NCBI GenBank assembly: GCA_028284265.1
Contig: JANQRZ010000019.1
Location: 248,001-312,000 of the forward strand
Direction: 5' to 3'
DNA length: 64,000 bases
Source: Rhodothermales bacterium
Lineage (GTDB): Bacteria; Bacteroidota; Rhodothermia; Rhodothermales; JANQRZ01
Under the pieces are notes generated by a model. It was not told the DNA's origin and did not search any database. It saw nothing but the letters and a program-made list of their open reading frames with translations. A program made the position numbers and the translations under genes. Below, piece by piece: positions 1 to 64,000 of this stretch; positions within the stretch are counted from its first letter, which is position 1; the number at the start of each line of letters is the position of its first letter.

Positions 1-1501
1 CCCAGACGAGGAACGCATAGTCGTCGAGCAGCGCCAGAATCCCGGCCTCACCGCGCCGGTAGCGATGAAGCAAGCGTCCGTCGTCGGTCTGCATCGTATC
101 GAGGAGGAAGTCGGCAGCACGGGCGGCGCGTTGGGCATACTCCGGTGCATCGAACACCCACGCGGCGTTGGCGAGGGCAGCGACCATCAGGCCGTTCCAG
201 TCAGTGAGCACCTTGTCGTCGAGGAGCGGACGAGGGCGCTCGGCGCGAGCGGCGAAGAGTTGCTGCCGGATGCCGTCGATCCGCTCGCCCAGCGGGCCTT
301 CGGGCACGCCGAGCCGGTCGGCGGCATCGGCATCATCTGTGGTGCGGAAGAGGACGTTGGCCCCCGTGAGCTGGCGCGTCGCCTCATCGCGGAAGTTGCC
401 CTCGCGCTCGGCGTTGAAGAGCGCGACAGCGAACGACCCGTCCTGCGGGCCGAGGGTGTGCATCAGGTCGTCCCACGTCCAGACGTAGAACGCGCCTTCC
501 TCCTTCTCACCCTCGGCATTGAGCGAGTCGGCATCCTCGGCAGAGAAGAAGGCCCCTTCCTCGCTCGTCAGGTCGCGGTGGACATACTCGAAGATCTCCT
601 CGGCAGTATGACGGTAGGCGTCGTTGCGCGTGAGGGCAAAGGCCTCGGTGTAGGCGATGGCGAGGAGCGCCTGATCGTAGAGCATCTTCTCGAAGTGCGG
701 CAACTTCCAGACGCGATCGGTCGAGTAGCGGTGAAACCCGAACCCAGCGTGGTCCCAGATACCGCCGCGCCGCATCGCGCCGAGCGTTTCCTCCACCATC
801 TGCAGCGCCCGCGCCCCAACGACCGTTTCTGTCCCCGCGCGCTGCGCCTCGCGGAGCAGGAAGAGCAGGTTGTGCGGCGTCGGGAACTTCGGTGCCCCGC
901 CGAACCCACCCGCCTCGGCGTCGAAGCGGCTGGCGAGTTGGTTGTAGGCCGTGGCGAGCACGCTCGCATCAAGGGCTTCGCCGGACGCTGATTGCCCCGT
1001 CAATCCGTCGCGGATGGCTTGGGTAATGTGCTCGGCGGAGCCTGCCACCTTGTCGCGGTTGGCTTTCCACTGCGCGGCGACGCTCGGCAAGAGTTCCATC
1101 ATGCCGGGCCGACCGGCGCGTCCGTGTTTCGGGAAGTATGTCCCGGCGAAGAATGGCTTCTTGTCTGGCGTCATCAGCACCGTCATCGGCCACCCGCCGT
1201 GCCCGGTGAGCGCTTGGGTGACGCTCATGTAGAGCGCATCCACGTCGGGCCGCTCCTCGCGGTCCACCTTGACTGGAACGAAGTGCTCGTTCAGGAGCTT
1301 CGCCACGTCGGCATCCTCGAACGATTCGTGTTCCATGACGTGGCACCAATGGCACGTCGCATAGCCGACCGAGAGAAAGACCGGCTTGTCCTCGCGCTCT
1401 GCTTTATCGAAGGCTTCCTCGCACCACGGATACCAGTCGACCGGGTTCTCGGCGTGTTGGAGGAGGTAGGGACTGTGCGTGTCGGCGAGGCGGTTCGGCA
1501 T
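1..1501 (-). CDS. DUF255 / thioredoxin-domain protein (YyaL/SSP411 family), 3' end missing
   Basis: The start codon is at 1501 and the gene runs off the left edge, so 500 residues are visible. The N-terminus carries the family signature [13 protein letters not shown] (about residues 11-23) and a thioredoxin-like CHWC at residues 50-53, followed by the [11 protein letters not shown] and FFAGTYFP blocks typical of DUF255. The remainder looks like the alpha/alpha-barrel half (N-acylglucosamine 2-epimerase-like) of YyaL and human SPATA20. Full family members are about 680-700 residues, so roughly a quarter is missing. The biochemical role of the family is not established; a redox or sugar-related function is inferred from the two folds. 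It lies downstream of mscS in the same direction with a 59-bp gap. Confidence 0.93.
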
Positions 1502-1560
1502 GACAGGAAAAGGAAGTGGACGTGCGGTACGGCGCGCCCCACTGCACGTTCCGACTAGGC

Positions 1561-2562
1561 TCACTCTGCCCGCTGCTCACTGCCCGCCGCCTGCTGACCG
1601 CCACCGTTCCCGCTAAACCCCGACGGCTCGGCGCGGGCACCGGGCTTGCCCTCGGTGACGTTGTGGAAGTACCGCATCGTCGGGTAGGCGAGGTCGATGT
1701 CGTCGCGCTCGCCGAAGGCGTCGAGAATGGCCTCCCAAAGAATCTCCTCGCTTCCGCGCCGCCGCCGAGGCTCGACGAGATACCGGATCACGAACTGCAC
1801 GCCGACATCGACGACGCTTGTGTAGACGGTCGGGGTGAGCTTGGAATAGAAAATCAGGTACTCCTGCGCGGCCTGCCGGACCTTGCGCTCGGCGTCAGCG
1901 CTCAACTCCTCAGCCTTGTCGTGCGCGATTTGAAAAAGGATGTCCTTCGCGTCCCGCCACACACTCTCGAAGGTCACGATGATCGCGATCTCATTCCAGA
2001 TGTAGGGAAAGCCGCGCGTGTAGTTGACGACCGCCTCGGTGAACACCTTGCCGTTCGGAATGTGGATGATCCGCCCGGTGGACTGCTCCGCCCCCGTCGC
2101 CGTCCCGACTTCGAGCAGCGTGAACCGGAACAGCCGCTGGTCGATCACGTCTCCCGCGTACCCGATCACCCTGATCCGGTCACCGGGTCCGAACGGTTTA
2201 CGCCAGACGATGAAGCCCCACCCGGCGATGTTCGTCAGCGGGTCTTTGAGCGCAATCGCTACGCCTGCCGAGACGAGGCCGAGAAAGGTGCCGACCTCGC
2301 CGAAGGCATCAAGCCAGATGCGTCCGACAGCCAGCGTACCGAGGACGACTGCCGTGTAGGTCGTCGTCTTGCGCCACTGGTATTGGACGCGCACATCGGT
2401 GATGCGCCGCTTGACGAGCCGCAACACTACGAGCCGCAGCAGCCACAGCACGACGATGACCGCGAGCGTGCTCAGGACGTGGTTGAGCGTCGACTCGCTC
2501 AACCCGGTGGCTTCGAGCAACCAGGCGTAGAGTGCAGCGAAGGCTTCGGTGATGCGACTCAT
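1561..2562 (-). CDS. MscS-family mechanosensitive ion channel
   Basis: A 333-residue inner-membrane protein. Hydrophobic segments fall at about residues 31-50, 68-85 and 91-118. The last matches the pore-lining helix of MscS ([21 protein letters not shown] region) and is followed by the beta domain containing [10 protein letters not shown]. Members release osmolytes when membrane tension rises. The final residues (after about 318) are rich in Gly, Gln, Ala and Glu and are encoded by a short-word repeat (bases about 1561-1600), so the C-terminal tail may be a recent accretion rather than part of the fold. The family assignment is firm; the gating properties are unknown. Confidence 0.95.
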
Positions 2563-2631
2563 CGGAAGGCAAAGGTGGAGGACGGCATCAATCTACGGTG
2601 CCGAAGACCGTATCGCCCTATCCCTCCACGA

Positions 2632-5139
2632 TCAGAACGTGCTGCCGAAGAACACGGCGTTGAGCAGCAACCCTTGCGTCCCCCACCAAAACGCCCGGAA
2701 CGTCGGGTCGAAGTCGAACAGCACGACGTGGCCCCGACCGAGACGCTGCCCGGAAATCGCCGACGCACCCTGCAATCGTTCGAGGTTGGGCACAGAGGCA
2801 TAGCCACTTAGCAGCGGATCATCGGTGTAGGTAGCGACGATGGTGCCTGCTTCGTCGGCGGGATCGAAGGCGAGGGTGTTGTTCTTGAAGATCGCCATAC
2901 GCTCCGGGTGCCCGAACGCAAGCGGGTGCGTCGTGTCGAGTGTGACCTCGAAGATGGCTCCCCCTAGGAACTGCGCGCCACGGGCAGCGGATACGTCGGC
3001 GTAGGGGTGCATCGTGCTGTCTTCCTCGGCCTCACGCTTCGTCCACGCGCCGAGTCCGTTGTCGGCGGCCCACGATGCCGTGCCTTCGGTGGCGATGAAT
3101 GTCCCGCCCCCTCGCACCCATCCTTTCAGTTTTTCAGTGGCCCCGTCGTCCAAGCCACGCAGGAAGCCCGTAGCGATGATGGTCGTGTAGCGGCTGAGAT
3201 CGGCTCCGCCGACCTCGTCTCGCTCCAGCAGCGACACCGGCAACCCGGCGCGCTCGGTGAGGAGGTGCCACACCTGCCCGACGTTGTACGAGTCCGTGCC
3301 CTCGCCCGAGAGCAACGCCACGCGCGGCACCCCCAGCACGGGCATCGATCGGCTCCCGAGGTCCGGTCCGCCCGGCGTCAACCCACTCCCAAGCGCGAAT
3401 ATGTCAAGGTCGCCCTGCCGCACCGACTCGGTGGCGAGTGCATGAACCGTTTCGCCACCTACGTCGGCCTGCCGCACCGACACGACGAGCGTCCCCCGCT
3501 CAAACGTGTCCCCGCCTGCCTCGAACGGTGTGGTTGCCATCCGCACGCGCACCCCGGCTCGCTGGAGTCGGGCCAAAGCCCGCGGTGCAAACGTTTGGTC
3601 CCACGGAATCAGATAGGCCACTCCGGCACGAGAAAGAGAACGAGGCGGCACCAGCATACTCCCCGCCTCGGGAAGTCGGTCTAGCTCGGCATACCGCAGT
3701 CCGTAAGCGAGCGGAAGGCTCCACGCCGACACGTCGTAGAACAGCGAGTCTTCGAACGTCGTCACGCGCTCGAAGGCGGCCTTGATGAGCCGCGCCTGCG
3801 GTTGCTCCATCGGTACGACCAGTGCCTCACCCGGCGCGAAACGCTCTCCCCGCACTTCCATCTGCTCACCGAGGGTATAGGTCTCGATCCGATGCTGCCT
3901 CAGCACATCCGTAAAGTGTGCCGCCCGCGCCCGGTCTTGCGTACTGACGACATACGCTTTCACATCAGAGTCCCGCGCCACATCCGGGGCGGAAGCGTAG
4001 AAATCACGCTGGTGCTGGAGGAGCCGCCCGCGCATAGCGACGGCAGCCTCCAGCGATGACAGTGAGGTAGCAACCTGATTGCGGACGGTCGTCGCGTAAT
4101 CGAGCCGACCATTCACGGTCTCAGCAGCGAGAGCACGGCTGCTGGCCTGCTCGAAGAGAATCCCGACGCTGCCATTCACGTCGGGGTAGGTCGAGCCTTT
4201 GCCGTAGTAGAAATCGTCGAACGACTCCTCGGAGTAGTAAAGCTGCCCGATCCGGTCGAGGGCGCGGGCATGGTAGGTAGCGATCTCGGCGGTCAGGTCG
4301 AAGGTCCGCTCGGGCGTGTTGGGGTTGTTGCGGCTGGGGATACCGGGTTGGAAGAAGTAGGTCGCGTCGCCGCCCATCTCGTGGAAGTCGGTCGAGAGTT
4401 GGGGCCGCCAGCTATGCCAGAGCGCCATGCGCGCCTGCGACTCTGGGTGGACGAGCGGGAGCCAATCGCGGTTGAGGTCGAAGAGGTAGTGGTTGGTCCG
4501 ACCGCCGGGCCACGGCGCGTTGTGCTCGCGGTCCTGCCCGTCGAGCGAGGGCATTCCTTTGGTGCCACCCCGATTGCCGTTGACCCAATCCACGAAGCGG
4601 TCGCGCCCGTCGGGGTTCATAAGCGGATCGATGATCGTGACGGCGTTCTGGAGCACGGCCTCGACGGCAGGACCTTGCCCGGCGGCAAGGTGATAGAGCA
4701 GCAAGAGCGCCGCCTCGGTGCCGCTGGCCTCGTTGCCGTGAACGCTGTACCCCATGTACGCCACCACCGGCATCGCGCCGAGCGCGGCATCCCCCATTTC
4801 ATCCGGCGCGTCGGAGAGACGGAGGTTGGCTTGCCGCACTGCCTCTAGGTCCGTCCCCTCGGCGGTAACGACCGCGTGGATGAGCCGTCGCCCCTCCCAC
4901 GTCCGCCCGTGCTCGGCGACGTGGACGCGGTGACTCGCCTCGGCGACCGCCTCGAAGTAGCGCACTACCTGCTCGGGCCGCGTGTGGCGCGTGCCGATGA
5001 TGTGGCCTATGACCGCCTCGGGCGTCGGAATTGCCGGGTCATAACCCGAGACACCGGGGGCGGTGAAGTCCGTGGCGAGCGGCAGCGGCTGGGCCGCTAC
5101 CGCGGAGGTAATGAAGAGTAATGCGAAGCAAAAGCGCAT
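2632..5139 (-). CDS. Secreted M14-family zinc carboxypeptidase with amidotransferase-like C-terminal domain
   Basis: Start chosen at 5139 (MRFCFALLF...), which gives a clean signal peptide ending near AVAAQ; an ATG 54 bases upstream would put a charged stretch in front of it. The protein is 835 residues. The M14 zinc site is visible as HGNE (H134, E137), the third ligand in TDFHEMGG (about residue 260) and the catalytic Glu in GILFEQASSR (about 340); NPDGRDRF supplies the substrate-binding Arg. Residues about 600-760 resemble a class I glutamine-amidotransferase-like fold (VALLSGEG, FIATEGT), as in other large Bacteroidota M14 proteins. It likely trims extracellular peptides in the periplasm or outside the cell. 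Confidence 0.92.
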   Translation of the reverse strand: MRFCFALLFITSAVAAQPLPLATDFTAPGVSGYDPAIPTPEAVIGHIIGTRHTRPEQVVRYFEAVAEASHRVHVAEHGRTWEGRRLIHAVVTAEGTDLEAVRQANLRLSDAPDEMGDAALGAMPVVAYMGYSVHGNEASGTEAALLLLYHLAAGQGPAVEAVLQNAVTIIDPLMNPDGRDRFVDWVNGNRGGTKGMPSLDGQDREHNAPWPGGRTNHYLFDLNRDWLPLVHPESQARMALWHSWRPQLSTDFHEMGGDATYFFQPGIPSRNNPNTPERTFDLTAEIATYHARALDRIGQLYYSEESFDDFYYGKGSTYPDVNGSVGILFEQASSRALAAETVNGRLDYATTVRNQVATSLSSLEAAVAMRGRLLQHQRDFYASAPDVARDSDVKAYVVSTQDRARAAHFTDVLRQHRIETYTLGEQMEVRGERFAPGEALVVPMEQPQARLIKAAFERVTTFEDSLFYDVSAWSLPLAYGLRYAELDRLPEAGSMLVPPRSLSRAGVAYLIPWDQTFAPRALARLQRAGVRVRMATTPFEAGGDTFERGTLVVSVRQADVGGETVHALATESVRQGDLDIFALGSGLTPGGPDLGSRSMPVLGVPRVALLSGEGTDSYNVGQVWHLLTERAGLPVSLLERDEVGGADLSRYTTIIATGFLRGLDDGATEKLKGWVRGGGTFIATEGTASWAADNGLGAWTKREAEEDSTMHPYADVSAARGAQFLGGAIFEVTLDTTHPLAFGHPERMAIFKNNTLAFDPADEAGTIVATYTDDPLLSGYASVPNLERLQGASAISGQRLGRGHVVLFDFDPTFRAFWWGTQGLLLNAVFFGSTF

Positions 5140-5156
5140 GAGCCGGTCAGAAATGG

Positions 5157-5184
5157 GTAGGGGCGACCGGCCGGTCGCCCCTAC
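5157..5184. repeat. Perfect 28-bp palindrome
   Basis: Bases 5157-5184 are a perfect inverted repeat with no spacer: GTAGGGGCGACCGG followed immediately by its reverse complement. It sits just upstream of the M14 peptidase start (5139) and downstream of the VKOR fusion gene. Similar GTAGGGGCG...CGCCCCTAC palindromes are, to my memory, dispersed in many GC-rich genomes. It could be a REP-like element or fold as a hairpin in the transcript; there is no T-run after it, so a simple terminator is unlikely. Confidence 0.85.
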
Positions 5185-5215
5185 GGTTTGCACGTTGATG
5201 GATGGGGCTGGGTTA

Positions 5216-6448
5216 CTACTCGGTTGTGGCTGCTGACGCCGTCTCTGCCGCCTGCCGCTTCTCTTCGGCGGCGTGTTCTACGAGCCGACTGATACAGCCC
5301 GCCGTCCACGTCGTGGGCGTGTTGGCGAGCACCCGGCCCTCGATCACGAGCCTCGGCACGCTGCGGATCCCGCTCTGGGAGATGATCTGGTTCTCCTCCC
5401 GGATCAGCCCAACATATTTCCGGCTGTCGAGCTCCTGCCCCATGGTCTCAGCATCGAGGCCCATCCGCCGGGCGGCGTCCACGAGTTGATTTCTCGACAG
5501 GCCAACACCGGGCCGCTGGTTGTCAAACTGGAGGTCCAGCATTTCGGAGAACTGCCCCTGCTCGGCGGCGAGATAAAGCGCCTGGGCCTGCGGAATTGAG
5601 TAGTCCCAGATCGCGTAGGGCTTGTAGTAGAGCTTAACCTGGTCCTCGATCTGCGGGAGGATGGTTTCGAGCGCCGTGTGGAGCGTCTTGCAATGCGGGC
5701 AGTTCGGGTCGAAGATCTTCATGACGCGGACCGGCCCATCGGGATTCCCGGCAAAGGGCGTGTCCATCGAAATCAACTGGTCGAAGGCCGAGAAGCGCGG
5801 CGTCTCGTAGTCGTAGTGGCACTCAGCCGTCTCGGCGGAAACGCGCTGCACGCCGCGAGGCACCGCTGCCGTGCTCTCCTCCGGCTCGGGCGCGAGCATC
5901 ACGTCCGCCCCGGCAAGCACGACGAGCGCGACCAGACCAAGCGCATAGGGCCGAAGCGCCGTGCTCACCACCACGTCGCGGCCCGGCCCCTTCGACCGCT
6001 CGATGAGGTGCAGCACGAACAGCACCGTCGTCGTGAGCGAGGAGACGAGGCAGAGCGTGCAGAACTGCGTCAGCATGAACGTCTGCACGCTCACGAGGTA
6101 GAGCGCGAACAGGAACCCGGCGGTGACCACCCAGAAGCTCACCTTCCGCAACGTCTCGCTCGTCGGCGCTTTCAGCATCGCCGCACCGAACCGGAGCGCA
6201 GCCACGGCGACGTAGAATAGACCGCCCCAGACAAGCACGTCGAGGCCGAGGAATGTGCTGTACGCACTCGTCGTCACGTCGGCGCAGCCGCTACCGCTCT
6301 CGGCATCGCCTGCGCCCGTGCAGCCGAACTCGAAGCCCGCCTGGCTTTGTATCCAGAGGTGAACTACGACGAGTACGCCGAGCAGCGCGAGGAGAAAGAT
6401 CGGGAGGTTGAGACGAGGACCGCGCGCGGTCGTGTTGGGACGAGCCAT
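5216..6448 (-). CDS. VKOR-DsbA fusion (vitamin K epoxide reductase domain plus thioredoxin-fold oxidase)
   Basis: A 410-residue membrane protein that should make disulfide bonds in the periplasm and hand electrons to quinone. Residues about 15-180 form the four- to five-helix VKOR domain, with loop cysteines C43 and C55 and the active CxxC (C130-T-L-C133). A further helix (about 168-186) leads to a DsbA-like thioredoxin domain with C250-P-H-C253. Natural fusions of VKOR to a thioredoxin partner are known from bacteria and plants and replace the DsbB/DsbA pair. All redox-active cysteines are present. The gene is followed by the M14 peptidase in the same direction. Confidence 0.93.
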   Translation of the reverse strand: MARPNTTARGPRLNLPIFLLALLGVLVVVHLWIQSQAGFEFGCTGAGDAESGSGCADVTTSAYSTFLGLDVLVWGGLFYVAVAALRFGAAMLKAPTSETLRKVSFWVVTAGFLFALYLVSVQTFMLTQFCTLCLVSSLTTTVLFVLHLIERSKGPGRDVVVSTALRPYALGLVALVVLAGADVMLAPEPEESTAAVPRGVQRVSAETAECHYDYETPRFSAFDQLISMDTPFAGNPDGPVRVMKIFDPNCPHCKTLHTALETILPQIEDQVKLYYKPYAIWDYSIPQAQALYLAAEQGQFSEMLDLQFDNQRPGVGLSRNQLVDAARRMGLDAETMGQELDSRKYVGLIREENQIISQSGIRSVPRLVIEGRVLANTPTTWTAGCISRLVEHAAEEKRQAAETASAATTE

Positions 6449-6546
6449 GAGAATCGGGGATGCCGTCGGAGGGAAAGGAGGAAATATACCAACGGCTTCG
6501 CCGGAGCGGTTCGTGTCCCCTTACTCTACTCGTTGGCACTCGTCGA

Positions 6547-6600
6547 GTTGTCCCCCTTGAAGAGGGACAGATTCTGAAGCGAAACTGAGGAAGCAGGGGG
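6547..6600. repeat. C-rich hairpin repeat, family C, copy 1
   Basis: The block begins GTTGTCCCCCTTGAAGAGGG and ends GAGGAAGCAGGGGG. Its outer arms (TCCCCC / GGGGG) pair, and an inner CCCTTGAAGAGGG hairpin sits at the left end. The same layout recurs at 45286-45343 with related sequence. It lies between the VKOR gene and the stop codon of the carboxylase gene, directly abutting that stop. Confidence 0.6.
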
Positions 6601-8289
6601 TCACGTCTGGATCACGCCGGGGTTGAATCGCGGGACGTGCGGGTTGTGGTCCGCCATCTCGATGCCTGTCGCAAGCCACTGCCGCGTTTTCGCCGGGTCG
6701 ATGATCTCGTCCACCCACAGCCGGGCCGCTGCGTAGTACGGCGAGGTCTGGGCCTCATAGCGCGCCGTCATCTCTTCGAGCAGCGCAACCTGCTCGGCCT
6801 CAGAGACCTCCTCCCCCTTCCGCTTCCGCGTGCCGATCTCGATTTGCAAGAGCGTCTTCGCCGCCTGCTTGCCGCCCATCACCGCGATCTGCGCCGTCGG
6901 CCACGCGAGGATCAGGCGCGGATCGTAGGCCTTGCCGCAGAGCGCGTAGTTGCCCGCCCCGTAGGAGTTGCCGATGATGACGGTGAACTTGGGGACGACA
7001 GAGTTGGCAACGGCGTTGACCATCTTCGCGCCATCCTTGATGATGCCGCCGTGCTCACTCCGGTTGCCGACCATGAACCCGGTCACGTCTTGGAGGAACA
7101 CGAGGGGGATCTTCTTCTGGTTGCAGTTCATGATGAACCGCGCGGCCTTGTCGGCGCTGTCGGAATAGATCACCCCGCCCGCCTGCATCTCGTTTGTGTG
7201 CGACTTCTTGCCCTGCTTCGCCATCACCACAAGTCGCTGGCTGGCGACGATCCCGACGCTCCATCCATCGATTCGGGCATAGCCGCAGAGCAGCGTCTGG
7301 CCGTACTGCTCTTTGTACTCCGTCCAACTGTCAGCGTCGATGATGCGGGCGAGGACTTCGCGCACGTCGTAGGGCACCTGCCGCGTCTCGGGCATCACGC
7401 CGTAGAGTTCTTCTGGCGCGAAGGCGGGTGGCCTTGCATCGCTCCGGTCGAACCCGGCGCGGTCGCGGCTGCCGAGGTGCGAGACGAGATCGCGGATCGT
7501 GGCGAGGCAGGTCTCATCATCGGGCATCTTGTAGTCGGTGACGCCCGAAATCTCGGAATGTGTGCTCGCCCCGCCGAGGGTTTCGTTGTCGGTCGTTTCC
7601 CCAATGGCAGCTTTGACAAGAAACGGCCCGGCGAGGAAGACGGAGCCGGTGCCATCGACGATCAGCGCCTCGTCGGACATGATGGGGAGGTAGGCCCCGC
7701 CCGCGACGCAGCTTCCCATGATCGCCGCGATCTGCGGGATGCCCATGCTCGACATCCGGGCGTTGTTGCGGAAGATGCGCCCGAAGTGCTCCTTGTCGGG
7801 GAAAATCTGGTCCTGCATCGGGAGGTAGACGCCCGCCGAGTCCACGAGGTAGACGATGGGCAGGTGGTTCTCCATCGCGATCTCCTGCGCGCGGAGGTTC
7901 TTCTTGGCGGTGATCGGAAACCACGCGCCCGCCTTGACCGTGGCGTCGTTGGCGACGAGTACGCAGAGCCGGTCTTGGATCCGCCCGAGGCCCATCACGG
8001 TGCCACCCGACGGGCAGCCGCCTTCGTCCTCGTACATCTCCCATCCAGTGAAGAGGCCGAGTTCCATGAACTCGGTGCCCTCGTCGATGAGCGCGGCGAT
8101 GCGCTCGCGAGCAGTCAGTTTGCCCCGGCTGTGCTCGCGCTCGATCCGCTTCTTGCCACCCCCGAGCCGCACGCTCTCGGCGCGGTGCGCGAGTTCGTCG
8201 AGGAGCGTGCGGGTGTGCTGCTTGCGGGAGGTGAACTTCGCATTGTCGGACGCAGGGCTACCGAGCGTAGAGGAGGCGACTTCGGCCAT
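6601..8289 (-). CDS. Acyl-CoA carboxylase, carboxyltransferase (beta) subunit
   Basis: A 562-residue biotin-dependent carboxyltransferase; the start at 8289 (MAEVASS) is preferred over an ATG 60 bases upstream. It carries both crotonase-like halves: GGTVMGLGRI and GSCVAGGAYLPIMSDEA in the N-terminal half, and FLQDVTGFMVG, GNSYGAGNYALCGKAY and GGKQAAKTLLQIE in the C-terminal half. The overall pattern is closest to 3-methylcrotonyl-CoA or geranyl-CoA carboxylase beta chains, with propionyl-CoA carboxylase as the alternative, suggesting leucine or branched/odd-chain acyl degradation. No alpha (biotin carboxylase) subunit is in the window. A biotin ligase gene that would be needed to charge its partner is at 24597. 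Confidence 0.93.
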   Translation of the reverse strand: MAEVASSTLGSPASDNAKFTSRKQHTRTLLDELAHRAESVRLGGGKKRIEREHSRGKLTARERIAALIDEGTEFMELGLFTGWEMYEDEGGCPSGGTVMGLGRIQDRLCVLVANDATVKAGAWFPITAKKNLRAQEIAMENHLPIVYLVDSAGVYLPMQDQIFPDKEHFGRIFRNNARMSSMGIPQIAAIMGSCVAGGAYLPIMSDEALIVDGTGSVFLAGPFLVKAAIGETTDNETLGGASTHSEISGVTDYKMPDDETCLATIRDLVSHLGSRDRAGFDRSDARPPAFAPEELYGVMPETRQVPYDVREVLARIIDADSWTEYKEQYGQTLLCGYARIDGWSVGIVASQRLVVMAKQGKKSHTNEMQAGGVIYSDSADKAARFIMNCNQKKIPLVFLQDVTGFMVGNRSEHGGIIKDGAKMVNAVANSVVPKFTVIIGNSYGAGNYALCGKAYDPRLILAWPTAQIAVMGGKQAAKTLLQIEIGTRKRKGEEVSEAEQVALLEEMTARYEAQTSPYYAAARLWVDEIIDPAKTRQWLATGIEMADHNPHVPRFNPGVIQT

Positions 8290-8347
8290 GAGATGAAAAG
8301 CGTTCGGAAGAGAAGGAGACAGGGCCGAAAGTAGCCACCGCCGCGCC

Positions 8348-8380
8348 AAAAAAAAAGGTCCGACCCGACGGGCCGAACCT
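8348..8380 (-). terminator. Rho-independent terminator after first csbD-like gene
   Basis: Read on the minus strand: a stem AGGTTCGGCC / GGTCGGACCT with a GTCG-containing loop, followed by at least eight T. It is positioned 20 bases beyond the stop of the 8402 gene. Confidence 0.9.
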
Positions 8381-8401
8381 GATGGTGGGGCAGAGTGGGC
8401 G

Positions 8402-8596
8402 CTACATCAATCCGACGACCCTCTGGCGAATCTGGGGCCGGGGATCACCGGTCTTCTCGTGGATCAGGTTGACCATCTTGCGGAGGCTGCCGCGGGTCTT
8501 CTTCATTTCCTTGTCGCTGAACTCGGCGTCGCTCCACGCTCGCTTGATGCGGTCCCGGATGCGATACCACTGTTCGTTCATTCTCTTCGTCGCCAT
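8402..8596 (-). CDS. CsbD-like small stress protein, copy 1
   Basis: A 64-residue, highly charged, helical protein with the CsbD layout: an N-terminal block MNEQWYRIRDRIKRAWS, then a second helix around EMKKTRGSLRKMVNLIHEKTG. CsbD proteins are abundant general-stress proteins of unknown mechanism; here the aromatic/basic spacing of the family is retained. The block VNLIHEKTG is shared exactly with the neighbouring gene at 8734, so the two are paralogues. Translation could also begin at the internal Met (MNEQW, residue 6). It has its own terminator. Confidence 0.8.
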   Translation of the reverse strand: MATKRMNEQWYRIRDRIKRAWSDAEFSDKEMKKTRGSLRKMVNLIHEKTGDPRPQIRQRVVGLM

Positions 8597-8680
8597 GAGA
8601 CCTCGGTGTGTTGATATTACATCGCTTAGGCCATTACATACGGATCAGCGGCACACTTGTTCGCATAGGACCAAACGAGC

Positions 8681-8711
8681 AGCGCCCGACCTCGTCGGGA
8701 GGCCGGGCGCT
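8681..8711 (-). terminator. Hairpin terminator after second csbD-like gene
   Basis: A 13-bp GC-rich stem (AGCGCCCGACCTC pairing with its near complement around a GTCG/GGA loop). On the minus strand it is followed by a short T-containing stretch (GCTCGTTTGG), weaker than the first copy. It lies 23 bases past the stop of the 8734 gene. Confidence 0.7.
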
Positions 8712-8733
8712 GGAAGGAGGTTGGGACGCGGTG

Positions 8734-8922
8734 TCAGATCACAGCGCTCATCTTCTGCATGATGAGGGAACGGTCTTCGCCGGTCTTCTCGTGGATCAGG
8801 TTGACCATCTTGTTCAGGTTGCCGCGCGCCTTTTTGAGTTCTTTCTCATCGATCTCGCCCCAGACGGCAAAGATCTGCGCTCTCACGCGCTCCCAGTTCT
8901 GCTCCATGCGCTGCTTGCCCAT
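8734..8922 (-). CDS. CsbD-like small stress protein, copy 2
   Basis: The start at 8922 (MGKQRMEQNW) aligns with copy 1 and follows a good promoter; an in-frame ATG at 8985 would add 21 unalignable residues. The protein is 62 residues and shares the pattern E-x-x-W-x-x-[IV]-R ... KKARGNLNKMVNLIHEKTG with copy 1. The tandem pair, each with its own terminator and separate upstream region, suggests dose or condition-specific expression of the same type of stress protein. The function is not known beyond the family name. Confidence 0.78.
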   Translation of the reverse strand: MGKQRMEQNWERVRAQIFAVWGEIDEKELKKARGNLNKMVNLIHEKTGEDRSLIMQKMSAVI

Positions 8923-8999
8923 GCGTCTCACCCAAAGTGTTTGTGGTACAAAAAACGTGTGTCGACCTCTGCCCCGAAGGGGCATCGCGCAGACTGTTC

Positions 9000-9028
9000 A
9001 AAATACAACGGGGATTCCCCGGTGACAA
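9000..9028 (-). promoter_or_regulatory. Predicted promoter of csbD-like copy 2 with a palindrome in its spacer
   Basis: On the minus strand, TTGTCA (9028-9023) and TATTTT (9005-9000) are separated by exactly 17 bases. The spacer contains a perfect odd palindrome CGGGGATTCCCCG at 9009-9021, placed where a repressor or activator would act. The -10 lies about 78 bases upstream of the chosen ATG. Confidence 0.55.
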
Positions 9029-9060
9029 GTGTGCGGGTGGGTGGCTGTCTTCATTAGGGT

Positions 9061-9089
9061 TTGACAATTTATCTGAGATGTGATACCAT
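9061..9089 (+). promoter_or_regulatory. Predicted promoter of the M36 peptidase gene
   Basis: A perfect -35 box TTGACA at 9061-9066 and TACCAT at 9084-9089 with a 17-base spacer, 35 bases before the ATG at 9124. This matches the canonical sigma-70 layout rather than the TTTG/TAnnTTTG layout of classic Bacteroides promoters. Confidence 0.55.
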
Positions 9090-9123
9090 CCGTGCCTTGC
9101 CTTCACCTTAATCGCTCCCTGCT

Positions 9124-12100
9124 ATGCGCTTACGTATCCCCTGCCTCTTGGCGGTGGCGCTCTTTGCCGCCCCGGTGGTGCTTGCTCAGAACGCCACCGA
9201 CGAGGCTCAGGCTCACCTTCAGCGGAATGCCTTCCGCTACGGCCTCGTCGAGACCGACCTCACCGACCTCGCCATCACTGACACCTACACGAGTCGTCAG
9301 TCGGGCACCACGCACGTCTACCTTCGCCAGCAGGCCAACGGCATCGAGATCATCGGTGCTGAGTTCACGGTGGCCTTGGACCGCAAGGGACACGTCTTCC
9401 ACGCGGTCGGCAACGGAGCCTCGGCACTGGCGCAGCGTGCGCTGGCAACCAGCCCGTCCGTGACGGCAGAGGCCGCCGCCGCGATTGTGGCCCGCGACGC
9501 CGGACTTTCGCCGAGCGAATCCTTCCAAGTGCTGTCGATGGAAAGCGGCCGTGCGCCGCAGGTGACGCTCTCGCAAGCAGGCATCGCCGAGGAGCCAGTT
9601 ACGGCCCGCCTCGTGTACCATCTTGACCGAGACGACAACCTCGCGCTCGCTTGGCAGGTCGGCCTCTACGAACGCGGTGCCCAGCACTACTGGCAGGCCT
9701 ACATCGATGCAGAGAGTGGCCGCGTCCTCGCCCGCGAAGACCTCGTCATCCACGACACCTTCGGCGAAGCGAAGCACCATGGCGAGATGGTCACGAGCCT
9801 CGCACCGCTCGCGCCGACCGCGCCGGTAGCGGGTCCGCTGGCGCTGGCGGGTTCCTACCGGGTCTACCCGTACCCGGTCGAAAGCCCAAACCACGGCGAC
9901 CGGGTACTCATCGCTGACGCCGACGACGCCGAGGCCTCGCCCTTTGGCTGGCACGATACGGACGGCTCCGCCGGAGCCGAGTACACCATCTCGCGCGGCA
10001 ACAACGTCCATGCCTACCAAGACTCGAACAACAGCAACTCCTCTTCGGGCGACGAACCCGATGGCGGAGCAAGTCTGCTGTTCGACTTCCCCATCGACCT
10101 CAACCAAGAGCCGTCGGCCTACCGACCGGCGTCCGTGACCAACCTGTTCTACTGGAACAACATCTACCACGACATCATGTGGCACTACGGCTTCGACGAG
10201 CCGAGCGGCAACTTCCAGGTCAATAACTACGGACGAGGTGGCGTCGGCAATGACGATGTCCGCGCCGAGGCACAGGATGGCGGCGGTACCTGTAACGCCA
10301 ACTTCTTCACACCCTCCGACGGTAGCCGCCCGCGCATGCAGATGTACATCTCGTCCGGCGGTGCGTTCGGGTGTAATTCCAACCCGGTCCAGCGCGACGG
10401 CAGCCTCGACAACGCGGTCATCATTCACGAATACGCCCACGGCGTCTCGAACCGCCTCGTCGGCGGCCCGAGCAATGTCTCCTGCCTCGGCTCCTTCTCC
10501 ACGCCCGAGCAGATGGGCGAGGGCTGGAGTGACCTCTACGGCCTGCTGATGTCCATCGAGCCTGGCGACACTGGCGCCGACGCTCGCGGCATCGGGACCT
10601 GGCTCTTCGGTCAAGGGGCCGATGGCGAGGGCATCCGCGACTATCCCTACAGCACCGACATGGCGGTCAACCCGCAGACCTATGCCTTCACGCGGACGGC
10701 CATCGTGCCGCACGGCGTCGGCTCCGTCTGGGCGGAGATCGCGTGGGAAGTAACGTGGGAGTTGATCGACAACTACGGCTTCGATCTCGATCTCTACAAC
10801 TTCACGGGAACGGCCTCCGACGCAGGCAACGTCGTCATGATGGCGCTGCTGACCGAGGGCATGAAGCTGATGCCGTGTAACCCGGGCTTCGTGGACGCCC
10901 GCGACGGCATCCTCGCCGCTGACCAAGCGCTCTACGGCGGCCTGCATATTGACGACCTATGGGCGGCCTTCGCCCGTCGTGGCCTCGGCATTGGTGCGGA
11001 TCAAGGGTCGTCGGGCACGAACTCCGACAACGTCGAGGACTTCGCCGAGCCGGAGACGATTCCGCCTACCCCGGTCACGGACCTCGCGGCCTCCGCGGCC
11101 TCCCTCGGCATCACGCTGAACTGGACGGCCACCGGCGACGATGGCAACGAAGGCACGGCGTCGAGCTACGACATCCGCTACTCCACCAGTGGCCCCATCA
11201 CCAACGATGCGGACTTCGACGCGGCCTCGCAGGTGGACGGCGAGCCTGCGCCGCAGGAAGCAGGCTCCGCCGAAAGCTTCACCGTGACGGGCCTCGCGTT
11301 TGCGACGGAGTACTGGTTCGCCATGAAGGTGTCGGACAACTCCTTCAACACGTCGGAGCAGTCCAACTCGGCCTCGGCCACGACGCTCGACCCGCCGGGT
11401 GCCCAGATCAGCACCGCACCGATCACGGTCACGACGCCGCCGAACACGCAGGCTACCGCCTCATTCTCGATTGGCAACAATGGCCAGAGCGGCCTCACCT
11501 ACGCCCTCGACTTCACGGAGACGACCCCGGCACCCCGTATCGCCTCTGTCGGTGAGGTACGCAAGCCTAGCTCGTTGCAGCGTGCCGTGGCCGAGGTGAA
11601 GGATGCGGTTGAGCCTCGCGGCACCACGCCGATGCGCGGCAGCGGCGGCCCGGACGCCTATGGCTACAACTGGATCGACTCCGACGAACCCGGCGGCCCG
11701 ACCTATGACTGGGTCGATATCTCCGAGACAGGCACCTCCATTTCGCTCTCCGATGACGACGGCGAAGTCGTGACGCTCCCCTTCGCGTTCGACTTCTACG
11801 GCGATACGAAGACGAGCATCGAGATTTCCTCGAACGGCTACCTGACGTTCGGATCGGACGGATCAGACTACACCAACGACGCCATCCCGACCGACACCGA
11901 TCCGAACGACTTCATCGCACCGTTCTGGGACGACCTCGATCCGGGCAACTCGGGCACATCGGCTCGGATTTACTACCAGGACATGGGCGACGGCCGGTTT
12001 GTGGTCTCGTGGGAGGACATCCCGCATTACCCGAACGACGGCAGCTTCACGTTCCAGGCGATTCTCTACGCCAGCGGCCAGATGCTCTTCCAGTACGCGG

Positions 12101-13149
12101 AGTTCATGCCGGACGCGGGCGACGAGGCAAGCGCCACCATCGGTCTCGAAAACGCAGACGCGACGGACGGCCTTCAGGTGGTCTACAATGCGCCTTACGT
12201 GCATGAGAACCTCGCCATCCGCATCTCGGCGATCTGGGTCTCCGCCGATCCCGGCTCCGGCCTCGTTGACGGCGGCTCATCTGACACGGTCGAGCTGACG
12301 TTCGACGCGAGCGGCCTCGCCGAAGGCAGCTACACCGCCGACATGACGGTCACGACGAACGATCCGTCGAACCCGACAGTGATCGTGCCCATCGTGTTCA
12401 ACGTCGGTGACGCCGTCGATGAGATGTCGATCGAGCTTACCCCGGCCAACCCGCCGGTCGTCGTGCCGAAGGGTGGCACCTTCGATTACACGGCAGCGCT
12501 GACCGTCCCCGAAGGCGGCCCGAGCAGCGTCGAGGTCTGGGCCGAGGCCATCGGGCCGGATGAGATCACCTACCTCCTCGTCGGTCCCATCACGGCAGAG
12601 ATCGAGTCGGGCGTCACGACCCGCATGCTCTCGCAGTATGTCAACCGCGGCGCAGCCATCGGGGACTGGACCTTTACCATGAAAGTGGGGGCCTACCCGG
12701 ACGATGTCATCACGCAAGACGACATCACAGGCATGGTGACGCCCGCCGAGCCGCGTAGCAACAGCCTCGAAGAGTGGGTCCTCTCGCTCGCCGACGGCAC
12801 GCGCCTCAAGACCGGCATGACCCTCGACCTCCGTACCCCGGAAGCTGAGGAGACCGCCGAAGCCGCCTCGACCTCGTCGCTTCCGACCGAACCGGCGCTC
12901 TACGCGGCCTACCCGAACCCGGTCGGCACCACGGCAACGGTCCGGTACGACGTGGCAGAGAGCGGCACGGTCCGCATCGTCGTCTACGACCTGCTCGGGC
13001 GTGAGGTGGCTGTCCTCGCCGACGGCTCGCGGGAGGCCGGACAGCACGCTGTAACGCTGGACACGCGCTCGCTTCCGAGCGGTACGTACATCCTTCGGAT
13101 GACGGCTGGCTCGCACGTTCAGAGCCAGCGCGTGACGGTCGTGCGCTAG
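9124..13149 (+). CDS. Secreted M36 (fungalysin-type) metallopeptidase with FN3 domain and type IX sorting tail
   Basis: A 1341-residue exported protease. Residues 1-22 are a signal peptide (ends VVLAQ). About 25-220 is an FTP-like inhibitory propeptide. The M36 catalytic part follows, with HEYAH at about 435-439 and the downstream Glu in EGWSDLYG near 465. A fibronectin type III domain lies at about 645-745 (PVTDLAASAASLGITLNWT). About 840-1040 is a beta-rich region (SSNGYLTFGSDG) seen in other Bacteroidota surface proteins. The last 75 or so residues (YPNPVGTTATVRYDV ... YDLLGREVAVL ... GTYILRM) are a type A C-terminal sorting domain, implying type IX secretion to the surface. The gene stands alone, with its own promoter and terminator. 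Confidence 0.95.
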   Translation: MRLRIPCLLAVALFAAPVVLAQNATDEAQAHLQRNAFRYGLVETDLTDLAITDTYTSRQSGTTHVYLRQQANGIEIIGAEFTVALDRKGHVFHAVGNGASALAQRALATSPSVTAEAAAAIVARDAGLSPSESFQVLSMESGRAPQVTLSQAGIAEEPVTARLVYHLDRDDNLALAWQVGLYERGAQHYWQAYIDAESGRVLAREDLVIHDTFGEAKHHGEMVTSLAPLAPTAPVAGPLALAGSYRVYPYPVESPNHGDRVLIADADDAEASPFGWHDTDGSAGAEYTISRGNNVHAYQDSNNSNSSSGDEPDGGASLLFDFPIDLNQEPSAYRPASVTNLFYWNNIYHDIMWHYGFDEPSGNFQVNNYGRGGVGNDDVRAEAQDGGGTCNANFFTPSDGSRPRMQMYISSGGAFGCNSNPVQRDGSLDNAVIIHEYAHGVSNRLVGGPSNVSCLGSFSTPEQMGEGWSDLYGLLMSIEPGDTGADARGIGTWLFGQGADGEGIRDYPYSTDMAVNPQTYAFTRTAIVPHGVGSVWAEIAWEVTWELIDNYGFDLDLYNFTGTASDAGNVVMMALLTEGMKLMPCNPGFVDARDGILAADQALYGGLHIDDLWAAFARRGLGIGADQGSSGTNSDNVEDFAEPETIPPTPVTDLAASAASLGITLNWTATGDDGNEGTASSYDIRYSTSGPITNDADFDAASQVDGEPAPQEAGSAESFTVTGLAFATEYWFAMKVSDNSFNTSEQSNSASATTLDPPGAQISTAPITVTTPPNTQATASFSIGNNGQSGLTYALDFTETTPAPRIASVGEVRKPSSLQRAVAEVKDAVEPRGTTPMRGSGGPDAYGYNWIDSDEPGGPTYDWVDISETGTSISLSDDDGEVVTLPFAFDFYGDTKTSIEISSNGYLTFGSDGSDYTNDAIPTDTDPNDFIAPFWDDLDPGNSGTSARIYYQDMGDGRFVVSWEDIPHYPNDGSFTFQAILYASGQMLFQYAEFMPDAGDEASATIGLENADATDGLQVVYNAPYVHENLAIRISAIWVSADPGSGLVDGGSSDTVELTFDASGLAEGSYTADMTVTTNDPSNPTVIVPIVFNVGDAVDEMSIELTPANPPVVVPKGGTFDYTAALTVPEGGPSSVEVWAEAIGPDEITYLLVGPITAEIESGVTTRMLSQYVNRGAAIGDWTFTMKVGAYPDDVITQDDITGMVTPAEPRSNSLEEWVLSLADGTRLKTGMTLDLRTPEAEETAEAASTSSLPTEPALYAAYPNPVGTTATVRYDVAESGTVRIVVYDLLGREVAVLADGSREAGQHAVTLDTRSLPSGTYILRMTAGSHVQSQRVTVVR

Positions 13150-13171
13150 TCGCTGATCCGTCAGTAGCTCA

Positions 13172-13213
13172 CAGCAGGGCACCGGGTTCCTACTCGGTGC
13201 CCTGCTGCTTTTT
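13172..13213 (+). terminator. Rho-independent terminator of the M36 peptidase gene
   Basis: A 13-bp perfect stem (CAGCAGGGCACCG / CGGTGCCCTGCTG) followed by CTTTTT. The facing BaiN-like gene ends at 13213, so the element sits between two convergent genes. Confidence 0.92.
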
Positions 13214-14439
13214 CAGGCTCCGGCGGCACTCCCGGCAACGTATCCGCTCGCCCACGCCCACTGAAAGTTGAAGCCGCCGATTCGTCCGTCTACGTCGCAG
13301 ATCTCGCCGCAGAGATATAGGCCGGGGGTAACACGCGACGCCATCGTGCCGAGGTCCAGTTCGGCAAGGGGCACACCGCCTGCGGTGACTTCGGCGTAGC
13401 GGTAACCCCGGTCGCCGGTGAGCGGGAGCCGCAGTTCGGTTACCGTCTCAGCAAGCACGAGGCGGTCGGCGCGGGTGAGGGTGTCGCCGGTCGTGGCTGT
13501 GTGGATGTTTGCCGCGTCTAGGAGGGCACGGGCGAGGCGGTCGGGCAAGCGCTCGCGGAGGAACCGAAGCACCGTCGTGGCGAGGGCCTGCAGTTCAGCG
13601 TCGAGCGCCTCGCGGGTCGTGCCGGGGAGCCAGTTGACGGTGATGTGCGCGCCGGGGTCATCGGCATGAGCATCGAGCCAGTAGCGGCTGAGGTCGAGCA
13701 CCGACGGGCCTGAGAGGCCGAAGTGGGTGAGCAGGGTCGAGTCGGTGAAGGCGACCCCCTTTTTGCCGTTAGCGCTACGGAGTTGGAGCGTGGCGGGCAC
13801 GGTGACACCGCTGAGGGCGCAGAGCCAGTGGTCGCGCGGGAGTGTCAAAGGGACGAGGGCGGGAAAGACGCGCTCAGTGATGGAATGCCCGAGCGACTCG
13901 GCGATGCGGTAGCCGTGTCCATCCGACCCGCTCTTCGGCAGACTCTTGCCCCCCGTCGCTAGAACGACGCGCTTGGCATCGACCGCGCCCCACTCGCCCG
14001 TCACGCAAAAGCCGTCATCCGTTCGCTCCACCGTCTCGACACGCTGGGGATGCCTCATCTCGACGCCTGCCTCCCGGTTCGCCCGAAGCAGGGCGTTCAG
14101 GACCGTCTTCGCGCTATCGGTTGTCGGGAACAGCTTGCCGGTCTCCTCGCGCTTGAGCACCACGCCGAGGTCGGCAAAGAACGCGACGGTCTCGGGCACG
14201 TCGAACCGACGGAGCACCTTCTTGATCGCGTTCCGCGTCGAACCAGCGTAGGCGCGGGCGTCAACTGCATGATGCGTCACATTGCACCGCCCGCCGCCCG
14301 CCACGAGAATCTTCGCGCCGAGCTTCCGCGCCCCATCGAGGAGGACAATCCGCTGGTCTGGGTTCGTCCGTCCAGCGAATACCCCAGCCATCAGCCCCGC
14401 CGCCCCAGCCCCGATGACGACCACGTCCGCCTGCTCCAT
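13213..14439 (-). CDS. BaiN/HI0933-family NAD(P)/FAD-dependent oxidoreductase
   Basis: The start at 14439 (MEQADVVVIGAGAAG) places the FAD-binding GxGxxG at residues 10-15. The protein is 408 residues, normal for this family. Further hallmarks are GGGRCNVTH near residue 70, ATGGKSLPKSGSDGHGY, and the C-terminal GLYLCGEICDVDGRIGGFNFQWAWASG. Family members are flavoproteins of uncertain physiological substrate (BaiN takes part in bile-acid chemistry in gut bacteria, an unlikely role here). The upstream TonB-C lipoprotein ends 7 bases before this start, so the two genes are probably co-transcribed. Confidence 0.93.
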   Translation of the reverse strand: MEQADVVVIGAGAAGLMAGVFAGRTNPDQRIVLLDGARKLGAKILVAGGGRCNVTHHAVDARAYAGSTRNAIKKVLRRFDVPETVAFFADLGVVLKREETGKLFPTTDSAKTVLNALLRANREAGVEMRHPQRVETVERTDDGFCVTGEWGAVDAKRVVLATGGKSLPKSGSDGHGYRIAESLGHSITERVFPALVPLTLPRDHWLCALSGVTVPATLQLRSANGKKGVAFTDSTLLTHFGLSGPSVLDLSRYWLDAHADDPGAHITVNWLPGTTREALDAELQALATTVLRFLRERLPDRLARALLDAANIHTATTGDTLTRADRLVLAETVTELRLPLTGDRGYRYAEVTAGGVPLAELDLGTMASRVTPGLYLCGEICDVDGRIGGFNFQWAWASGYVAGSAAGA

Positions 14440-14446
14440 CGCAGCC

Positions 14447-15100
14447 CTACTGCGTCGTGAAGTTGAGTACACTACGAACGTAAGAAGGCATCTGCTGACC
14501 TCGGCTCGCGGCGGGCTGCCACGTCTTCTGCGTCGTCGCCTGCATCGCAATCGCGTCGAGCGTTGGGTTGACCGAATCGACCAGCTTGATAGCGAGCGGC
14601 GCGCCGTCCTCGCTGAGATAGACCTGCATCTTCACGGCTCCACCGATGCCTGCCTGCCGAAGGCTATCAGGATAGATGATCGCTACATCGCTCGGTGCGG
14701 GCCGCGGGAAGAAAAAGACCTTGTTGAACTCGCGGTTGATGTCGCGCTCCAACGCCTCGCGGTTTTCCTCCTGCCCACGCGCGTCGATCATCGGGACGGC
14801 GATTTCGGTGAAGAGAGAGTCGACGAACTCCGGCGCGTTGCGGTAGAGTGCGATGAATGTGCCTTGCACGTTGCGGTGCGTCGGGCTTTCGGCGCGCTTG
14901 CCGTCGGGCCGTTCGCTGAGGCCCATCGCCTCGAAGGTTTCGAGGTCGCGAAAGGCGATGGTGGTATCGACGCCCTCCTGCCACCAGCGCGGGCCGTCGG
15001 CGTTCCAGCCGGTCGGTGGACCGAGATCAGGGGCGCTACTGCTGCCGCCACATCCAGTGAGCAGGGCGAGAGCGAGCGTGCAGAGGACAAGGCGGGGCAT
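14447..15100 (-). CDS. Lipoprotein with TonB C-terminal-like domain
   Basis: The start at 15100 gives MPRLVLCTLALALLTGCGG, a textbook lipoprotein signal with lipobox LTGC. The mature part is about 200 residues. Its last 80 residues (PDSLRQAGIGGAVKMQVYL ... NPTLDAIAMQATTQKTWQPA) have the pattern of the TonB/TolA C-terminal domain found in energy-transducer-like proteins of Bacteroidota. No N-terminal membrane anchor of the TonB type or proline-rich spacer is present, so it is not a canonical TonB. A longer reading frame upstream merely translates an intergenic repeat and is not used. Confidence 0.82.
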   Translation of the reverse strand: MPRLVLCTLALALLTGCGGSSSAPDLGPPTGWNADGPRWWQEGVDTTIAFRDLETFEAMGLSERPDGKRAESPTHRNVQGTFIALYRNAPEFVDSLFTEIAVPMIDARGQEENREALERDINREFNKVFFFPRPAPSDVAIIYPDSLRQAGIGGAVKMQVYLSEDGAPLAIKLVDSVNPTLDAIAMQATTQKTWQPAASRGQQMPSYVRSVLNFTTQ

Positions 15101-15176
15101 AGCCAAATACTTTTCTCTTGTCACCTCGACGACTGCAAGGAGGAGAGGTCCCCAGCGCATCAGACTTGCTCGACGA

Positions 15177-15206
15177 CGGGGATTCCTCACTTCGCTCGGA
15201 ATGACA
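15177..15206. repeat. Covarying palindromic repeat, family A, single arm
   Basis: Read on the minus strand: TGTCATTCCGAGCGAAGTGA continuing to GGAATCCCC. Within the arm ATTCC pairs with GGAAT. Related two-arm copies lie at 26186-26276 and 56119-56214, where both pairing bases have changed together. The repeat sits between the lipoprotein gene start and the short NfeD gene. Confidence 0.8.
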
Positions 15207-15257
15207 GAATTAAACGGGTGAGAACACCCGCAAAATACGCCGTCTGCGTTGGAGCCG

Positions 15258-15764
15258 CTATTCGCCCGTGCCGTGCTCGGGCAGTGCATCGGCGAGACGA
15301 ACGAAAAAACGTCGCCGGTCCATCGCCACCACGCGCACCGTGCTGCCTGCTGCGATGAACTCGCCCTCGGTCTGCACCTCGACGCGCTCGCCGTCGATCT
15401 CGACGATCCCGCCGGGTCGTAGCGGCGTCACGGCAATGGCATCACGGCCGAGGTAGCGAGAACGGGTATCGTGCTCGCGGGCATCGGCGTCGGTGTCACG
15501 CCGGAGGTCGGCAGCAAGGACGAAGCGGTCCCATGCGCCGGTCTGCCAGAGGAAATAGAACAATCCCGCTCCGGCTCCGACCGATCCCAGTGTGGTGAGA
15601 ATGCCGCCCGTCATCCCAGCCACCACGAAGGCATAGACGATACCCGCGACAATCGCCACGCCGCCGCCAATCCCCACCGCCCCAAGTCCGGGCACGACGT
15701 ACACCTCAACCGCGATCAGGCCGAGGCCGACGAGTACGAGGAGGATCGGGATCAGGAGTTCCAC
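15258..15764 (-). CDS. Short NfeD-family membrane protein
   Basis: A 168-residue protein with three predicted membrane helices (about 4-22, 27-50, 54-75) followed by an OB-fold-like C-terminal domain (YLGRDAIAVTPLRPGGIVEIDGERVEVQTEGEF: the G-x-A-x-T-x-L-R-P-x-G signature of NfeD). Truncated NfeD proteins lacking the protease domain usually act with SPFH/flotillin proteins in membrane microdomains; no SPFH gene is in the window. It lies 43 bases downstream of a full-length NfeD gene, so the two are likely co-transcribed. A small hairpin (CGGGTG-AGAA-CACCCG, 15215-15230) downstream may be a weak terminator. Confidence 0.92.
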   Translation of the reverse strand: MELLIPILLVLVGLGLIAVEVYVVPGLGAVGIGGGVAIVAGIVYAFVVAGMTGGILTTLGSVGAGAGLFYFLWQTGAWDRFVLAADLRRDTDADAREHDTRSRYLGRDAIAVTPLRPGGIVEIDGERVEVQTEGEFIAAGSTVRVVAMDRRRFFVRLADALPEHGTGE

Positions 15765-15807
15765 GGAGAGGGCCGGACGTTAGTTGTTGAAACGAAAGTC
15801 CTACAAG

Positions 15808-17199
15808 CTACGACACGCGAGCCGGACGCACCTCCACCCGGCTGCCACGGACGCTGACGACTTCGATCTGCTCTCCTTGCGACACAAAGGTGCTTTGCGA
15901 CACCACATCCACCCGCCGCCCCCCGATCTCGGCAGTGCCTGCGGGCCGAAGCGTCGTCAGCGCGATGCCGACCTGACCGAGCAGCGTGTCGTCAGTGTCG
16001 GCAGAGATATATCCGGCCGCGCTCCCGAGTTCGGGTGCGAGGATGAGGTGCCCGAACCGTTCTGACTTCGGTAAATACCGACCGACCGAGTAGCCGAAGA
16101 TGATGACGAGGACGAGCGTTGCAGCCAACGTCAGGATGGCCTGCGTAATCGCTCCGCCCGAAGGAAACTGGAGGCCGACGTTGCCGATGAGCGCGGCTCC
16201 GAGCGAGAATAGCGTGAGGAGGATGCCGGTGATGCCCGCCAACCCAAAGCCGGGGACGACGAAGGCCTCGATCAGCAAGAGCAGCACCCCCAACGCGAAG
16301 AGCGCGATCTCCCAGCTCTGCACGAGGCCGAGCATATAGTGCGGTGCGAAGAACAAGGCAGCCCCAATCGCCGACATCGCTCCAGCGAACCCGATACCCG
16401 GCGTCTGAAGTTCGAAGTACAGCCCACTGAGCATCATCATCATCAGAAGCGACGCCATCACGGGCGCGCCGAGGAAGCGGAGGATGCGCTCGACGGTCGA
16501 CGCTTGGTGTTGGACGACGGCTCGGTCGCCTGCGCCAAGGGCAGCGAGAATGTCCTCCTTGGTGCCGTAGACGGCGTCGGCGACGCCGAGACGTTCGGCT
16601 TCGCTCGCTGAGAGCGTGAGCAGCTTGCCTGCCTCAACCACACCCTCCACTTCGAGCGTCTCATCCACCATCGCCTCGGCGATCTCGGGGTTGCGCCCGT
16701 TGGCTTCTGCGGTGGCGCGCATAAGGCCACGCATATAGCTCTGCATCTTCTCCGACGCCTTCGTGCCCGCACCATCCACGACCGTCGCGGCCCCCATTGA
16801 CGCGCCGGGAGCCATCACGATCACGTCGTTAGCGTAGGAGATCAGCGCCCCTGCGCTCGCGGCGTTCGGGTCGATGAACGCGACCGTCGGGATCGGGCTG
16901 TGGAGGATCGCCGAGCGAATCTGATCGGCAGCGTCCACGAGGCCGCCGAAGGTGTCAATGTCGAAGAGGACGAGCGCTGCCTCGGCTTGGGCCGCGTCTT
17001 CGAGCGCCCGGTCCACGTAGTTGGCGAGTGCGGCGTCGATCATCCCCTCGATGGGTACGACAAACACATCGCCCGCGCCGAGCGAATTGGCTACGGCGGC
17101 GAGGCGGTCGTCAGCCGTGCGCGTGGTCTGCGCGCCAGCATTGGGCGCGGCAAGGCCGAGGAGCAGGAAAGCCCAGAGGAGGTGGAGCAGGCGTGGCAT
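15808..17199 (-). CDS. Full-length NfeD: membrane-bound ClpP-class serine protease
   Basis: The start at 17199 (MPRLLHLLWAF...) gives a signal peptide ending NAGAQ; the protein is 463 residues. Residues about 45-230 are a ClpP/SppA-like protease domain with IDTFGG, the nucleophile region DPNAASAGALI and a candidate lysine in DGAGTKASEKM, i.e. a Ser-Lys dyad. Next come several membrane helices (about 255-375) and a C-terminal OB-fold NfeD domain (LLGQVGIALTTLRPAGTAEIGGRR). The family cleaves stomatin-like partners or membrane proteins. The short NfeD paralogue follows directly. Confidence 0.93.
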   Translation of the reverse strand: MPRLLHLLWAFLLLGLAAPNAGAQTTRTADDRLAAVANSLGAGDVFVVPIEGMIDAALANYVDRALEDAAQAEAALVLFDIDTFGGLVDAADQIRSAILHSPIPTVAFIDPNAASAGALISYANDVIVMAPGASMGAATVVDGAGTKASEKMQSYMRGLMRATAEANGRNPEIAEAMVDETLEVEGVVEAGKLLTLSASEAERLGVADAVYGTKEDILAALGAGDRAVVQHQASTVERILRFLGAPVMASLLMMMMLSGLYFELQTPGIGFAGAMSAIGAALFFAPHYMLGLVQSWEIALFALGVLLLLIEAFVVPGFGLAGITGILLTLFSLGAALIGNVGLQFPSGGAITQAILTLAATLVLVIIFGYSVGRYLPKSERFGHLILAPELGSAAGYISADTDDTLLGQVGIALTTLRPAGTAEIGGRRVDVVSQSTFVSQGEQIEVVSVRGSRVEVRPARVS

Positions 17200-17267
17200 A
17201 GGTCCGAAGAATGCGTGTCGACCATGTACGCGACCCATTCGCCGGAAGATTCAGCGATGCCGTATGC

Positions 17268-17711
17268 TCACGCGGACTCCTTCCGTTGGAACAGCCTCTG
17301 CCAATCTCGAACGAGCGTCAGCAGATCGCCACCATCGAACTCAAAGGCGATATCCGCTCCGAGCAGTGCATAGGTCTTAGACGCCACTAGCTTATTGCGT
17401 CGGACAATCACGCGGGCCGCCGCTGATACTGCGTTAAGCTCGAAGCAGAAATAATTGGTAGCGTCTGCCACTCCTGTATTGTAAAAAACAGCCTTGCCGC
17501 CCCGCTTCTTCTCAAGGTCCACGAGTTCAGCAGTGAACTGAATGAGTGCATCGTTCTGGAAGCTTATGTCTTCACTGCTCTCCGTAAACCCATAAGCATC
17601 GACTTCAATATCAACCACCACTGAACCATCGGCTTCATCTCGGTATGTGATGCGGCACCACGCCTGCCGATCAGCCGAACGAATGAGCAGGGAATCGCTC
17701 GACTCCGTCAT
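17268..17711 (-). CDS. Hypothetical protein coupled to the L,D-transpeptidase
   Basis: A 147-residue soluble, acidic protein without signal or membrane segments and rich in predicted beta strands. The start at 17711 is set by an ATGA overlap with the L,D-transpeptidase stop, so translation of the two is probably coupled. Its layout (short strands, then FTAELVDLEKKRGGKAVFY) faintly resembles small immunity-type proteins such as the WapI-immunity or DUF6228 groups, but I cannot assign it. The coding region is visibly less GC-rich than its neighbours, which may indicate later acquisition. Confidence 0.75.
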   Translation of the reverse strand: MTESSDSLLIRSADRQAWCRITYRDEADGSVVVDIEVDAYGFTESSEDISFQNDALIQFTAELVDLEKKRGGKAVFYNTGVADATNYFCFELNAVSAAARVIVRRNKLVASKTYALLGADIAFEFDGGDLLTLVRDWQRLFQRKESA

Positions 17712-18511
17712 CGAATCAGCACTGGCGTACCCACTTCGACGAGATCCCAGATGGCGTCGAGGTGGACGTCGCGGAGGGCGACACAGCCGCGCGTCCACGC
17801 CCGCTGGCGGCCCGATCCCTGCCCGTGAATCGCTATCGCCCCGCCGAGCTTCGTCCCCATCGGCGGCGTGTGGAAGTCTTCCGATGCCGCCACGATGCGG
17901 TCGTGCTCGCCTCGGGAGATCAGCCCGGCCTCCAACCCACGCGCGGCGTCCTCTGCATTGGGGTAGCTTAGCATCAGCGAGCGGTAATACTGGCTCTGGA
18001 GGTTCTTCGAGGTGATAAAAAACGAGCCTTCTGGAATCCGGTAGTGGTCGCGCTCGCCGAGATCAGCCCGGCGCACCTTGTCGTCCTCCGGGTTCTGCGA
18101 CACGTCGGCGGGGAGGCGGCGGACGACCTCGGTGCCGCGATAAACGTACAGGTCGCGGGTGGTTTTATCAACCATGATCCACACGTTGGAGAGCGCGGCG
18201 GAGGCTACCCAGCCTACCGTCTCTTCGCCCACGATCCGGCTCCACCCGTTTTCGCGCTGCTCGATCACGCGGACCCCCTCGCGGAAGTCGAGACGATCAA
18301 AGGCGTGGGCCGAGTCTGGCTTGGTGAAGACTCGCGGGCGCTCGCGGACGACGTAGAAGATGGGAGCTTCGTCCACCGGCACTGCGTGGCTCGTCACGCG
18401 TCCTGGTGCTTCTGCCACGCGATCCTCCAAGCCGGACACGTCGGGGTCCGACGGCTGCGCGACGGCGAAGGCGGGCAGGCAGAGACAAAGGAAAGCGAGC
18501 AGACGGAGCAT
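17708..18511 (-). CDS. Secreted L,D-transpeptidase (YkuD) with SH3-like domain
   Basis: The start at 18511 gives signal peptide MLRLLAFLCLCLPAFAVAQ; the protein is 267 residues. A bacterial SH3-like region (about 55-110, VFTKPDSAHAFDRLDFREG) precedes the YkuD domain. The catalytic block is complete: H229 in AIHGQGSG and C243 in RGCVALRD. Such enzymes cross-link peptidoglycan through 3-3 bonds or attach proteins to it. A much longer open frame upstream only overlaps the HAD gene in another frame and was discarded. The stop overlaps the start of the next gene by four bases. Confidence 0.93.
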   Translation of the reverse strand: MLRLLAFLCLCLPAFAVAQPSDPDVSGLEDRVAEAPGRVTSHAVPVDEAPIFYVVRERPRVFTKPDSAHAFDRLDFREGVRVIEQRENGWSRIVGEETVGWVASAALSNVWIMVDKTTRDLYVYRGTEVVRRLPADVSQNPEDDKVRRADLGERDHYRIPEGSFFITSKNLQSQYYRSLMLSYPNAEDAARGLEAGLISRGEHDRIVAASEDFHTPPMGTKLGGAIAIHGQGSGRQRAWTRGCVALRDVHLDAIWDLVEVGTPVLIR

Positions 18512-18603
18512 CGATGCAGACAGCGCGTGGTGGAGGCCGAATATAGCACGAGGACAGACGGGCACAGAGCCTACCCAAAGCATCGCCCACCGCTTGTCAG
18601 CGA

Positions 18604-19362
18604 TTAAGCCGACTCGGCTACGGATTCGTTGTGGCGAACGCACCAAGCGTAGGCTTCGAGGACGCCGTCGAGCACCGCCCCCTCGGTCACCACCTGCACC
18701 GCCGCCTTCGTTGCCTCCGTCGCGTTCTGCGGTGCGAAGGAGAACCCGACCGTCTCCAGCGCCTCGATATCGCCCTGTGTGTCCCCGATGAATGCAACCT
18801 CGCTGATGTCTAGGCCCTCCTGCTCGGCGACCGTCTCGACCGCGACGCGCTTGGTCAAGGCACGCGGCAGCACGTCGATGGAGACATGTGTCGGATGCAC
18901 GATGAGGTCTGGGTAGTGCGCCGAGACGAACCGGTCTACCTCCACGGCACGGCGGGCTATCTCCTTCTGATCGGTCCCCACGACACCGACCTGAGCGCGC
19001 TTGCCGTAGTCGAATGAGAAGCCCGAACCGGGAAGCAGGTCGCGGTGGAAGTAGTCTCGGACGGAATGGAGGGCTTGCTCCACCTCGTCGGTAAGGAGTG
19101 GACTCCACCGGATGCTCGCGGTCTGGAGATCGAACCGCCCGCCGCCGCTCTCGAAGAGGGCCGGACCGCGCAGATCGAGTGCCTGCGCGACCGCCTCGAC
19201 GTAGGCATACGACCGCCCGGAGCAAATCCCGATGCGCGGGTAGAGCGGATCGGTCTCGGCGCGACGGCCTGCCTCGGCAAGCCACTTGAACCCATCGAGG
19301 TCATAGGCCTCGTAGGGCGCGGAGAGGCAGCCATCGATGTCGGCGAGAAAAAGACAAACCAT
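18604..19362 (-). CDS. HAD-superfamily (class IIB-like) phosphatase
   Basis: A 252-residue cytosolic hydrolase. The catalytic DxD is D8-I-D10 (LADIDGCLSAP), ICSGR marks motif II, and GDTQGDIEAL near residue 200 is the metal-binding motif. The cap insertion between motifs II and III is of the Cof/mannosyl-3-phosphoglycerate phosphatase type. The substrate cannot be read from the sequence; sugar phosphates or phosphoglycolate are typical. A short-word repeat separates it from fabI. Confidence 0.88.
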   Translation of the reverse strand: MVCLFLADIDGCLSAPYEAYDLDGFKWLAEAGRRAETDPLYPRIGICSGRSYAYVEAVAQALDLRGPALFESGGGRFDLQTASIRWSPLLTDEVEQALHSVRDYFHRDLLPGSGFSFDYGKRAQVGVVGTDQKEIARRAVEVDRFVSAHYPDLIVHPTHVSIDVLPRALTKRVAVETVAEQEGLDISEVAFIGDTQGDIEALETVGFSFAPQNATEATKAAVQVVTEGAVLDGVLEAYAWCVRHNESVAESA

Positions 19363-19363
19363 A

Positions 19364-19437
19364 GCTCTTGGCTTTTAGCTGTTGGCTGTTGATCTATCGT
19401 TGAGGAAGCTAAAAGCCAAGAGCCAAAAGCTAAGAGC
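19364..19437. repeat. Short-word repeat, family D, copy 1 (with 17-bp perfect inverted arms)
   Basis: The left arm GCTCTTGGCTTTTAGCT (19364-19380) is exactly complementary to 19407-19423, and a further partial copy runs to 19437. The vocabulary (AGCTAAAAGCCAAGAGC, CCAACAGC) recurs at 50391-50420. The element fills the gap between the HAD gene start and the fabI stop; the last codons of fabI fall inside it. Confidence 0.85.
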
Positions 19438-20263
19438 CATCTTCCCCCATCGCTTCGGCGAGTAGCTCGACGGTACGGTCAGAGATGCCCATCGAGGAGA
19501 AGCCACCGTCATGGAAGAGGTTCTGCATCGTCACCATCCGCGTGAGGTCGCTGAGGAGCGTCACCACGTAATCGGCACAACTGTCGGCATCGGCGTTGCC
19601 GAGGGGCGAGAGTTGCTCGGCGAAGTCGAACATCGCATCGAAGCCAGAGATGCCGCCACCTGCCGTGGTGCGCGTCGGGCTTTGGCTGACGGAGTTGATG
19701 CGAATGCCGCGCTTCCCGAGGCGGTAGCCGAAGGAGCGGACGATGCTTTCGAGCAGCGCCTTTGCGTCTCCCATCTCGGAGTACTTCGAGAAGACCCGTT
19801 GTGCGCCGATGTACGAGAGCGCCACAATCGAGCCTCCGTCGGCGAGAGCCTCTTGCTTCAGTCCAGCCTGCACGATCCGGTGCAGCGAGGCCGCCGAGAT
19901 GTCGAGCGTCTTGAGGTACCAGTCGTGGTTGAGGTCTTCGTAGGGCTTGTCCTTGCGGACGTTGACGCCCATCCCGATGGAATGGACCACGAAGTCCACC
20001 GGCCCGTGCTCGCTCTTGACCTGATCGAAGAGCGCTTCGAGTTCGTCGTCTTTCTGCGCGTCGGCGTAGATGACCGGGCTGCCGGTCTGTTCGGCGAGGG
20101 CTTCGAGGCTGCCGAAGCGTTTCGTGACGGGGGCGTTCGAGAGAACAAACGTCGCGCCTTCGCGGCGGCAGGCATCGGCGATTTTCCACGCGAGGCTGCG
20201 CTCATCGAGCGCGCCGAAGATGATACCGTGCTTGCCGTCGAGGAGTCCGTGAGAGGTAGGCAT
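19430..20263 (-). CDS. fabI: Enoyl-[acyl-carrier-protein] reductase (NADH), FabI
   Basis: The start at 20263 (MPTSHGLLDGKHG) gives 277 residues, slightly longer than the usual 260. The divergent SDR signature of FabI is present: GALDERSLAWKIA at the nucleotide-binding loop, SIGMG, and the catalytic pair Y161-x6-K168 (YSEMGDAK). It catalyses the last step of each fatty-acid elongation cycle. The C-terminal Gly-Ser lies within a short-word repeat, so the final residues are probably variable. A long hairpin lies between it and the upstream response-regulator gene. Confidence 0.96.
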   Translation of the reverse strand: MPTSHGLLDGKHGIIFGALDERSLAWKIADACRREGATFVLSNAPVTKRFGSLEALAEQTGSPVIYADAQKDDELEALFDQVKSEHGPVDFVVHSIGMGVNVRKDKPYEDLNHDWYLKTLDISAASLHRIVQAGLKQEALADGGSIVALSYIGAQRVFSKYSEMGDAKALLESIVRSFGYRLGKRGIRINSVSQSPTRTTAGGGISGFDAMFDFAEQLSPLGNADADSCADYVVTLLSDLTRMVTMQNLFHDGGFSSMGISDRTVELLAEAMGEDGS

Positions 20264-20277
20264 GAGAGGCGGGGTTA

Positions 20278-20326
20278 AATCGGAACGGGCGGGCCGCCCA
20301 AAGTAGGCAGCCCACCCGTTCCGATT
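20278..20326 (-). terminator. 16-bp hairpin between response regulator gene and fabI
   Basis: Arms 20278-20293 (AATCGGAACGGGCGGG) and 20311-20326 (CCCACCCGTTCCGATT) pair with a single mismatch around a 17-base loop. On the minus strand it follows the regulator stop by 37 bases and precedes the fabI ATG by 15. There is only a short T-run, so it could be a terminator for the regulator, a fabI leader hairpin, or a dispersed palindrome. Confidence 0.5.
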
Positions 20327-20362
20327 CAAGGAATTTGCGGCAAGCACCGCACGCCTAGTCCA

Positions 20363-20848
20363 CTACGCCTCGCCGTTCTCCTGTTTTTTCGTCACCCACA
20401 CACCTTGTCCGTCGTGCCCACTACCGTGCAACATACTGTGGACCTTCTTGAGCGTGCGCTCCTTGAACAGCGGCTTGGCGATGTAATCGTCGAAGCCTGT
20501 TTCGAGGAAGCGCGTGCGGTCATCGGGATAGGCGTAGGCCGAGGTGGCGAGGATTGGCAGGTCCTTGAGCGCCGGTATCGCCCGGATCTGCTCGGTGGCC
20601 GTCATGCCGTTCATCCCGTCCTGAAAGTTAATGTCCATTACCACAAGGTTGGCGGGCTTGCCCTCAGCGAGATAGGCGACCGCCTGCTCTGCCGACTCCA
20701 CTTCGACAACCTCGTACTCGTCGCGGAGATAGAAATAGATCAGGCGACGGGTCTCCGCATAGTCGTCTACGACGAGAACTACCGGGCGCGTAGATGGCTG
20801 CGGCGTGCTAGCCTCGGTGGAGGCAGAAGGCTGGATGCTCATGGGCAA
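20363..20848 (-). CDS. Receiver-only response regulator
   Basis: A 161-residue protein that is essentially one CheY-like receiver domain after a Ser/Thr/Pro-rich leader of about 20 residues. The phosphorylation site is D72 (VVMDINFQDGMNG), the acidic pair is D28-D29, the switch Ser/Thr is in ILATSAYAY and the conserved Lys in YIAKPLF. No output domain follows, so it probably acts by protein-protein contact or in a phosphorelay. No histidine kinase gene is nearby. Translation may instead begin at the second Met (MSIQPS). Confidence 0.92.
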   Translation of the reverse strand: MPMSIQPSASTEASTPQPSTRPVVLVVDDYAETRRLIYFYLRDEYEVVEVESAEQAVAYLAEGKPANLVVMDINFQDGMNGMTATEQIRAIPALKDLPILATSAYAYPDDRTRFLETGFDDYIAKPLFKERTLKKVHSMLHGSGHDGQGVWVTKKQENGEA

Positions 20849-21023
20849 AGCACAGAAGAAATCGAACAGGAGTAGGGCGAGACTCAGTCGGGGTGACGCG
20901 GCGTTCCGAAAGGTAGTAGACGATCAGTCGGCGAACCCTTGACTGATATCGTCCCCTCAACATCCATGTTAAGCTCAAAAACCCTAACCAAGCCAACAGC
21001 GTCGCTTCATCTGTGCTCTCATG

Positions 21024-21863
21024 TCACGCCAGCGTGTCAGTGCCGGAGGTGTAGGCTGTACCAAGCGGCTCCGTGAGTGCCCGCATCGCCTGGTGGAGGT
21101 GCCCGTTGGTGGCGAGAATCTGTCCGCCAAATAGCATCCCACGCTTCGCTCCCCCAAGTGTCGTCACGCGCCCCCCGCCTTCGCGGACGAGAACGATCCC
21201 AGCAGCCACATCCCATGGTGCGATGCCCGCCTCGAAGTACCCGTCGAACCGACCACAGGCAACGTAAGCAAGATCGGCAGCAGCAGAACCGGGACGACGG
21301 ATACCACGCGTGGCAAGCATGAATTGGTGCAGCACGGCGAGGTAGGTCTCGGCGTACCAGAAGAGTCGGAACGGGAAGCCGGTGGTGATGAGACTGTACT
21401 CCAAGTCCTCCGTGCTGCTAACACCGACGGGTTCGCCATTCAGCGTCAGGCCACGCCCCCGCACAGCAGCAAACAGTTCGTCGGCGGTGACCTCGTAGAC
21501 GACGCCGAGCACGAGGTCTTCCCCGTCATGCAGCGCAATCGAGATGCAGAACGGGGCAACGCCATGCGTGAAATTGGTCGTCCCATCAATGGGATCAATG
21601 ATCCAGCGGGGCCGACCGTAGTCGTCTCGCTGCTCGGCTTCCGAGGCTCCCTCCTCGGCGAGGGCTTCGATGTCGGGGCACGCTTCGGCGAGCACATCGA
21701 GGATGAGCCGCTGCGAGGCCTCGTCGGTTTCGGTGACGAGGTCGTGGAGACCCTTCTCCTGAATTGCTCCGGCCCGCCCGATCCGCGTGCGGACGAATGC
21801 TCCGGCTTTGCGGGCCGCCGCAATCGCCGCGTCGAGTTCATGTTGATAGTCGGGAGCAGGCAT
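21024..21863 (-). CDS. Inositol-1-monophosphatase family protein
   Basis: The start at 21863 (MPAPDYQHEL) gives 279 residues. The metal-binding motifs of the lithium-sensitive phosphatase family are all present: EEGASE, WIIDPIDGTTNFTHG and WDVAAGIVLVREGGG. SuhB-like proteins hydrolyse inositol 1-phosphate and related sugar phosphates, and some act on histidinol phosphate or PAP; the exact substrate is not readable. A divergent lipoprotein gene starts 88 bases away. In-frame codons upstream of the chosen start overlap that gene and were not used. Confidence 0.93.
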   Translation of the reverse strand: MPAPDYQHELDAAIAAARKAGAFVRTRIGRAGAIQEKGLHDLVTETDEASQRLILDVLAEACPDIEALAEEGASEAEQRDDYGRPRWIIDPIDGTTNFTHGVAPFCISIALHDGEDLVLGVVYEVTADELFAAVRGRGLTLNGEPVGVSSTEDLEYSLITTGFPFRLFWYAETYLAVLHQFMLATRGIRRPGSAAADLAYVACGRFDGYFEAGIAPWDVAAGIVLVREGGGRVTTLGGAKRGMLFGGQILATNGHLHQAMRALTEPLGTAYTSGTDTLA

Positions 21864-21951
21864 GGCGAAGGGGCGTTGGAGGAACGGGAACGACCGGCGG
21901 CCTGCCGTTGCGGTTCCCGGTTCACGCTTTGGTCTTCCGCCTCCCCTAACC

Positions 21952-22713
21952 GTGCGCTTCGCCCTCCTTCCGCTCCTTCTCCTCGTAGCCTGCACCGAGC
22001 CTCCGCCGGAGCCACTCCCCGCCGCCGAAGCCGCCGAGCGCGACTCCGTGCTCGCTGTTCTCCGCACCCTCGACGGCGATGACCTCACCCTGGCCTTCAC
22101 GCGGCTCGATGAGATGGAGGCGTCTTATCTCCTCGAAACACAGGTTGTGCAGCTTGGACCTGATGGCACACGTACCGCCTTTCAAAGCCGCACGCTCAAC
22201 ATCGCTCCTGACGACACCACTGTCATCTCCTCCGACTCTTCGGGCACCTTTGACTATGGTGGTTTCGCAGACGCCACGCCGTGGGATGCCGGGAGCGGCG
22301 TCAACCCCGTTCCGCTCACCCTGCCCGAGGAACCTGCCTGGCTTGACCCGCGCGGACGCGAGGCATTCCGCTTCGGCATGGCCCCAGACAGCCTGCTCGG
22401 CGACCGTCCCGTGCGCGTGCTGACCGTCGAGGCTCGCCCCGGCGAAGGCGACGACCAGCCGCTCCGCCACGCCCGCCTATACCTCGACGCCGAGACCAAC
22501 GAGCTTGTCGGATTCCGGCTGCACCGGGCGATGAACGCGGTGCTTTTTGGCGAAGCGAGCGTGGCGCTCGTGCTCCTTCATCCCGGCCCAGACGGCTGGC
22601 GTCCGCACCGCACCCGTTTCGAGACAGCGCTCGACGCCCCACTCGTGACCCAACGCCGCTTCCGCCTAACTCGTCACTACACCTTCCCTGACGAGTCGCC
22701 AAGTCTATACTGA
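21952..22713 (+). CDS. Hypothetical lipoprotein
   Basis: Start taken as GTG at 21952 because it gives VRFALLPLLLLVAC, a lipoprotein signal with Cys at position 14; the ATG 90 bases upstream overlaps the inositol-phosphatase gene and would bury the signal. The mature part of about 240 residues is acidic and beta-rich (TFDYGGFADATPWD; ARLYLDAETNELVGFRLHR) and looks like an outer-membrane lipoprotein that carries an LolA/LolB-like or DUF-type barrel half, but no named family is recognised. Confidence 0.75.
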   Translation: MRFALLPLLLLVACTEPPPEPLPAAEAAERDSVLAVLRTLDGDDLTLAFTRLDEMEASYLLETQVVQLGPDGTRTAFQSRTLNIAPDDTTVISSDSSGTFDYGGFADATPWDAGSGVNPVPLTLPEEPAWLDPRGREAFRFGMAPDSLLGDRPVRVLTVEARPGEGDDQPLRHARLYLDAETNELVGFRLHRAMNAVLFGEASVALVLLHPGPDGWRPHRTRFETALDAPLVTQRRFRLTRHYTFPDESPSLY

Positions 22714-22945
22714 AGCATGACCGGCACGGGTTGACGTTCAGGACGAGGCAACAACGTGCGACCTAGAGAGCCTCCTTCCGACTATGCTTCTATGCGCTTC
22801 AGGCGCAAAGTCGGGTGCGCCGGATTGTATCTGTGTTAAACGTCTTGATTTTTGCCGCTTGCACGGTTTAATTGCGTGTCGTGCATGAACCGTTGGCATC
22901 GTCCCCACTCGTCCCTCAATCTTTCCCGAACACATCCTCCGTGCC

Positions 22946-24514
22946 ATGTCTTCCTTCCGACTCCTCACCTGCTGTCTTGTGGCGCTGTGGTGCTGCACCT
23001 CGGCGCTGGCGCAGCAATCTCCCCCCTCCTCCGACGCGCTACTCCAAGCACGCGCTACTGACCTAGCTCCTGTGTCCCGCGTGGACCCGAGTACTGTCCG
23101 CATCGCCTCCGTCAGCGCCGTTGACTTCGACGAGGTAGTGTGGAGCGAGCGACGCGGAGGCGGCGACTCCCTCGCCTACTTCGACACGACCGGGGCTGAG
23201 TTCGCCATCCAGATCAACTCGGATGCAGCAGACGGTCCCGGCTTCTCTGTCTTTGAAACGTCGCAGCGGTTCACGCCCGGCTTCGGCATCTCACCGCCCT
23301 GTGGCACAGACTGTCCTCGTGGCGGGGTGGCGGCATCAGCCGGGAAGATTACCGAGTTCGGGTTCCGCGTAGCGGGTGGCGGCGTGGGCGGCACCGGTAG
23401 CCTGCTGCTCATCTTTTCCAAGTTTGAGTCGGACGAAGAAACGTTTGGCTTCTCCCGTCCATCAACCGACGTCGTCCTCGCCATAGACCTCGCCGGGATT
23501 GCACCAAACGGGTTCAATGTGGTGGATGTCAGCCCGTTCAACCTGTTCTTCGAAGAGGACGAAGAGTGGATCTGGGGCATGCAAGTCGCTGATGTCGGGG
23601 ACGGTCCAGCCTTCATCCGACCCGTACTCGACGACGGCCTCGCTAACATCGGGCCGCTGGCTGAGGTGGGATACTACGCTCCGAGACGCTCCGGTGGCGT
23701 GGCTTACTTTTCCTCCGGTCCGTCCGGCCCCGGCCTGTATCTCTACACCCGCCCCGACGACAACAACCACTGGTGGTTCAACCGGCTCAACGGCCAGCAA
23801 CCTGTTGTGGACACCGAGGTCAATGCAGTCTGCGGGACGAACTCGGACGCCTGCCAGTTTCAGGGCGGCGACACGCTGGACTACACTGCCTGCGGACAGA
23901 ACAACACGTCGTCCAACCAGCGGGTGAAGTTTCGCATTTTCGCCAACGGCCCCGGCCTCATCTCGGACCGAACCATCTTCCAGCAAACGGTCCTGCTGCC
24001 CCCCAATGTCGGGGCCTGCCAGAACTTCAGTGGCTTCCTGTTTCCGGTCCTCCCCAGCGGCCGCTATGAGATCCGGGTCGACGTGCGTGACAACGCCGAC
24101 AACCTCCTCGACTATGACCATTTCTTCTTCCTGATAGGAGACGGCGAGGCTCAAGCGGCGCTAGACCCGATGGAGGCGAACTGGCTCGCACAGCCCGAGG
24201 GCGCGTGGACCTTCACCGAACAAGACAGCGCTCCGTCATCCGCTGCTCGCGGCACGACGGCAGTGCTCGGCGCATACCCGAACCCGTTTGCTCGTGAGAC
24301 CACCATCCGCTTCGCCACCACCGACGCCACCGATGCGCGCCTCGTCATCTACGATGTGACAGGCCGCGAGGTCGCCGTGCTGCTCGACGGCACCGTGGAC
24401 GCGGGTACGCATGACGTGGTATTCAACGCACGGGGTCTGGCCTCGGGCCTGTATGTCTACCGCTTGGAGGCGGGGGCACAGGTGCAGCAGGGACGCATCA
24501 CGCTACTCCACTAG
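22946..24514 (+). CDS. Secreted protein of unknown function with type IX C-terminal sorting domain
   Basis: A 522-residue protein. MSSFRLLTCCLVALWCCTSALAQ is the signal peptide. The central 380 residues are beta-rich with several Cys pairs (ISPPCGTDCPRGG, NAVCGTNSDACQF), suggesting an extracellular fold stabilised by disulfides. The last 75 residues (AYPNPFARETTIRFATT ... IYDVTGREVAVLLDG ... SGLYVYRLEAG) are a type A sorting domain almost parallel to that of the M36 peptidase. The cargo function is not recognised. The 232-bp upstream region contains no gene. Confidence 0.85.
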   Translation: MSSFRLLTCCLVALWCCTSALAQQSPPSSDALLQARATDLAPVSRVDPSTVRIASVSAVDFDEVVWSERRGGGDSLAYFDTTGAEFAIQINSDAADGPGFSVFETSQRFTPGFGISPPCGTDCPRGGVAASAGKITEFGFRVAGGGVGGTGSLLLIFSKFESDEETFGFSRPSTDVVLAIDLAGIAPNGFNVVDVSPFNLFFEEDEEWIWGMQVADVGDGPAFIRPVLDDGLANIGPLAEVGYYAPRRSGGVAYFSSGPSGPGLYLYTRPDDNNHWWFNRLNGQQPVVDTEVNAVCGTNSDACQFQGGDTLDYTACGQNNTSSNQRVKFRIFANGPGLISDRTIFQQTVLLPPNVGACQNFSGFLFPVLPSGRYEIRVDVRDNADNLLDYDHFFFLIGDGEAQAALDPMEANWLAQPEGAWTFTEQDSAPSSAARGTTAVLGAYPNPFARETTIRFATTDATDARLVIYDVTGREVAVLLDGTVDAGTHDVVFNARGLASGLYVYRLEAGAQVQQGRITLLH

Positions 24515-24535
24515 GCCGAACCGTTCGACGATGCT

Positions 24536-24569
24536 GCGGGGCGTACTGCCAACGGGCGGCACGCCCCGC
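24536..24569 (+). terminator. Hairpin after the type IX cargo gene
   Basis: A 9-bp GC stem (GCGGGGCGT / ACGCCCCGC) with a 16-base loop, then GTTGTGTTCG; the T-run is poor. It is located 22 bases past the stop and 28 bases before the birA start. Confidence 0.45.
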
Positions 24570-24596
24570 TGTTGTGTTCGGGTGCTACCTTCTTTC

Positions 24597-25412
24597 ATGC
24601 CCACCGCCCGTCCCCTCCTCGCCGACCTCGAACCGCTCCTCCAGACGAATTTCTTGGGGCGCGTGACGCGGGGTTATGAGACGGTCGGATCGACAAACAC
24701 GGAAGCGATGCAGTGGGCACGGGCGGGAGCGCCCGAAGGTGCGCTCGTCATCGCCGAACACCAAACGGCGGGGCGTGGGCGACTGGGGCGGTCGTGGATG
24801 GATACATCGGGACAGGGCTTGCTCTTTTCGGTGGTACTTCGCCCGGCGCTGCCGCCGGATCGTCTCGGCCTCGTCACGCTCGCGGGCGGCGTGGCCGTGG
24901 CTGAGGCGGTGAGTACGTGGACCGCCCCGGTCGAGCCGCGCATCAAGTGGCCGAACGACGTGCTGATCGACGGGCGGAAGTGCTGCGGCATGTTGCTGGA
25001 ATCAAGCTTGGACCGTGATCCGTTCGTCGTCCTCGGCATTGGGCTGAATGTGAATCAAGATGCATTCCCGGAGTCGCTGGCTGATCGTGCCACGTCGCTC
25101 CGCCTAGAGACGGGTCGCCTTATCCCGCGTGCTGCACTCCTCGCCCGACTGCTGGAACGCTTGGAGGTCTGGCTGGACCGGCTCGCCGCGGGAGAGGCTA
25201 CCTCGCTCCGCGAGGCGTTCGCCGAACGCATGGTCGGTCAGGGCGAGCGATCATCCGTCCGTCTCACCCAGAGCGATGAACCTGTGGACGGCGTCATCGA
25301 AGGGATCGACGAGACCGGGGCGCTCCGCCTTCGCACAGGCGATACGCTACGAGTGCTCCATGCAGGCGACGTAACTTTCCAGCCTGCACCCACGCATTCT
25401 CCGTCTCCTTGA
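24597..25412 (+). CDS. birA: Biotin--[acetyl-CoA-carboxylase] ligase, catalytic-only form
   Basis: The start at 24597 (MPTARPLLADLEP) gives 271 residues. The biotinoyl-AMP loop appears as AGRGRLGRSW, followed by KWPNDVLIDGRKCCGMLLES and VLGIGLNVNQ, then the small C-terminal SH3-like domain. The N-terminal helix-turn-helix of E. coli BirA is absent, so it should charge carboxylases without repressing biotin genes. Its likely clients include the carboxylase whose beta subunit is at 6601. The stop codon overlaps the start of coaX. Confidence 0.94.
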   Translation: MPTARPLLADLEPLLQTNFLGRVTRGYETVGSTNTEAMQWARAGAPEGALVIAEHQTAGRGRLGRSWMDTSGQGLLFSVVLRPALPPDRLGLVTLAGGVAVAEAVSTWTAPVEPRIKWPNDVLIDGRKCCGMLLESSLDRDPFVVLGIGLNVNQDAFPESLADRATSLRLETGRLIPRAALLARLLERLEVWLDRLAAGEATSLREAFAERMVGQGERSSVRLTQSDEPVDGVIEGIDETGALRLRTGDTLRVLHAGDVTFQPAPTHSPSP

Positions 25413-26173
25413 TTCTCGCACTCGACATTGGCAACACGGCGGTCAAGGGCGGCCTGTTCGATGGCTCGGATCTCGCCCGCACCTTCCGCCTCACCACCGA
25501 CCCGACCGCGTCGGTCCCAGCCTACCGCCATGCTTTGCGGAGCCATCTCGACGGAACAGAGGTAGAGCGCATCGGGATTGCTTCTGTCGTACCCGCCGTG
25601 ACGGAGCGCGTGGCCGAAGCCGTCCGTGCCGAGACCTTGCGGGTACCGCTCCGTGTGACGCCGTCGCTCACGCTACCATTTGATATGGGCTACCGGACGC
25701 CGGAGACGCTGGGTATGGATCGCCTCGCCGCCGCGACGGGCGCGTGGAGCCTCTACCGCAAAGAGGCACCGGACCAACCGCTCGTCGTCGTCGATGCCGG
25801 GACCGCAGTGACGGTTGAAGTCGTGAGCGCCGACGACATCTTTCTCGGTGGGTCGATTGGTGCCGGACCGGACCTCACACGGCGTGCCCTCGCACGCGGG
25901 ACCGCCCAGCTTCCCGAGGTACAGCCGACCGTTCCCCGCCACGCCATCGGTCGCTCGACGAACGAGGCCCTCCATGCGGGCATCATGCTCCCATTCCTCG
26001 ATGGCGTGCGCGGCCTCCTCGCTCGCATTGCCGACGAGTTGGGAGCCGAACCCCTCGTCATCGCTACGGGCGGCTGGAGCACCCTACTCGCCGGGCATAT
26101 CGACCGGATCGATCACACCGAGCCGCACCTCGTTCTCTACGGCGTCCGGTCACTACTCGACCTCAACCCGTGA
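25409..26173 (+). CDS. coaX: Type III pantothenate kinase
   Basis: A 254-residue ASKHA-fold kinase for the first step of CoA synthesis. The start is TTG at 25409, overlapping the birA TGA stop as TTGA, a coupling arrangement. The motifs are DIGNTAVKGGLF (phosphate 1), GMDRLAAA, VDAGTAVTVEVV (phosphate 2) and GGSIGAGPDL. birA-coaX adjacency is common in bacteria, linking two cofactors used by carboxylases. Type III enzymes are not feedback-inhibited by CoA. Confidence 0.95.
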   Translation: MILALDIGNTAVKGGLFDGSDLARTFRLTTDPTASVPAYRHALRSHLDGTEVERIGIASVVPAVTERVAEAVRAETLRVPLRVTPSLTLPFDMGYRTPETLGMDRLAAATGAWSLYRKEAPDQPLVVVDAGTAVTVEVVSADDIFLGGSIGAGPDLTRRALARGTAQLPEVQPTVPRHAIGRSTNEALHAGIMLPFLDGVRGLLARIADELGAEPLVIATGGWSTLLAGHIDRIDHTEPHLVLYGVRSLLDLNP

Positions 26174-26185
26174 AACAAAAGGGGC

Positions 26186-26276
26186 TGTCATTGCGAGCGT
26201 AGCGAAGCAATCTCCTGTGCACTGAGGCATTGTCGGGAGATTGCCACGTCGGCCTGCGGTCTCCTTGCAATGACAA
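26186..26276. repeat. Covarying palindromic repeat, family A, two arms
   Basis: The left arm begins TGTCATTGCGAGCGTAGCGA and the right arm is its inverted, diverged copy ending TTGCAATGACA. Within each arm ATTGC pairs with GCAAT. It fills the space between the convergent coaX and GH13 genes, where it may also serve as a terminator or a REP-type element. Confidence 0.88.
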
Positions 26277-26291
26277 CCAAGAGGTTACACC

Positions 26292-27584
26292 TCAATGCAG
26301 AAATTCGATTCTCCACTCGTAGGGTGCAAGCTCTACAGGATCGGCAGACCATCGCGGCGAGAACGTGACAGCCCGATTGCGGACGTTCACCGTGATGCGT
26401 TGACCTACGCCTGCATCAGCGGACTCGTAGCGTTCGTAAGCGAGCACATCAGCCATTGCGTCGTGTTCGAGCAGTTCCAAGATGCCTGAATCAAACTGGG
26501 CGCGCTGTGCCAGAAGATCCGCGTAAAAGCTTCGCATCGCCGGGTCGGTGTCCCACGCGACGGTGGTTTTCTCGAAGAGCGGGATGCGTTGCGGGTCGCC
26601 GACCTCCTGCCCGTTGTAGACTAGGAACGCCCCCGGCAACGTAGCCGCGACGACGGCGGCGGCCTGTGCGCCTGCGGTGCCGCCGAAGAGGGCGAGCGGG
26701 GTGTCGTCCCACGCGGTCTCGTCGTGGTTGGTGGTGAAGCGCATTCGGGCGTCGTCGCCGTAGCGCTCTCGCTCGGCGTCGAGTACGGTGAGCAGGGTAT
26801 CGGCGGGGGCACCGCGCCAGATGTCTTTCATTGCACTGTACGTGTCCCACGCATAGTTGAGGTCGAAGCCCGAGGCGTGTAGCTCCGGGTCCGACCCTTC
26901 GGCGAGCATCAGCACCGGCTTGATCGACCGAAGCTCAGCGATGGCCTCGCTCCAGAAATCCATCGGCACGAGGTCGGCCACGTCGCAGCGGTACCCGTCG
27001 ATGCCGACCTCTTCGACCCAGAACCGCATCGCGTCGCGCATGGCCGCACGCACACCCGGCTCGTCGTAGTTCAGGTCGGCCACGTCGGTCCAGTCGGTGC
27101 CTGCGGGATGGATGATCTCGCCGTTGTCGTCGCGGGTGTACCACTCGGGGTGCTCATCGAGCCAAGCGTTGTCCCACGCTGTGTGGTTCGCCACGAGGTC
27201 GATGATGATCCGCATGTCGCGGGCGTGGATCTCCTCGACCAGCGCCTGGAACTCCTCCATCGTCCCGAAACGTGGGTTGACGGCTTTGTAGTCGCGGATG
27301 GCGTAGGGCGAGCCGAGCGTTCCCTTCTTCCGCGCCTCGCCGACCGGGTGGATCGGCATGAGCCAAAGCATATCTACGCCTAGCTCCTTCAACCCGTCCA
27401 GCCGGGGAATCATCGCGCCGAACGTGCCTTCGGGCGTGAAGCTGCGGACGAATACTTCGTAGATGACAGGATCGCTCGGTGCGGTCTCCTGTACTTCTGA
27501 GGCCGGAGCGTCAGAGGTAATGGGGTCGGGAGAATCAGCACAGCCTGCGAGGAGCAGGCAGACGACGAGAGCGAGGACGCGCAT
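26292..27584 (-). CDS. GH13 alpha-amylase-family lipoprotein
   Basis: A 430-residue protein with lipobox LLLAGC (Cys 15), so anchored in the periplasm or outer membrane. The (beta/alpha)8 barrel motifs are complete: DLVANHT, nucleophile D201 in GYRCDVAD, acid/base E229 in MLAEGS and H287-D288 in TTNHDET. It lacks a long B domain and starch-binding modules and is short for a lipoprotein amylase, so maltodextrins or another alpha-glucan oligosaccharide are likely substrates. It follows the uridine kinase gene by about 45 bases. There are no Sus-type genes alongside. Confidence 0.92.
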   Translation of the reverse strand: MRVLALVVCLLLAGCADSPDPITSDAPASEVQETAPSDPVIYEVFVRSFTPEGTFGAMIPRLDGLKELGVDMLWLMPIHPVGEARKKGTLGSPYAIRDYKAVNPRFGTMEEFQALVEEIHARDMRIIIDLVANHTAWDNAWLDEHPEWYTRDDNGEIIHPAGTDWTDVADLNYDEPGVRAAMRDAMRFWVEEVGIDGYRCDVADLVPMDFWSEAIAELRSIKPVLMLAEGSDPELHASGFDLNYAWDTYSAMKDIWRGAPADTLLTVLDAERERYGDDARMRFTTNHDETAWDDTPLALFGGTAGAQAAAVVAATLPGAFLVYNGQEVGDPQRIPLFEKTTVAWDTDPAMRSFYADLLAQRAQFDSGILELLEHDAMADVLAYERYESADAGVGQRITVNVRNRAVTFSPRWSADPVELAPYEWRIEFLH

Positions 27585-27629
27585 CGGAGCAAGGGTTGGT
27601 GAGGCTGAAAGCTACGCCTGCCCCTTGTC

Positions 27630-28253
27630 TTATGCCTCGGCGCGGGTCAGCGTCCGTTGGACGTGCGCCAGCACCATGTCGAGCGCGACGCGGTTGTGCC
27701 CGCCGTGCGGGATGATGACATCGGCGTGCCGCTTCGATGGCTCGACGAACTCGAGGTGCATCGGTCGGACGGTGTGCTGGTACTGCTGGAGAACGGCCTC
27801 GATGTCGCGTCCGCGCTCGTGCATGTCGCGCTGGATGCGACGGATGAGACGCACGTCGTCCGGGGCGTCCACGAAGAGCTTGACGTCCATCCGCTTCCGT
27901 AGCTCCGGCTCGCCGAGCACGAGAATGCCCTCGACGATCACGACCGGATGCGGGTAGACCGTCTCCGTCTCCGTGCGGCGGCTGTGCGTGGTAAAGTCGT
28001 AGGTCGGCTTCTCGATGGGTTCGCCTGCGAGGAGGCGGTCGAGGTGGGCCACCATGAGATTCGTTTCGAGCGCATCGGGATGGTCGAAGTTGAACCCGGC
28101 GCGCTCCTCCGGCGGGAGGTGCGAAAGATCGACGTAGTACGAGTCGTGATCGAGCAGTGCGATCCGGTCCGACCCGAACACGTCGATGATCTGCCGCTGC
28201 ACCGTCGTCTTGCCCGACCCCGACCCACCCGCAATCCCGATGACAACCGACAT
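27630..28253 (-). CDS. udk: Uridine kinase
   Basis: A 207-residue P-loop kinase with Walker A GGSGSGKTT (residues 9-17), the substrate segment DHDSYYVD, NFDHPDAL, VIVEGILVL, and RRIQRDMHERGRD with the lid arginines. It phosphorylates uridine and cytidine in pyrimidine salvage. The length is normal for bacterial Udk. A GGGCAGAG-type short-word repeat separates it from the gene upstream. Confidence 0.95.
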   Translation of the reverse strand: MSVVIGIAGGSGSGKTTVQRQIIDVFGSDRIALLDHDSYYVDLSHLPPEERAGFNFDHPDALETNLMVAHLDRLLAGEPIEKPTYDFTTHSRRTETETVYPHPVVIVEGILVLGEPELRKRMDVKLFVDAPDDVRLIRRIQRDMHERGRDIEAVLQQYQHTVRPMHLEFVEPSKRHADVIIPHGGHNRVALDMVLAHVQRTLTRAEA

Positions 28254-28256
28254 AAT

Positions 28257-28277
28257 TCAGAGGGCAGAGGGCAGAGA
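28257..28277. repeat. Short-word repeat, family H (GGGCAGA units)
   Basis: Two and a half copies of AGAGGGC in tandem between the udk start and the yaaA stop. Related words (GGGCAGTGAGCAGCGGGCAG on the minus strand) encode the mscS C-terminal tail at about 1561-1600. Confidence 0.6.
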
Positions 28278-28315
28278 TCTACGGTTCAGTGACCCTGAAG
28301 GGTTGGCTCGTCTCG

Positions 28316-29242
28316 CTAATCTTCGTCGTCCTCTTCCTCGGCCTCGCGGGCAGCTTTGGCGGCCGCTTTCTCGGCTGCCTCCTCGGCCCGCCGTACCCGC
28401 CGCTGCTCGCGCCGCTGCTCCCATCCGGGCCGCGATACCATGATCACCGTTCCGGTCTTCGTCTCCTCGTCGAACGTCGTTTCGCCCTCGTCTAGCTCGA
28501 ACCCACCCGGTGCTTCCCAGTCGAGGAGCGCCTCGATGCTTTCGGCGGGGTCGCGGACGATGTAGTTGACGAGAGCACCGCGCAGTTGCTTGACGTTGTG
28601 CGTGACCGCCTTGCGCTCGCCGCTGTTCTCGTCGTAGAACTTGACCTGCACGAGCGCCCGGTAGGAGCCGTCGTCGTCCCACGCCTCGCGGTGGGCACCG
28701 GGCAGGAGGTCCCACACGAACTTGCCCTTGAGCGCGCTGTTGAGCGCTGGACTCAGCACCGGCTTCCAGAACGTCGCGAGCTTACCAATCTCCGGCAGCT
28801 TGGCGTCCATCTTGAGCCGATAGTTCGGGATCAGATCGTCCGGGCGGAGCAGGCCGAAGAGGCCGGAGAAGATGACGCCGTTTTCGAGCAGGCGGCGCTG
28901 CGCTCCGGTAGGCAGTTCGGGAAACTCCATCGCGGCGTACATCACGCCGGGGTTGTACCGGTCCACCGCGGCGAGAAGCGGACTGTTGAAGATGTCGAGG
29001 TTGACGTTGACCGCCTCTTCCAGCGTATCGCCCTTGACCCCAAAGAGCTTCTCCAGTTCGGCCTCACCGCTGTCCTGGATGACCGACTGAAGTTCCCTGA
29101 TGATGCTTCGCCGTTCGAGGTTCAGGTCGGAGAAATAGTTAAACGTGTTCGAAGTCCGGTAGTCGAACATGTCCGGGGCGAGGGGGTTGCCGCCGGGGGC
29201 CTTGCCCTCGGCGCTCGCCAGCAGAATCGCAAAATCGGCCAT
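28316..29242 (-). CDS. yaaA: Peroxide stress protein YaaA (DUF328/UPF0246)
   Basis: The start at 29242 (MADFAILLASAEGK) gives 308 residues against about 250-260 for the usual protein. The family blocks are seen: LLASAEGKAPGG, AAMEFPELPTGAQRRLLENGVIFSGLFGLLRPDDLIPNYRLKM (in part) and FVWDLLPGAHREAW. YaaA lowers free iron during peroxide stress and binds DNA. The extra C-terminal 40 residues are a Glu/Ala/Arg/Lys-rich helix (from about 270) ending in acidic residues, absent from E. coli YaaA, possibly a coiled coil. Confidence 0.88.
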   Translation of the reverse strand: MADFAILLASAEGKAPGGNPLAPDMFDYRTSNTFNYFSDLNLERRSIIRELQSVIQDSGEAELEKLFGVKGDTLEEAVNVNLDIFNSPLLAAVDRYNPGVMYAAMEFPELPTGAQRRLLENGVIFSGLFGLLRPDDLIPNYRLKMDAKLPEIGKLATFWKPVLSPALNSALKGKFVWDLLPGAHREAWDDDGSYRALVQVKFYDENSGERKAVTHNVKQLRGALVNYIVRDPAESIEALLDWEAPGGFELDEGETTFDEETKTGTVIMVSRPGWEQRREQRRVRRAEEAAEKAAAKAAREAEEEDDED

Positions 29243-29335
29243 AGAGATGGGTCGGGGGAACCCCAGTGACCGGCAGCCCAACCGGTCCCGGTCGGCGACC
29301 TGCGCGGCCTAGAGAAACAAGAGGAAGCGAAGCGG

Positions 29336-29653
29336 TCAGGAGTCGGCGGGCCGCTGGCGCACCTCACTGATGAGCGAGTTGGCGTCGCGGAGGATGCGCT
29401 CGGCCTGCTCGCGGGCGTCGGCAATGAGCGCGGCCCCGCTGTCGCGCGCGCCGCTCTGCACCTCGTCCGACCCCAGTTGGTCGACGAGTGTGGCGACCTG
29501 CCGCGACCAGCGGTCGAGGAGGTACGCGAGGCGGCGGCGGGCCGTGCGCCCCTCGTTCGGGGCGAAGATCAGGCCTAGGCCGAAGCCGGTAAGCCCACCG
29601 ACGACCCCGCCCAGCACGGAAGCACGGATAAGACTGCTAGTGGAAGTGCGCAT
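29336..29653 (-). CDS. YtxH-type membrane-anchored protein
   Basis: The start at 29653 (MRTSTSSLIRASVLGG) gives 105 residues. A glycine-rich membrane segment (VLGGVVGGLTGFGLGLIFAP, about 13-32) is followed by NEGRTARRRL and a long amphipathic helix, the typical YtxH layout (gas-vesicle/general-stress-like proteins). The function is unknown. The longer open frame upstream has no alignable residues and is not used. Confidence 0.8.
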   Translation of the reverse strand: MRTSTSSLIRASVLGGVVGGLTGFGLGLIFAPNEGRTARRRLAYLLDRWSRQVATLVDQLGSDEVQSGARDSGAALIADAREQAERILRDANSLISEVRQRPADS

Positions 29654-29788
29654 GGCAAGAAAAGACAAGAGATCGTGGAAATACCGCGCCGGAAAGATAC
29701 GGCAGCGCCCTAGCACCGGGGCGACGCAAAGAAGCTGCCCCCGGCCAGCCGGACGCAGCTTCTCTACACAGGAGACCACGCAGAAGGA

Positions 29789-29884
29789 CTAGCGGCCCTT
29801 CTTCTTGTGGCGATTCTTGCGAAGCCGCTTCTTCCGCTTGTGGGTAGCGATTTTGTGACGCTTGCGCTTACGGCCGCAGGGCAT
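29789..29884 (-). CDS. AURKAIP1/COX24-type mini ribosomal protein (31 residues)
   Basis: The start at 29884 and stop at 29789 encode 31 residues, 17 of them Lys/Arg: MPCGRKRKRHKIATHKRKKR followed by LRKNRHKKKGR. This is the C-terminal core of the AURKAIP1/COX24 (mS38-like) family, found as a free-standing tiny protein across Bacteroidota and relatives, where it is taken to be part of the small ribosomal subunit. The length, composition and the HK[IM]xTHKRKKRLRKNRHK core fit well. It is below usual gene-calling length limits and easily overlooked. Confidence 0.9.
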   Translation of the reverse strand: MPCGRKRKRHKIATHKRKKRLRKNRHKKKGR

Positions 29885-30182
29885 AGATTCGGGGGTCAGG
29901 TGTAAAACAGAAAGCTAGGAAAGGTACGCAGTCAGGTGAGCCAAAGCAACTGGTACTGCGGCTCTTTCACACGGAGTACGCCCCCGAACGGTTCTGCCTA
30001 CCCCTCCGATTAATCCCCTCTTCTCATTTCTACGGAGCATCTACAGGGCACACGGGAATGCCCGACACCCATCTGTACAATCCTGTGCAGGATAGCACAC
30101 ACCTGACTCGCCGCGCTACCCGGAATAGCGCCTCTTGCCGCCTCTTTCGGTTTGGCATACCCGTTGTTAAACAACCAAGCAG
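29885..30182. other. Intergenic region without recognised gene
   Basis: About 300 bases between the mini ribosomal protein gene and a run of hairpins. Open frames here (for example 30233-30030, minus) are Cys/Arg-rich and show no family features. It should hold the minus-strand promoter of the mini-protein gene and a plus-strand promoter for the candidate RNA at 30183, but no convincing boxes were found. Confidence 0.6.
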
Positions 30183-30317
30183 AAGCTCTGGGGATGCCTC
30201 CTTACACCGGAGCTTGCTCGAGCGAAGGTGCATCTAGTGCATGACGCACCTATACGGATGCTAGCCTCCGCGCCGGGCGGACACGTTTGGGTGAGCGTGT
30301 TCGCCCGGCTTTCTTTT
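30183..30317 (+). ncRNA. Candidate structured small RNA ending in a strong terminator
   Basis: Three successive hairpins: 30183-30215 (AAGCTCTGG / CCGGAGCTT), 30226-30251 (AGGTGC / GCACCT) and the 14-bp terminator stem 30272-30309 followed by TTTCTTTTT. No plus-strand gene exists upstream for 4 kb, so the terminator must end an unannotated RNA or an abortive leader. It does not show signatures of SRP RNA, RNase P RNA or tmRNA. The 5' end is a guess. Confidence 0.35.
30272..30317 (+). terminator. Orphan strong Rho-independent terminator
   Basis: GCCGGGCG-G-ACACG pairs with CGTGT-T-CGCCCGGC around a 10-base loop; then TTTCTTTTT. It lies 62 bases before the start of the 30379 lipoprotein gene. 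Confidence 0.88.
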
Positions 30318-30378
30318 TGCCCTGCCGCCGCGCCGCTGGCTCCGTATGTTGGGGGCCTCGTTCGTCCCATCGCACGCT

Positions 30379-30879
30379 ATGCATCAGCGCACCATTCTCG
30401 GCTTTCTTCTCCTCGCGCTGCTGGCCTCGGGCTGTGCCCCGTCGTTCTCCCCGCTCTACCGGGACTACGACGTAGAGCCCATCGCCGTCGCTTCGGCTGA
30501 CGCGACGAAGCAAAGCGAAGAAACCCGTAGCCAAGACGTGCGCGCCCGCCTTCGTGCGGCGCTCGTCGAGGCCGGGTGGACGGAGGCAGCCCCCTCGGCC
30601 CCCAACGTCATCTCGACCGAACCCCGCCAACTCAGCCATTGGGGCCTCTGGAACGTGATCGTCTCCCTCGACGCCGTGCCAGTCGGCGACCAGCATGTTC
30701 GGGTGCTCTTCCATCCCGTCCGGCGGTATGTCACCGGCGGGCGGTCCAAGATTTCGTACCTCGGTAGCGGCCTGCGGCGGGCTATTCTGCCGGACCTGAA
30801 TGAGGCCCTCGAAGCGCACGGGTTTCTGCCCATCGGAACGCCGCGTGAGCGCGACGAGGAACAGGTCGAAGGAACCTGA
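30379..30879 (+). CDS. Hypothetical lipoprotein
   Basis: The start at 30379 (MHQRTILGFLLLALLASGC) yields a lipoprotein signal with lipobox LASGC (Cys 19); the ATG 33 bases upstream overlaps the preceding terminator region. The mature domain is about 148 residues, with one helix (ARLRAALVEAGWTEA) followed by beta strands (SHWGLWNVIVSLDAVPVGDQHVRVLFHP cut into shorter strands) and a final helix LPDLNEALEAHGF. The pattern suggests a small alpha/beta periplasmic domain, but no family is recognised. ssrA begins 88 bases downstream. Confidence 0.8.
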   Translation: MHQRTILGFLLLALLASGCAPSFSPLYRDYDVEPIAVASADATKQSEETRSQDVRARLRAALVEAGWTEAAPSAPNVISTEPRQLSHWGLWNVIVSLDAVPVGDQHVRVLFHPVRRYVTGGRSKISYLGSGLRRAILPDLNEALEAHGFLPIGTPRERDEEQVEGT

Positions 30880-30967
30880 TTGGGCACGTCCGGTTTGATG
30901 GATGCTCGCTGCGGGACACGAGTTGCTTTGATTAGGGCCTCGCTGCGGCGGCTGTTCTTTTACAACT

Positions 30968-31340
30968 GGGGATGTTTTGGATTCGACGGAGCGATTGTGC
31001 GGCAGGCTGCGTGCCGGGTGGTTCTCAGTACGCCCGTGACCCACGCTGAGAAACCTGATAACTGCGAACGATTACTCGTACGCGATGGCGGCTTAAGGCC
31101 CCCATCTGTCTCCTGATTGGCTCGCTTACCGGCCTTTCCTGAGGCATCATCCTAGATAAGCTAGCTGCCTAGGCTCCGGCTGAGCCGACGGCAGCGAACC
31201 TCAATCAGCCTGCGCTCTTGCGGAAGCCCGGTTCGTGGGCATCGCCGTGGGAGCAAAGACCTCCAATACGCGGACTACGCATGTAGACGCCTGGACTGTA
31301 GCTCGTTTCGGACCCGGGTTCGACCCCCGGCATCTCCACC
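30968..31340 (+). ncRNA. ssrA: Transfer-messenger RNA (tmRNA, ssrA)
   Basis: The 5' end GGGGATGTTTTGGATTCGACGG and the 3' end GTTCGACCCCCGGCATCTCCA are the diagnostic tmRNA termini; GGGGATG pairs with CATCTCC to close the acceptor stem. The T-arm is complete. The mRNA-like part contains GCG AAC GAT TAC TCG TAC (then four codons and TAA ending at 31095), which encodes the tag ANDYSYAMAA, ending in the hydrophobic AMAA that ClpXP-type proteases recognise. The tag resembles that of Salinibacter. The terminal CCA is not fully encoded. With SmpB it frees stalled ribosomes. Confidence 0.96.
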
Positions 31341-31347
31341 TCACCAT

Positions 31348-31391
31348 AAGCCGCCAGCCTCTATCGACAGGGGCTGGTGGCTTGTTTTTTA
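31348..31391 (+). terminator. Rho-independent terminator of ssrA
   Basis: AAGCCGCCAGCCTC pairs with GGGGCTGGTGGCTT (one wobble), followed by GTTTTTT. It starts 8 bases after the tmRNA 3' end. Confidence 0.93.
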
Positions 31392-31453
31392 TATTCGCAG
31401 TCTTTATACCCCGGCTTCATCGCCTTCCGCACCAACCTTCCTCACCCCGCTTA

Positions 31454-32425
31454 ATGAACGCTGTCGTCTGCTCACAGTACGGCTCCCCCGATGTGCTCCG
31501 ATTTGAGGAGGTTCCGACTCCGAAGCCTGAAGCTGGAGAGGTTCAACTCCGCATCCGAGCCGCATCCGTCAACGCTGGAGACTGGCACCTGATGCGGGCC
31601 GACCCGTTCTTCATCCGTCTGATGTACGGTGGCCTCTTGCGCCCGAAACATCGCATATTAGGCTCTGACGTTGCAGGCGAAGTCACGGCTGTAGGCTCTG
31701 GTGTAACCGACTTCTCGCCTGGCGACAAAGTGTTCGGTGACCTCTCCGAGTCCGGCTTCGGTGCCTTCGCCGAGTATGTCTGCGCACCTGAACAGACCCT
31801 ACTCCCGATGCCTACAAGCGCAACCTATGAAGAGGCGGCAGCGCTACCCGTCGCCGCGCTTGCTGCGTTCCAAGGGCTTCACGAGACTGGGGGGATTCAA
31901 CCAGGGTACCGTGTCCTCATAAACGGAGCCTCGGGTGGCGTCGGCACGTTCGCGGTTCAGATCGCTAGGCACTTCGGAGCTGACGTGACTGGGGTATGCA
32001 GTACGCGCAATGTAGAACTCGTTCGCTCGCTCGGTGCACACCACGTCGTCGATTACACGCAGGAGGACGTAACGCAGGGTGCCGAGCGATATGACCTGAT
32101 TCTCGACGCTGCCGCCTTCCAGAGTCCGCTCGCGTTTCGCCCCCTGCTTGCTCCAAACGGAACGTATTTACTCGTCGGTGGCAGCACAGCACGCCTGTTC
32201 CAAACGATGTTTCTCGGTCCGTGGATGCAGCGCCAGGGAGTGCAGATGAAGGTGCTCGTCTCCAAGCCGAACCGAGGCCACCTCCAGACTCTCAAAGGTC
32301 TTGTTGAGTCTGGTACGATAGCTGCCGCTATTGATCGCTGCTATGCACTTCGCGAGGTACCAGACGCAATCCGCCATCTCGAAGAACGCCGCACCCGCGG
32401 CAAGGTCGTGATCAAGGTCCAGTAA
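31454..32425 (+). CDS. Zinc-free MDR-family NAD(P)-dependent oxidoreductase (quinone-reductase type)
   Basis: The start at 31454 (MNAVVCSQYGSPDVL) lies after the ssrA terminator; the open frame extending back to 31235 runs through tmRNA and is spurious. The protein is 323 residues. The N-terminal GroES-like domain includes LGSDVAGEVTAVGSGV; the Rossmann loop is INGASGGVGTFAVQIA (AxxGGVG type); the end is RRTRGKVVIKVQ. The structural-zinc Cys lobe is missing, as in quinone oxidoreductases and enoyl reductases. The substrate is unknown. Confidence 0.92.
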   Translation: MNAVVCSQYGSPDVLRFEEVPTPKPEAGEVQLRIRAASVNAGDWHLMRADPFFIRLMYGGLLRPKHRILGSDVAGEVTAVGSGVTDFSPGDKVFGDLSESGFGAFAEYVCAPEQTLLPMPTSATYEEAAALPVAALAAFQGLHETGGIQPGYRVLINGASGGVGTFAVQIARHFGADVTGVCSTRNVELVRSLGAHHVVDYTQEDVTQGAERYDLILDAAAFQSPLAFRPLLAPNGTYLLVGGSTARLFQTMFLGPWMQRQGVQMKVLVSKPNRGHLQTLKGLVESGTIAAAIDRCYALREVPDAIRHLEERRTRGKVVIKVQ

Positions 32426-32725
32426 TCCGCTCGCAGCAACGTAACCTGCCCGTGACTACAGAACAGAAATCATTAGCTCTAAGTCACAAGACGATACGCC
32501 CCTTCCAACCTAGTCATCCGGTGTGCCATAGCCCACCAAGTTAGAGAACCGAGAGGGCTGTATCTGCAACCAATCGCGATTTGCCGGGTTCGCTTGGGAG
32601 GTTAGATGTTCTTGGGATTAATCTCAAGCTGCATTGCTGATTGCACGGTTCGAGGTCATCCTCCCGCATCTGGATTGTCAAGAAGATTCGCTGGACCCGC
32701 TCCTTCAACCTAGTCCTACTCTGCC
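32426..32725. other. Intergenic region, no gene recognised
   Basis: About 300 bases of more balanced composition between the MDR gene and the small membrane protein gene. No open frame with family features, no clear terminator for the MDR gene and no strong promoter boxes were seen. An open frame at 32641 runs into the next gene in a different frame and is a shadow. Confidence 0.6.
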
Positions 32726-32968
32726 ATGAACATTCTCTTCTTTCTCCTTATCGGTCTGCTCGCTGGATTCATCGCCGAGAAAGTGACCAGCGCTTCGATG
32801 GGCCTCCTTGCCAACCTGATCGTCGGGGTTCTGGGGGCCTTCATCGGCGGCTTCCTGTTCGGCTTGCTCGGCTTGTCTGCTAGCGGCCTCATCGGGAGCC
32901 TCATCACGGCCACGGTGGGGGCCGTCGTCCTGCTCGTCATCATCGGCCTCGTTAAAGGCAAAGGCTGA
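32726..32968 (+). CDS. GlsB/YeaQ/YmgE-family stress-response membrane protein
   Basis: An 80-residue protein made of three hydrophobic segments (about 3-20, 28-50, 55-76) rich in glycine, ending in a short basic tail KGKG. The N-terminal LLIGLLAGFIAEKV and GLLANLIVGVLGAFIGGFLFG blocks are the signature of the transglycosylase-associated (GlsB/YeaQ) family, small inner-membrane proteins induced by stress. Usually monocistronic, as here: it has its own terminator. Confidence 0.92.
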   Translation: MNILFFLLIGLLAGFIAEKVTSASMGLLANLIVGVLGAFIGGFLFGLLGLSASGLIGSLITATVGAVVLLVIIGLVKGKG

Positions 32969-33017
32969 TCGGTCTTCATTCCGAAGCAGGACGCGCCGTA
33001 GACGGTCGGAACTACGA

Positions 33018-33055
33018 AGGGCCGGAGGGTGTCCCCTCTCCAGCCCTCTTTCTTT
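33018..33055 (+). terminator. Rho-independent terminator of the GlsB-like gene
   Basis: AGGGCCGGAGGG pairs with CCCTCTCCAGCCCT with one mismatch and one wobble, then CTTTCTTT. Confidence 0.82.
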
Positions 33056-33060
33056 GCCTG

Positions 33061-33648
33061 ATGCTTTCTATCGTTCGTCTCTCGCTCGGCCTCGTGGTCC
33101 TGCTGACCCTAGGCTGCGGGTCAGCGCCCCCCTCCACCGCGCAGCCTGTCTCGCTGCCCGACCAAGGCGTCGAGGTGCCACACTACGACGTGGCAGACCT
33201 AGAGCGGCTGGTGCTTCGTGAACTCAACCGGGTCCGCCGGGCGCACGGCTACGCCTCCCTGCTCCCGGACACGAGCCTTGCCGCGATTGCGCGCGGCCAC
33301 AGCCGGGCGATGCTGGAGCGGGGCTTCTTCTCCCATCACGACCCGGAAGGCCGACGGGCCGACGACCGGGCGCGCAGCGCAGGCTACCGCTTCCACCGCT
33401 TCGGCGAGAATCTCTTCCGAGGCCACCTCTACGACACCATCACCACGACCCGGCACGGCGACGAGGTTCGCACCTCCTACTACTGGTATACGCCCGAGGA
33501 CCTCGCCGCCCTCATCGTGGAGAGTTGGATCGAAAGCCCCGGCCACCGGGAGAATATGCTGTCACCTGCCTACGACTTCGGCGGCATCGGCATCGCCACC
33601 GGGCCAGAGTTCGATGTTCTGGTCACCCTGAACCTGAGCGCACGCTGA
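33061..33648 (+). CDS. CAP-domain (SCP/PR1-like) lipoprotein
   Basis: A 195-residue protein with lipoprotein signal MLSIVRLSLGLVVLLTLGC (Cys 19). The CAP domain follows: LNRVRRAHGYASLLPDTSLAAIARGHS with the first His, then FFSHHDPEG, FGENLF, and the IVESWIESPGHRENML block with the second His and Glu that form the CAP cavity. Bacterial CAP proteins are envelope proteins of uncertain activity (lipid, peptidoglycan or protease-related). It faces the phosphohexomutase gene convergently, only 13 bases apart. Confidence 0.93.
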   Translation: MLSIVRLSLGLVVLLTLGCGSAPPSTAQPVSLPDQGVEVPHYDVADLERLVLRELNRVRRAHGYASLLPDTSLAAIARGHSRAMLERGFFSHHDPEGRRADDRARSAGYRFHRFGENLFRGHLYDTITTTRHGDEVRTSYYWYTPEDLAALIVESWIESPGHRENMLSPAYDFGGIGIATGPEFDVLVTLNLSAR

Positions 33649-33661
33649 CGCCCCGCGCCCG

Positions 33662-35065
33662 CTATCCCTCGTTGACCATCCTGACACCCTCGGCCACGAG
33701 CGAGTCGGCGCGCTCTTGCGACGAGGCTTCGGAGTAGATGCGGAGGACCGGCTCCGTGCCCGAGGGACGGAACATCAGCCAGCCATCACCGAGGCGGAAC
33801 TTGAACCCGTCCAGCGTCTCGACCTTCTCGACCGGCTCGCCCGCAATCGTGTCGGGGCGGCGGTTGTCGAGCATATCGAGGAACGCCTCCTTCCGCTCCT
33901 GCGACGTGTGCATGTCGTTGCGCGAGAAGTAGAACGGCCCGAACTCGTCCTGAATCTCATCGACCAGCTCCGAGAGCGTCATCCCGCGCGCCATCATCAT
34001 CTCGACGACCGTGAGGCCGATGAACACACCGTCGCGCTCGGGGATGTGGCCCTTGACCGCGATCCCGCCCGACTCTTCGCCGCCGACGAGCACATCGCCT
34101 TCGATGATTTTCGGGGCGACGTACTTGAAGCCAATCTTCATCACCTCGACCGGGAGGCCGTAGGCTTCGCCGAGGCGGTCCAGCATATCGGTCGTCGAGA
34201 AGGTGCGGATGATGGTGCCGCTCATACCCTTCTCTTGGTGGAGGTACTTGGCGAGGAGCGAGAGGATCTTGTGCGAGTCCACGAAGCGCCCCTCCTCGTC
34301 CATCATCCCGATCCGGTCGGCGTCGCCGTCGAAGGCGAGGCCCACGTCGCAGCCCTCCTCGCGGACGACCCGCGAGAGGTACTGGAGGTTTTTCTCCATC
34401 GGCTCGGGCGGCTGCCCGTGCATGCCGGGGTTGAAGTCGTTGTGGACCTCGACGACGTTCTCTTCGCCGAGGAGGTCGGTGACGGTCCCCTGCCCCGCGC
34501 CGAACATCGGGTCGCAGCCGACCTTCAGGCCGGAGTTGCGGATGCCCTCGATGTCGAGCTTGTCTTTGAGCACCCAGAGGTAGGCCTCGCGGAGATTGAT
34601 CTTCTCGATCCGGTCGCCGAGAGCGTCGAGGCTCTGCAACTCGAACCCGCTGTCGAGGCGGTCCAGTTCGGCCTCCACCTCGGCGATCATGGCCGAGTCG
34701 GCGGGCGCGCCGAAGTGCGACTTGATCTTGAAGCCGCTGTACCGGGGCGGGTTGTGGCTGGCCGTGATAACGATTCCAGCAGTGTGGCCGTACTCCCGCG
34801 TCGCCCAACTCACGGCGGGCGTCGTCACGAACGAGTCGGCGAGTTGGACGCGGATGCCCATCGAGGCGAGCACCTGCGCCGTGCGCTCGGCGAAGGCAGC
34901 ACCCTGAAAGCGGGCGTCGTAGCCAACGACAGCGGACGGCTCCCCGTCGGCGATGGTCTTCATCCACTGGCCTGTCGCCTGCGCCACGCGCTCGAGGTTG
35001 TCGAAGGTGTAGTCTTGCGCGATGACGGCGCGCCAGCCGTCAGTGCCGAACTTGATGGGGGTCAT
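33662..35065 (-). CDS. Phosphoglucomutase/phosphomannomutase family enzyme
   Basis: The start at 35065 (MTPIKFGTDGWRAVI) gives 467 residues. The four-domain alpha-D-phosphohexomutase layout is visible: FGTDGWR near the start, the active-site serine S103 in TASHNPP, the metal loop DGDADRIG near 243, GGEESGG for sugar binding near 327, and the phosphate-binding RPSGTEPVLRIY near the end. It interconverts hexose 1- and 6-phosphates for polysaccharide or glycogen metabolism; glucose versus mannose preference cannot be decided. It lies downstream of tRNA-Arg with a terminator between. Confidence 0.94.
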   Translation of the reverse strand: MTPIKFGTDGWRAVIAQDYTFDNLERVAQATGQWMKTIADGEPSAVVGYDARFQGAAFAERTAQVLASMGIRVQLADSFVTTPAVSWATREYGHTAGIVITASHNPPRYSGFKIKSHFGAPADSAMIAEVEAELDRLDSGFELQSLDALGDRIEKINLREAYLWVLKDKLDIEGIRNSGLKVGCDPMFGAGQGTVTDLLGEENVVEVHNDFNPGMHGQPPEPMEKNLQYLSRVVREEGCDVGLAFDGDADRIGMMDEEGRFVDSHKILSLLAKYLHQEKGMSGTIIRTFSTTDMLDRLGEAYGLPVEVMKIGFKYVAPKIIEGDVLVGGEESGGIAVKGHIPERDGVFIGLTVVEMMMARGMTLSELVDEIQDEFGPFYFSRNDMHTSQERKEAFLDMLDNRRPDTIAGEPVEKVETLDGFKFRLGDGWLMFRPSGTEPVLRIYSEASSQERADSLVAEGVRMVNEG

Positions 35066-35151
35066 GGAGAGGAAGAGCTTGGGTGATGAAGAGCGGGGCC
35101 GGAAAGATACGGTGCCGCACGCGAGCAGGCAGCGCGGCGTGTTACCAAACA

Positions 35152-35186
35152 AAAAGCCTCGAACCATACAGGCTGGTTCGAGGCTT
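35152..35186 (-). terminator. Rho-independent terminator of tRNA-Arg
   Basis: On the minus strand AAGCCTCGAACCA pairs perfectly with TGGTTCGAGGCTT around a 7-base loop, followed by a T-run (five T over 35151-35155, then GTTTGG). It begins 4 bases past the tRNA. Confidence 0.92.
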
Positions 35187-35190
35187 GACG

Positions 35191-35264
<74 letters not shown>

Positions 35265-35324
35265 GTGGCGAGCGACTAAGATACCAACCTGCCGCAGCCG
35301 GTCAAATGAAGAAAGCGTAGGTCT

Positions 35325-36197
35325 TCATCCCCCGCCGCACGGACCGGCGGGCCGGAACCCTACCCGGTTGATGATCGACACGTCGGGCGTCACGTCCACG
35401 TCCACCACGTAGCCGCCGCCGATAAACCCGAAGCCGTCGGTGATATTTGTCAGCGCGTTGGGGTCCACGAGCACCTCGGGGTCGAAGACGCCGCCGCGCG
35501 GGACCCAGTCCTCGCTGGCTACCACCGCCCGCAGCAGCACGGCGACAAGCCCGACGTTGTTGTTGCTACCGAGGCGCTCTCGCACCAGCGGCGCATCGGT
35601 CAGGAAGTCGGTCGATACGGTCCACCCGAACTCGAACGGGGCAGCGGCGAGGCTCGTCGGGACCACGTCGATGATCTCGTCGCACTCGTTGTCTTGCATG
35701 ACGAACACCGCCTGGGGCTGGTTGACGCGGGGGGCGGCGGGCCAGAGTGCCGACAGCACCACCTGCGTCACGTTGGTCGATGCCGCCAATGGAAGCGGCT
35801 CCACGAACGGCGGGATCGTCACCTCGGCGCTCGTCACGGCTCCATCTTCGCGGCGCGCTTCGATGCGGTAGGTATCGCCGTAGATGGGCCGGAACCCACC
35901 GCTATACACGTTCCCGAAAAACCCATTGCCGAACTCCACCACGGAGTCGGCCCACACGGTCTGCTCGCCGGTCTGGAGGTCGGTCGAGATAACTTCGGCT
36001 CCGAGCGATCCGGGCTGCTGCGGGTTGAGGTCGGGCGCGAACGGGATGACGCGGAGTGCCTGCGAACCGGAGGTTGGGTCGAGGACACCGTAGACCGTGT
36101 AGGGCCTGCCCGCATCGGTTGTTGGCTCGACGAAGTCGGCGCACCCGGCGAGGGTGACGACGAGAGCCGCTAGCGAGGAAATCAGAAAACGAGCCAT
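35325..36197 (-). CDS. DUF4249-like outer-membrane lipoprotein
   Basis: A 290-residue protein with lipoprotein signal MARFLISSLAALVVTLAGC (Cys 19). Its beta-rich body (YTVYGVLDPTSGSQALRVIP, GDTYRIEARREDGAVTSAEVTIP) follows the DUF4249 pattern: a lipoprotein that in Bacteroidota is encoded beside a TonB-dependent receptor. Here its ATG overlaps the receptor stop codon by one base, so the pair is translated together. It probably caps or feeds the receptor; the substrate is unknown. Two late Cys residues (NECD and GPCGGG) could pair. Confidence 0.82.
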   Translation of the reverse strand: MARFLISSLAALVVTLAGCADFVEPTTDAGRPYTVYGVLDPTSGSQALRVIPFAPDLNPQQPGSLGAEVISTDLQTGEQTVWADSVVEFGNGFFGNVYSGGFRPIYGDTYRIEARREDGAVTSAEVTIPPFVEPLPLAASTNVTQVVLSALWPAAPRVNQPQAVFVMQDNECDEIIDVVPTSLAAAPFEFGWTVSTDFLTDAPLVRERLGSNNNVGLVAVLLRAVVASEDWVPRGGVFDPEVLVDPNALTNITDGFGFIGGGYVVDVDVTPDVSIINRVGFRPAGPCGGG

Positions 36198-38458
36198 TAG
36201 TCAATCGCTGCTTTGATCCCGAACGTGGGCACGACGGGAAGCTGGTCTACGCGCTGGAGCGTGAAGACATCGTAGGCAAATAGGTTGCGCCGGTCGTAGC
36301 CGTTGATGACCCCCGCCTGCGCGGTCAGGCTCAACGGACCGAGATCGAACGCGCGCTCAACCGAGATGTCGAGCCGGTGGTAGGTCGGCAATTCGGCGTT
36401 GAAGGGACGGTCATAGACCACGCGGATATCGCCGTTCTCCTCGTAGGGATCGAAGGCCCCGTCGAGCAGGATGAACGAGTCGAAGCCGAGCGGGCTGCTG
36501 AACGGGAGGCCGCTGCCGAACTGCCAGCGCGTGCTCACGTCGAACCCGGCGATGGTCACGCGGAGGAGCGCGTTGATCTGGTGCCGCCGGTCGTGGCCGG
36601 GGCGGTACTGGATCGTCTCCTCGCCGAACCAGATTTCGTAGCGCTCGCTGGAGCTGGTGTACTCGACGGACGACAGGCCGTAGTTGATGAATCCGTAGAC
36701 CGGCCCGGCGCGGACCTCGACGCGGGCGTCGGCCCCGACCACCTCACCCTCGGCGGGCTGGAGCCGCGTCGTCAGGCGGGGGAACGCCGTGAACTCACCC
36801 ACCGAGAGGTCGTCGAGCGATTTGTAGTAGCCCTCCAGCGCCACGTCGAGCCACGGCGTCGGCGTGACGCGGTAGCCCGCGATGGCGTGGAACGCCTGCG
36901 GCGTCTGGCCCTGCGGCGCGATGGTCCACGCGGTGAAGATGCTCGTCGCATCGCGCCGGTCGGCCACGCCGACGACCGGCTGGTTGTAGAGACCGGCGGC
37001 CCCGCTGAGTTGGTGCGCCCCGATCTGCCATTCGGCCCGGACGCGGGGTTCGAGGAACGTCTGATTCTGGTTCGGGAGCGTCGTAAACCGGAGGCCCGGC
37101 CGGAAGCGCAACCCGCCGAGGCGAAGCTCCGGCCCAAGGTAGGCCCCGGCTTCGGTGACGAAGTCGCGGTCGGTCGAGATGTTCTGGAACGCCCCGCCGA
37201 GTTGGCTCTCCACCCGCGTCGTCCGCACGAAGGCCCCGACGTGGACATCGGCGAGAGCGAGGTACTGGGTCATGTTGACCTCGGCCCCGAACTGGCTGAT
37301 TTCGGAGATCCGATCTGGGGCCGAGCCGGGCTGCGGGTCGCGCGGCCCCAACTCTGTTTGGAAGCCGGACGAGGTGACGAGGACCTCGGCGAGGATCGGC
37401 AGCCGGGTCGGGACGAAGACATAGCGCCCACCGAAGGCCGTGTTCTGCCAGCGGACCTCATCCGGGCGCGGCGCGTCGAGGTTGCCGACGCTGCCCCGGT
37501 CCCACGTATGCAGGCCCGTCACCGAAAGCTGGCCGCTCTGCCCGATATCGACGTGGACCTTCCCGAACACATCGCCGAAGTTGTAGGGCAGTTCCTGATC
37601 GACGATCCGCGCCGCGCCCTGCTCGATAACCGAGATGCGACCCGACCCGAGGAACGAGGCCCGATCCGGCGCGAGCGGCCCCTCAATCGTGGCGGCGCTG
37701 ACAAACGGCGCGGCGGCGACCGAGGCGTTGAACGCCCGCTTGTTGCCACTGCGCGTCGCCACGTCGAGCACGGAGGACAACTGGCCGCCGAACCGGGCGT
37801 CGTAGCCGCCTGCGTAGAGGTCGGCACGGGTGAGGATGTCCGACGGGAAGGCCGAGTAGAAGCCGAGGACATGGAACGGCTGGTAGAGCGCGATGCCGTC
37901 GATGAAGACCTGGTTCTGGCTCGGCTCGCCGCCGCGAATGAAGAGTTGCCCGCCTCGGTCGCCCGTCGTAACGACGCCGGGGACGGTCGTGAGGTAGCTC
38001 GCGAGGTCGCCCGAGACGTCGGGGGTCGGGACGAGTTCGATGTCGCGGACCTGAATGCGCTGGAGACCCGCCGTCACGTTCGCCGCGCCGGAGGTCCGCT
38101 CGGACTCGACCGTGACCGCGTCAAGTTCGGTATCGCCCACGCTCATCTCGATATCGAGTTGGCGCACCTCGCCGGGATCGAGCGTGAGTGAGTCTTGATA
38201 GAGGGCGTAGCCGAGATAGGAGGCACGAAGCTGGTAGCGCCCCGCCGCGAGCGACGGGATGTAGTAGAACCCGTTCACGTCGCTCGCTGCCCCGCGCACG
38301 GCCCCCGCCGCATCTTCCACGACGACGTTTACACCGGGCAACGCCTGCCCGTCGTCCTCGTCCGTCACAAATCCGCGCAGCGCTGCCGACTGCGCCCATG
38401 CCGGAACCGCCCCCGCTACGATGCAAAGGAGTAGCAGCGTAGCACCTGTATATCGCAT
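36197..38458 (-). CDS. TonB-dependent outer-membrane receptor with N-terminal CarboxypepD-reg domain
   Basis: The start at 38458 (MRYTGATLLLLCIVAG...) gives a signal peptide ending AWAQ; the protein is 753 residues. Residues about 25-105 are a carboxypeptidase-regulatory-like beta domain (GFVTDEDDGQALPGVNVVVED) typical of Bacteroidota receptors. The plug follows (RIQVRDIELVPTPDVSGDL ... RGGEPSQNQVFIDGIALY), then a 22-strand barrel. It lacks the long SusC extensions and no susD gene is adjacent; a DUF4249 lipoprotein takes that place. It takes up an unknown substrate with TonB energy. Confidence 0.93.
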   Translation of the reverse strand: MRYTGATLLLLCIVAGAVPAWAQSAALRGFVTDEDDGQALPGVNVVVEDAAGAVRGAASDVNGFYYIPSLAAGRYQLRASYLGYALYQDSLTLDPGEVRQLDIEMSVGDTELDAVTVESERTSGAANVTAGLQRIQVRDIELVPTPDVSGDLASYLTTVPGVVTTGDRGGQLFIRGGEPSQNQVFIDGIALYQPFHVLGFYSAFPSDILTRADLYAGGYDARFGGQLSSVLDVATRSGNKRAFNASVAAAPFVSAATIEGPLAPDRASFLGSGRISVIEQGAARIVDQELPYNFGDVFGKVHVDIGQSGQLSVTGLHTWDRGSVGNLDAPRPDEVRWQNTAFGGRYVFVPTRLPILAEVLVTSSGFQTELGPRDPQPGSAPDRISEISQFGAEVNMTQYLALADVHVGAFVRTTRVESQLGGAFQNISTDRDFVTEAGAYLGPELRLGGLRFRPGLRFTTLPNQNQTFLEPRVRAEWQIGAHQLSGAAGLYNQPVVGVADRRDATSIFTAWTIAPQGQTPQAFHAIAGYRVTPTPWLDVALEGYYKSLDDLSVGEFTAFPRLTTRLQPAEGEVVGADARVEVRAGPVYGFINYGLSSVEYTSSSERYEIWFGEETIQYRPGHDRRHQINALLRVTIAGFDVSTRWQFGSGLPFSSPLGFDSFILLDGAFDPYEENGDIRVVYDRPFNAELPTYHRLDISVERAFDLGPLSLTAQAGVINGYDRRNLFAYDVFTLQRVDQLPVVPTFGIKAAID

Positions 38459-38646
38459 GGAAGGTCGGGGGTAAAGAAGTAGGTAAGCGTGTGAAGCGGT
38501 ACGCACGGCGCGGGGCCGGAATCTACACCGATCCGCCTCATCAAGCGATGCCTTTCGGGAGCCATTAATTCCGCCCTTTCATCTTGCCCCTAAAAGCCGT
38601 AACCTCCCGCCGCTCTTTCCCTCTGATTTCCCGCACCCGCTCGTTC

Positions 38647-40482
38647 ATGTTCACGCCCCTCCGTCTGGCCCTTTCCTGCCTCCTGGTCGCTTTCATCGGA
38701 GGCGTCCTGCTCCTCGCAGGCTGCGACAACGCCGAGCCAGAGGCCATCGGCGACAACCTCCTCGGGGTCGTGACCATCTCGGAAAACTTGGAGGTACTGG
38801 AGGACCTCGTCGAGAACCTTCCCCTCGCGGCCACCCTTCGCACGGGCAATGACCTGACGTTCTTCGCCCCAACGGATGAGGCGCTGAACAATCTGGGGGC
38901 CGACATGCTTGGGCTGTTTCGGATCAACAGCAACCAGGACGTGGTGCAGAAGCTGCTGCGCCGCCACCTCGTACCCGGCCGGATTCTGCTCGCGGACCTT
39001 CAGGACGGCGACCTACTCCAACCGCTCGACGGCCCGCCGCTGGAAGTCCGCGTCGAGGACGCGGAGGAAGGAGAGGCCAGAACGGTAACTGTCGGCGGCG
39101 CACGCATCACCGGGTCCGACCTCGAAACCAGCAACGGGGTGGTCCACGAGGTCGATGACCTTGCCCGCAACCACCTCACGCTCGCCGAGCGGCTCCGCGT
39201 CACGCCGCTCATCAGCGACTTCGCCGACCTCCTGACCGTGGCCGACCTGAACAGCCTCGCGTCCTCCGGCGAGCCGCGAACCCTGCTCATCCCCATCAAC
39301 AGCGCCTTCGACGCGCTCGGCACCGCACGGCTCCAATCGCTCGAACGCTTCGACAACCGCACCGTGCTGAGCAAGATTCTTCGGCACCATGCCCTCCCCG
39401 GTCTCCTCCGGGAAGCCGACCTTGAAAACGGGGGTACCCTCACTGCGCTCGACGGCTCAGACCTCGATGTTCGCGCCGAGGGCGGGCTGACGTTTCTCAG
39501 CGAGGCGCGCGTCATCGTCCCGGAGATCGAGACGAGCGATGGCCTGATCTACCTCCTCGACACCGTCGTACTGAGCCACCTCGACCTTGCGGAGCGGCTA
39601 CAGGTCGAGCCACAATTGAGAGACTTCTATAACATCTTCGGCGATGCCAGCCTGCTCGGTCGACTCGGCGGCGACGAGACCTTCACCCTGTTCGTCCCCA
39701 CCGATGCGTCCCTCGAACCGCTCGGCGAACCATTCCAAGACGAGCTTCGACTGCGCGCGGACCTGCTGCTCCGCACGGCGCAGTACCATGTCGTACCCGG
39801 TCGGGTGGAGCCAGACGACCTGATGCAGGACGGCACCCTTACGACGCTGGGGGACTACGACCTGCGCGTGCAGACTATCGACGACGTGGGCGGTGTCGCT
39901 GCGTTTGTCGGAGGGCGCGGCCGGGTGGCGTTTCCTCCCATCGAAACGCGCAACGGGCTGATCTACTCTATCTCGCCGTTCATCCTTCCGCCCGACCTTG
40001 ACCTCGAAGAGCGGGCGGTCTTCGGCGCACTCTACACCTTCCTCAACACGATGCGCAACGCGGGCCTGACCCCACTCCTTCGGGGTGAAGACCCGCGCGG
40101 CGAAGGCCCCTACACCATCTTCGCCACAACGGACGCGGGGTTCGATGGGGTGAGTCTTCCTCCTTCGACACGGCGGCGCACGATGGAGTACCATATCCTT
40201 GAGGGTGAATATGATCTCGGCGACCTATTAGGGTTCAAGCCCATACCAGACTCGCTGTTTTTCCGCCTCCCCACGCTAGAAGGAGACGATATCCGGGCTT
40301 ACCCCCCTCCTCCAGGCTTGGGTGTGGGCCTGAACTGTACGGAGGTCCCCATTTTTGATGAGGAGACGGGCGAGCAGGTAGCAACGGAACTTGTCGACTG
40401 CACGCGGCTGGTCCAACCTGATATGCGCGCCACGAATGGCATCATCCACTCGATTGACGGTGTGTTGGAGCTTCCTAATTAG
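38647..40482 (+). CDS. Lipoprotein with four fasciclin (FAS1) domains
   Basis: The start at 38647 (MFTPLRLALSCLLVAF) leads to lipobox LLLAGC; the protein is 611 residues. Four FAS1 repeats can be counted by the pair [LF]xxPTDxA/L and YHxxPG: LTFFAPTDEAL...RRHLVPGRI (about 75-125), TLLIPINSAF...LRHHALPGLL (215-265), FTLFVPTDASL...AQYHVVPGRV (340-400) and YTIFATTDAGF...MEYHILEGEY (485-530). FAS1 domains mediate adhesion to surfaces, matrix or other cells. It diverges from the TonB receptor gene. Its stop overlaps that of thiD by four bases. Confidence 0.92.
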   Translation: MFTPLRLALSCLLVAFIGGVLLLAGCDNAEPEAIGDNLLGVVTISENLEVLEDLVENLPLAATLRTGNDLTFFAPTDEALNNLGADMLGLFRINSNQDVVQKLLRRHLVPGRILLADLQDGDLLQPLDGPPLEVRVEDAEEGEARTVTVGGARITGSDLETSNGVVHEVDDLARNHLTLAERLRVTPLISDFADLLTVADLNSLASSGEPRTLLIPINSAFDALGTARLQSLERFDNRTVLSKILRHHALPGLLREADLENGGTLTALDGSDLDVRAEGGLTFLSEARVIVPEIETSDGLIYLLDTVVLSHLDLAERLQVEPQLRDFYNIFGDASLLGRLGGDETFTLFVPTDASLEPLGEPFQDELRLRADLLLRTAQYHVVPGRVEPDDLMQDGTLTTLGDYDLRVQTIDDVGGVAAFVGGRGRVAFPPIETRNGLIYSISPFILPPDLDLEERAVFGALYTFLNTMRNAGLTPLLRGEDPRGEGPYTIFATTDAGFDGVSLPPSTRRRTMEYHILEGEYDLGDLLGFKPIPDSLFFRLPTLEGDDIRAYPPPPGLGVGLNCTEVPIFDEETGEQVATELVDCTRLVQPDMRATNGIIHSIDGVLELPN

Positions 40483-41297
40483 CCCCGCTGCGGCAAGAAA
40501 TAGAAGTGGTTCGTCGGGCCGTGGCCGCTGCCGATGGCGAGGCCGTGGCGGATGGCCTCGGTGACATAGACCTTCGCGTGTTGCACGGCCTCGGGTAGTG
40601 CTGCGCCGCGCGCTAGCCACGCCGCAATCGCCGAGGCATAGGTGCAGCCCGTCCCGTGCGTGTGGGGCGTATCGATCCACTCGGCGCGGACGTGGTGCAT
40701 CTCGCGCCCATCAAAGAGCACGTCCACCGCGTCTACTTCGCTATCGAGGTGCCCGCCTTTGATGAGGACGGCTTGGGGTCCGAGGTTGTGAATCGCACGA
40801 GCGGCGGCTTCGGCATCGGTGAGGGTGTGGACCTCGATTTCGGCCAATCGCTCGGCCTCGTGGGTGTTCGGTGTGACAAGCGTGGCGAGCGGGATGAGCT
40901 CGCGCTTGAGAGCGTCAACGGCGTCCGGCTTCAGCAGAGCAAAGCCGCTTTTCGAGATCATCACCGGATCTACCACGAGCGGCCCGAGGCTGTGCTCTCT
41001 TACCTTCCGTGCTACGAGGTCGATGATGGCCGCCGACGAAAGCATACCCGTTTTGACTGCGCCGAAGTCGAAGTCCTCAGCCACGGCATCGAGTTGGGCC
41101 TCGATGATGTCGAGCGTCAGGTCGAACCCCATCGTAACAGCGCGGGTATTCTGCGCGGTCACCGCGGTGACCGCGCTTGCGGCGAAGACCCCGTTGGCTT
41201 CCATCGCCTTGATGTCGGCTTGGAGACCGGCTCCGCCGCCGGAGTCGCTCCCGGCAATCGTGAGCGCGAGGGGTTTGGATTTAGAATTTGGAGTCAT
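40479..41297 (-). CDS. thiD: Hydroxymethylpyrimidine/phosphomethylpyrimidine kinase
   Basis: A 272-residue ribokinase-fold enzyme making HMP-PP for thiamine. The signatures are [20 protein letters not shown] at residues 13-32, [32 protein letters not shown] and the catalytic [18 protein letters not shown]. It is the last gene of the thiO-thiS-thiG-thiE-thiD operon; its ATG overlaps the thiE stop by four bases. There is no fused ThiE or C-terminal extension. Confidence 0.96.
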
Positions 41298-41926
41298 AGA
41301 GCGTCGAGATAAGATCGGGCAGCGGCGGTAGGGTCAGATGCGTTGAGGATGCCAGAGAGCACGGCGACGCCGTAAGCTCCGGCGGCGCGGCACAAGGGAA
41401 CGCGCTCCGGCGTGATGCCGCCAAGCGCGAAGACCGGCGTATCGGGAAGCCCCGCGCAGCATGCGGCAAGCGCGTCGAGGCCAGCACCAGGATGGTTGGG
41501 TTTGCTTGCGGTTGGGAAAATGGGGCTAAAGAACACAGCGGCGGCTCCTTGCTCCGCAGCAGCGGTCGCTTCACCGGGCATGTGGGCGGCATAGCTCAGT
41601 TGCGCATCGGGATGCTGACGCCGGGCCTCGGCCACTGTGGGGCCGCGTGTGCCGACGTGCAAGCCCACACCGAGCGTCCGTGCAACCTCGGTGCGCGTGT
41701 TGACAGAAATCAGCGAGTCAGGCCGAACGGCCCTGACCTGCTGCACCAGTACGTGCGCGGCTTGCCCGAACGCTTCGTCGGACGCCGCGTGGTCACGCAG
41801 ATGCAACCAGAGTGGTACCGCCTCCACCACCTCAACGACACGCTGCTGCACAGCCTCACTCGTAAAGCCATCAGCGATCAACACAAGGCGCGGTAGCCCG
41901 ATCTCTGGCCCGCCGTTATCCGACAT
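41294..41926 (-). CDS. thiE: Thiamine-phosphate synthase / TenI family protein
   Basis: A 210-residue TIM-barrel protein in the thi operon. [14 protein letters not shown] and LISVNTR are followed by [45 protein letters not shown] and FALGGI. The SPIFPT...K segment and GGI belong to the ThiE/TenI superfamily. The usual ThiE block GxHLGQxDxP is altered to GLHVGTRGP, so TenI (thiazole tautomerase) is a real alternative. The operon position between thiG and thiD fits either; if it is TenI, a separate thiE must exist elsewhere. It overlaps thiG by 11 bases. Confidence 0.82.
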
Positions 41927-42737
41927 CGATCCGCCCGTCAGTGGGCGACGATGCCTTCGCGTAGAGGCGGCGCGGAATCCGTCCGGCGCGGAACGCGAGC
42001 CGCCCGCCCTCGACCGCGTGGCGGACAGCAGCGGCCATCAGCGCCGGGTGTTCGGCCCCTGAGATCGCCGTGTTGAGCAGCACGCCGTCGTAGCCCAACT
42101 CCATCGCCCGCGCCGCATCGCTCGCCGTGCCGATTCCGGCATCTACGATGAGCGGCGTGTCGGGCAATAGTTCGCGGATGATGCGAAGCGTGTACGGGTT
42201 AACGAGGCCCATTCCGCTGCCGATGGGCGCGGCGAGCGGCATCACAGCGACGCAGCCGAGATCAGCGAGCTTGCGGCAGGTGATCGGGTCATCGTTGGCA
42301 TAGGCGAGGACGTGGAAACCGTCGTCCACGAGTTGCTTCGTGGCTTTGAGGAGTTGCTCAACGTCGGGATACAGCGTCTCGTCGTCGCCGATGACTTCGA
42401 GTTTGACGAGGTCGGTGCCGAGCGCCTCACGGGCGAGCTGGGCCGTGAGGACGGCCTCGCGGGCAGTGTAACACCCCGCCGTATTCGGGAGCAAATGGTA
42501 GCCACGCTCGCAGAGCAGCCCGAGCAGGCTCTCGCCCTCGGTGTCGGCGAGGTTGACGCGGCGAATCGACACCGTGACCAGTTCAGCTCCCGACGCATCG
42601 AGTGCATCGAGCATCACCTGCGGACTCGGGTACCGACTCGTCCCGACGAGCACTCGCGACCGCAACGCCAGCGGCCCGATCCGCAGGAGATCGTCGTCCT
42701 GCCTCGTCTCCGACATGCTATCGGTCAGTTCCGCCAT
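41916..42737 (-). CDS. thiG: Thiazole synthase
   Basis: The start at 42737 ([11 protein letters not shown]) lies 1 base after the thiS stop; a start at MSETRQ (42716) is also possible. The protein is 273 residues. The ThiG features are [44 protein letters not shown] with the Schiff-base lysine, [14 protein letters not shown] and [18 protein letters not shown]. It builds the thiazole ring from DXP, ThiS-thiocarboxylate and dehydroglycine. The 250-codon extension of this frame upstream only shadows thiO. Confidence 0.95.
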
Positions 42738-42738
42738 A

Positions 42739-42963
42739 TCAGCCGCCTTGAGTAGCCGTGATGACCTCGACCTCGTCACCGCCTCCGAGCCGTTGCTCGG
42801 GCCATTCGGCGCGGCGCACCACCGCCCCGTTGACAGCGACCGCGATGCCGGGGTTTGCTGGGTCGAGGTCGAGGTGCTGTAGCAAATCGGGCAGGGCGAG
42901 GCCAGAGGCGACCTCGTGGGCCTCGCCATTGACAGTGATCGGGATGAGCGTGACGGTGGACAT
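42739..42963 (-). CDS. thiS: Sulfur carrier protein ThiS
   Basis: A 74-residue beta-grasp protein (start at 42963, [13 protein letters not shown]) ending in the required Gly-Gly (ITATQGG), which is adenylated and thiocarboxylated. [18 protein letters not shown] and [13 protein letters not shown] match ThiS. It sits 10 bases after thiO and 1 base before thiG. The activating ThiF is not in this operon and must be elsewhere. Confidence 0.95.
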
Positions 42964-42973
42964 TGGAGCGAAA

Positions 42974-44131
42974 TCAGCCAGTAGAAAACGCGGGGCCAAA
43001 GCGGCGCGGAGCAAACGGGCCGAGCCAGTCCGAGGTTTCTCTTCCTCTGTCCAGCATGGCCTCGATTTCGAACGCGAGTTCGTCGGCAGTGACGGGAGTC
43101 AGCAGGATGCCATGACGGTAGTGCCCGGCAGCCAGCACGATGCCCGGTGCGCCCGCTGCTCCGAGCAGCGGCGCATGGTCCCGGCTCGCTGGTCGCAACC
43201 CGGCCCACGTCTCGACCACCTCCAACTCCTCGACGCCCGGCACCACCTCGACCGCCCCTTCGAGCAGGCGATACAGTCCGCCTGCCGTCACTGTCATATC
43301 GAAGCCCATCTCCTCGCTCGTCGCACCGATGACGAGGCGACCATCGGACTTTGGTGCGAGGTAGGCGTCGGGGCCGCGCACGACATGGGTGAGCGCGAAG
43401 GGCGGCTCGGCCCGCAGCGACAGCATCTGCCCTTTCACCGGGCGCACGGGCGGCGCAGGCTCGATCCCATCGATCCTGCGTACCCACGCTCCGGCGGCAA
43501 GCACCACGAGGCTCGCCTCGATTCGGTCTTCGCTCCCGGTGACAATGGCGGGCCGTTCGGCGTCCGGCTCAACAGCGCGCACCGGCGTGCCTTCGCAGAG
43601 CGTCACCCCCGCCCGCTCGGCCGCGACACGTAGCGCTTCTAGCACGCGGCGATTGTCCACCTGATGGTCCTCTGGCGAATAGATCGCTGCCGCGAGCCGG
43701 GGCGAGAGCATCGACTCGATCTCCCGCACCTCGGCTCCGGTCAGCCACTCCACCGGCACGTCGTGCGCTTGCTGAAACTGGTAGAGTCGGCGCAGCGCCT
43801 CGGCAGCGTCGCGGTCGTCGGCCACGACGAGCGTGCCTTCGCTGCGATAGTCCACATCGACCCCGCTCGCCTTTTCGAGGTCGCGAGCGAAGGCGGGCCA
43901 ACGACGCAGGCTCTCTCGGCCGAGCCGGTAGAGGTCGGCTTCCTCGAACTGAATCTCGGCAGCGGGAGCGAGCATCCCGGCGGCGGCGTAGGATGCCCCA
44001 CGCCCCACCCGGTCGCGCTCGAAAACCGTGACGGCACGGCCATGCTCGGCGAGTCGCCACGCGAGTGCGAGGCCGATTACGCCGCCGCCGACGATGGCGA
44101 CATCGGTTGGTGGTTGGTGGCTCGGGGTCAT
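42974..44131 (-). CDS. thiO: Glycine oxidase ThiO
   Basis: The start at 44131 ([17 protein letters not shown]) gives 385 residues. The FAD loop [12 protein letters not shown] is at about residues 14-25, [14 protein letters not shown] follows, and the C-terminal half has the DAO signature [18 protein letters not shown] and [14 protein letters not shown]. It oxidises glycine to dehydroglycine with O2, so the thiazole branch here is aerobic (no ThiH). It is the first gene of the operon; only 56 bases separate it from a divergent gene and no TPP riboswitch was seen there. Confidence 0.95.
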
Positions 44132-44187
44132 AGGTTCATGGTACTCTCTCTCGCCCTTCCCGTCCACGAACAACCGATAAAAGACTC

Positions 44188-45255
44188 GTGAGCCACACCC
44201 TGATTGTCGGAGGCGGGCTGGCCGGGGCGTGTGCCGCGCTCTGGCTCGCCGAGCACGGCGAGGCGGTGACGGTGCTCGAAGCCGAGTACCCAGCGACAGG
44301 CGCGTCTGGCGCAGCGGCGGGCCTCGTCAACCCGTTCATGGGGCAGCGGGCGAACCCGGCGTGGCGATTTGAAGAGGCACTGGCAGCAATCCACGAAACG
44401 CTCGCTCTCGCCAAGACACCCGACCTGTTTCGACCCACCGGTATTCTCCGCCCCGCCCGCGATGAGGCGCAGGCGCGACACTTTCGTGAACGGGCCGAGG
44501 CGACGCCGCAGCATGCCGCGTGGCGCTTAACCGAAGCGCTCGCCTCTATGTACCCCGACCTTGCTGCGCCTCACGGCGCGCTATGGATTCCCGATGGTGG
44601 ATCGGTCCATCTTGCAGCGATGGTGGTAGCTTTGCTCCACGCTGCCGAGGCACGCGGCGCGACCGTCCGCACGGGCGTTCGCGCAACGGAATGGGGCGAG
44701 GATGAGCGCTGCGCCTTCGTAACGACGAACACCAGCGAGCGGATCGAGGCCGACCGCATCGTGCTCGCCCTCGGCGATGGGTTCCAATACTTTCCCGACC
44801 TTGACGCGCTACCCCTGCACCGGATCAAGGGCCAGACGATTCGCCTCGCCCGACCCGACAGCCTCGCTGACCTCCCCGCGCTCTCTGGCTTCGGCTATGT
44901 CGTGCCTGACGGCAACACCCTCGTCGTCGGCAGTTCCTATGAGCACGACTTCGAGGACGTGCAGCCGAGTCAGGTGCAGTCCGAAGCACTTCGGGCGAAG
45001 GCGGCACAGATGCTCCCGGCGCTCGCCGACGCCGAGATCCTTGATGCGCGGGCAGGTGTCCGCGTGACGGTGCCGCGCAGGCACTCGCCGCGTCGGCTAC
45101 CGCTCCTCGGTCCGTTGAGAGGCCATCAGCGGGTGTGGGTCTTTACCGGCCTCGGCTCGAAGGGCCTGCTCACGGCCCCGCTTCTCGCCCGCCACCTCCC
45201 GACCTACCTCGAAGACCCTACGCGGATTCCACCGGACGTTCAGCCGCCGCGCTGA
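44188..45255 (+). CDS. DAO-family FAD-dependent oxidoreductase
   Basis: A 355-residue flavoprotein starting with GTG at 44188 (first residues [24 protein letters not shown]). [10 protein letters not shown] is the FAD loop; [20 protein letters not shown] and the C-terminal [21 protein letters not shown] ... [19 protein letters not shown] are closest to the MnmC-C / D-amino-acid oxidase-like group. The substrate is unknown. It diverges from thiO, another DAO-family gene, across 56 bases, so the two may share a promoter region. The fusion partner of real MnmC (methyltransferase) is absent. Confidence 0.88.
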
Positions 45256-45285
45256 CCCCCTGCTTTTCCCGCTCGTGCTTGAAAA

Positions 45286-45343
45286 GCTGTCCCCCTTCGA
45301 AGGGGAGCAATCACGCATAGCGAATGTGAGCGTGACAGGGGGG
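45286..45343. repeat. C-rich hairpin repeat, family C, copy 2
   Basis: It starts GCTGTCCCCCTTCGAAGGGG and ends GAGCGTGACAGGGGGG; the outer arms CTGTCCCCC / GGGGG pair and CCCCTTCGAAGGGG forms an inner perfect palindrome. It has the same architecture and related sequence as 6547-6600. Located between the DAO gene and the aldolase gene. Confidence 0.7.
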
Positions 45344-45400
45344 TGCCGCGTGCGTATTTTGCGCGCTCCGACCTGCTGCCCCTCACCCTCCCGACCTCTC

Positions 45401-46474
45401 ATGGCTGACACCGCACACCTCGAAGAACTCCTCGGCGACGAATCCGACGACCTCCTCGGTTTCTCGAACCCCGCTATCTCGAAGGACCGGCTCTATCTGC
45501 CCGGCCCCGATTTCGTAGACCGCGTGTGGCGCGAGTCCGACCGCTCGATCCAAGTCCTGCGCTCGCTTCAGGCGATGTACGACCACGGGCGGCTCGGCGG
45601 GACGGGCTACCTCTCGATCCTCCCGGTGGACCAAGGCATCGAGCACGCGGGCGGCGCGAGCTTCGCCAAGAACCCGGACTACTTCGACCCGGCCAAGATC
45701 GTCGAACTCGCCATCGAAGGCGGCTGCAACGCGGTCGCCACGACCTACGGCGCGCTCGGCGCGGTGGCGCGGAAATACGCCCACAAAATCCCGATGCTGC
45801 TCAAGCTCAACCACAACGAGCTGCTGACCTACCCGAATACCTACGACCAGATCATGTTCGCGCAGGTCGAGCAAGCGTGGGAAATGGGCTGCGTAGCCGT
45901 CGGCGCGACGATCTACTTCGGGAGCGACAACTCGAACCGGCAGATCATCGAAGTCTCCGAAGCCTTCGCCCGCGCCCACGAACTCGGCATGGCGACCGTG
46001 CTGTGGTGCTACCTCCGTAACGAGGGCTTCACCGTCGACGGCACCAACCACGAGAACAGCGCCGACCTCACCGGGCAGGCCAACCACATCGGCGCGACGA
46101 TGGAGGCGGACATCCTCAAGCAGAAGCAGCCCACCTCGAACGGCGGCTACAAAGCGCTCAACTCGGGCGACTCGTCCTACGGCAAGCTCGACGAGCGCAT
46201 CTACACCGAACTCGCCAGCGACCACCCCATCGACCTGACGCGCTACCAAGTAGCGAACGGCTTCATGGGACGCGCCGGGCTGATCAACTCGGGCGGTGGC
46301 TCCGGCAAGGATGACTTCGGGCAGGCGGCCCGTACCGCCGTCATCAACAAGCGTGCAGGCGGTATGGGTCTGATCTCAGGCCGCAAAGCCTTCCAGCGCC
46401 CGATGGCCGAAGGCATCAAGCTGCTCAACACGATCCAAGACGTCTACCTCAACCACGACGTGACGGTGGCCTAA
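45401..46474 (+). CDS. Class I fructose-bisphosphate aldolase (FbaB/DhnA type)
   Basis: The start at 45401 ([14 protein letters not shown]) gives 357 residues. [27 protein letters not shown] (with the Schiff-base lysine region), [13 protein letters not shown] and [13 protein letters not shown] are characteristic of archaeal-type class I aldolases. It cleaves fructose 1,6-bisphosphate in glycolysis/gluconeogenesis. The final 35 codons ([20 protein letters not shown] onward) are duplicated at 47243-47347. A strong terminator follows, then the inserted cassette. Confidence 0.95.
46370..46474 (+). repeat. Direct repeat DR1: 3' end of the aldolase gene
   Basis: This is the left copy of a 105-base direct repeat; the right copy is 47243-47347 (offset 873). 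There are five mismatches, all within the first 42 bases (four synonymous, one Arg to His); the last 63 bases including the stop codon are identical. Identity begins abruptly at the Leu codon of LISG and stops right after TAA. Confidence 0.95.
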
Positions 46475-46502
46475 GAGGCTGAAAATTGGAACTAGGTTGA
46501 AA

Positions 46503-46543
46503 GGCAGCCGGTTGGATTTCCACCGGCTGTCTTTCTCTTTTTT
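46503..46543 (+). terminator. Rho-independent terminator of the aldolase gene
   Basis: GGCAGCCGGT / ACCGGCTGTC around a 9-base loop, followed by TTTCTCTTTTTT. It separates the aldolase gene from the inserted two-gene module, whose first ATG is at 46547. Confidence 0.92.
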
Positions 46544-46546
46544 GCC

Positions 46547-46747
46547 ATGCCTGACTCTTCAGCATCCCGGACGCGCACCATCGAGCGGGTCGTGCATAAG
46601 TCCGACAGCTTCGAGGATGCGGCGGCGTGGGATCGGGCGCAGCACCTCCACCTGTCGCCGCAAGAGCGGCAGCACATCGCCCGTGTGCTGAAGGCGCGGG
46701 TCTTCCCCTCTGACGCTCCAGATGTCCGCGCATGGCGAACGCGATAG
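46547..46747 (+). CDS. Small protein paired with nucleotidyltransferase (putative toxin-antitoxin partner)
   Basis: A 66-residue basic protein: a disordered start, then KSDSFEDAAAWDRAQHLHLS and PQERQHIARVLKARVFPSDA. The pattern [SF]-x-[ED]-A-x-x-W-D-x-x-Q-x-x-x-x-S-P-x-E-R is one I recognise from short proteins encoded just before DUF6036/AbiEii-like nucleotidyltransferases in cyanobacteria and Bacteroidota. No DNA-binding or catalytic motif is evident. It overlaps the next gene by 16 bases, so the two are coupled. Located between the duplicated aldolase tails. Role as antitoxin or toxin is inference. Confidence 0.75.
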   Translation: MPDSSASRTRTIERVVHKSDSFEDAAAWDRAQHLHLSPQERQHIARVLKARVFPSDAPDVRAWRTR

Positions 46748-47235
46748 CGGCCTCCCACTTCTCGCCGGACACACAGGACTTTATCCGACTCCTGCATCAG
46801 CACGAGGTCCGCTACCTCATGGTCGGAGGCGAAGCTGTCATCTACTACGGCTACGCTCGCCTCACGGGCGATGTGGATTTCTTCTATGATGACAACCTAT
46901 CCAATACCCAACGACTGTTCGAGGCACTACTCGACTTCTGGGGTGGCGACATCCCCGGCGTAACGCACGCCGACGAGTTGAGACACCCCAACCTCGTGCT
47001 TCAGTTCGGTCGCCCACCCAACCGGATCGACTTGCTCAACCGGATCAGCGGGGTAGCATTCGCCCCAGCGTGGGACGCGCGCCGGACGCTATCGATTGAG
47101 TTAGAGACTGAGGCTGTCCCGCTGTACTGCATCGCTCTGGAACACTTGATCGCTAACAAGCAAGCCTCGGGGCGTCCGAAGGACCTCGACGACCTGAACT
47201 ACCTACGCGATGCCGCCGCTTCGGACCAAGAATGA
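46732..47235 (+). CDS. Nucleotidyltransferase of the AbiEii/DUF6036-like group
   Basis: A 167-residue protein with the minimal nucleotidyltransferase motif: [23 protein letters not shown], i.e. G32-G33 and D47-x-D49 (the hG[GS]...DxD pattern), then [11 protein letters not shown] with the third acidic residue and [21 protein letters not shown], the typical end of this family. Relatives serve as toxins (AbiEii) or as antitoxins that AMPylate HEPN partners. No HEPN gene is here; the partner is the overlapping 66-residue protein. The stop is 7 bases before the second aldolase tail. Confidence 0.85.
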
Positions 47236-47242
47236 GGCAGCC

Positions 47243-47347
47243 CTGATCTCCGGCCACAAGGCGTTCCAGCGCCCGATGGCCGAGGGCATCAAGCTGCTCA
47301 ACACGATCCAAGACGTCTACCTCAACCACGACGTGACGGTGGCCTAA
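47243..47347 (+). pseudogene. Duplicated 3' fragment of the aldolase gene (direct repeat DR2)
   Basis: It encodes [20 protein letters not shown] and the remaining residues to VTVA plus stop, in frame with the nucleotidyltransferase reading direction but out of reach of any start. It differs from DR1 at five bases, mostly third positions, so it is not a fresh copy of the local gene: it looks like the tail of an orthologous aldolase that travelled with the cassette, or the remnant of an old tandem gene. No terminator follows it. Confidence 0.93.
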
Positions 47348-47524
47348 CATTTATCTAGCATCTCCAATAGCGCCGGAAGCGGATTTCTCCGGGAATCGCC
47401 CCGCCTTGCATACGAGCGCAGCCCCTTGACGACAAGGGCGCAGTGGGTGGGTGCATTTCCTGCCCGAGAGAACTTCACCCCCCGTAGTCTCAGTTATGCC
47501 AGCGTCGCCAACCACGCCCTAGCT

Positions 47525-48541
47525 ATGCTGCGTGCTACCGTTCTGCCTCTCTTCGCTGCCGCCCTGCTACTCACACCGAGCGCTCACGGGCAGCCTCCGC
47601 CTATCGCAAACCCGGCCTTTCCCCTCGGCGGGGCGATCTACGAGTTGGACAAGAACCACTCGCTGCTGGACTTCACGGCCCGGCACCTCGGCTTCGGGCG
47701 GGTGCGGGGCACGTTCAACGAATACCGCGCCGCCGTCTTCTTCACGCCCGACGACCTTACGCAGTCAGCGTTTCGGGCGGTGATAGACGTCGCCTCGCTC
47801 GATACCCAGAACCCCGGACGCGACGACCTCCTGCGCGAGGAGTTCTTCGCGATGGCCGAGTACCCGACGCTGACGTTCACGAGCCGCTCCATCCGCCCAC
47901 GCGGCGTGCACTATGTGATGACGGGCGACCTGCAAATCCGCGACGTGACCCGCGAGGTGGCGATCCCGTTCGAGGTCATCACCCTCGACGGGCAGGACCA
48001 GTGGCACAACCAGCGGATCGCGCTCGAAGGGCACGTCACGATCAACCGGAACGACTACAACTTGGTCTACGACAACGCTTTCTGGAACGGCATCGTCTCG
48101 GACTCTATTCGGATCGACATCAGTTTTGGTGCGGCGCGCTACAACGCCCTGAACGATGTCTTCCCGTGGCGCGCCGAGAGCATCGCCACCATTCTCCGCG
48201 ACGGGATCGAGCATGACGGCGTCGAAGCCACCCTCGCCCGCGTCCGCCAGCTCTACCCCGCAGACCCCGACGACTGGAACCTGAGCTATGGGCAGTTTTT
48301 CCGGGCCGGTTGGGCGTTCTATCAGCAGGCTCGTTTCGACGAGGCACAGGCCGTGTTCGAGCTAGGCCTCGACCTCTTCGCAGAGGCATCGGACACGGAG
48401 CGCGCCGACCTCCACCTTGCCCTAGCCGAGGTCGCCCTCGCCCGCGACGACCAGCAGGCAGCGCGCGGGCACATCGACCAAGCCCTCGCCATCGACCCGT
48501 TGCACCCAGCCGCGTTTCTCCTCGACCGTCGAGTGCGCTAG
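47525..48541 (+). CDS. Secreted YceI-family protein with C-terminal TPR-like region
   Basis: The start at 47525 (MLRATVLPLFAAALLLTPSAHG) gives a signal peptide; the protein is 338 residues. Residues about 40-215 are the YceI lipocalin-like barrel (YELDKNHSLLDFTARHLGFG, VRGTFNEYRA, YPTLTFTSRSI, MTGDLQIRDVTREVAIPF), which binds isoprenoid lipids. After it come about 100 residues of helical repeats (FRAGWAFYQQARFDEAQAVFELGL, LAEVALARDDQQAARGHIDQALAIDP) of TPR type, not part of ordinary YceI proteins (about 190 residues). Confidence 0.9.
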   Translation: MLRATVLPLFAAALLLTPSAHGQPPPIANPAFPLGGAIYELDKNHSLLDFTARHLGFGRVRGTFNEYRAAVFFTPDDLTQSAFRAVIDVASLDTQNPGRDDLLREEFFAMAEYPTLTFTSRSIRPRGVHYVMTGDLQIRDVTREVAIPFEVITLDGQDQWHNQRIALEGHVTINRNDYNLVYDNAFWNGIVSDSIRIDISFGAARYNALNDVFPWRAESIATILRDGIEHDGVEATLARVRQLYPADPDDWNLSYGQFFRAGWAFYQQARFDEAQAVFELGLDLFAEASDTERADLHLALAEVALARDDQQAARGHIDQALAIDPLHPAAFLLDRRVR

Positions 48542-48581
48542 AAACGCAGAGGACGCCACCCGTTTACGAGTTCTCGGAAGC

Positions 48582-49355
48582 CTACTGCAGTTGCCTCTCG
48601 AACACGAGAAAGTGCTGCCGGGGCAGGAAGTCCTTCGTCTCGACGTGGCGCAGCCCGACGGCCTCCATTTCCAGCCGGACTTGCGCCTCGGTCATCTTGT
48701 GGAGCGGCTTGATCGGGACCGTCGGATCTTCGCCCCGGTACTCGATTAGCACGACACGCCCGCCCTCGCGCAGCGACCGCACGATCCCCTGCATCATCTC
48801 GCGCGGGTGCGAGAACTCGTGGTAGGCATCCACGATCAGCACGGCATCGACCGCATCTTCGGGCAGGTTCGGGTCGTCGATGGTGCCCTGCACAGGCTCC
48901 ACGTTGTCGTAGCCGTCCTGCACGGCCCGCGCCTCGATGATGTCGAGCATCTCGGGCTGGATGTCGACAGCGTAGACACCCCCTTCGGGCACGCGCTCGG
49001 CGAGGCGGAAGGTGAAGTAGCCCGTCCCCGCCCCGATGTCCGCCACCACGTCGTCCGGCGCGAGGCCGAGTGAGTCGACTACGTCGTCCGGGCGTTCGAG
49101 GTCGGCGCGTTCGGAGCGCTCCAGCCACGCTGCGCCCCGGTGACCCATCACCTGCGAGATTTCGCGGTCCATGTAGAACACGCCGGTCCCGTCGCGGCTG
49201 GCCGAGCCGAGGGTGTACACCGTCGTGTCACGCGGCACCTCGGTCTCTTCCAGCACCACCTCCGCCGACGCCGAGCGGGCGAGGTCGTCCGCTGTGTCCG
49301 GCCCGCAGCCGGACCCGATGAGCAGCGCGACGAAGAAGAGAGCTAGACGATTCAT
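48582..49355 (-). CDS. Class I SAM-dependent methyltransferase with lipoprotein signal
   Basis: The start at 49355 (MNRLALFFVALLIGSGCGPD) creates a lipobox with Cys 17; the protein is 257 residues. The methyltransferase core is intact: VVADIGAGTGYFTFRLAE (motif I, GAGTG at 108-112), VYAVDIQPEMLDII, AVLIVDAYHEFSHP and GGRVVLIEYRGEDP. The puzzle is that the sequence predicts export, where SAM is not known to be available. Relatives with this layout occur in several Gram-negative groups, annotated only as methyltransferases. The TerC gene upstream ends 71 bases before the start. Confidence 0.88.
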   Translation of the reverse strand: MNRLALFFVALLIGSGCGPDTADDLARSASAEVVLEETEVPRDTTVYTLGSASRDGTGVFYMDREISQVMGHRGAAWLERSERADLERPDDVVDSLGLAPDDVVADIGAGTGYFTFRLAERVPEGGVYAVDIQPEMLDIIEARAVQDGYDNVEPVQGTIDDPNLPEDAVDAVLIVDAYHEFSHPREMMQGIVRSLREGGRVVLIEYRGEDPTVPIKPLHKMTEAQVRLEMEAVGLRHVETKDFLPRQHFLVFERQLQ

Positions 49356-49426
49356 GTCGGCGGTGATACGCGGCACAACATACGCCGCCGCCCGACGCTC
49401 CGGTGCAACAGGCACTTCGGCGTACC

Positions 49427-50338
49427 TCATGCTCCGGGGCGCGTGACGGGCACAGGGCGGGCAATCTCCTCGGGGAGCGGTAGGCCCGGCGTCGCGCCCT
49501 CGATGATGTGCGGCTCGCGGAGCTGCACCGCCGGCACATCCTTGCCTCGCTTCGAGCGGATGTTGAGGAACTCGACGATGAGCGAGAAGGTCATCGCCGA
49601 GTAAATGTAGCCCTTCGAGATGTGCTGGTTCATGCCCTCGGCCAAGAGCGTGACGCCGATCAGGATGAGGAACGCCAGCGCCAGCATCTTCACTGTCGGG
49701 TGCTTGTGGACAAAGTTCGAGATCGGGGTGGCGAAGACCATCATCACCCCGACCGCGATCACGACCGCGATGACCATCACCGCGATGTCGTCCGCCATCC
49801 CGACCGCCGTGATGACGGAGTCGAGCGAGAAAACGAGGTCGAGAATGGCGATCTGAACGAGGACGCTCGTGAAGCTGATCGTTTTCTTCTTCTCGACCGC
49901 GTGCTCGGCATCGCCTTCGAGCTTGTGGTGGATTTCCTTCGTGGACTTGTAGATAAGGAACGCCCCGCCGAGCAACAGGATGAGGTCGCGCCCGGAGATC
50001 ACCGAGGGCAGCATCCCCGGTCCGTCGGGCATCTCGCCGTGCCCGCCGCCGCCATGTCCGCGCGCCGATTCACCGAGCGTGTCAAGGCCTTCGAGGAACG
50101 GAATCGAGAACAGTGGATCGGTGAGGCTCATCACCCACGAGAGCGAGAACAGGAGCAGAATCCGCATCCCCATCGCCAGCGCGAGGCCCCAGAACCGCCC
50201 CTTCGCCTGCTGGTCCTCGGGCAGTCGCCCCGTCAGGATCGAGATAAAGATGATGTTGTCGATCCCGAGGACGATCTCAAGCGCGGTGAGCGTACCGAGG
50301 GCGACCCAGGCTTCGGGCGATGCGATCCAGTCGAACAT
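49427..50338 (-). CDS. TerC-family integral membrane protein
   Basis: A 303-residue protein with seven or so membrane helices. TerC signatures are EIVLGIDNIIFISIL near residue 20 and ILDLVFSLDSVITAVGM near 170, both with the metal-ligand Asp residues, and the C-terminal LRF-like helix ISKGYIYSAMTFSLIVEFLN. A His/Gly-rich loop (ARGHGGGGHGEMPDG, about residues 92-106) may bind metal. The family exports Mn2+ during metallation of secreted proteins or confers tellurite resistance. Confidence 0.94.
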   Translation of the reverse strand: MFDWIASPEAWVALGTLTALEIVLGIDNIIFISILTGRLPEDQQAKGRFWGLALAMGMRILLLFSLSWVMSLTDPLFSIPFLEGLDTLGESARGHGGGGHGEMPDGPGMLPSVISGRDLILLLGGAFLIYKSTKEIHHKLEGDAEHAVEKKKTISFTSVLVQIAILDLVFSLDSVITAVGMADDIAVMVIAVVIAVGVMMVFATPISNFVHKHPTVKMLALAFLILIGVTLLAEGMNQHISKGYIYSAMTFSLIVEFLNIRSKRGKDVPAVQLREPHIIEGATPGLPLPEEIARPVPVTRPGA

Positions 50339-50390
50339 GAGGTGCGGGGTCGGGGGTCGAGAGTTAGGAAGTCAGAAGAACGCGGTCCTG

Positions 50391-50420
50391 CCAAGAGCTA
50401 AAAGCCAACAGCCACTAGCT
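50391..50420. repeat. Short-word repeat, family D, copy 2
   Basis: CCAAGAGCTAAAAGCCAACA followed by GCCACTAGCTG uses the same words as 19364-19437. Just upstream (50361-50381) is GTTAGGAAGTCAGAAGAACG, similar to family F. The block lies in the divergent region between terC and the AAA+ gene. Confidence 0.7.
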
Positions 50421-50491
50421 GCTTCCCTACCCGGTTATATTAGCCAAGCTCGCTCTTTCGGTTCAGCATTTCTTTCTCCCGACCACTCCGC

Positions 50492-52288
50492 ATGGCAACC
50501 ACCCAGACCTCCGCAGGCGGCGACGGCCAAGCCGACAGCCTCGAAACCTACATCGCCCATTATCCCGAGTGGGCCAAGACGCTCGCACGGCGCTACTTCA
50601 CGAAGACGATCAACCAGTTCGTCCTCCACGGCAACGTCCGCGACCTCGTCCCGACTGAGGACGGCGATGAGCAAGCGTTCGTCCCGCTCCGCGAGTTCCT
50701 CTCGCGCGACCTCTTCGCCGGACGCGACATCGTGATTTTCTACGACCGCTCCTCCGGCATCCACTTCGGCGACAAAGCCAGCCAGACTGACTTCAACCGG
50801 GCGCTCTCGGGCTACGACACCATCTTTGGGACCGAGTACGCGAAGAAGTTGCCCAAGGACCCGGTCCGCGTATTCTCCGTCCTCGACAACTACTTCCGCC
50901 TCCGCATCGCCGACGGCAAGCGGATCGCCTGCATCGTCGACTACGCCGAAACCATCGTCCCAATGGCCGAGGCCGCGAGCTACTCGTCCGAGGACCGCAA
51001 CGCGCTCGTCTTCCTCCAGCGCTGGAGCCACGACCCGCACCTCCTCAAGGCCGACTTCACCCTCGTCCTCGTCGCCGAGAACCTGAACGACCTCAACCGG
51101 CAACTCGTCCAGAGTCCGTACACCGAGGAGATTCAGATCGACATCCCCGACGAGACGGGGCGCAAGGGATTCGTGCAGTGGATGCTGCGCGACGGGCGCG
51201 GAGCGACGTTCAAAAAGCGGAGCGAGGTCAGCCAGACCGCCCTCGCCTCGAACACCGCCGGGCTGGGCTTCGTCCAGCTTCGGACGATCCTCGCGGACGT
51301 GCTCGAAAACAGCCGCCGCCTCACCTTCGAGCGGCTGACCGAGCGCAAGAAGGAACTGATCGAGGCCGAAGCCTACGGCCTACTGGAGTTCGTCCACACC
51401 GACTTTACCCTTGACCTCGTCGCCGGGCACGACGAGGCGAAGGCCCACCTCCGCGACGCCGCCCGCGCCATCCGTCAGGGGCGGCACGACGTGATGCCGA
51501 TGGGCTACCTCATCGCCGGGCCGGTCGGGACAGGCAAAACGTTCCTGATCACCTGCTTCTCGGGCGAGATCGGGATTCCGATGGTCAAGCTCAAGAACTT
51601 CCGCAGCCAGTGGCAGGGCGTCACCGAGGGCAACCTCGAAAAGATCCTCAACCTGCTCCGCGCGATGAACCCGGTCGCGGTCATGATCGACGAAGCCGAC
51701 GCCGCGCTCGGCGACCGCAACTCGTCGGGCGATAGCGGTGTCTCGTCCCGCGTCTTCGGGCAGATCGCCCAAGCGATGAGCGACACCCGCTTCCGGGGCA
51801 AGATCATCTGGTTCCTCGTGACCGCCCGCCCGGACCTCATGCCGGTGGACCTCAAGCGGCAGGGCCGTGCCGAAGAGCACATCGCGCTGTTCTACCCCTC
51901 GACCCGCGAGTCCCGCGAGGAACTGCTGGAGGTCATGATGAAGCGCACGGGCGTCTCCCTCTCGATGGACGACGTGCCACACACCCTCCTCAACGGCGAG
52001 CGCACCCTCAGTGGAGCCGACATGGAGGCGCTGTTCACCCGTGCCAAGTTCCGCGCCGCCGCCGAAACCGACGGACGCAAGAAAGCCGAGGTCACATCAG
52101 CCATCGTACAGGACGTGGTGGACGACTTCATCCCGCCGACGTACCCGCTTCAGGTCGAGCTTCAGGCCCTCGTCGCCGTGCTCGAATGCACGAGCCGGGC
52201 CATGCTGCCGGAGCGCTACCGGGAGCTAGAGCGCGAGCAGATCGTCCGCCGCGTCGAGGAACTCAAAGCCCTCGTCGGGGACGGATAG
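50492..52288 (+). CDS. AAA+ ATPase with degenerate N-terminal AAA-like half (Ycf46-like layout)
   Basis: A 598-residue cytosolic protein. The C-terminal half is a complete AAA module: Walker A GPVGTGKT (about 344-351), Walker B VMIDEADAAL (about 397-406), sensor region IIWFLVTARPDLMPVDLKRQGRAEE with Arg. The N-terminal 270 residues have an AAA-like order of strands (DIVIFYDRSSG, FTLVLVAENLNDLNRQL, EEIQIDIPDETGRKGFV) but no Walker A, i.e. an inactive first ring as in Ycf46. No ftsH-type protease or membrane segment. The role is unknown; protein remodelling is inferred. The gene ends at a strong bidirectional terminator. Confidence 0.85.
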   Translation: MATTQTSAGGDGQADSLETYIAHYPEWAKTLARRYFTKTINQFVLHGNVRDLVPTEDGDEQAFVPLREFLSRDLFAGRDIVIFYDRSSGIHFGDKASQTDFNRALSGYDTIFGTEYAKKLPKDPVRVFSVLDNYFRLRIADGKRIACIVDYAETIVPMAEAASYSSEDRNALVFLQRWSHDPHLLKADFTLVLVAENLNDLNRQLVQSPYTEEIQIDIPDETGRKGFVQWMLRDGRGATFKKRSEVSQTALASNTAGLGFVQLRTILADVLENSRRLTFERLTERKKELIEAEAYGLLEFVHTDFTLDLVAGHDEAKAHLRDAARAIRQGRHDVMPMGYLIAGPVGTGKTFLITCFSGEIGIPMVKLKNFRSQWQGVTEGNLEKILNLLRAMNPVAVMIDEADAALGDRNSSGDSGVSSRVFGQIAQAMSDTRFRGKIIWFLVTARPDLMPVDLKRQGRAEEHIALFYPSTRESREELLEVMMKRTGVSLSMDDVPHTLLNGERTLSGADMEALFTRAKFRAAAETDGRKKAEVTSAIVQDVVDDFIPPTYPLQVELQALVAVLECTSRAMLPERYRELEREQIVRRVEELKALVGDG

Positions 52289-52304
52289 CGAGGAGCGATA
52301 TAAC

Positions 52305-52346
52305 AGACCGCGGGCCGCCCCAGTGTCTCGGAGCGGCCCGCGGTCT
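52305..52346. terminator. Very strong bidirectional hairpin terminator
   Basis: A 14-bp perfect GC-rich stem AGACCGCGGGCCGC / GCGGCCCGCGGTCT with a 14-base loop. T/A-rich flanks on both sides are short. It serves the AAA+ gene and the convergent antitoxin gene. Confidence 0.85.
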
Positions 52347-52364
52347 ATTCTGTCAGCGTCGCTG

Positions 52365-52559
52365 CTATTTCTTCTTCTTGTCGCGCAGCGTGATCAGGGT
52401 TTTGTAGAGATCGTAGGAGATCAATACGGCATAGGGGTCGTTGTTCTTCTGGATCAGAATACCGCTCTTCATTTTCTTCGCCTGCTCGACCAACCCGGAC
52501 GTGTCCGAGCGGAGTTCGGTGATGGTGGCTACGGCTTCGATGCCTTCGGTGCTGTACAT
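52365..52559 (-). CDS. Phd/YefM-family antitoxin-like protein, no toxin alongside
   Basis: The start at 52559 (MYSTEGIEAVATITELRSDT) gives 64 residues; an upstream ATG at 52592 adds 11 unalignable residues. ATITELRSDTSGLVEQAKK and PYAVLISYDLYKTL follow the Phd/YefM pattern of an N-terminal dimerisation/DNA-binding domain. The toxin-neutralising C-terminus is reduced to a run of Lys. No ParE/RelE/Doc-type gene is adjacent on either side, so it is an orphan antitoxin or a stand-alone repressor. Confidence 0.82.
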   Translation of the reverse strand: MYSTEGIEAVATITELRSDTSGLVEQAKKMKSGILIQKNNDPYAVLISYDLYKTLITLRDKKKK

Positions 52560-52599
52560 GTTGAGGTCAGGATTAGGTGGGAGGTCAAGCAACGCATTC

Positions 52600-52832
52600 T
52601 CGATAGGTCATCGGAGCACGTCGCACGGTAGTGGTACATCTAAACTACAGACGCTAGTATCTATATACCAATCTTCGACGATAGCCGGAGCAAAAAAAGC
52701 AAACCATGATGCTATCTAAAAAGAGATTAAGCCCTGTACCCTATCTTCTGTGATCACGAGAACACATCTTGCATAGCTAAACATATGTTTAGCCTCACAC
52801 TCACTCTTCGCACTCCTTTCTGGCTTCCGCTC
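52600..52832. promoter_or_regulatory. AT-rich control region with an 18-bp perfect palindrome
   Basis: This stretch is distinctly AT-richer than the rest of the window. GCTAAACATATGTTTAGC at 52776-52793 is a perfect palindrome 40 bases upstream of the EutN-like ATG, placed like an operator. TGATCA occurs at 52751-52756. No gene was found in the region; it separates the divergent antitoxin and EutN-like genes. Confidence 0.6.
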
Positions 52833-53138
52833 ATGTTCCTATGCCGCGTGACAGGCACAGTCGTATCCACACAAAAAAGCGACCGATTCCGTACAGCCAA
52901 ATTGCTCATCGTTCATCGGGTCGATACGCAGGGTGATCTCGTCGGCTCGAACGAACTCCTCGCCCTCGACCCGAACTACGATGCCGGTGTGGGCGACGTG
53001 GTGCTCGTAGCGAAGGAGGGAGCCGTCGTCGCGCAACTGATGGGCGATGACGAGGCACCGGGCGGCGTACCGGCCAACGTCATCATCATCGGCGTGGTCG
53101 ATGACTGGTCCGTTATCGACGGCGACGGCACCGCGTGA
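52833..53138 (+). CDS. EutN/CcmL-family microcompartment vertex protein homologue
   Basis: The start at 52833 (MFLCRVTGTVVSTQKSDRF) aligns with the family start; an ATG at 52785 would add 16 residues. The protein is 101 residues. The pentameric shell pattern is clear: [CV]-RVTGTVV-x-T near the start, TAKLLIVHRVDTQGDLVGSN, ALDPNYDAGVGDVVLVAKEG and VPANVIIIGVVDDW at the end. In microcompartments such proteins cap the vertices. No hexameric BMC shell gene or encapsulated enzyme cluster is in the window; lipoamide dehydrogenase is next. Confidence 0.88.
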   Translation: MFLCRVTGTVVSTQKSDRFRTAKLLIVHRVDTQGDLVGSNELLALDPNYDAGVGDVVLVAKEGAVVAQLMGDDEAPGGVPANVIIIGVVDDWSVIDGDGTA

Positions 53139-53268
53139 AGGGCTGATGGAACCATGTGAAGTTTGAGCAGGATCGAGTGCCGACGGTGAACCCCGTCCGG
53201 CGCATGGATTACAAATCGGCGCGCTCGGCTATCTTCCGGCGTGCCCTTCACCCAAGACTTTCTGCATC

Positions 53269-54720
53269 ATGGCTACCCCCTCCTACGACATCGTCGTCAT
53301 CGGCTCCGGGCCCGGCGGTTACGAGACCGCGATCCGCGCCACCCAACTCGGCTTCAAGACCGCCATCATCGAGAAGAACAAACTCGGCGGCGTCTGCCTG
53401 AACATCGGCTGCATCCCGACCAAGGCACTGCTCAAGAGCGCCGAGGTGATGGCCCAGATGAACCACCTCGGCGACTACGGCCTGAGCTTCGGCGGCGACG
53501 GTGCCCCGGCCATCGAGCCGGACTTCGCGGCCGTCGTCAAGCGCTCGCGCGGGGTGGCGGACAAGATGAACAAGGGCGTCGGCTTCCTGATGAAGAAGAA
53601 CAAGATCGACGTTATCATGGGCAAGGCCACGCTCCAGGGCGGCGGCAAGATCGCCATCGAGCCGAGCGAGACGATGGACGGCGAAAAGGTCGGTGAGAAG
53701 GGCGAGGTCACAGCCAAGCATATCATCGTCGCCACGGGTGCCCGCGCCCGTGAGATTCCGCCGCTGCCGGTCGATGGCAAGAAGGTGGTCGACTACAAGC
53801 AGGCGATGCTCCAGACCGAGAAACCTGGCTCGCTCCTCGTCGTCGGTGCGGGCGCGATTGGCGTCGAGTTCGCCTACGTCTACCACCACATGGGCACCGA
53901 GGTCACGATCGTCGAGGTGCAGGACCGGCTCGTGCCCGTTGAGGACAAGGACGTGTCGAAGGAACTGGAGCGCGCCTACAAGAAGATGGGCGTGACCGTG
54001 ATGACCGGCGTGCAGCTCAAGGAGGTCAACACGAAGGGCAAGAAGGTCAAGGCCACCATCACGACGAAGAAGGGCGACGAGACGCTGGAGTTCGACCAGG
54101 TCCTCTCCGCCGTCGGCGTCGTCGGCAACGTCGAAGGCATTGGGCTGGAGGAGGTCGGCGTGAAGGTCGAGCGCGGGGCGATCCAGGTGGACGAGTATTT
54201 CCGCACGGGCGTCGACGGCATCTACGCCATCGGCGACGTGATCGGCGCGCCGTGGCTCGCGCACGTCGCCAGCCACGAGGGCATCACCTGCGTCGAGAAG
54301 ATCGCGCAGGACGAGGGCAACACCGAGGTCCACCCCCACCCCATCGACTACAACAACGTCCCCGGCTGCACCTACTGCCAGCCCCAGATCGGCTCGGTGG
54401 GCTACACCGAGGACGCGGCGAAGGAAGCGGGCTACGAGGTGAAGGTCGGCAAATTCCCGTTCACTGCCTCCGGCAAGGCCGCCGCGATTGGCGACACGAC
54501 GGGCTTCGTGAAGGTGGTCTACGACGCCAAGTACGGCGAGTGGCTCGGCTGCCACATCATCGGCCACGAGGCGACCGAGATGATCGCGGAGGCCGTGACC
54601 GCCCGGACGCTGGAGACGACAGCGCACGAGGTGATGGCCGCGATGCACCCGCACCCGACGCTCTCGGAGGCTGTGATGGAAGCGACGAGGGCTGCCTACG
54701 GGATGCCGATCAACATCTAG
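53269..54720 (+). CDS. lpdA: Dihydrolipoyl dehydrogenase (E3)
   Basis: A 483-residue flavoprotein disulfide reductase. The FAD loop VIGSGPGGYETAIRA is at about residues 10-24; the redox pair is C43-x4-C48 (CLNIGC); the NAD loop is VVGAGAIGVEFAYVY; the second FAD motif is GIYAIGDV; the catalytic dyad is in HPHPTLSE. It reoxidises lipoamide of pyruvate, 2-oxoglutarate or branched-chain dehydrogenases and the glycine cleavage system. No E1/E2 genes are adjacent. Confidence 0.97.
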   Translation: MATPSYDIVVIGSGPGGYETAIRATQLGFKTAIIEKNKLGGVCLNIGCIPTKALLKSAEVMAQMNHLGDYGLSFGGDGAPAIEPDFAAVVKRSRGVADKMNKGVGFLMKKNKIDVIMGKATLQGGGKIAIEPSETMDGEKVGEKGEVTAKHIIVATGARAREIPPLPVDGKKVVDYKQAMLQTEKPGSLLVVGAGAIGVEFAYVYHHMGTEVTIVEVQDRLVPVEDKDVSKELERAYKKMGVTVMTGVQLKEVNTKGKKVKATITTKKGDETLEFDQVLSAVGVVGNVEGIGLEEVGVKVERGAIQVDEYFRTGVDGIYAIGDVIGAPWLAHVASHEGITCVEKIAQDEGNTEVHPHPIDYNNVPGCTYCQPQIGSVGYTEDAAKEAGYEVKVGKFPFTASGKAAAIGDTTGFVKVVYDAKYGEWLGCHIIGHEATEMIAEAVTARTLETTAHEVMAAMHPHPTLSEAVMEATRAAYGMPINI

Positions 54721-54726
54721 CTAGCA

Positions 54727-55059
54727 TTGCTCGATCAAGCAAAGCTCGACGCTACACTTCGTCACGTCGTCACCCTCCTAGCCGCTGGGGAGTATGAAGC
54801 TCTGGAACGGCTACCTGAAGGCAATCGCCTGTCGGCTAGCGAACTTCGAGAGGCTGTCGAGAACTATGGCTGTACCGTCAAACCGTTGCCCTTTGAAGTA
54901 GACGGACCTAACCCGATTGCGTACACGCGATCTTGGCACGTAGACGTGGACCTCCACACAGTTGAGGAAGGCCGTTCCGACCTCACTTTAAGCTTGGTGC
55001 TCTTGGATTCACCGGGACCGTTCTATGGAGTCCAAGTCGATGACCTCCATGTGCTCTGA
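54727..55059 (+). CDS. DUF7668-like small protein
   Basis: A 110-residue acidic cytosolic protein, start TTG at 54727 (6 bases after lpdA stop). VVTLLAAGEYEALERLPEGNRLSASELREAVENYG followed by a strand-rich half and the end SDLTLSLVLLDSPGPFYGVQVDDLHVL match my memory of the DUF7668 pattern. The function is unknown; its base composition is less GC-rich than lpdA's, and the tight spacing suggests read-through from lpdA. Confidence 0.78.
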   Translation: MLDQAKLDATLRHVVTLLAAGEYEALERLPEGNRLSASELREAVENYGCTVKPLPFEVDGPNPIAYTRSWHVDVDLHTVEEGRSDLTLSLVLLDSPGPFYGVQVDDLHVL

Positions 55060-55110
55060 AGAGAGACTCGCATTATCATGAGCAGGCTGCAACGGGCACG
55101 ATGCACACCC

Positions 55111-55156
55111 AAAAAAAGGCAACGTCCCGGCCTCACCCAAGGACCGGGACGCTGCC
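55111..55156 (-). terminator. Rho-independent terminator of the DUF3047 gene
   Basis: On the minus strand GGCAGCGTCCCGG / CCGGGACGTTGCC pair (with wobble) and are followed by seven T. Confidence 0.93.
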
Positions 55157-55177
55157 GCTCTCTCCACCAAGCCCCCG

Positions 55178-55897
55178 CTAGTGGCTCTTGAGGATGATGT
55201 CGCCGTAGTAGGCCGTCGCGCTGCCGCCCGTGTTGTCGGCGTCGGTCATGATCGCGATGCCGGAGATCGGCGGCGGGGCCTCGCCGAAGGCGCGGCGGTA
55301 GTCCTCGGCGATGTTGCGCCGCTCGGCCTGCCACGTACCGACGTTCGCCGGGCCGCTCTGGACGGGTACCATCATCACCCAGTCGGTGTAGGCGTTGGCG
55401 ACGATGCGCGTCTCGTCGGCGTTGTTGGTCCAGACGTAGTTGAGGGCGCGGAGCGGGACGCCACCGGGGACGAGTGCGTTGACCGCCTTGTACTTGAGCC
55501 GCTCGCCGAAGGACAGGTTGCTCGCGTCGTAGTCGAAGGTGATGTAGAGCCGGGCCGGGTAGTCGTCGCCGTCCTTCCGACTGATGTCGCCGCCCGCGAG
55601 GACGTTCTCGGCCTTCCAGCGCCACTCGATGATCGGGTAGCGCTCGGTCGGCAGGGTGACCCGGCGGACGAGGCCGGAGGCGGAGTCGTTGGCTTCGGCT
55701 TTGAGGACGACGCTGTCGCCGTCCCGCGTGAGCGCGTAGCTGCTGCGGTCGGCCCCGCCTAGCTCCATCGGCTCCCACTTGTCGGGTAGCTCGCCGGGCG
55801 TGCCCTGTGCGAAGCTGCCGATGTGGATCGTGCCGACGGCCCAGCCTGCGGCCATGAGCGGCACGGCGAGGAGGAGGACGAGCAATCGGAAACGCAT
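55178..55897 (-). CDS. DUF3047 secreted protein
   Basis: The start at 55897 (MRFRLLVLLLAVPLMAAGWAVG) gives a signal peptide; the protein is 239 residues. The DUF3047 pattern is clear: PTERYPIIEWRWKAENVLAGGD, DDYPARLYITFDYD, LNYVWTNN, NIAEDYRRAFGEAPPPISGIAIMTDADNTGGSATAYYGDI. The domain has a jelly-roll-like, possibly carbohydrate-binding fold; the function is unknown. It is monocistronic with a terminator. Confidence 0.9.
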   Translation of the reverse strand: MRFRLLVLLLAVPLMAAGWAVGTIHIGSFAQGTPGELPDKWEPMELGGADRSSYALTRDGDSVVLKAEANDSASGLVRRVTLPTERYPIIEWRWKAENVLAGGDISRKDGDDYPARLYITFDYDASNLSFGERLKYKAVNALVPGGVPLRALNYVWTNNADETRIVANAYTDWVMMVPVQSGPANVGTWQAERRNIAEDYRRAFGEAPPPISGIAIMTDADNTGGSATAYYGDIILKSH

Positions 55898-56118
55898 GGC
55901 AGCAAGGGTCGGTGTGTGTGCTTCCTTCAACCGGCGCGCCGGACGGAGCGTTCAGCCTGCCGGTGCCCAATCGCTACCCATTTCGTCCCGATTCCTGCCC
56001 ATATCGTGCCCAATCGGCGTTCCTCGCCGCGATAGCTCCCGCGAAAGAGCGCACGGCGCGCTCCGTTTCGAACGAAGTATCTTCCTCGTGATGCCAAATC
56101 CGGCAACATCGCTGCCCC

Positions 56119-56214
56119 TTGTCATTTCGAGCGAAGCGAGAAATCTCCTTCGTTAAGGCCGAGCAACACTCTGGAGGAGGAGATTTCTCCTCACTCCGTT
56201 CGTCGAAATGACAA
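56119..56214. repeat. Covarying palindromic repeat, family A, two arms
   Basis: The left arm begins CTTGTCATTTCGAGCGAAGC and continues GAGAAATCTCC; the right arm is its inverted partner ending CGAAATGACAAG. Within each arm ATTTC pairs with GAAAT. It lies upstream of the MOSC gene, whose ATG is 48 bases further on. Confidence 0.9.
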
Positions 56215-56261
56215 GCATTAAGCGGATTTGGTACAATTCGCCCCTAAGCTCCTCTGATCTC

Positions 56262-56753
56262 ATGGACACCGGTACTCTGCAAGCGATCTGGATCAAACGG
56301 GCGAAGCGCGGCCCGATGGACTCCGCAGAAACCGCCGACCTCGTCGCTGGACGCGGCCTCGTCGGCAACGCCGATCAGGGGCGGCGACGACAGGTGACGA
56401 TCATCGAGGAAGAAGTGTGGGCCAACCTGATGGACCATTTCGACGCCGACCTCGCCCCCTCAACCCGACGGGCGAATCTGATGGTGCGCGGCGTCTCGCT
56501 CGCCGACAGCCGGGGGCAGATTCTCCGCATCGGCGACTGCCGCCTCTGGATTCGCGGCGAGACGAAGCCGTGCGAGCGGATGGACGAGGCCCTGCTCGGC
56601 CTGAAAGACTTGATGTTCCCCGACTGGCGCGGCGGGGCTTTCGCCGAAGTCCTCGACGACGGGCACATTGCCGTGGGCGACACGGTGCAGTGGGACGGCT
56701 ACCGCGACCCGAGGGCAGCACTCACAAAGCTTCTGCGTCCTCGACCGCGCTAG
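56262..56753 (+). CDS. MOSC-domain protein
   Basis: The start at 56262 (MDTGTLQAIWIKRAK) gives 163 residues; an ATG 54 bases upstream lies in repeat DNA. The MOSC layout is seen: LVAGRGLVGNADQGRRRQVTIIE, TRRANLMVRGVSLADSRGQ and the Cys-containing WIRGETKPCERMDEA. MOSC domains bind molybdenum cofactor sulfur; stand-alone proteins like YiiM detoxify N-hydroxylated bases. Its stop overlaps that of the convergent dnaJ-like gene by four bases. Confidence 0.92.
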   Translation: MDTGTLQAIWIKRAKRGPMDSAETADLVAGRGLVGNADQGRRRQVTIIEEEVWANLMDHFDADLAPSTRRANLMVRGVSLADSRGQILRIGDCRLWIRGETKPCERMDEALLGLKDLMFPDWRGGAFAEVLDDGHIAVGDTVQWDGYRDPRAALTKLLRPRPR

Positions 56754-57703
56754 GCCGCGCTCTCGGAGGCGGGCGCCAGCAAACCCTCGGCTTCGGCCCA
56801 CGCCCGCAGGCCTGCTTCGTCCGAGAGCGTCGTCGGGATCGTCACCTCGACCTCGACGAATAGCGCGCCGGTGGCGTCGGCGGTCTGAACGCCCTGGCCT
56901 TTGAGTCGGAGGCGCTCGCCGGGCTGGGTGCCCGCCGGGATCGTCACCTTGATCGTCTTGCCGTAGGCCGTCGTGATCGCCCGCGTCGTGCCGAGCATGG
57001 CCTCGGCGACGTTGATCGTGGCCGTCGTGACGAGGTCGGTGCCTTCGCGGCGGAAGCGCGCATCGGGGCGCACGTTGAAGGTGAGGTAGAGGTCGCCGCG
57101 CGTGCCAGTCGGGCCGGGCTGGCCCTTGCCGCGCAACCGCACTCGCGTGCCGTCCTCGACGCCTTTCGGAATCGTGATGCGGACCTTCTCGCCGTCGGGC
57201 AGGCTCACCTCCGTCTTGCCGCCCTTCAGCGCTTCCTCGAACGAGAGGCCGAGCCGGGTCTCAACGTCGCCGCCCTTGACATCGCGCGGTGCGTCGCCAC
57301 CGAACGGACTGCCTCCGCCGCCGAAGAACTGACCGAAGAGATCGCCCAACCCGCCGAAGCCACCGAATCCCTCGTCCGACCCGAAGCCGCCGGGGTCAAC
57401 GCGGATGTGCGTACCGTCCGGGGTGCGATAGTACCCACCGGCCTCGCCCGACCCAAACCCGTCGAAGCCGCGCCCGCCAAACGGGTTGCGGCGCATCTGG
57501 TCGTACTGCTTGCGCTTCGTCTCGTCGCCGAGAGCGTCGTAGGCCTCCTGCACGGCCTTGAATTTTTCCTCGGCCTCGGGATTGTCCGGGTTGCGGTCCG
57601 GGTGGAAGTCGCGGGCGAGCTTGCGATACGCCTTTTTAATCTCAGACGCCGACGCCTTCTCGCTGACGCCGAGAGTCTCGTAGTAGTTGGGGATAGGCGG
57701 CAT
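56750..57703 (-). CDS. DnaJ/CbpA-type co-chaperone without zinc finger
   Basis: The start at 57703 (MPPIPNYYETLGVSEKASAS) gives 317 residues. The J domain (5-70) has H34-P35-D36. A Gly/Phe-rich linker (NPFGGRGFDGFGSGEAGGYY ... FGQFFGGGGSPFGG, about 85-145) follows, then two C-terminal substrate-binding domains (FEEALKGGKTEVSLPDGEKV; TIPAGTQPGERLRLKGQG). The cysteine zinc-finger domain of DnaJ is absent, as in CbpA. It stimulates DnaK ATPase. Confidence 0.94.
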   Translation of the reverse strand: MPPIPNYYETLGVSEKASASEIKKAYRKLARDFHPDRNPDNPEAEEKFKAVQEAYDALGDETKRKQYDQMRRNPFGGRGFDGFGSGEAGGYYRTPDGTHIRVDPGGFGSDEGFGGFGGLGDLFGQFFGGGGSPFGGDAPRDVKGGDVETRLGLSFEEALKGGKTEVSLPDGEKVRITIPKGVEDGTRVRLRGKGQPGPTGTRGDLYLTFNVRPDARFRREGTDLVTTATINVAEAMLGTTRAITTAYGKTIKVTIPAGTQPGERLRLKGQGVQTADATGALFVEVEVTIPTTLSDEAGLRAWAEAEGLLAPASESAA

Positions 57704-57743
57704 AGATGTGCGATGACGTGTCGTTTGTGGCACCGCCTGACTG

Positions 57744-57816
57744 AGTTTCTAGTTCCTCGTTTCTCGTTCGGTCACCCCAACCATGCGCGCTCAACGATAA
57801 ACGGCAAACGAGAAAC
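57744..57816. repeat. Short-word repeat, family E, copy 1 (inverted pair)
   Basis: GTTTCTCGTT at 57759-57768 is exactly complementary to AACGAGAAAC at 57807-57816. The left part reads CTAGTTCCTCGTTTCTCG; its reverse complement matches 59657-59686. It lies between the dnaJ-like start and the M24 peptidase stop, which begins 2 bases after the repeat. Confidence 0.75.
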
Positions 57817-57817
57817 A

Positions 57818-59230
57818 TCATCTCATCGCCGCTTCGATGTCCGCGACAGCCTTCGGGATGGCGGGGCCGAGGATGCGCGAGCCGTCCTCGGTGCAGAGCA
57901 CGTCGTCCTCGATGCGGATGCCGCCGAAGTCGCGGTACGCATCCAGTTTGTCGTAGTCGATGAACTCCGTGTGGCGGCCTTCGCTGCGCCAGCGGTCGAT
58001 GAGCGGCGGGATGAAGTAGCACCCCGGCTCGATGGTCATGACGTGGCCCGCTTCGAGGTCGCGCCCGAAGCGGAGGAAGGCGGTCCCGAACTGGTCGCTG
58101 CGCGGCGCATCGTCGGGATAGGCGAAGGTGTCGCCGAAGTCGTGGAGGTCGTGTACGTCGAGGCCGAGCGGGTGGCCGAGACCGTGCGGGAAAAACAGCG
58201 CGTGCGCCCCGGCTGCGACCGCATCGTCCACGTCGCCTTTCATCAAACCGAGGTCTTTCAGTCCGGCGGCAAGCGTGAGCGCCGCGGCGAGGTGGAGGTC
58301 GCGGAAGTTGACACCGGGCCGCATCGCTTCGATGGCTTCTTCTTCAGCGCGGAGAACGATCTCGTAGACGGCCCGCTGCTGATCTGAGAACACACCGCTG
58401 ACGGGGATCGTCCGGGTGATGTCGGAGGCATAGCCCTCGGCGGTCTCGACGCCCGAATCGAGGAGAAGCAACTGCCCCTCGCGGAGCGTGTTGTGGCGGG
58501 CGTGGTTGTGGAGCACCTCGCCGCGCACCGTCGTGATCGGCTCGAAGGAGACGGGCATCCCGTGGCGATGGCCCACCGCGATCATCGCCGCGTGGACCTC
58601 GGCCTCAAGGAGACCAGACCGGGCGACGCGCATCGCCTCGGCGTACATCTCGGCAGACACTGCGACGGCAGCTTCGATCTCGGCAACCTCGCTCTCGTCC
58701 TTCGCCGCCCGCTGGTCGCCGAGCGCCCGCATCAGCGGTTCCGACGCACCGTCGCGCACGGTCTCCACGGACTCACCGAGCAGGTCGACAAGCGTCAGCA
58801 GCATACTGGGCATGAACAGCGGCGGATAGTGAACCGTCCGCCCCTGCCGCTTCGCCTCGGCGAGCACGCTCTTGAGTTCGCTGCTATCTCGGAGGTCTCC
58901 GATCCCGGCCTCGGCGGCGTGGTTCTCGGGCGACGGGTGTGGCCCGTGCCAGAGCAAATCGTCGAATGTGTCCGGCGGGGCGAAGAGGGTATCGGTGCCC
59001 GCCTCGGCATCAAGCAGCAGGGCGATGCCCGGTAGCGCGATGCCCGAGAGGTAGAGGACGTGCGAGCTTTGCCGGAAGGGGTGCGGGTTATCGGCGTTGC
59101 GCCAGACGGTCCCGGTGCCCGGAATCAGAATCAGGCCGCTACCGACGGCGTCGCGGAGATGGGCGCGGCGAGCGCGAAAGGTATCAGCCGTAAAGCGGCG
59201 TTCGAGCGTGGCGACTTCGGGATGGACCAT
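57818..59230 (-). CDS. M24 aminopeptidase P-type metallopeptidase (Xaa-Pro aminopeptidase family)
   Basis: A 470-residue protein with the AMP_N domain (residues about 10-150, FRARRAHLRDAVGSGLILIPG) and the pita-bread catalytic domain. The five metal ligands can be placed: D in LLLLDSGVE, D in GYASDITRT, H in FFPHGLGHPLGLDVHD, E in MTIEPGCYF and E in GGIRIEDDVLC. It removes N-terminal residues preceding proline in the cytosol. The start at 59230 is followed upstream by a GAAGACAG short-word repeat. Confidence 0.94.
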   Translation of the reverse strand: MVHPEVATLERRFTADTFRARRAHLRDAVGSGLILIPGTGTVWRNADNPHPFRQSSHVLYLSGIALPGIALLLDAEAGTDTLFAPPDTFDDLLWHGPHPSPENHAAEAGIGDLRDSSELKSVLAEAKRQGRTVHYPPLFMPSMLLTLVDLLGESVETVRDGASEPLMRALGDQRAAKDESEVAEIEAAVAVSAEMYAEAMRVARSGLLEAEVHAAMIAVGHRHGMPVSFEPITTVRGEVLHNHARHNTLREGQLLLLDSGVETAEGYASDITRTIPVSGVFSDQQRAVYEIVLRAEEEAIEAMRPGVNFRDLHLAAALTLAAGLKDLGLMKGDVDDAVAAGAHALFFPHGLGHPLGLDVHDLHDFGDTFAYPDDAPRSDQFGTAFLRFGRDLEAGHVMTIEPGCYFIPPLIDRWRSEGRHTEFIDYDKLDAYRDFGGIRIEDDVLCTEDGSRILGPAIPKAVADIEAAMR

Positions 59231-59242
59231 GATGGCGGCGAG

Positions 59243-59283
59243 CAGAAGACAGAGGACGGTGGTCAGAAGACAGTGGACAGAAG
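59243..59283. repeat. Short-word repeat, family F (two tandem half copies)
   Basis: AGAAGACAGAGGACGGTGG is followed by TC and AGAAGACAGTGGACAG. It lies 12 bases upstream of the M24 peptidase start. GTCAGAAGAACG at about 50371-50382 uses similar words. Confidence 0.6.
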
Positions 59284-59339
59284 CTAAACACTGGAGCGTT
59301 GAATCTGTCTGCGGAAGCTGGTTATGCGGCGACGCGGGT

Positions 59340-59654
59340 TCAATGCACAGCTATCCAGATGCCGAGATACAACAGAGCCGGAAAAGCTAAAAAGCTACAC
59401 GCCCGAACCAATATCTCACCTGTACCCATCCGCAGCCTCGCTCCTCGCAAGACGCGACACCAAATGAGTTGGCAGGTATCAACCGCAAGGGCGAGTGCTT
59501 TGACGCTTATTACGATTGCAACTAACGAAGTTGCCCCGCGCAACCCACCCGCGTAGCCTCCAAGTCCGATGAGGAGGAGTATTGAGAGCAAGAACCACTT
59601 GTTGAGGCTCTGCCGTTCTCGGCCAAGAAAACTGTCGGTATAGTTGCGCTGCAT
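59340..59654 (-). CDS. Small hypothetical membrane protein
   Basis: A 104-residue protein with three hydrophobic segments (about 18-40, 42-62, 86-103) and a basic loop RVLRGARLRMGTGE. No family is recognised. The coding region is clearly lower in GC than its neighbours and is bounded on both sides by short-word repeats, which suggests a later insertion; the reading frame is nevertheless free of stops and has plausible membrane topology. Confidence 0.6.
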   Translation of the reverse strand: MQRNYTDSFLGRERQSLNKWFLLSILLLIGLGGYAGGLRGATSLVAIVISVKALALAVDTCQLIWCRVLRGARLRMGTGEILVRACSFLAFPALLYLGIWIAVH

Positions 59655-59656
59655 AC

Positions 59657-59686
59657 CGAGAAACTAGGAACGAGGAACCAGAAACG
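59657..59686. repeat. Short-word repeat, family E, copy 2
   Basis: CGAGAAACTAGGAACGAGGA followed by ACCAGAAACG, related to the reverse complement of 57749-57766. It fills the gap between the small membrane protein start and the stop of the second signal peptidase gene. Confidence 0.65.
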
Positions 59687-59692
59687 CGAAGC

Positions 59693-60730
59693 CTACCGAA
59701 TCGCTCGCCCGATGCGCTCGAAGCGGGGTTTGCCCTCGGCGGCGTCCCACGAGAAGTAGACGATCATCGCCTTGCCGACGATGTGGTCGCGGGGCACGAA
59801 GCCCCAGCGGCGGCTGTCGGACGAGTCGTCGCGGTTGTCGCCGAGGACGAAGTAGTAGTCCTGTTCAGGCGTGTACGCCGTTACGATCTCGCCGCCGATC
59901 TCGAACCGGCCATCGGCCAGGCGGCGGGCCGTGTGGCCCTCATGCCGCTCGATCACGTCGCGGAGCACAGGCCACGTCGTGCCGTCGAGCCGGACGGTCT
60001 CACCGCGCTTCGGGATGGCGACCGGGCCGTAGGCGTCGAGCGATTGGTGCGTGCCCGCCGGGAACAGCATCGCACCCGATTCGGCGATGGCGGGCCGGAG
60101 ATCGAGCACGGAGTCCCACGCAGCGACGGTCTCCGCTTGGGCGAGCGTCATCCGCACGCGCCACATCCCGTCGCCCTCGCGCACAACAGCCCGTCGAACG
60201 CCAATCTCGCGGAACGCATCGAGCGAAAACGCCGAGCGCGTGTCGATGGTCACGAGCCAGTCGGACAGCATCCCCGGCCCGAGGCCGAAGCGCTCGCCGC
60301 CGACACGCACCTCCTTACCCGTAATGGAGACCGTATCGCCCGGCAGGCCGACGACCCGCTTGATGTAGTGCGTCCGCCGCTCCACCGGCCCGCGCTCCGA
60401 CGGATGGTTGAACACGATCACATCGCCGCGCTCAACGGCTCCGAACCCCGGCAATCGGACTGACGGCAGCGTGATGCTGGAGAGATAGCGATCAGAAAAA
60501 GGTAGGCCGAGGGTAGCCGGCGTGCGCGACCCATAGTGCAACTTCGAGACGAGCAGGAAGTCGCCGATGAGGAGGTTCTCCTCCATCGAGGCCGTCGGGA
60601 TGCGGAACGCCTCGGCGACGAAGAGGCGGATGCTGAGCGCTACAACCAGTGCCACCGCGAGCACGAGCAGCAGCGGACGAAGCCGACTCGGCTTCGCCGG
60701 GGTCTCCGTCGTCTCGGTTGCCGTCGTCAT
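59693..60730 (-). CDS. lepB: Signal peptidase I, second copy
   Basis: A 345-residue type I leader peptidase with one clear membrane helix (about 19-38). The catalytic Ser is S48 ([21 protein letters not shown]) and the catalytic Lys K124 ([12 protein letters not shown]); [17 protein letters not shown] is the conserved box E. About 100 residues separate boxes D and E, more than in E. coli, giving a large periplasmic cap. Its ATG overlaps the stop of the first copy by four bases. Confidence 0.95.
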
Positions 60731-61866
60731 CGAATCGGCATGAGGCCGCGCAGGCGGGGCAGGAAGAAGCGCTCGGTGTCGAGCGAGAAGAACACGAGGA
60801 CCGCCTTGCCGACGAGGTGATCGTGCGGGACGAAGCCCCAGAACCGCCCGTCCTGCGAGTTGTCGCGGTTGTCACCCATCGCAAAGTAGTAGTCCTGCTC
60901 GAAGGTATACGAGTCCACGATCTCGCCGTCGATGCGGAAGCGCCCACCGGAAAGGGCTTCGGCGGTGTGGCCTTCGTAGCGCGTGATGATCTCGCGGAGG
61001 GCGGGCCATATCTCCGGCGTCAGCGCCACCGTCTCCCCTTCTTTGGGCACCGCGAGCGGGCCGTAGTTGTCGCGGTTGAAGCCACTGCCTTCGGGGAAGA
61101 TGCCGCCCGTCCGCTGGCCTTCGGGGAACGCATAGCCCTCCACCGACGCGATGTAGGGCAGGGCCGTTAATGCCTCAGCCGCCTCGGGCGTCGCGCTGAC
61201 GATCACCCGGTTGGTGTTCGGGACCGGACCGAGGAGGTCGGCTCCGACTTCTTCGACGCGGGCACGGGGTACGCCAGCGTTGCCTGACGGCGTGACCTCC
61301 CACCACTGCTGCTGCGTGTCGGTGAGCATGTAGCGCTCGCCATTGACGTAGAGCACCTTGTCGAGCAGCCGCACCGTGTCGCCGGGGATGCCGACGAGGC
61401 GCTTAATGTAGGGCGTCCGACGCTCGATCGGGCCGTCCTCCGGCGGGTAGTTGAACACCGCCACGTCGCCACGCTTCACTTCGGAAAAGCCCGGCAGGCG
61501 CGTCTGTGGAAACTCGACGCCGGGCAGGCAGGGCTTGCCGATGAACGGAACGCAGATCGTGTTCGGCGTGCGTGCCCCGTAGTGCAGCTTCGAGACGAAG
61601 AGGAAGTCGCCCACGAGGAGCGTCTTCTCCATCGACGGCGTCGGGATGCGGAACGGCTCGACGAAAAACGCGCGGACGGTGAGGACGATCAGGATCGCCC
61701 AGCCCCAGAACCGAAGGGTCTCTCTCCAGCCATCTTTGCGCTTGGCGTCGTTCTTCTTGTCGCCTTTCCCGTTGCGGGCAGCCTCGCGCTCGGCTTTGCG
61801 TTTAGCGCGGGCGGCCTCCCGCTCACGGGCGGCTTTCTTGCTGTTCTTAGTCGGGGTGCTCAACAC
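60727..61866 (-). CDS. lepB: Signal peptidase I, first copy
   Basis: 379 residues. A very basic cytosolic N-terminus (about 48 residues of Lys/Arg/Glu/Ala) precedes one membrane helix (53-70). The catalytic Ser is S78 ([21 protein letters not shown]), Lys K155 ([11 protein letters not shown]), and box [18 protein letters not shown]. It is paralogous to the following copy with the same enlarged cap. It removes signal peptides from exported proteins such as the peptidases in this window. Confidence 0.95.
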
Positions 61867-61902
61867 ACGATTGTCGGAAAGTGGGTACGGTCAGGTAAGC
61901 AG

Positions 61903-62739
61903 TTAGCGGAACAGGTACCACTGTCCCGTCCCGGAGCGCCGCCCCGCCCAGCGCGGGCGCTTGATCTCGATCACATAATACTGGTCCCCGTCATACCCCG
62001 TCCGCACCCACTGGTTGCGTTCGCGGATCTGGTAGTAGTCGACGTAGGGCATGAGGGGGCGAGGGCCGAGAAGAATCGATGTGAGATCGCGCTTTAGGTC
62101 GCCGAGGTAGTGCTCGTGGTCAAAGTCACCCGCCAGCACAAGGCCGCGTCCATACGGCCCGTCGATGTCGAGAGCGACGAACGGGATAGAATCGTTAACG
62201 ACGAACCAGTACTCAAATTGTACGTAGCTGCTGCCCTCGAAGCCTTTGACACCCCGCGCCACCGCCGTCCGGGTCGGTGCCCCGAAATGGGTATGGAGGC
62301 GGGCGCGAAGCTCCGGCGTCGGGATCGTATCAAGCGGCGTGCGAAAGGTCATCCCCTCAACAGTCCAGAGCGACTCGCGGAAACGGTCGAGGAAATCTTC
62401 CTGCTCTGACGGGGCCACGCGGTCCCACTCGATGTCGGTGAGCGGAGGTAGTTCCGGCTCGGGTTCGGGCAGCGGGCGAATCGGCGGAAAGCTGTCCACG
62501 GCAACACGCGGCGTGCGGCTCTTCGGCAACCACCAGAACAGCAGCGACGCGGCGTCCGTCGGCTCAGCATTCGGCGCGATCTCCACCGGCCCGAGCGGCT
62601 CTATCGCCAAGCCCGTCGTCTCGACGATCTCTGCCATCCGCACCGCCGCCCGCTGCGCCCGAAGCTGCTCAACGAGGGTTTGTGCCTGTGCGGTCGGCGT
62701 AGTGAGGAAAAGAATCAATAGAGCAAGCGCAGTGCTCAT
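61903..62739 (-). CDS. Secreted hypothetical protein between lepA and lepB
   Basis: The start at 62739 (MSTALALLILFLTTPTAQAQ) gives a signal peptide; the protein is 278 residues. After a proline/glutamate-rich stretch (PPIRPLPEPEPELPPLTDIE) comes an alpha/beta domain with the block SYVQFEYWFVVNDSIPFVALDIDGPYGRG and GDQYYVIEIKRPRW. I do not recognise the family. It could act with the signal peptidases it precedes (36-base gap), an inference from position only. Upstream codons to 62844 lie in repeat DNA. Confidence 0.78.
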   Translation of the reverse strand: MSTALALLILFLTTPTAQAQTLVEQLRAQRAAVRMAEIVETTGLAIEPLGPVEIAPNAEPTDAASLLFWWLPKSRTPRVAVDSFPPIRPLPEPEPELPPLTDIEWDRVAPSEQEDFLDRFRESLWTVEGMTFRTPLDTIPTPELRARLHTHFGAPTRTAVARGVKGFEGSSYVQFEYWFVVNDSIPFVALDIDGPYGRGLVLAGDFDHEHYLGDLKRDLTSILLGPRPLMPYVDYYQIRERNQWVRTGYDGDQYYVIEIKRPRWAGRRSGTGQWYLFR

Positions 62740-62750
62740 CGCCGACGAGG

Positions 62751-62852
62751 GCGAGGGAGTGTGTAAGGGCGAGAGTGTGAGAGTTCTCATCATCCCACGT
62801 CTCGACGCTCCTACCCCTATACGCTCACACTCCCAAACGCCCATACCTCACC
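62751..62852. repeat. Short-word repeat, family G (inverted pair, GGGAGTGTG words)
   Basis: The left arm at 62751-62784 reads GCGAGGGAGTGTGTAAGGGC then GAGAGTGTGAGAG; the right arm at 62822-62852 is an inverted relative (CGCTCACACTCCCAAACGCC). It occupies the gap between the lepA stop and the secreted-protein start. Confidence 0.7.
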
Positions 62853-64000
62853 CTACCCTTCGTCCATCGAGAGTACGGCGAGGAAGGCCTCCTGTGGCAC
62901 CTCGACCGAGCCGACCTGCTTCATCCGCTTCTTGCCCTCTTTCTGCTTCTCGAGGAGCTTCCGCTTCCGGCTGATGTCGCCGCCGTAGCACTTCGCGGTC
63001 ACGTCCTTGCGGAGCGCCTTAACAGTCTCGCGGGCGATGACCTTGTTGCCGATGGCCGCCTGGATCGCCACGTCGTAGAGCTGCTTCGGGATCAGTTCGC
63101 GGAGCTTGGCGGTCAGCTTGCGACCCATCTCGTAGGCCTTGTCGCGGTGGACAATCGTCGAGAGCGCATCGACCGGATCGCCGTTGAGGAGCACGTCGAG
63201 CTTGACGAGGTTCGAGGTGCGTTCGTCGATCACCTCATAGTCGAGGCTCGCATAGCCCCGGCTGACAGACTTGAGCTTGTCGTAGAAGTCGAACACGACC
63301 TCGCCGAGCGGCAGTTCGTACTGGAGATCGACGCGCTCGGTATCGAGGTAGTTGGTGTTGATGTACGAGCCGCGTCGGTCTTGGCAAAGCGTCATCAGCG
63401 AGCCGATGTAGTCGGTCGGGGTGATGATCTGCGCTTTGATGTACGGCTCGCGGATCTCGGCAATCGAGCCGATGGGCGGTAGCTCGCTCGGGCTGGACAC
63501 CTCGGTCGTCGAGCCGTCGGTCATCTCGACGGTGTACCGAACGTTGGGGAGTGTCGTGATGATGTCGAGGTCGAACTCGCGGTCGAGGCGCTCCTGAACG
63601 ATCTCCATGTGGAGCATCCCGAGGAAACCAACGCGGAACCCGAAGCCGAGCGCCGCCGAGGTCTCCGGCTCGTAGGTCAGCGCTGCGTCGTTGAGTTGGA
63701 GCTTGTCGAGCGAAGCGCGGAGGTCCTCGAAGTCGGCGGAGTCGGTCGGATAGATGCCGGAGAAGACCATCGGCTTGACCTCGCGGAAGCCGGGTACCGG
63801 CGCAGCAGCGGGCCGCTTCGAGTTGGTGATCGTGTCGCCGACGCGGGCGTCGCGGACCTCTTTGACGCTGCCGATCACGTACCCCACGTCGCCCGCCTTG
63901 AGCGTCTTGACCTTCTGCATCCCGAGCTTGAGGACGCCGATCTCTTCGGCGAAGTACCGCTTGTCGGTCGCCATGAACAGGATCGGATCGCCCTGATTGA
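62853..64000 (-). CDS. lepA: Elongation factor 4 (LepA), 5' end missing
   Basis: The gene enters from the right edge; about 382 of roughly 600 residues are visible, beginning at [20 protein letters not shown]. Domain II ([20 protein letters not shown]), EF-G-like domains ([40 protein letters not shown]) and the LepA-specific C-terminal domain ending [20 protein letters not shown] are all present. It back-translocates ribosomes or assists 30S assembly. The GTPase domain lies outside the window. lepA near lepB is the same pairing as in E. coli. Confidence 0.97.

What the first reader, a model, noticed from the sequence alone, without database searches (positions are those of the whole stretch)
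52833..53138. Lone EutN/CcmL shell-vertex protein without a microcompartment cluster
A clear pentameric shell-protein homologue sits between an orphan antitoxin and lipoamide dehydrogenase, with no BMC hexamer gene within the window (at least 10 kb on each side). Either a satellite shell gene serves a distant compartment, or the fold has been reused for something else.
Basis: partly seen in the sequence, partly recalled or inferred. Interest (0 to 1): 0.55.

Follow-up and report, generated by a model that had tools for sequence, protein, structure and literature searches.

The report
Vertex protein of a scattered microcompartment
The lone shell-vertex gene is one piece of a bacterial microcompartment whose shell and enzyme genes are scattered around the genome, and two tagged enzymes found elsewhere suggest that this poorly understood kind of compartment breaks down the sugar of DNA.

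Summary
In detail: window 52833-53138 (+) is a genuine EutN/CcmL pentamer gene, and no hexamer gene lies in the window. It is probably neither spare nor reused. The genome holds two tandem BMC-H genes and a tandem BMC-P pair at two other places, and no main locus. Of 114 genomes of the order, 52 have BMC-P (45 with exactly three) and 49 of these also have BMC-H (46 with exactly two). This matches the published FRAG microcompartments, which have no assigned function. The lone gene usually follows a core AAA ATPase gene; relatives without the compartment often keep that place empty, one with a decayed relic. Following co-distribution I found two likely cargo enzymes elsewhere in the genome: an acetylating acetaldehyde dehydrogenase with an encapsulation-type C-terminal tail, and a DeoC deoxyribose-phosphate aldolase with an N-terminal extension that compartment-less relatives lack or have in weak or different form. 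Ignavibacteria carry comparable extensions; deoB lies near the BMC-P pair in both groups. I propose a dispersed deoxyribose-5-phosphate metabolosome without PduL or BMC-T. Encapsulation and activity are inferred, not shown. The kind is known; I found no earlier cargo assignment.

The parts
52833..53138 (+). Lone BMC-P (EutN/CcmL) vertex protein gene, third member of the genome's BMC-P set
   Evidence: PF03319 60.7 bits; orthologue alignment; fold match to CcmL/GrpN/EutN
50492..52288 (+). Context, not part of the compartment: core AAA ATPase gene that marks the site of the lone BMC-P gene
   Evidence: in 19 of 21 lone-BMC-P loci (cluster C2; order, for G015 by the places); strong match in 108 of 114 genomes (recount)
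52365..52592 (-). Context: Phd/YefM-like antitoxin-type gene between the ATPase gene and BMC-P
   Evidence: PF02604 34.1 bits; same family at this site in 9 of 21 lone-BMC-P loci and also in compartment-less G034, G037, G020
53269..54720 (+). Context: dihydrolipoamide dehydrogenase-like gene, downstream neighbour in 7 of 21 lone-BMC-P loci only
   Evidence: PF07992/PF02852; cluster C26
45401..46474 (+). Context: class I fructose-bisphosphate aldolase, core neighbour; not read as cargo
   Evidence: NF006707 632.7 bits; also near the ATPase gene in compartment-less genomes

Best explanation
The gene encodes one of three pentameric vertex proteins of a fragmented (FRAG-type) metabolosome. Shown from sequence: the shell set (2 BMC-H, 3 BMC-P, no BMC-T found) lies at three places of this genome and is present or absent together across the order. 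Shown from sequence: a EutE-like acetylating aldehyde dehydrogenase with a conserved C-terminal amphipathic tail is co-distributed with the shell, and DeoC carries an N-terminal helix-linker extension in nearly all compartment-bearing genomes examined, while those without have none or a weak or different one. Inferred: the shell encloses both enzymes; [quoted passage not shown] The window protein closes shell corners.
For: Genome-wide shell set. Co-distribution in 114 genomes: BMC-P and BMC-H 49 both, 3 P only, 0 H only, 62 neither; BMC-P and the dehydrogenase 48/4/1/61. On a tree of the neighbouring ATPase (50 of the 114 genomes) presence needs 7 changes, at least 4 forced by well-supported branches. 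Dehydrogenase: best NCBIfam acetaldehyde dehydrogenase (acetylating) TIGR02518, 546.5 bits (below its 620.1 cut-off); closest solved chain 5j78, acetaldehyde dehydrogenase (acetylating); the tail pattern occurs in 32 of 114 genomes, once each, within the dehydrogenase gene (places), reversed control 0. DeoC: 269.6 bits to TIGR00126 (cut-off 117.3); an HMM of the extension built from 12 sequences of two families scores 34 of 35 held-out compartment-bearing genomes at 28 bits or more and 30 of 30 compartment-less ones at 7.5 or less; the one exception, G013, has only a truncated BMC-P and neither BMC-H nor the dehydrogenase. Model of DeoC: helix 3-16, helix 23-35, low-confidence 40-50, then the barrel mostly above pLDDT 90. 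Of 24 genomes of dehydrogenase-bearing records, most titled Ignavibacteria or Melioribacter(aceae), 23 have a full DeoC of 288-297 aa, all with such an extension. deoB lies at most 200 nt upstream of the BMC-P pair on the same strand in 25 of 43 genomes that have both, and 0.5-5 kb upstream in 14 more; the order deoB, BMC-P, BMC-P, sigma factor recurs in two Ignavibacteria, L304 and L320.
Against: No PduL (PF06130) in any of 114 genomes, so the usual CoA-recycling core enzyme is missing. No BMC-T was found in this genome. Fixed-window hydrophobic moment of the DeoC N-terminus was not raised (Rhodothermales 1905 of 2000 shuffles reached it, Ignavibacteria 1995 of 2000); only a second form, run afterwards, was (3 and 0 of 1000). 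Neither enzyme gene is linked to shell genes in this genome. DeoC is in 111 of 114 genomes and deoB over its cut-off in 61 of 114, compartment-less ones included, so neither is compartment-specific. G012 and G016, without compartment, have some N-terminal extension, and family f12 genomes have extensions of other sequence. 5 of 48 pair-bearing genomes gave no deoB hit beyond weak ones, in 3 it is on another contig and in 1 it is 6.7 kb away; the 25 closest cases are all one family. Many genomes are related, so counts overstate independence. Nothing experimental.
Confidence: 0.72

Rival explanations
1. The compartment is real and the dehydrogenase is its cargo, but DeoC is not; the DeoC extension is a structural element and the true aldehyde source is an enzyme not found here.
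For: FRAG compartments are described as lacking an obvious signature enzyme. Fixed-window amphipathicity test negative for DeoC. DeoC is nearly universal in the order, and some compartment-less genomes have other N-terminal extensions. The dehydrogenase's inner-helix pattern was matched in no other gene, so DeoC does not share it.
Against: The extension model separates compartment-bearing from compartment-less genomes 34/35 against 0/30 at 28 bits; an extension recurs in another class with an encapsulation-like sequence (the likeness is recalled), is modelled as terminal helix plus linker, and DeoC makes the aldehyde that the dehydrogenase's best family is named for.
Confidence: 0.2
2. The lone pentamer has left the shell and works with the adjacent AAA ATPase as a separate machine.
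For: The two genes lie together in 19 of 21 loci, overlapping or a few bases apart in some; this BMC-P scores lowest of the three (60.7 bits against 86.7 and 92.4).
Against: The ATPase has a strong match in 108 of 114 genomes, most of those without any BMC-P included (recount); in G019 the two genes are far apart; the BMC-P is absent where the hexamers are absent in all but 3 genomes.
Confidence: 0.06
3. A spare or decaying shell gene without function.
For: A decayed relic is seen at this site in compartment-less G014.
Against: Aligned full length in 16 orthologues of several families, and present with the other shell genes in nearly all genomes that have them; decay was seen where the rest of the set is gone.
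Confidence: 0.05

Closest known systems
FRAG microcompartments (Sutter et al. 2021, PMC8217296)
   Same: BMC-P triplet, shell genes at several places, mostly remote from enzymes, reported in Ignavibacteriae and closely related phyla; a few with nearby aldehyde dehydrogenases (section 8 read)
   Different: That section names no signature enzyme; here DeoC, fed by DeoB, is proposed. The main text holds no word beginning with Rhodotherm. The FRAG subtype could not be assigned (supplements not available).
SPU (sugar-phosphate-utilising) microcompartments
   Same: DeoC-type aldolase plus aldehyde dehydrogenase, proposed breakdown of DNA sugar (PMC8217296 section 8; passages of PMC4207490, and of PMC8156839)
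   Different: SPU genes form loci with RpiB and, in most first examples, PduL; here no locus, no PduL, no BMC-T hit in this genome; RpiB not tested
HO microcompartment of Haliangium ochraceum
   Same: BMC-P triplet; the pair members match the HO pentamer 5v74 best among solved chains; some HO genomes have a distant pfam01791 enzyme with an encapsulation-like N-terminal extension
   Different: HO has a main locus and BMC-T; not found here
CcmL / EutN / GrpN pentamers
   Same: Fold and full-length family match
   Different: Best NCBIfam hit is CcmL at 46.7 bits, far under its 125 cut-off; so not assigned to any of these equivalogs

Membership tests
EutN/CcmL pentamer (PF03319) | Full-length match above the curated cut-off | tested here: met
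   60.7 bits, 1-83 of 83
EutN/CcmL pentamer (PF03319) | Pentameric assembly, interface residues | not testable with these tools
   Only a monomer model was made; conserved columns listed, interface not mapped
FRAG microcompartment | Shell genes at several places without a main locus | tested here: met
   three places on two contigs
FRAG microcompartment | Three BMC-P paralogues | tested here: met
   3 in this genome; exactly 3 in 45 of the 52 genomes with any
FRAG microcompartment | The three BMC-P drawn from the published clades of the triplet | tested here: inconclusive
   No tree with the published clades; pair closest to 5v74, lone one, by profile, to CcmL 4n8x
FRAG microcompartment | Shell-specific HMM subtype assignment (FRAG1-7) | not testable with these tools
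   Supplementary HMMs not held
SPU microcompartment | DeoC-type pfam01791 aldolase with the shell | tested here: inconclusive
   DeoC with co-distributed extension but not in the shell loci
SPU microcompartment | Enzyme genes clustered with shell genes in one locus | tested here: not met
   shell, dehydrogenase and DeoC genes lie on different contigs or far apart
SPU microcompartment | RpiB (pfam02502) | not tested
Canonical metabolosome core | Aldehyde dehydrogenase with encapsulation peptide (15-20 residue amphipathic helix plus linker; definition from a passage of PMC8217296) | tested here: met
   By sequence only: tails; terminal moment 0 of 2000 shuffles. Encapsulation itself untested
Canonical metabolosome core | PduL phosphotransacylase | tested here: not met
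   0 of 114 genomes
Canonical metabolosome core | Alcohol dehydrogenase for cofactor recycling | not tested
   no search made

The most novel reading that the evidence does not exclude
The scattered FRAG compartments of Rhodothermales and Ignavibacteria are one ancient organelle for 2-deoxyribose-5-phosphate breakdown whose shell and cargo genes have each settled beside housekeeping genes (AAA ATPase, deoB and diadenylate cyclase, YbbR/CdaR-like, efp-accB-accC), so that it would be run as a standing housekeeping detoxifier of acetaldehyde from DNA turnover rather than as an inducible catabolic operon, and acetyl-CoA leaves it without PduL.
Probability: 0.4. Interest if true: 0.75.

Novelty: new variant of a known kind. 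Interest (0 to 1): 0.6.

Why it matters
FRAG microcompartments were published as a class in many phyla without an assigned function, in part because their genes are not clustered. If DeoC and the tailed aldehyde dehydrogenase are their cargo in this lineage, the class gains a testable pathway, and the cargo tails give a way to find compartment enzymes without relying on gene clusters.

Tried and rejected
AAA ATPase as a BMC partner: rejected; 113 of 114 genomes have a match at E 1e-3, and 108 a strong one (five have only weak matches to other AAA proteins, recount). Class I fructose-bisphosphate aldolase in the window as cargo: it matches a class I aldolase equivalog over its full length and stays near the ATPase in compartment-less genomes. 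PduL as marker: none. Finding the pathway from genes next to the dehydrogenase: neighbours look like efp, accB, accC, gcvH, guaA in three genomes (names recalled from sequence) and other core genes in Ignavibacteria, so no enzyme cluster; only L304 and L320 of 80 loci had shell genes (BMC-P) within the fetched stretch, which is short on many contigs, and none had BMC-H. A shared tail motif in further proteins: the exact inner-helix pattern was found in no other gene. Amphipathicity, fixed window: DeoC negative in both groups (1905 and 1995 of 2000 shuffles reach the value), dehydrogenase end positive (0 of 2000 in both groups), its inner helix negative (1972 of 2000), linker control negative (1843 of 2000). 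The window-maximum form was run after seeing that result: DeoC 3 and 0 of 1000, dehydrogenase end 0 and 0, inner helix 58; so it is weaker evidence.

Rows dropped: of 89 genomes whose DeoC stretch was fetched or held, 12 gave no sequence under my motif and are not among the 77 scored (11 without compartment, and G025, near its contig end); of the 77, 47 are BMC-P-bearing and 30 not. 4 BMC-P-bearing genomes (G090, G093, G096, G099) were not examined: no, weak or split DeoC hits. The moment sets used 32 and 23 DeoC and 28, 26 and 52 dehydrogenase sequences, those that my patterns caught. The ATPase tree used 50 of 114 genomes. Of 15 ATPase stretches of compartment-less genomes, two (G107, G010) gave no gene calls. 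Two lone-BMC-P loci (G015, G019) had no shell gene in my gene calls although one search finds it, and L105 is missing. The alignment of the lone protein used 17 of the 21 loci.

Full report
What is there. Window 52833-53138 (+) encodes a 101-residue EutN/CcmL protein (PF03319, 60.7 bits over the full profile; translation). Orthologues agree on the start MFLCRVTG. A model built on 17 sequences (mean pLDDT 78.3) matches solved CcmL, GrpN and EutN pentamers. The window lies at G000:C16:248001-312000 of a 3.7 Mb, 24-contig genome.

The rest of the shell. The genome has two BMC domain genes in tandem on another contig (C14:293961-294468; 102.1 and 88.8 bits) and a tandem BMC-P pair 118 kb away on the same contig (C16:419262-419873). 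Genes around them look like ordinary core genes: glycosyltransferases, a flippase-like and a YbbR-like gene by the BMC-H pair; phosphopentomutase (deoB, 441.8 bits to TIGR01696), a protein-isoaspartate-methyltransferase-like and a diadenylate-cyclase-like gene by the BMC-P pair (the labels other than deoB are recalled from sequence appearance). The two PF00936 hits lie in separate genes, so no tandem-domain BMC-T was found.

A conserved scattered system. Among 114 genomes of the order, 52 have PF03319 (45 with exactly three hits) and 49 have PF00936 (46 with exactly two). 49 genomes have both, 3 have BMC-P alone and 62 neither. The places are conserved to a fair degree: of 21 fetched lone-BMC-P loci 19 hold the AAA ATPase gene, the pair often lies near deoB (below), and a YbbR-like gene lies by the BMC-H pair in 17 genomes. 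This fits the FRAG type of Sutter et al. 2021 (PMC8217296; section 8 read, passages): up to six places, BMC-P triplet, no known signature enzyme, reported in Ignavibacteriae and closely related phyla.

The site of the lone gene. The ATPase gene has a strong match in 108 of 114 genomes (recount), so it is a core gene and not a dedicated partner; in G019 it is far from the BMC-P gene. Of 15 ATPase stretches of compartment-less genomes, 13 gave gene calls; in 9 of these (G034, G037, G030, G001, G014, G012, G020, G031, G066) the ATPase gene is followed by an amidohydrolase gene, as in several compartment-bearing genomes, with no BMC-P and sometimes with the Phd-like gene between; in 4 (G112, G074, G016, G055) other genes follow. 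In G014, of the same genus as compartment-bearing G015, a decayed BMC-P lies between ATPase and amidohydrolase genes (17.5 bits, E 0.0016; frames), and its deoC is split over two open frames (an assembly error is not excluded). In G053 a methyltransferase-like gene follows deoB after 22 bases, where others have the BMC-P pair. A tree of the ATPase from 50 genomes needs 7 changes of compartment presence, at least 4 forced by well-supported branches. Loss of an ancestral set is the simplest reading; the tree does not by itself tell losses from gains.

Cargo 1. Of five PF00171 matches in this genome one, at C7:72787-74403, resembles EutE-type enzymes and has a long C-terminal tail; in relatives the tail has a conserved inner helix and a conserved last helix. 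It is closest to acetylating acetaldehyde dehydrogenases (546.5 bits to TIGR02518, under its cut-off of 620.1). At E 1e-40 it has a match in 49 of 114 genomes; one, G020, is only 39% identical and that genome lacks a compartment. BMC-P and this gene: 48 both, 4 BMC-P only, 1 gene only, 61 neither. The last helix is more amphipathic than shuffles (0 of 2000). The inner-helix pattern occurs in 32 of 114 genomes, once each and inside this gene, and never in the reversed control.

Cargo 2. DeoC (TIGR00126) is in 111 of 114 genomes. Its N-terminus differs: in 32 compartment-bearing genomes where my start pattern fits, 46-82 residues (median 69) precede the first catalytic-domain motif; in the compartment-less genus g4 and family f10 it is about 9-37 by the first possible start, while G012, G016 and three f12 genomes show 48-65. 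An HMM of the extension from 12 sequences of two families gives 28 bits or more to 34 of 35 BMC-P-bearing genomes of other families and at most 7.5 bits to 30 of 30 compartment-less ones. The exception, G013, seems to have lost the compartment (one truncated BMC-P, no BMC-H, no dehydrogenase). The weak extensions of G012 and G016 may be remnants; those of family f12 are of other sequence. The model of this genome's DeoC shows a terminal helix (3-16), a second helix (23-35), a low-confidence stretch (40-50) and then the barrel. Amphipathicity of the first helix was negative in a fixed window (1905 of 2000 shuffles reached it; Ignavibacteria 1995 of 2000) and positive when the best window was taken (3 and 0 of 1000).

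Other groups. Of 24 of those genomes, most titled Ignavibacteria or Melioribacter(aceae), 23 have a full DeoC, all with an N-terminal extension that resembles known encapsulation peptides (the resemblance is recalled), and most of the dehydrogenase tails printed end in a common helix of the type E-I-x-K-I-I-x-x-F. Shell genes were found within the fetched stretch of only 2 of 80 loci (L304, L320), and there the order is deoB, BMC-P, BMC-P, sigma factor, as in Rhodothermales. In the order, deoB lies at most 200 nt upstream on the same strand of the pair in 25 of 43 genomes having both, all of one family, 0.5-5 kb upstream in 14 more, 6.7 kb in 1 and on another contig in 3; 5 of 48 pair-bearing genomes showed no deoB beyond weak hits. 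deoB is over its cut-off in 61 of 114 genomes, compartment-less ones included.

Reading. [quoted passage not shown] SPU compartments are proposed to do the same). The shell would hold the acetaldehyde. Against the canonical core, PduL was found in 0 of 114 genomes, so CoA must be handled otherwise. Why there are three kinds of pentamer is open. That DeoC and the dehydrogenase are inside the shell is inferred.

Novelty. Nine paper searches (open-licence library, listings seen, long lists only in part) showed none that by title or abstract start assigns DeoC to FRAG compartments or describes microcompartments in Rhodothermales. The five papers holding both 'microcompartment' and 'Rhodotherm' were checked by passages: four have the first word only in their reference lists and one is about encapsulins. 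PMC8217296 was read in section 8 and passages, PMC4207490 and PMC8156839 in passages only. A paper on candidate division LCP-89 with microcompartments, seen cited, is not held. Subscription papers, preprints and supplements were not available.

Noticed in passing
window 50492-52288: A 598-aa AAA ATPase with a long N-terminal half outside the Pfam AAA match, with a strong match in 108 of 114 genomes of the order (recount) and under the cut-off of every NCBIfam model it hits: apparently an uncharacterised core protein.
   Followed up: partly
window 52365-52592: The 'orphan antitoxin' (Phd/YefM-like) is a neighbour of the ATPase gene in several families, with or without compartment, which is unusual for a mobile toxin-antitoxin gene; my gene calls show no further gene between the ATPase and BMC-P genes.
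   Followed up: partly
L006:10223-10717: The second BMC-H has a C-terminal extension of about 80 residues beyond the BMC domain; the second BMC-H is long (open frames mostly about 140-225 aa) across the order.
   Followed up: no
L202:4690-5000: Decayed BMC-P relic at the lone-gene site of a compartment-less genome whose deoC is also interrupted.
   Followed up: partly
L212, L214, L211: The tailed dehydrogenase gene sits directly upstream of genes that look like efp-accB-accC (labels recalled), whose products use acetyl-CoA in part, in three genomes of different families.
   Followed up: no
L007:9886-10290: A 4HBT thioesterase gene lies just upstream of the BMC-P pair in this genome and some relatives; a role in releasing CoA is possible but untested.
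   Followed up: no
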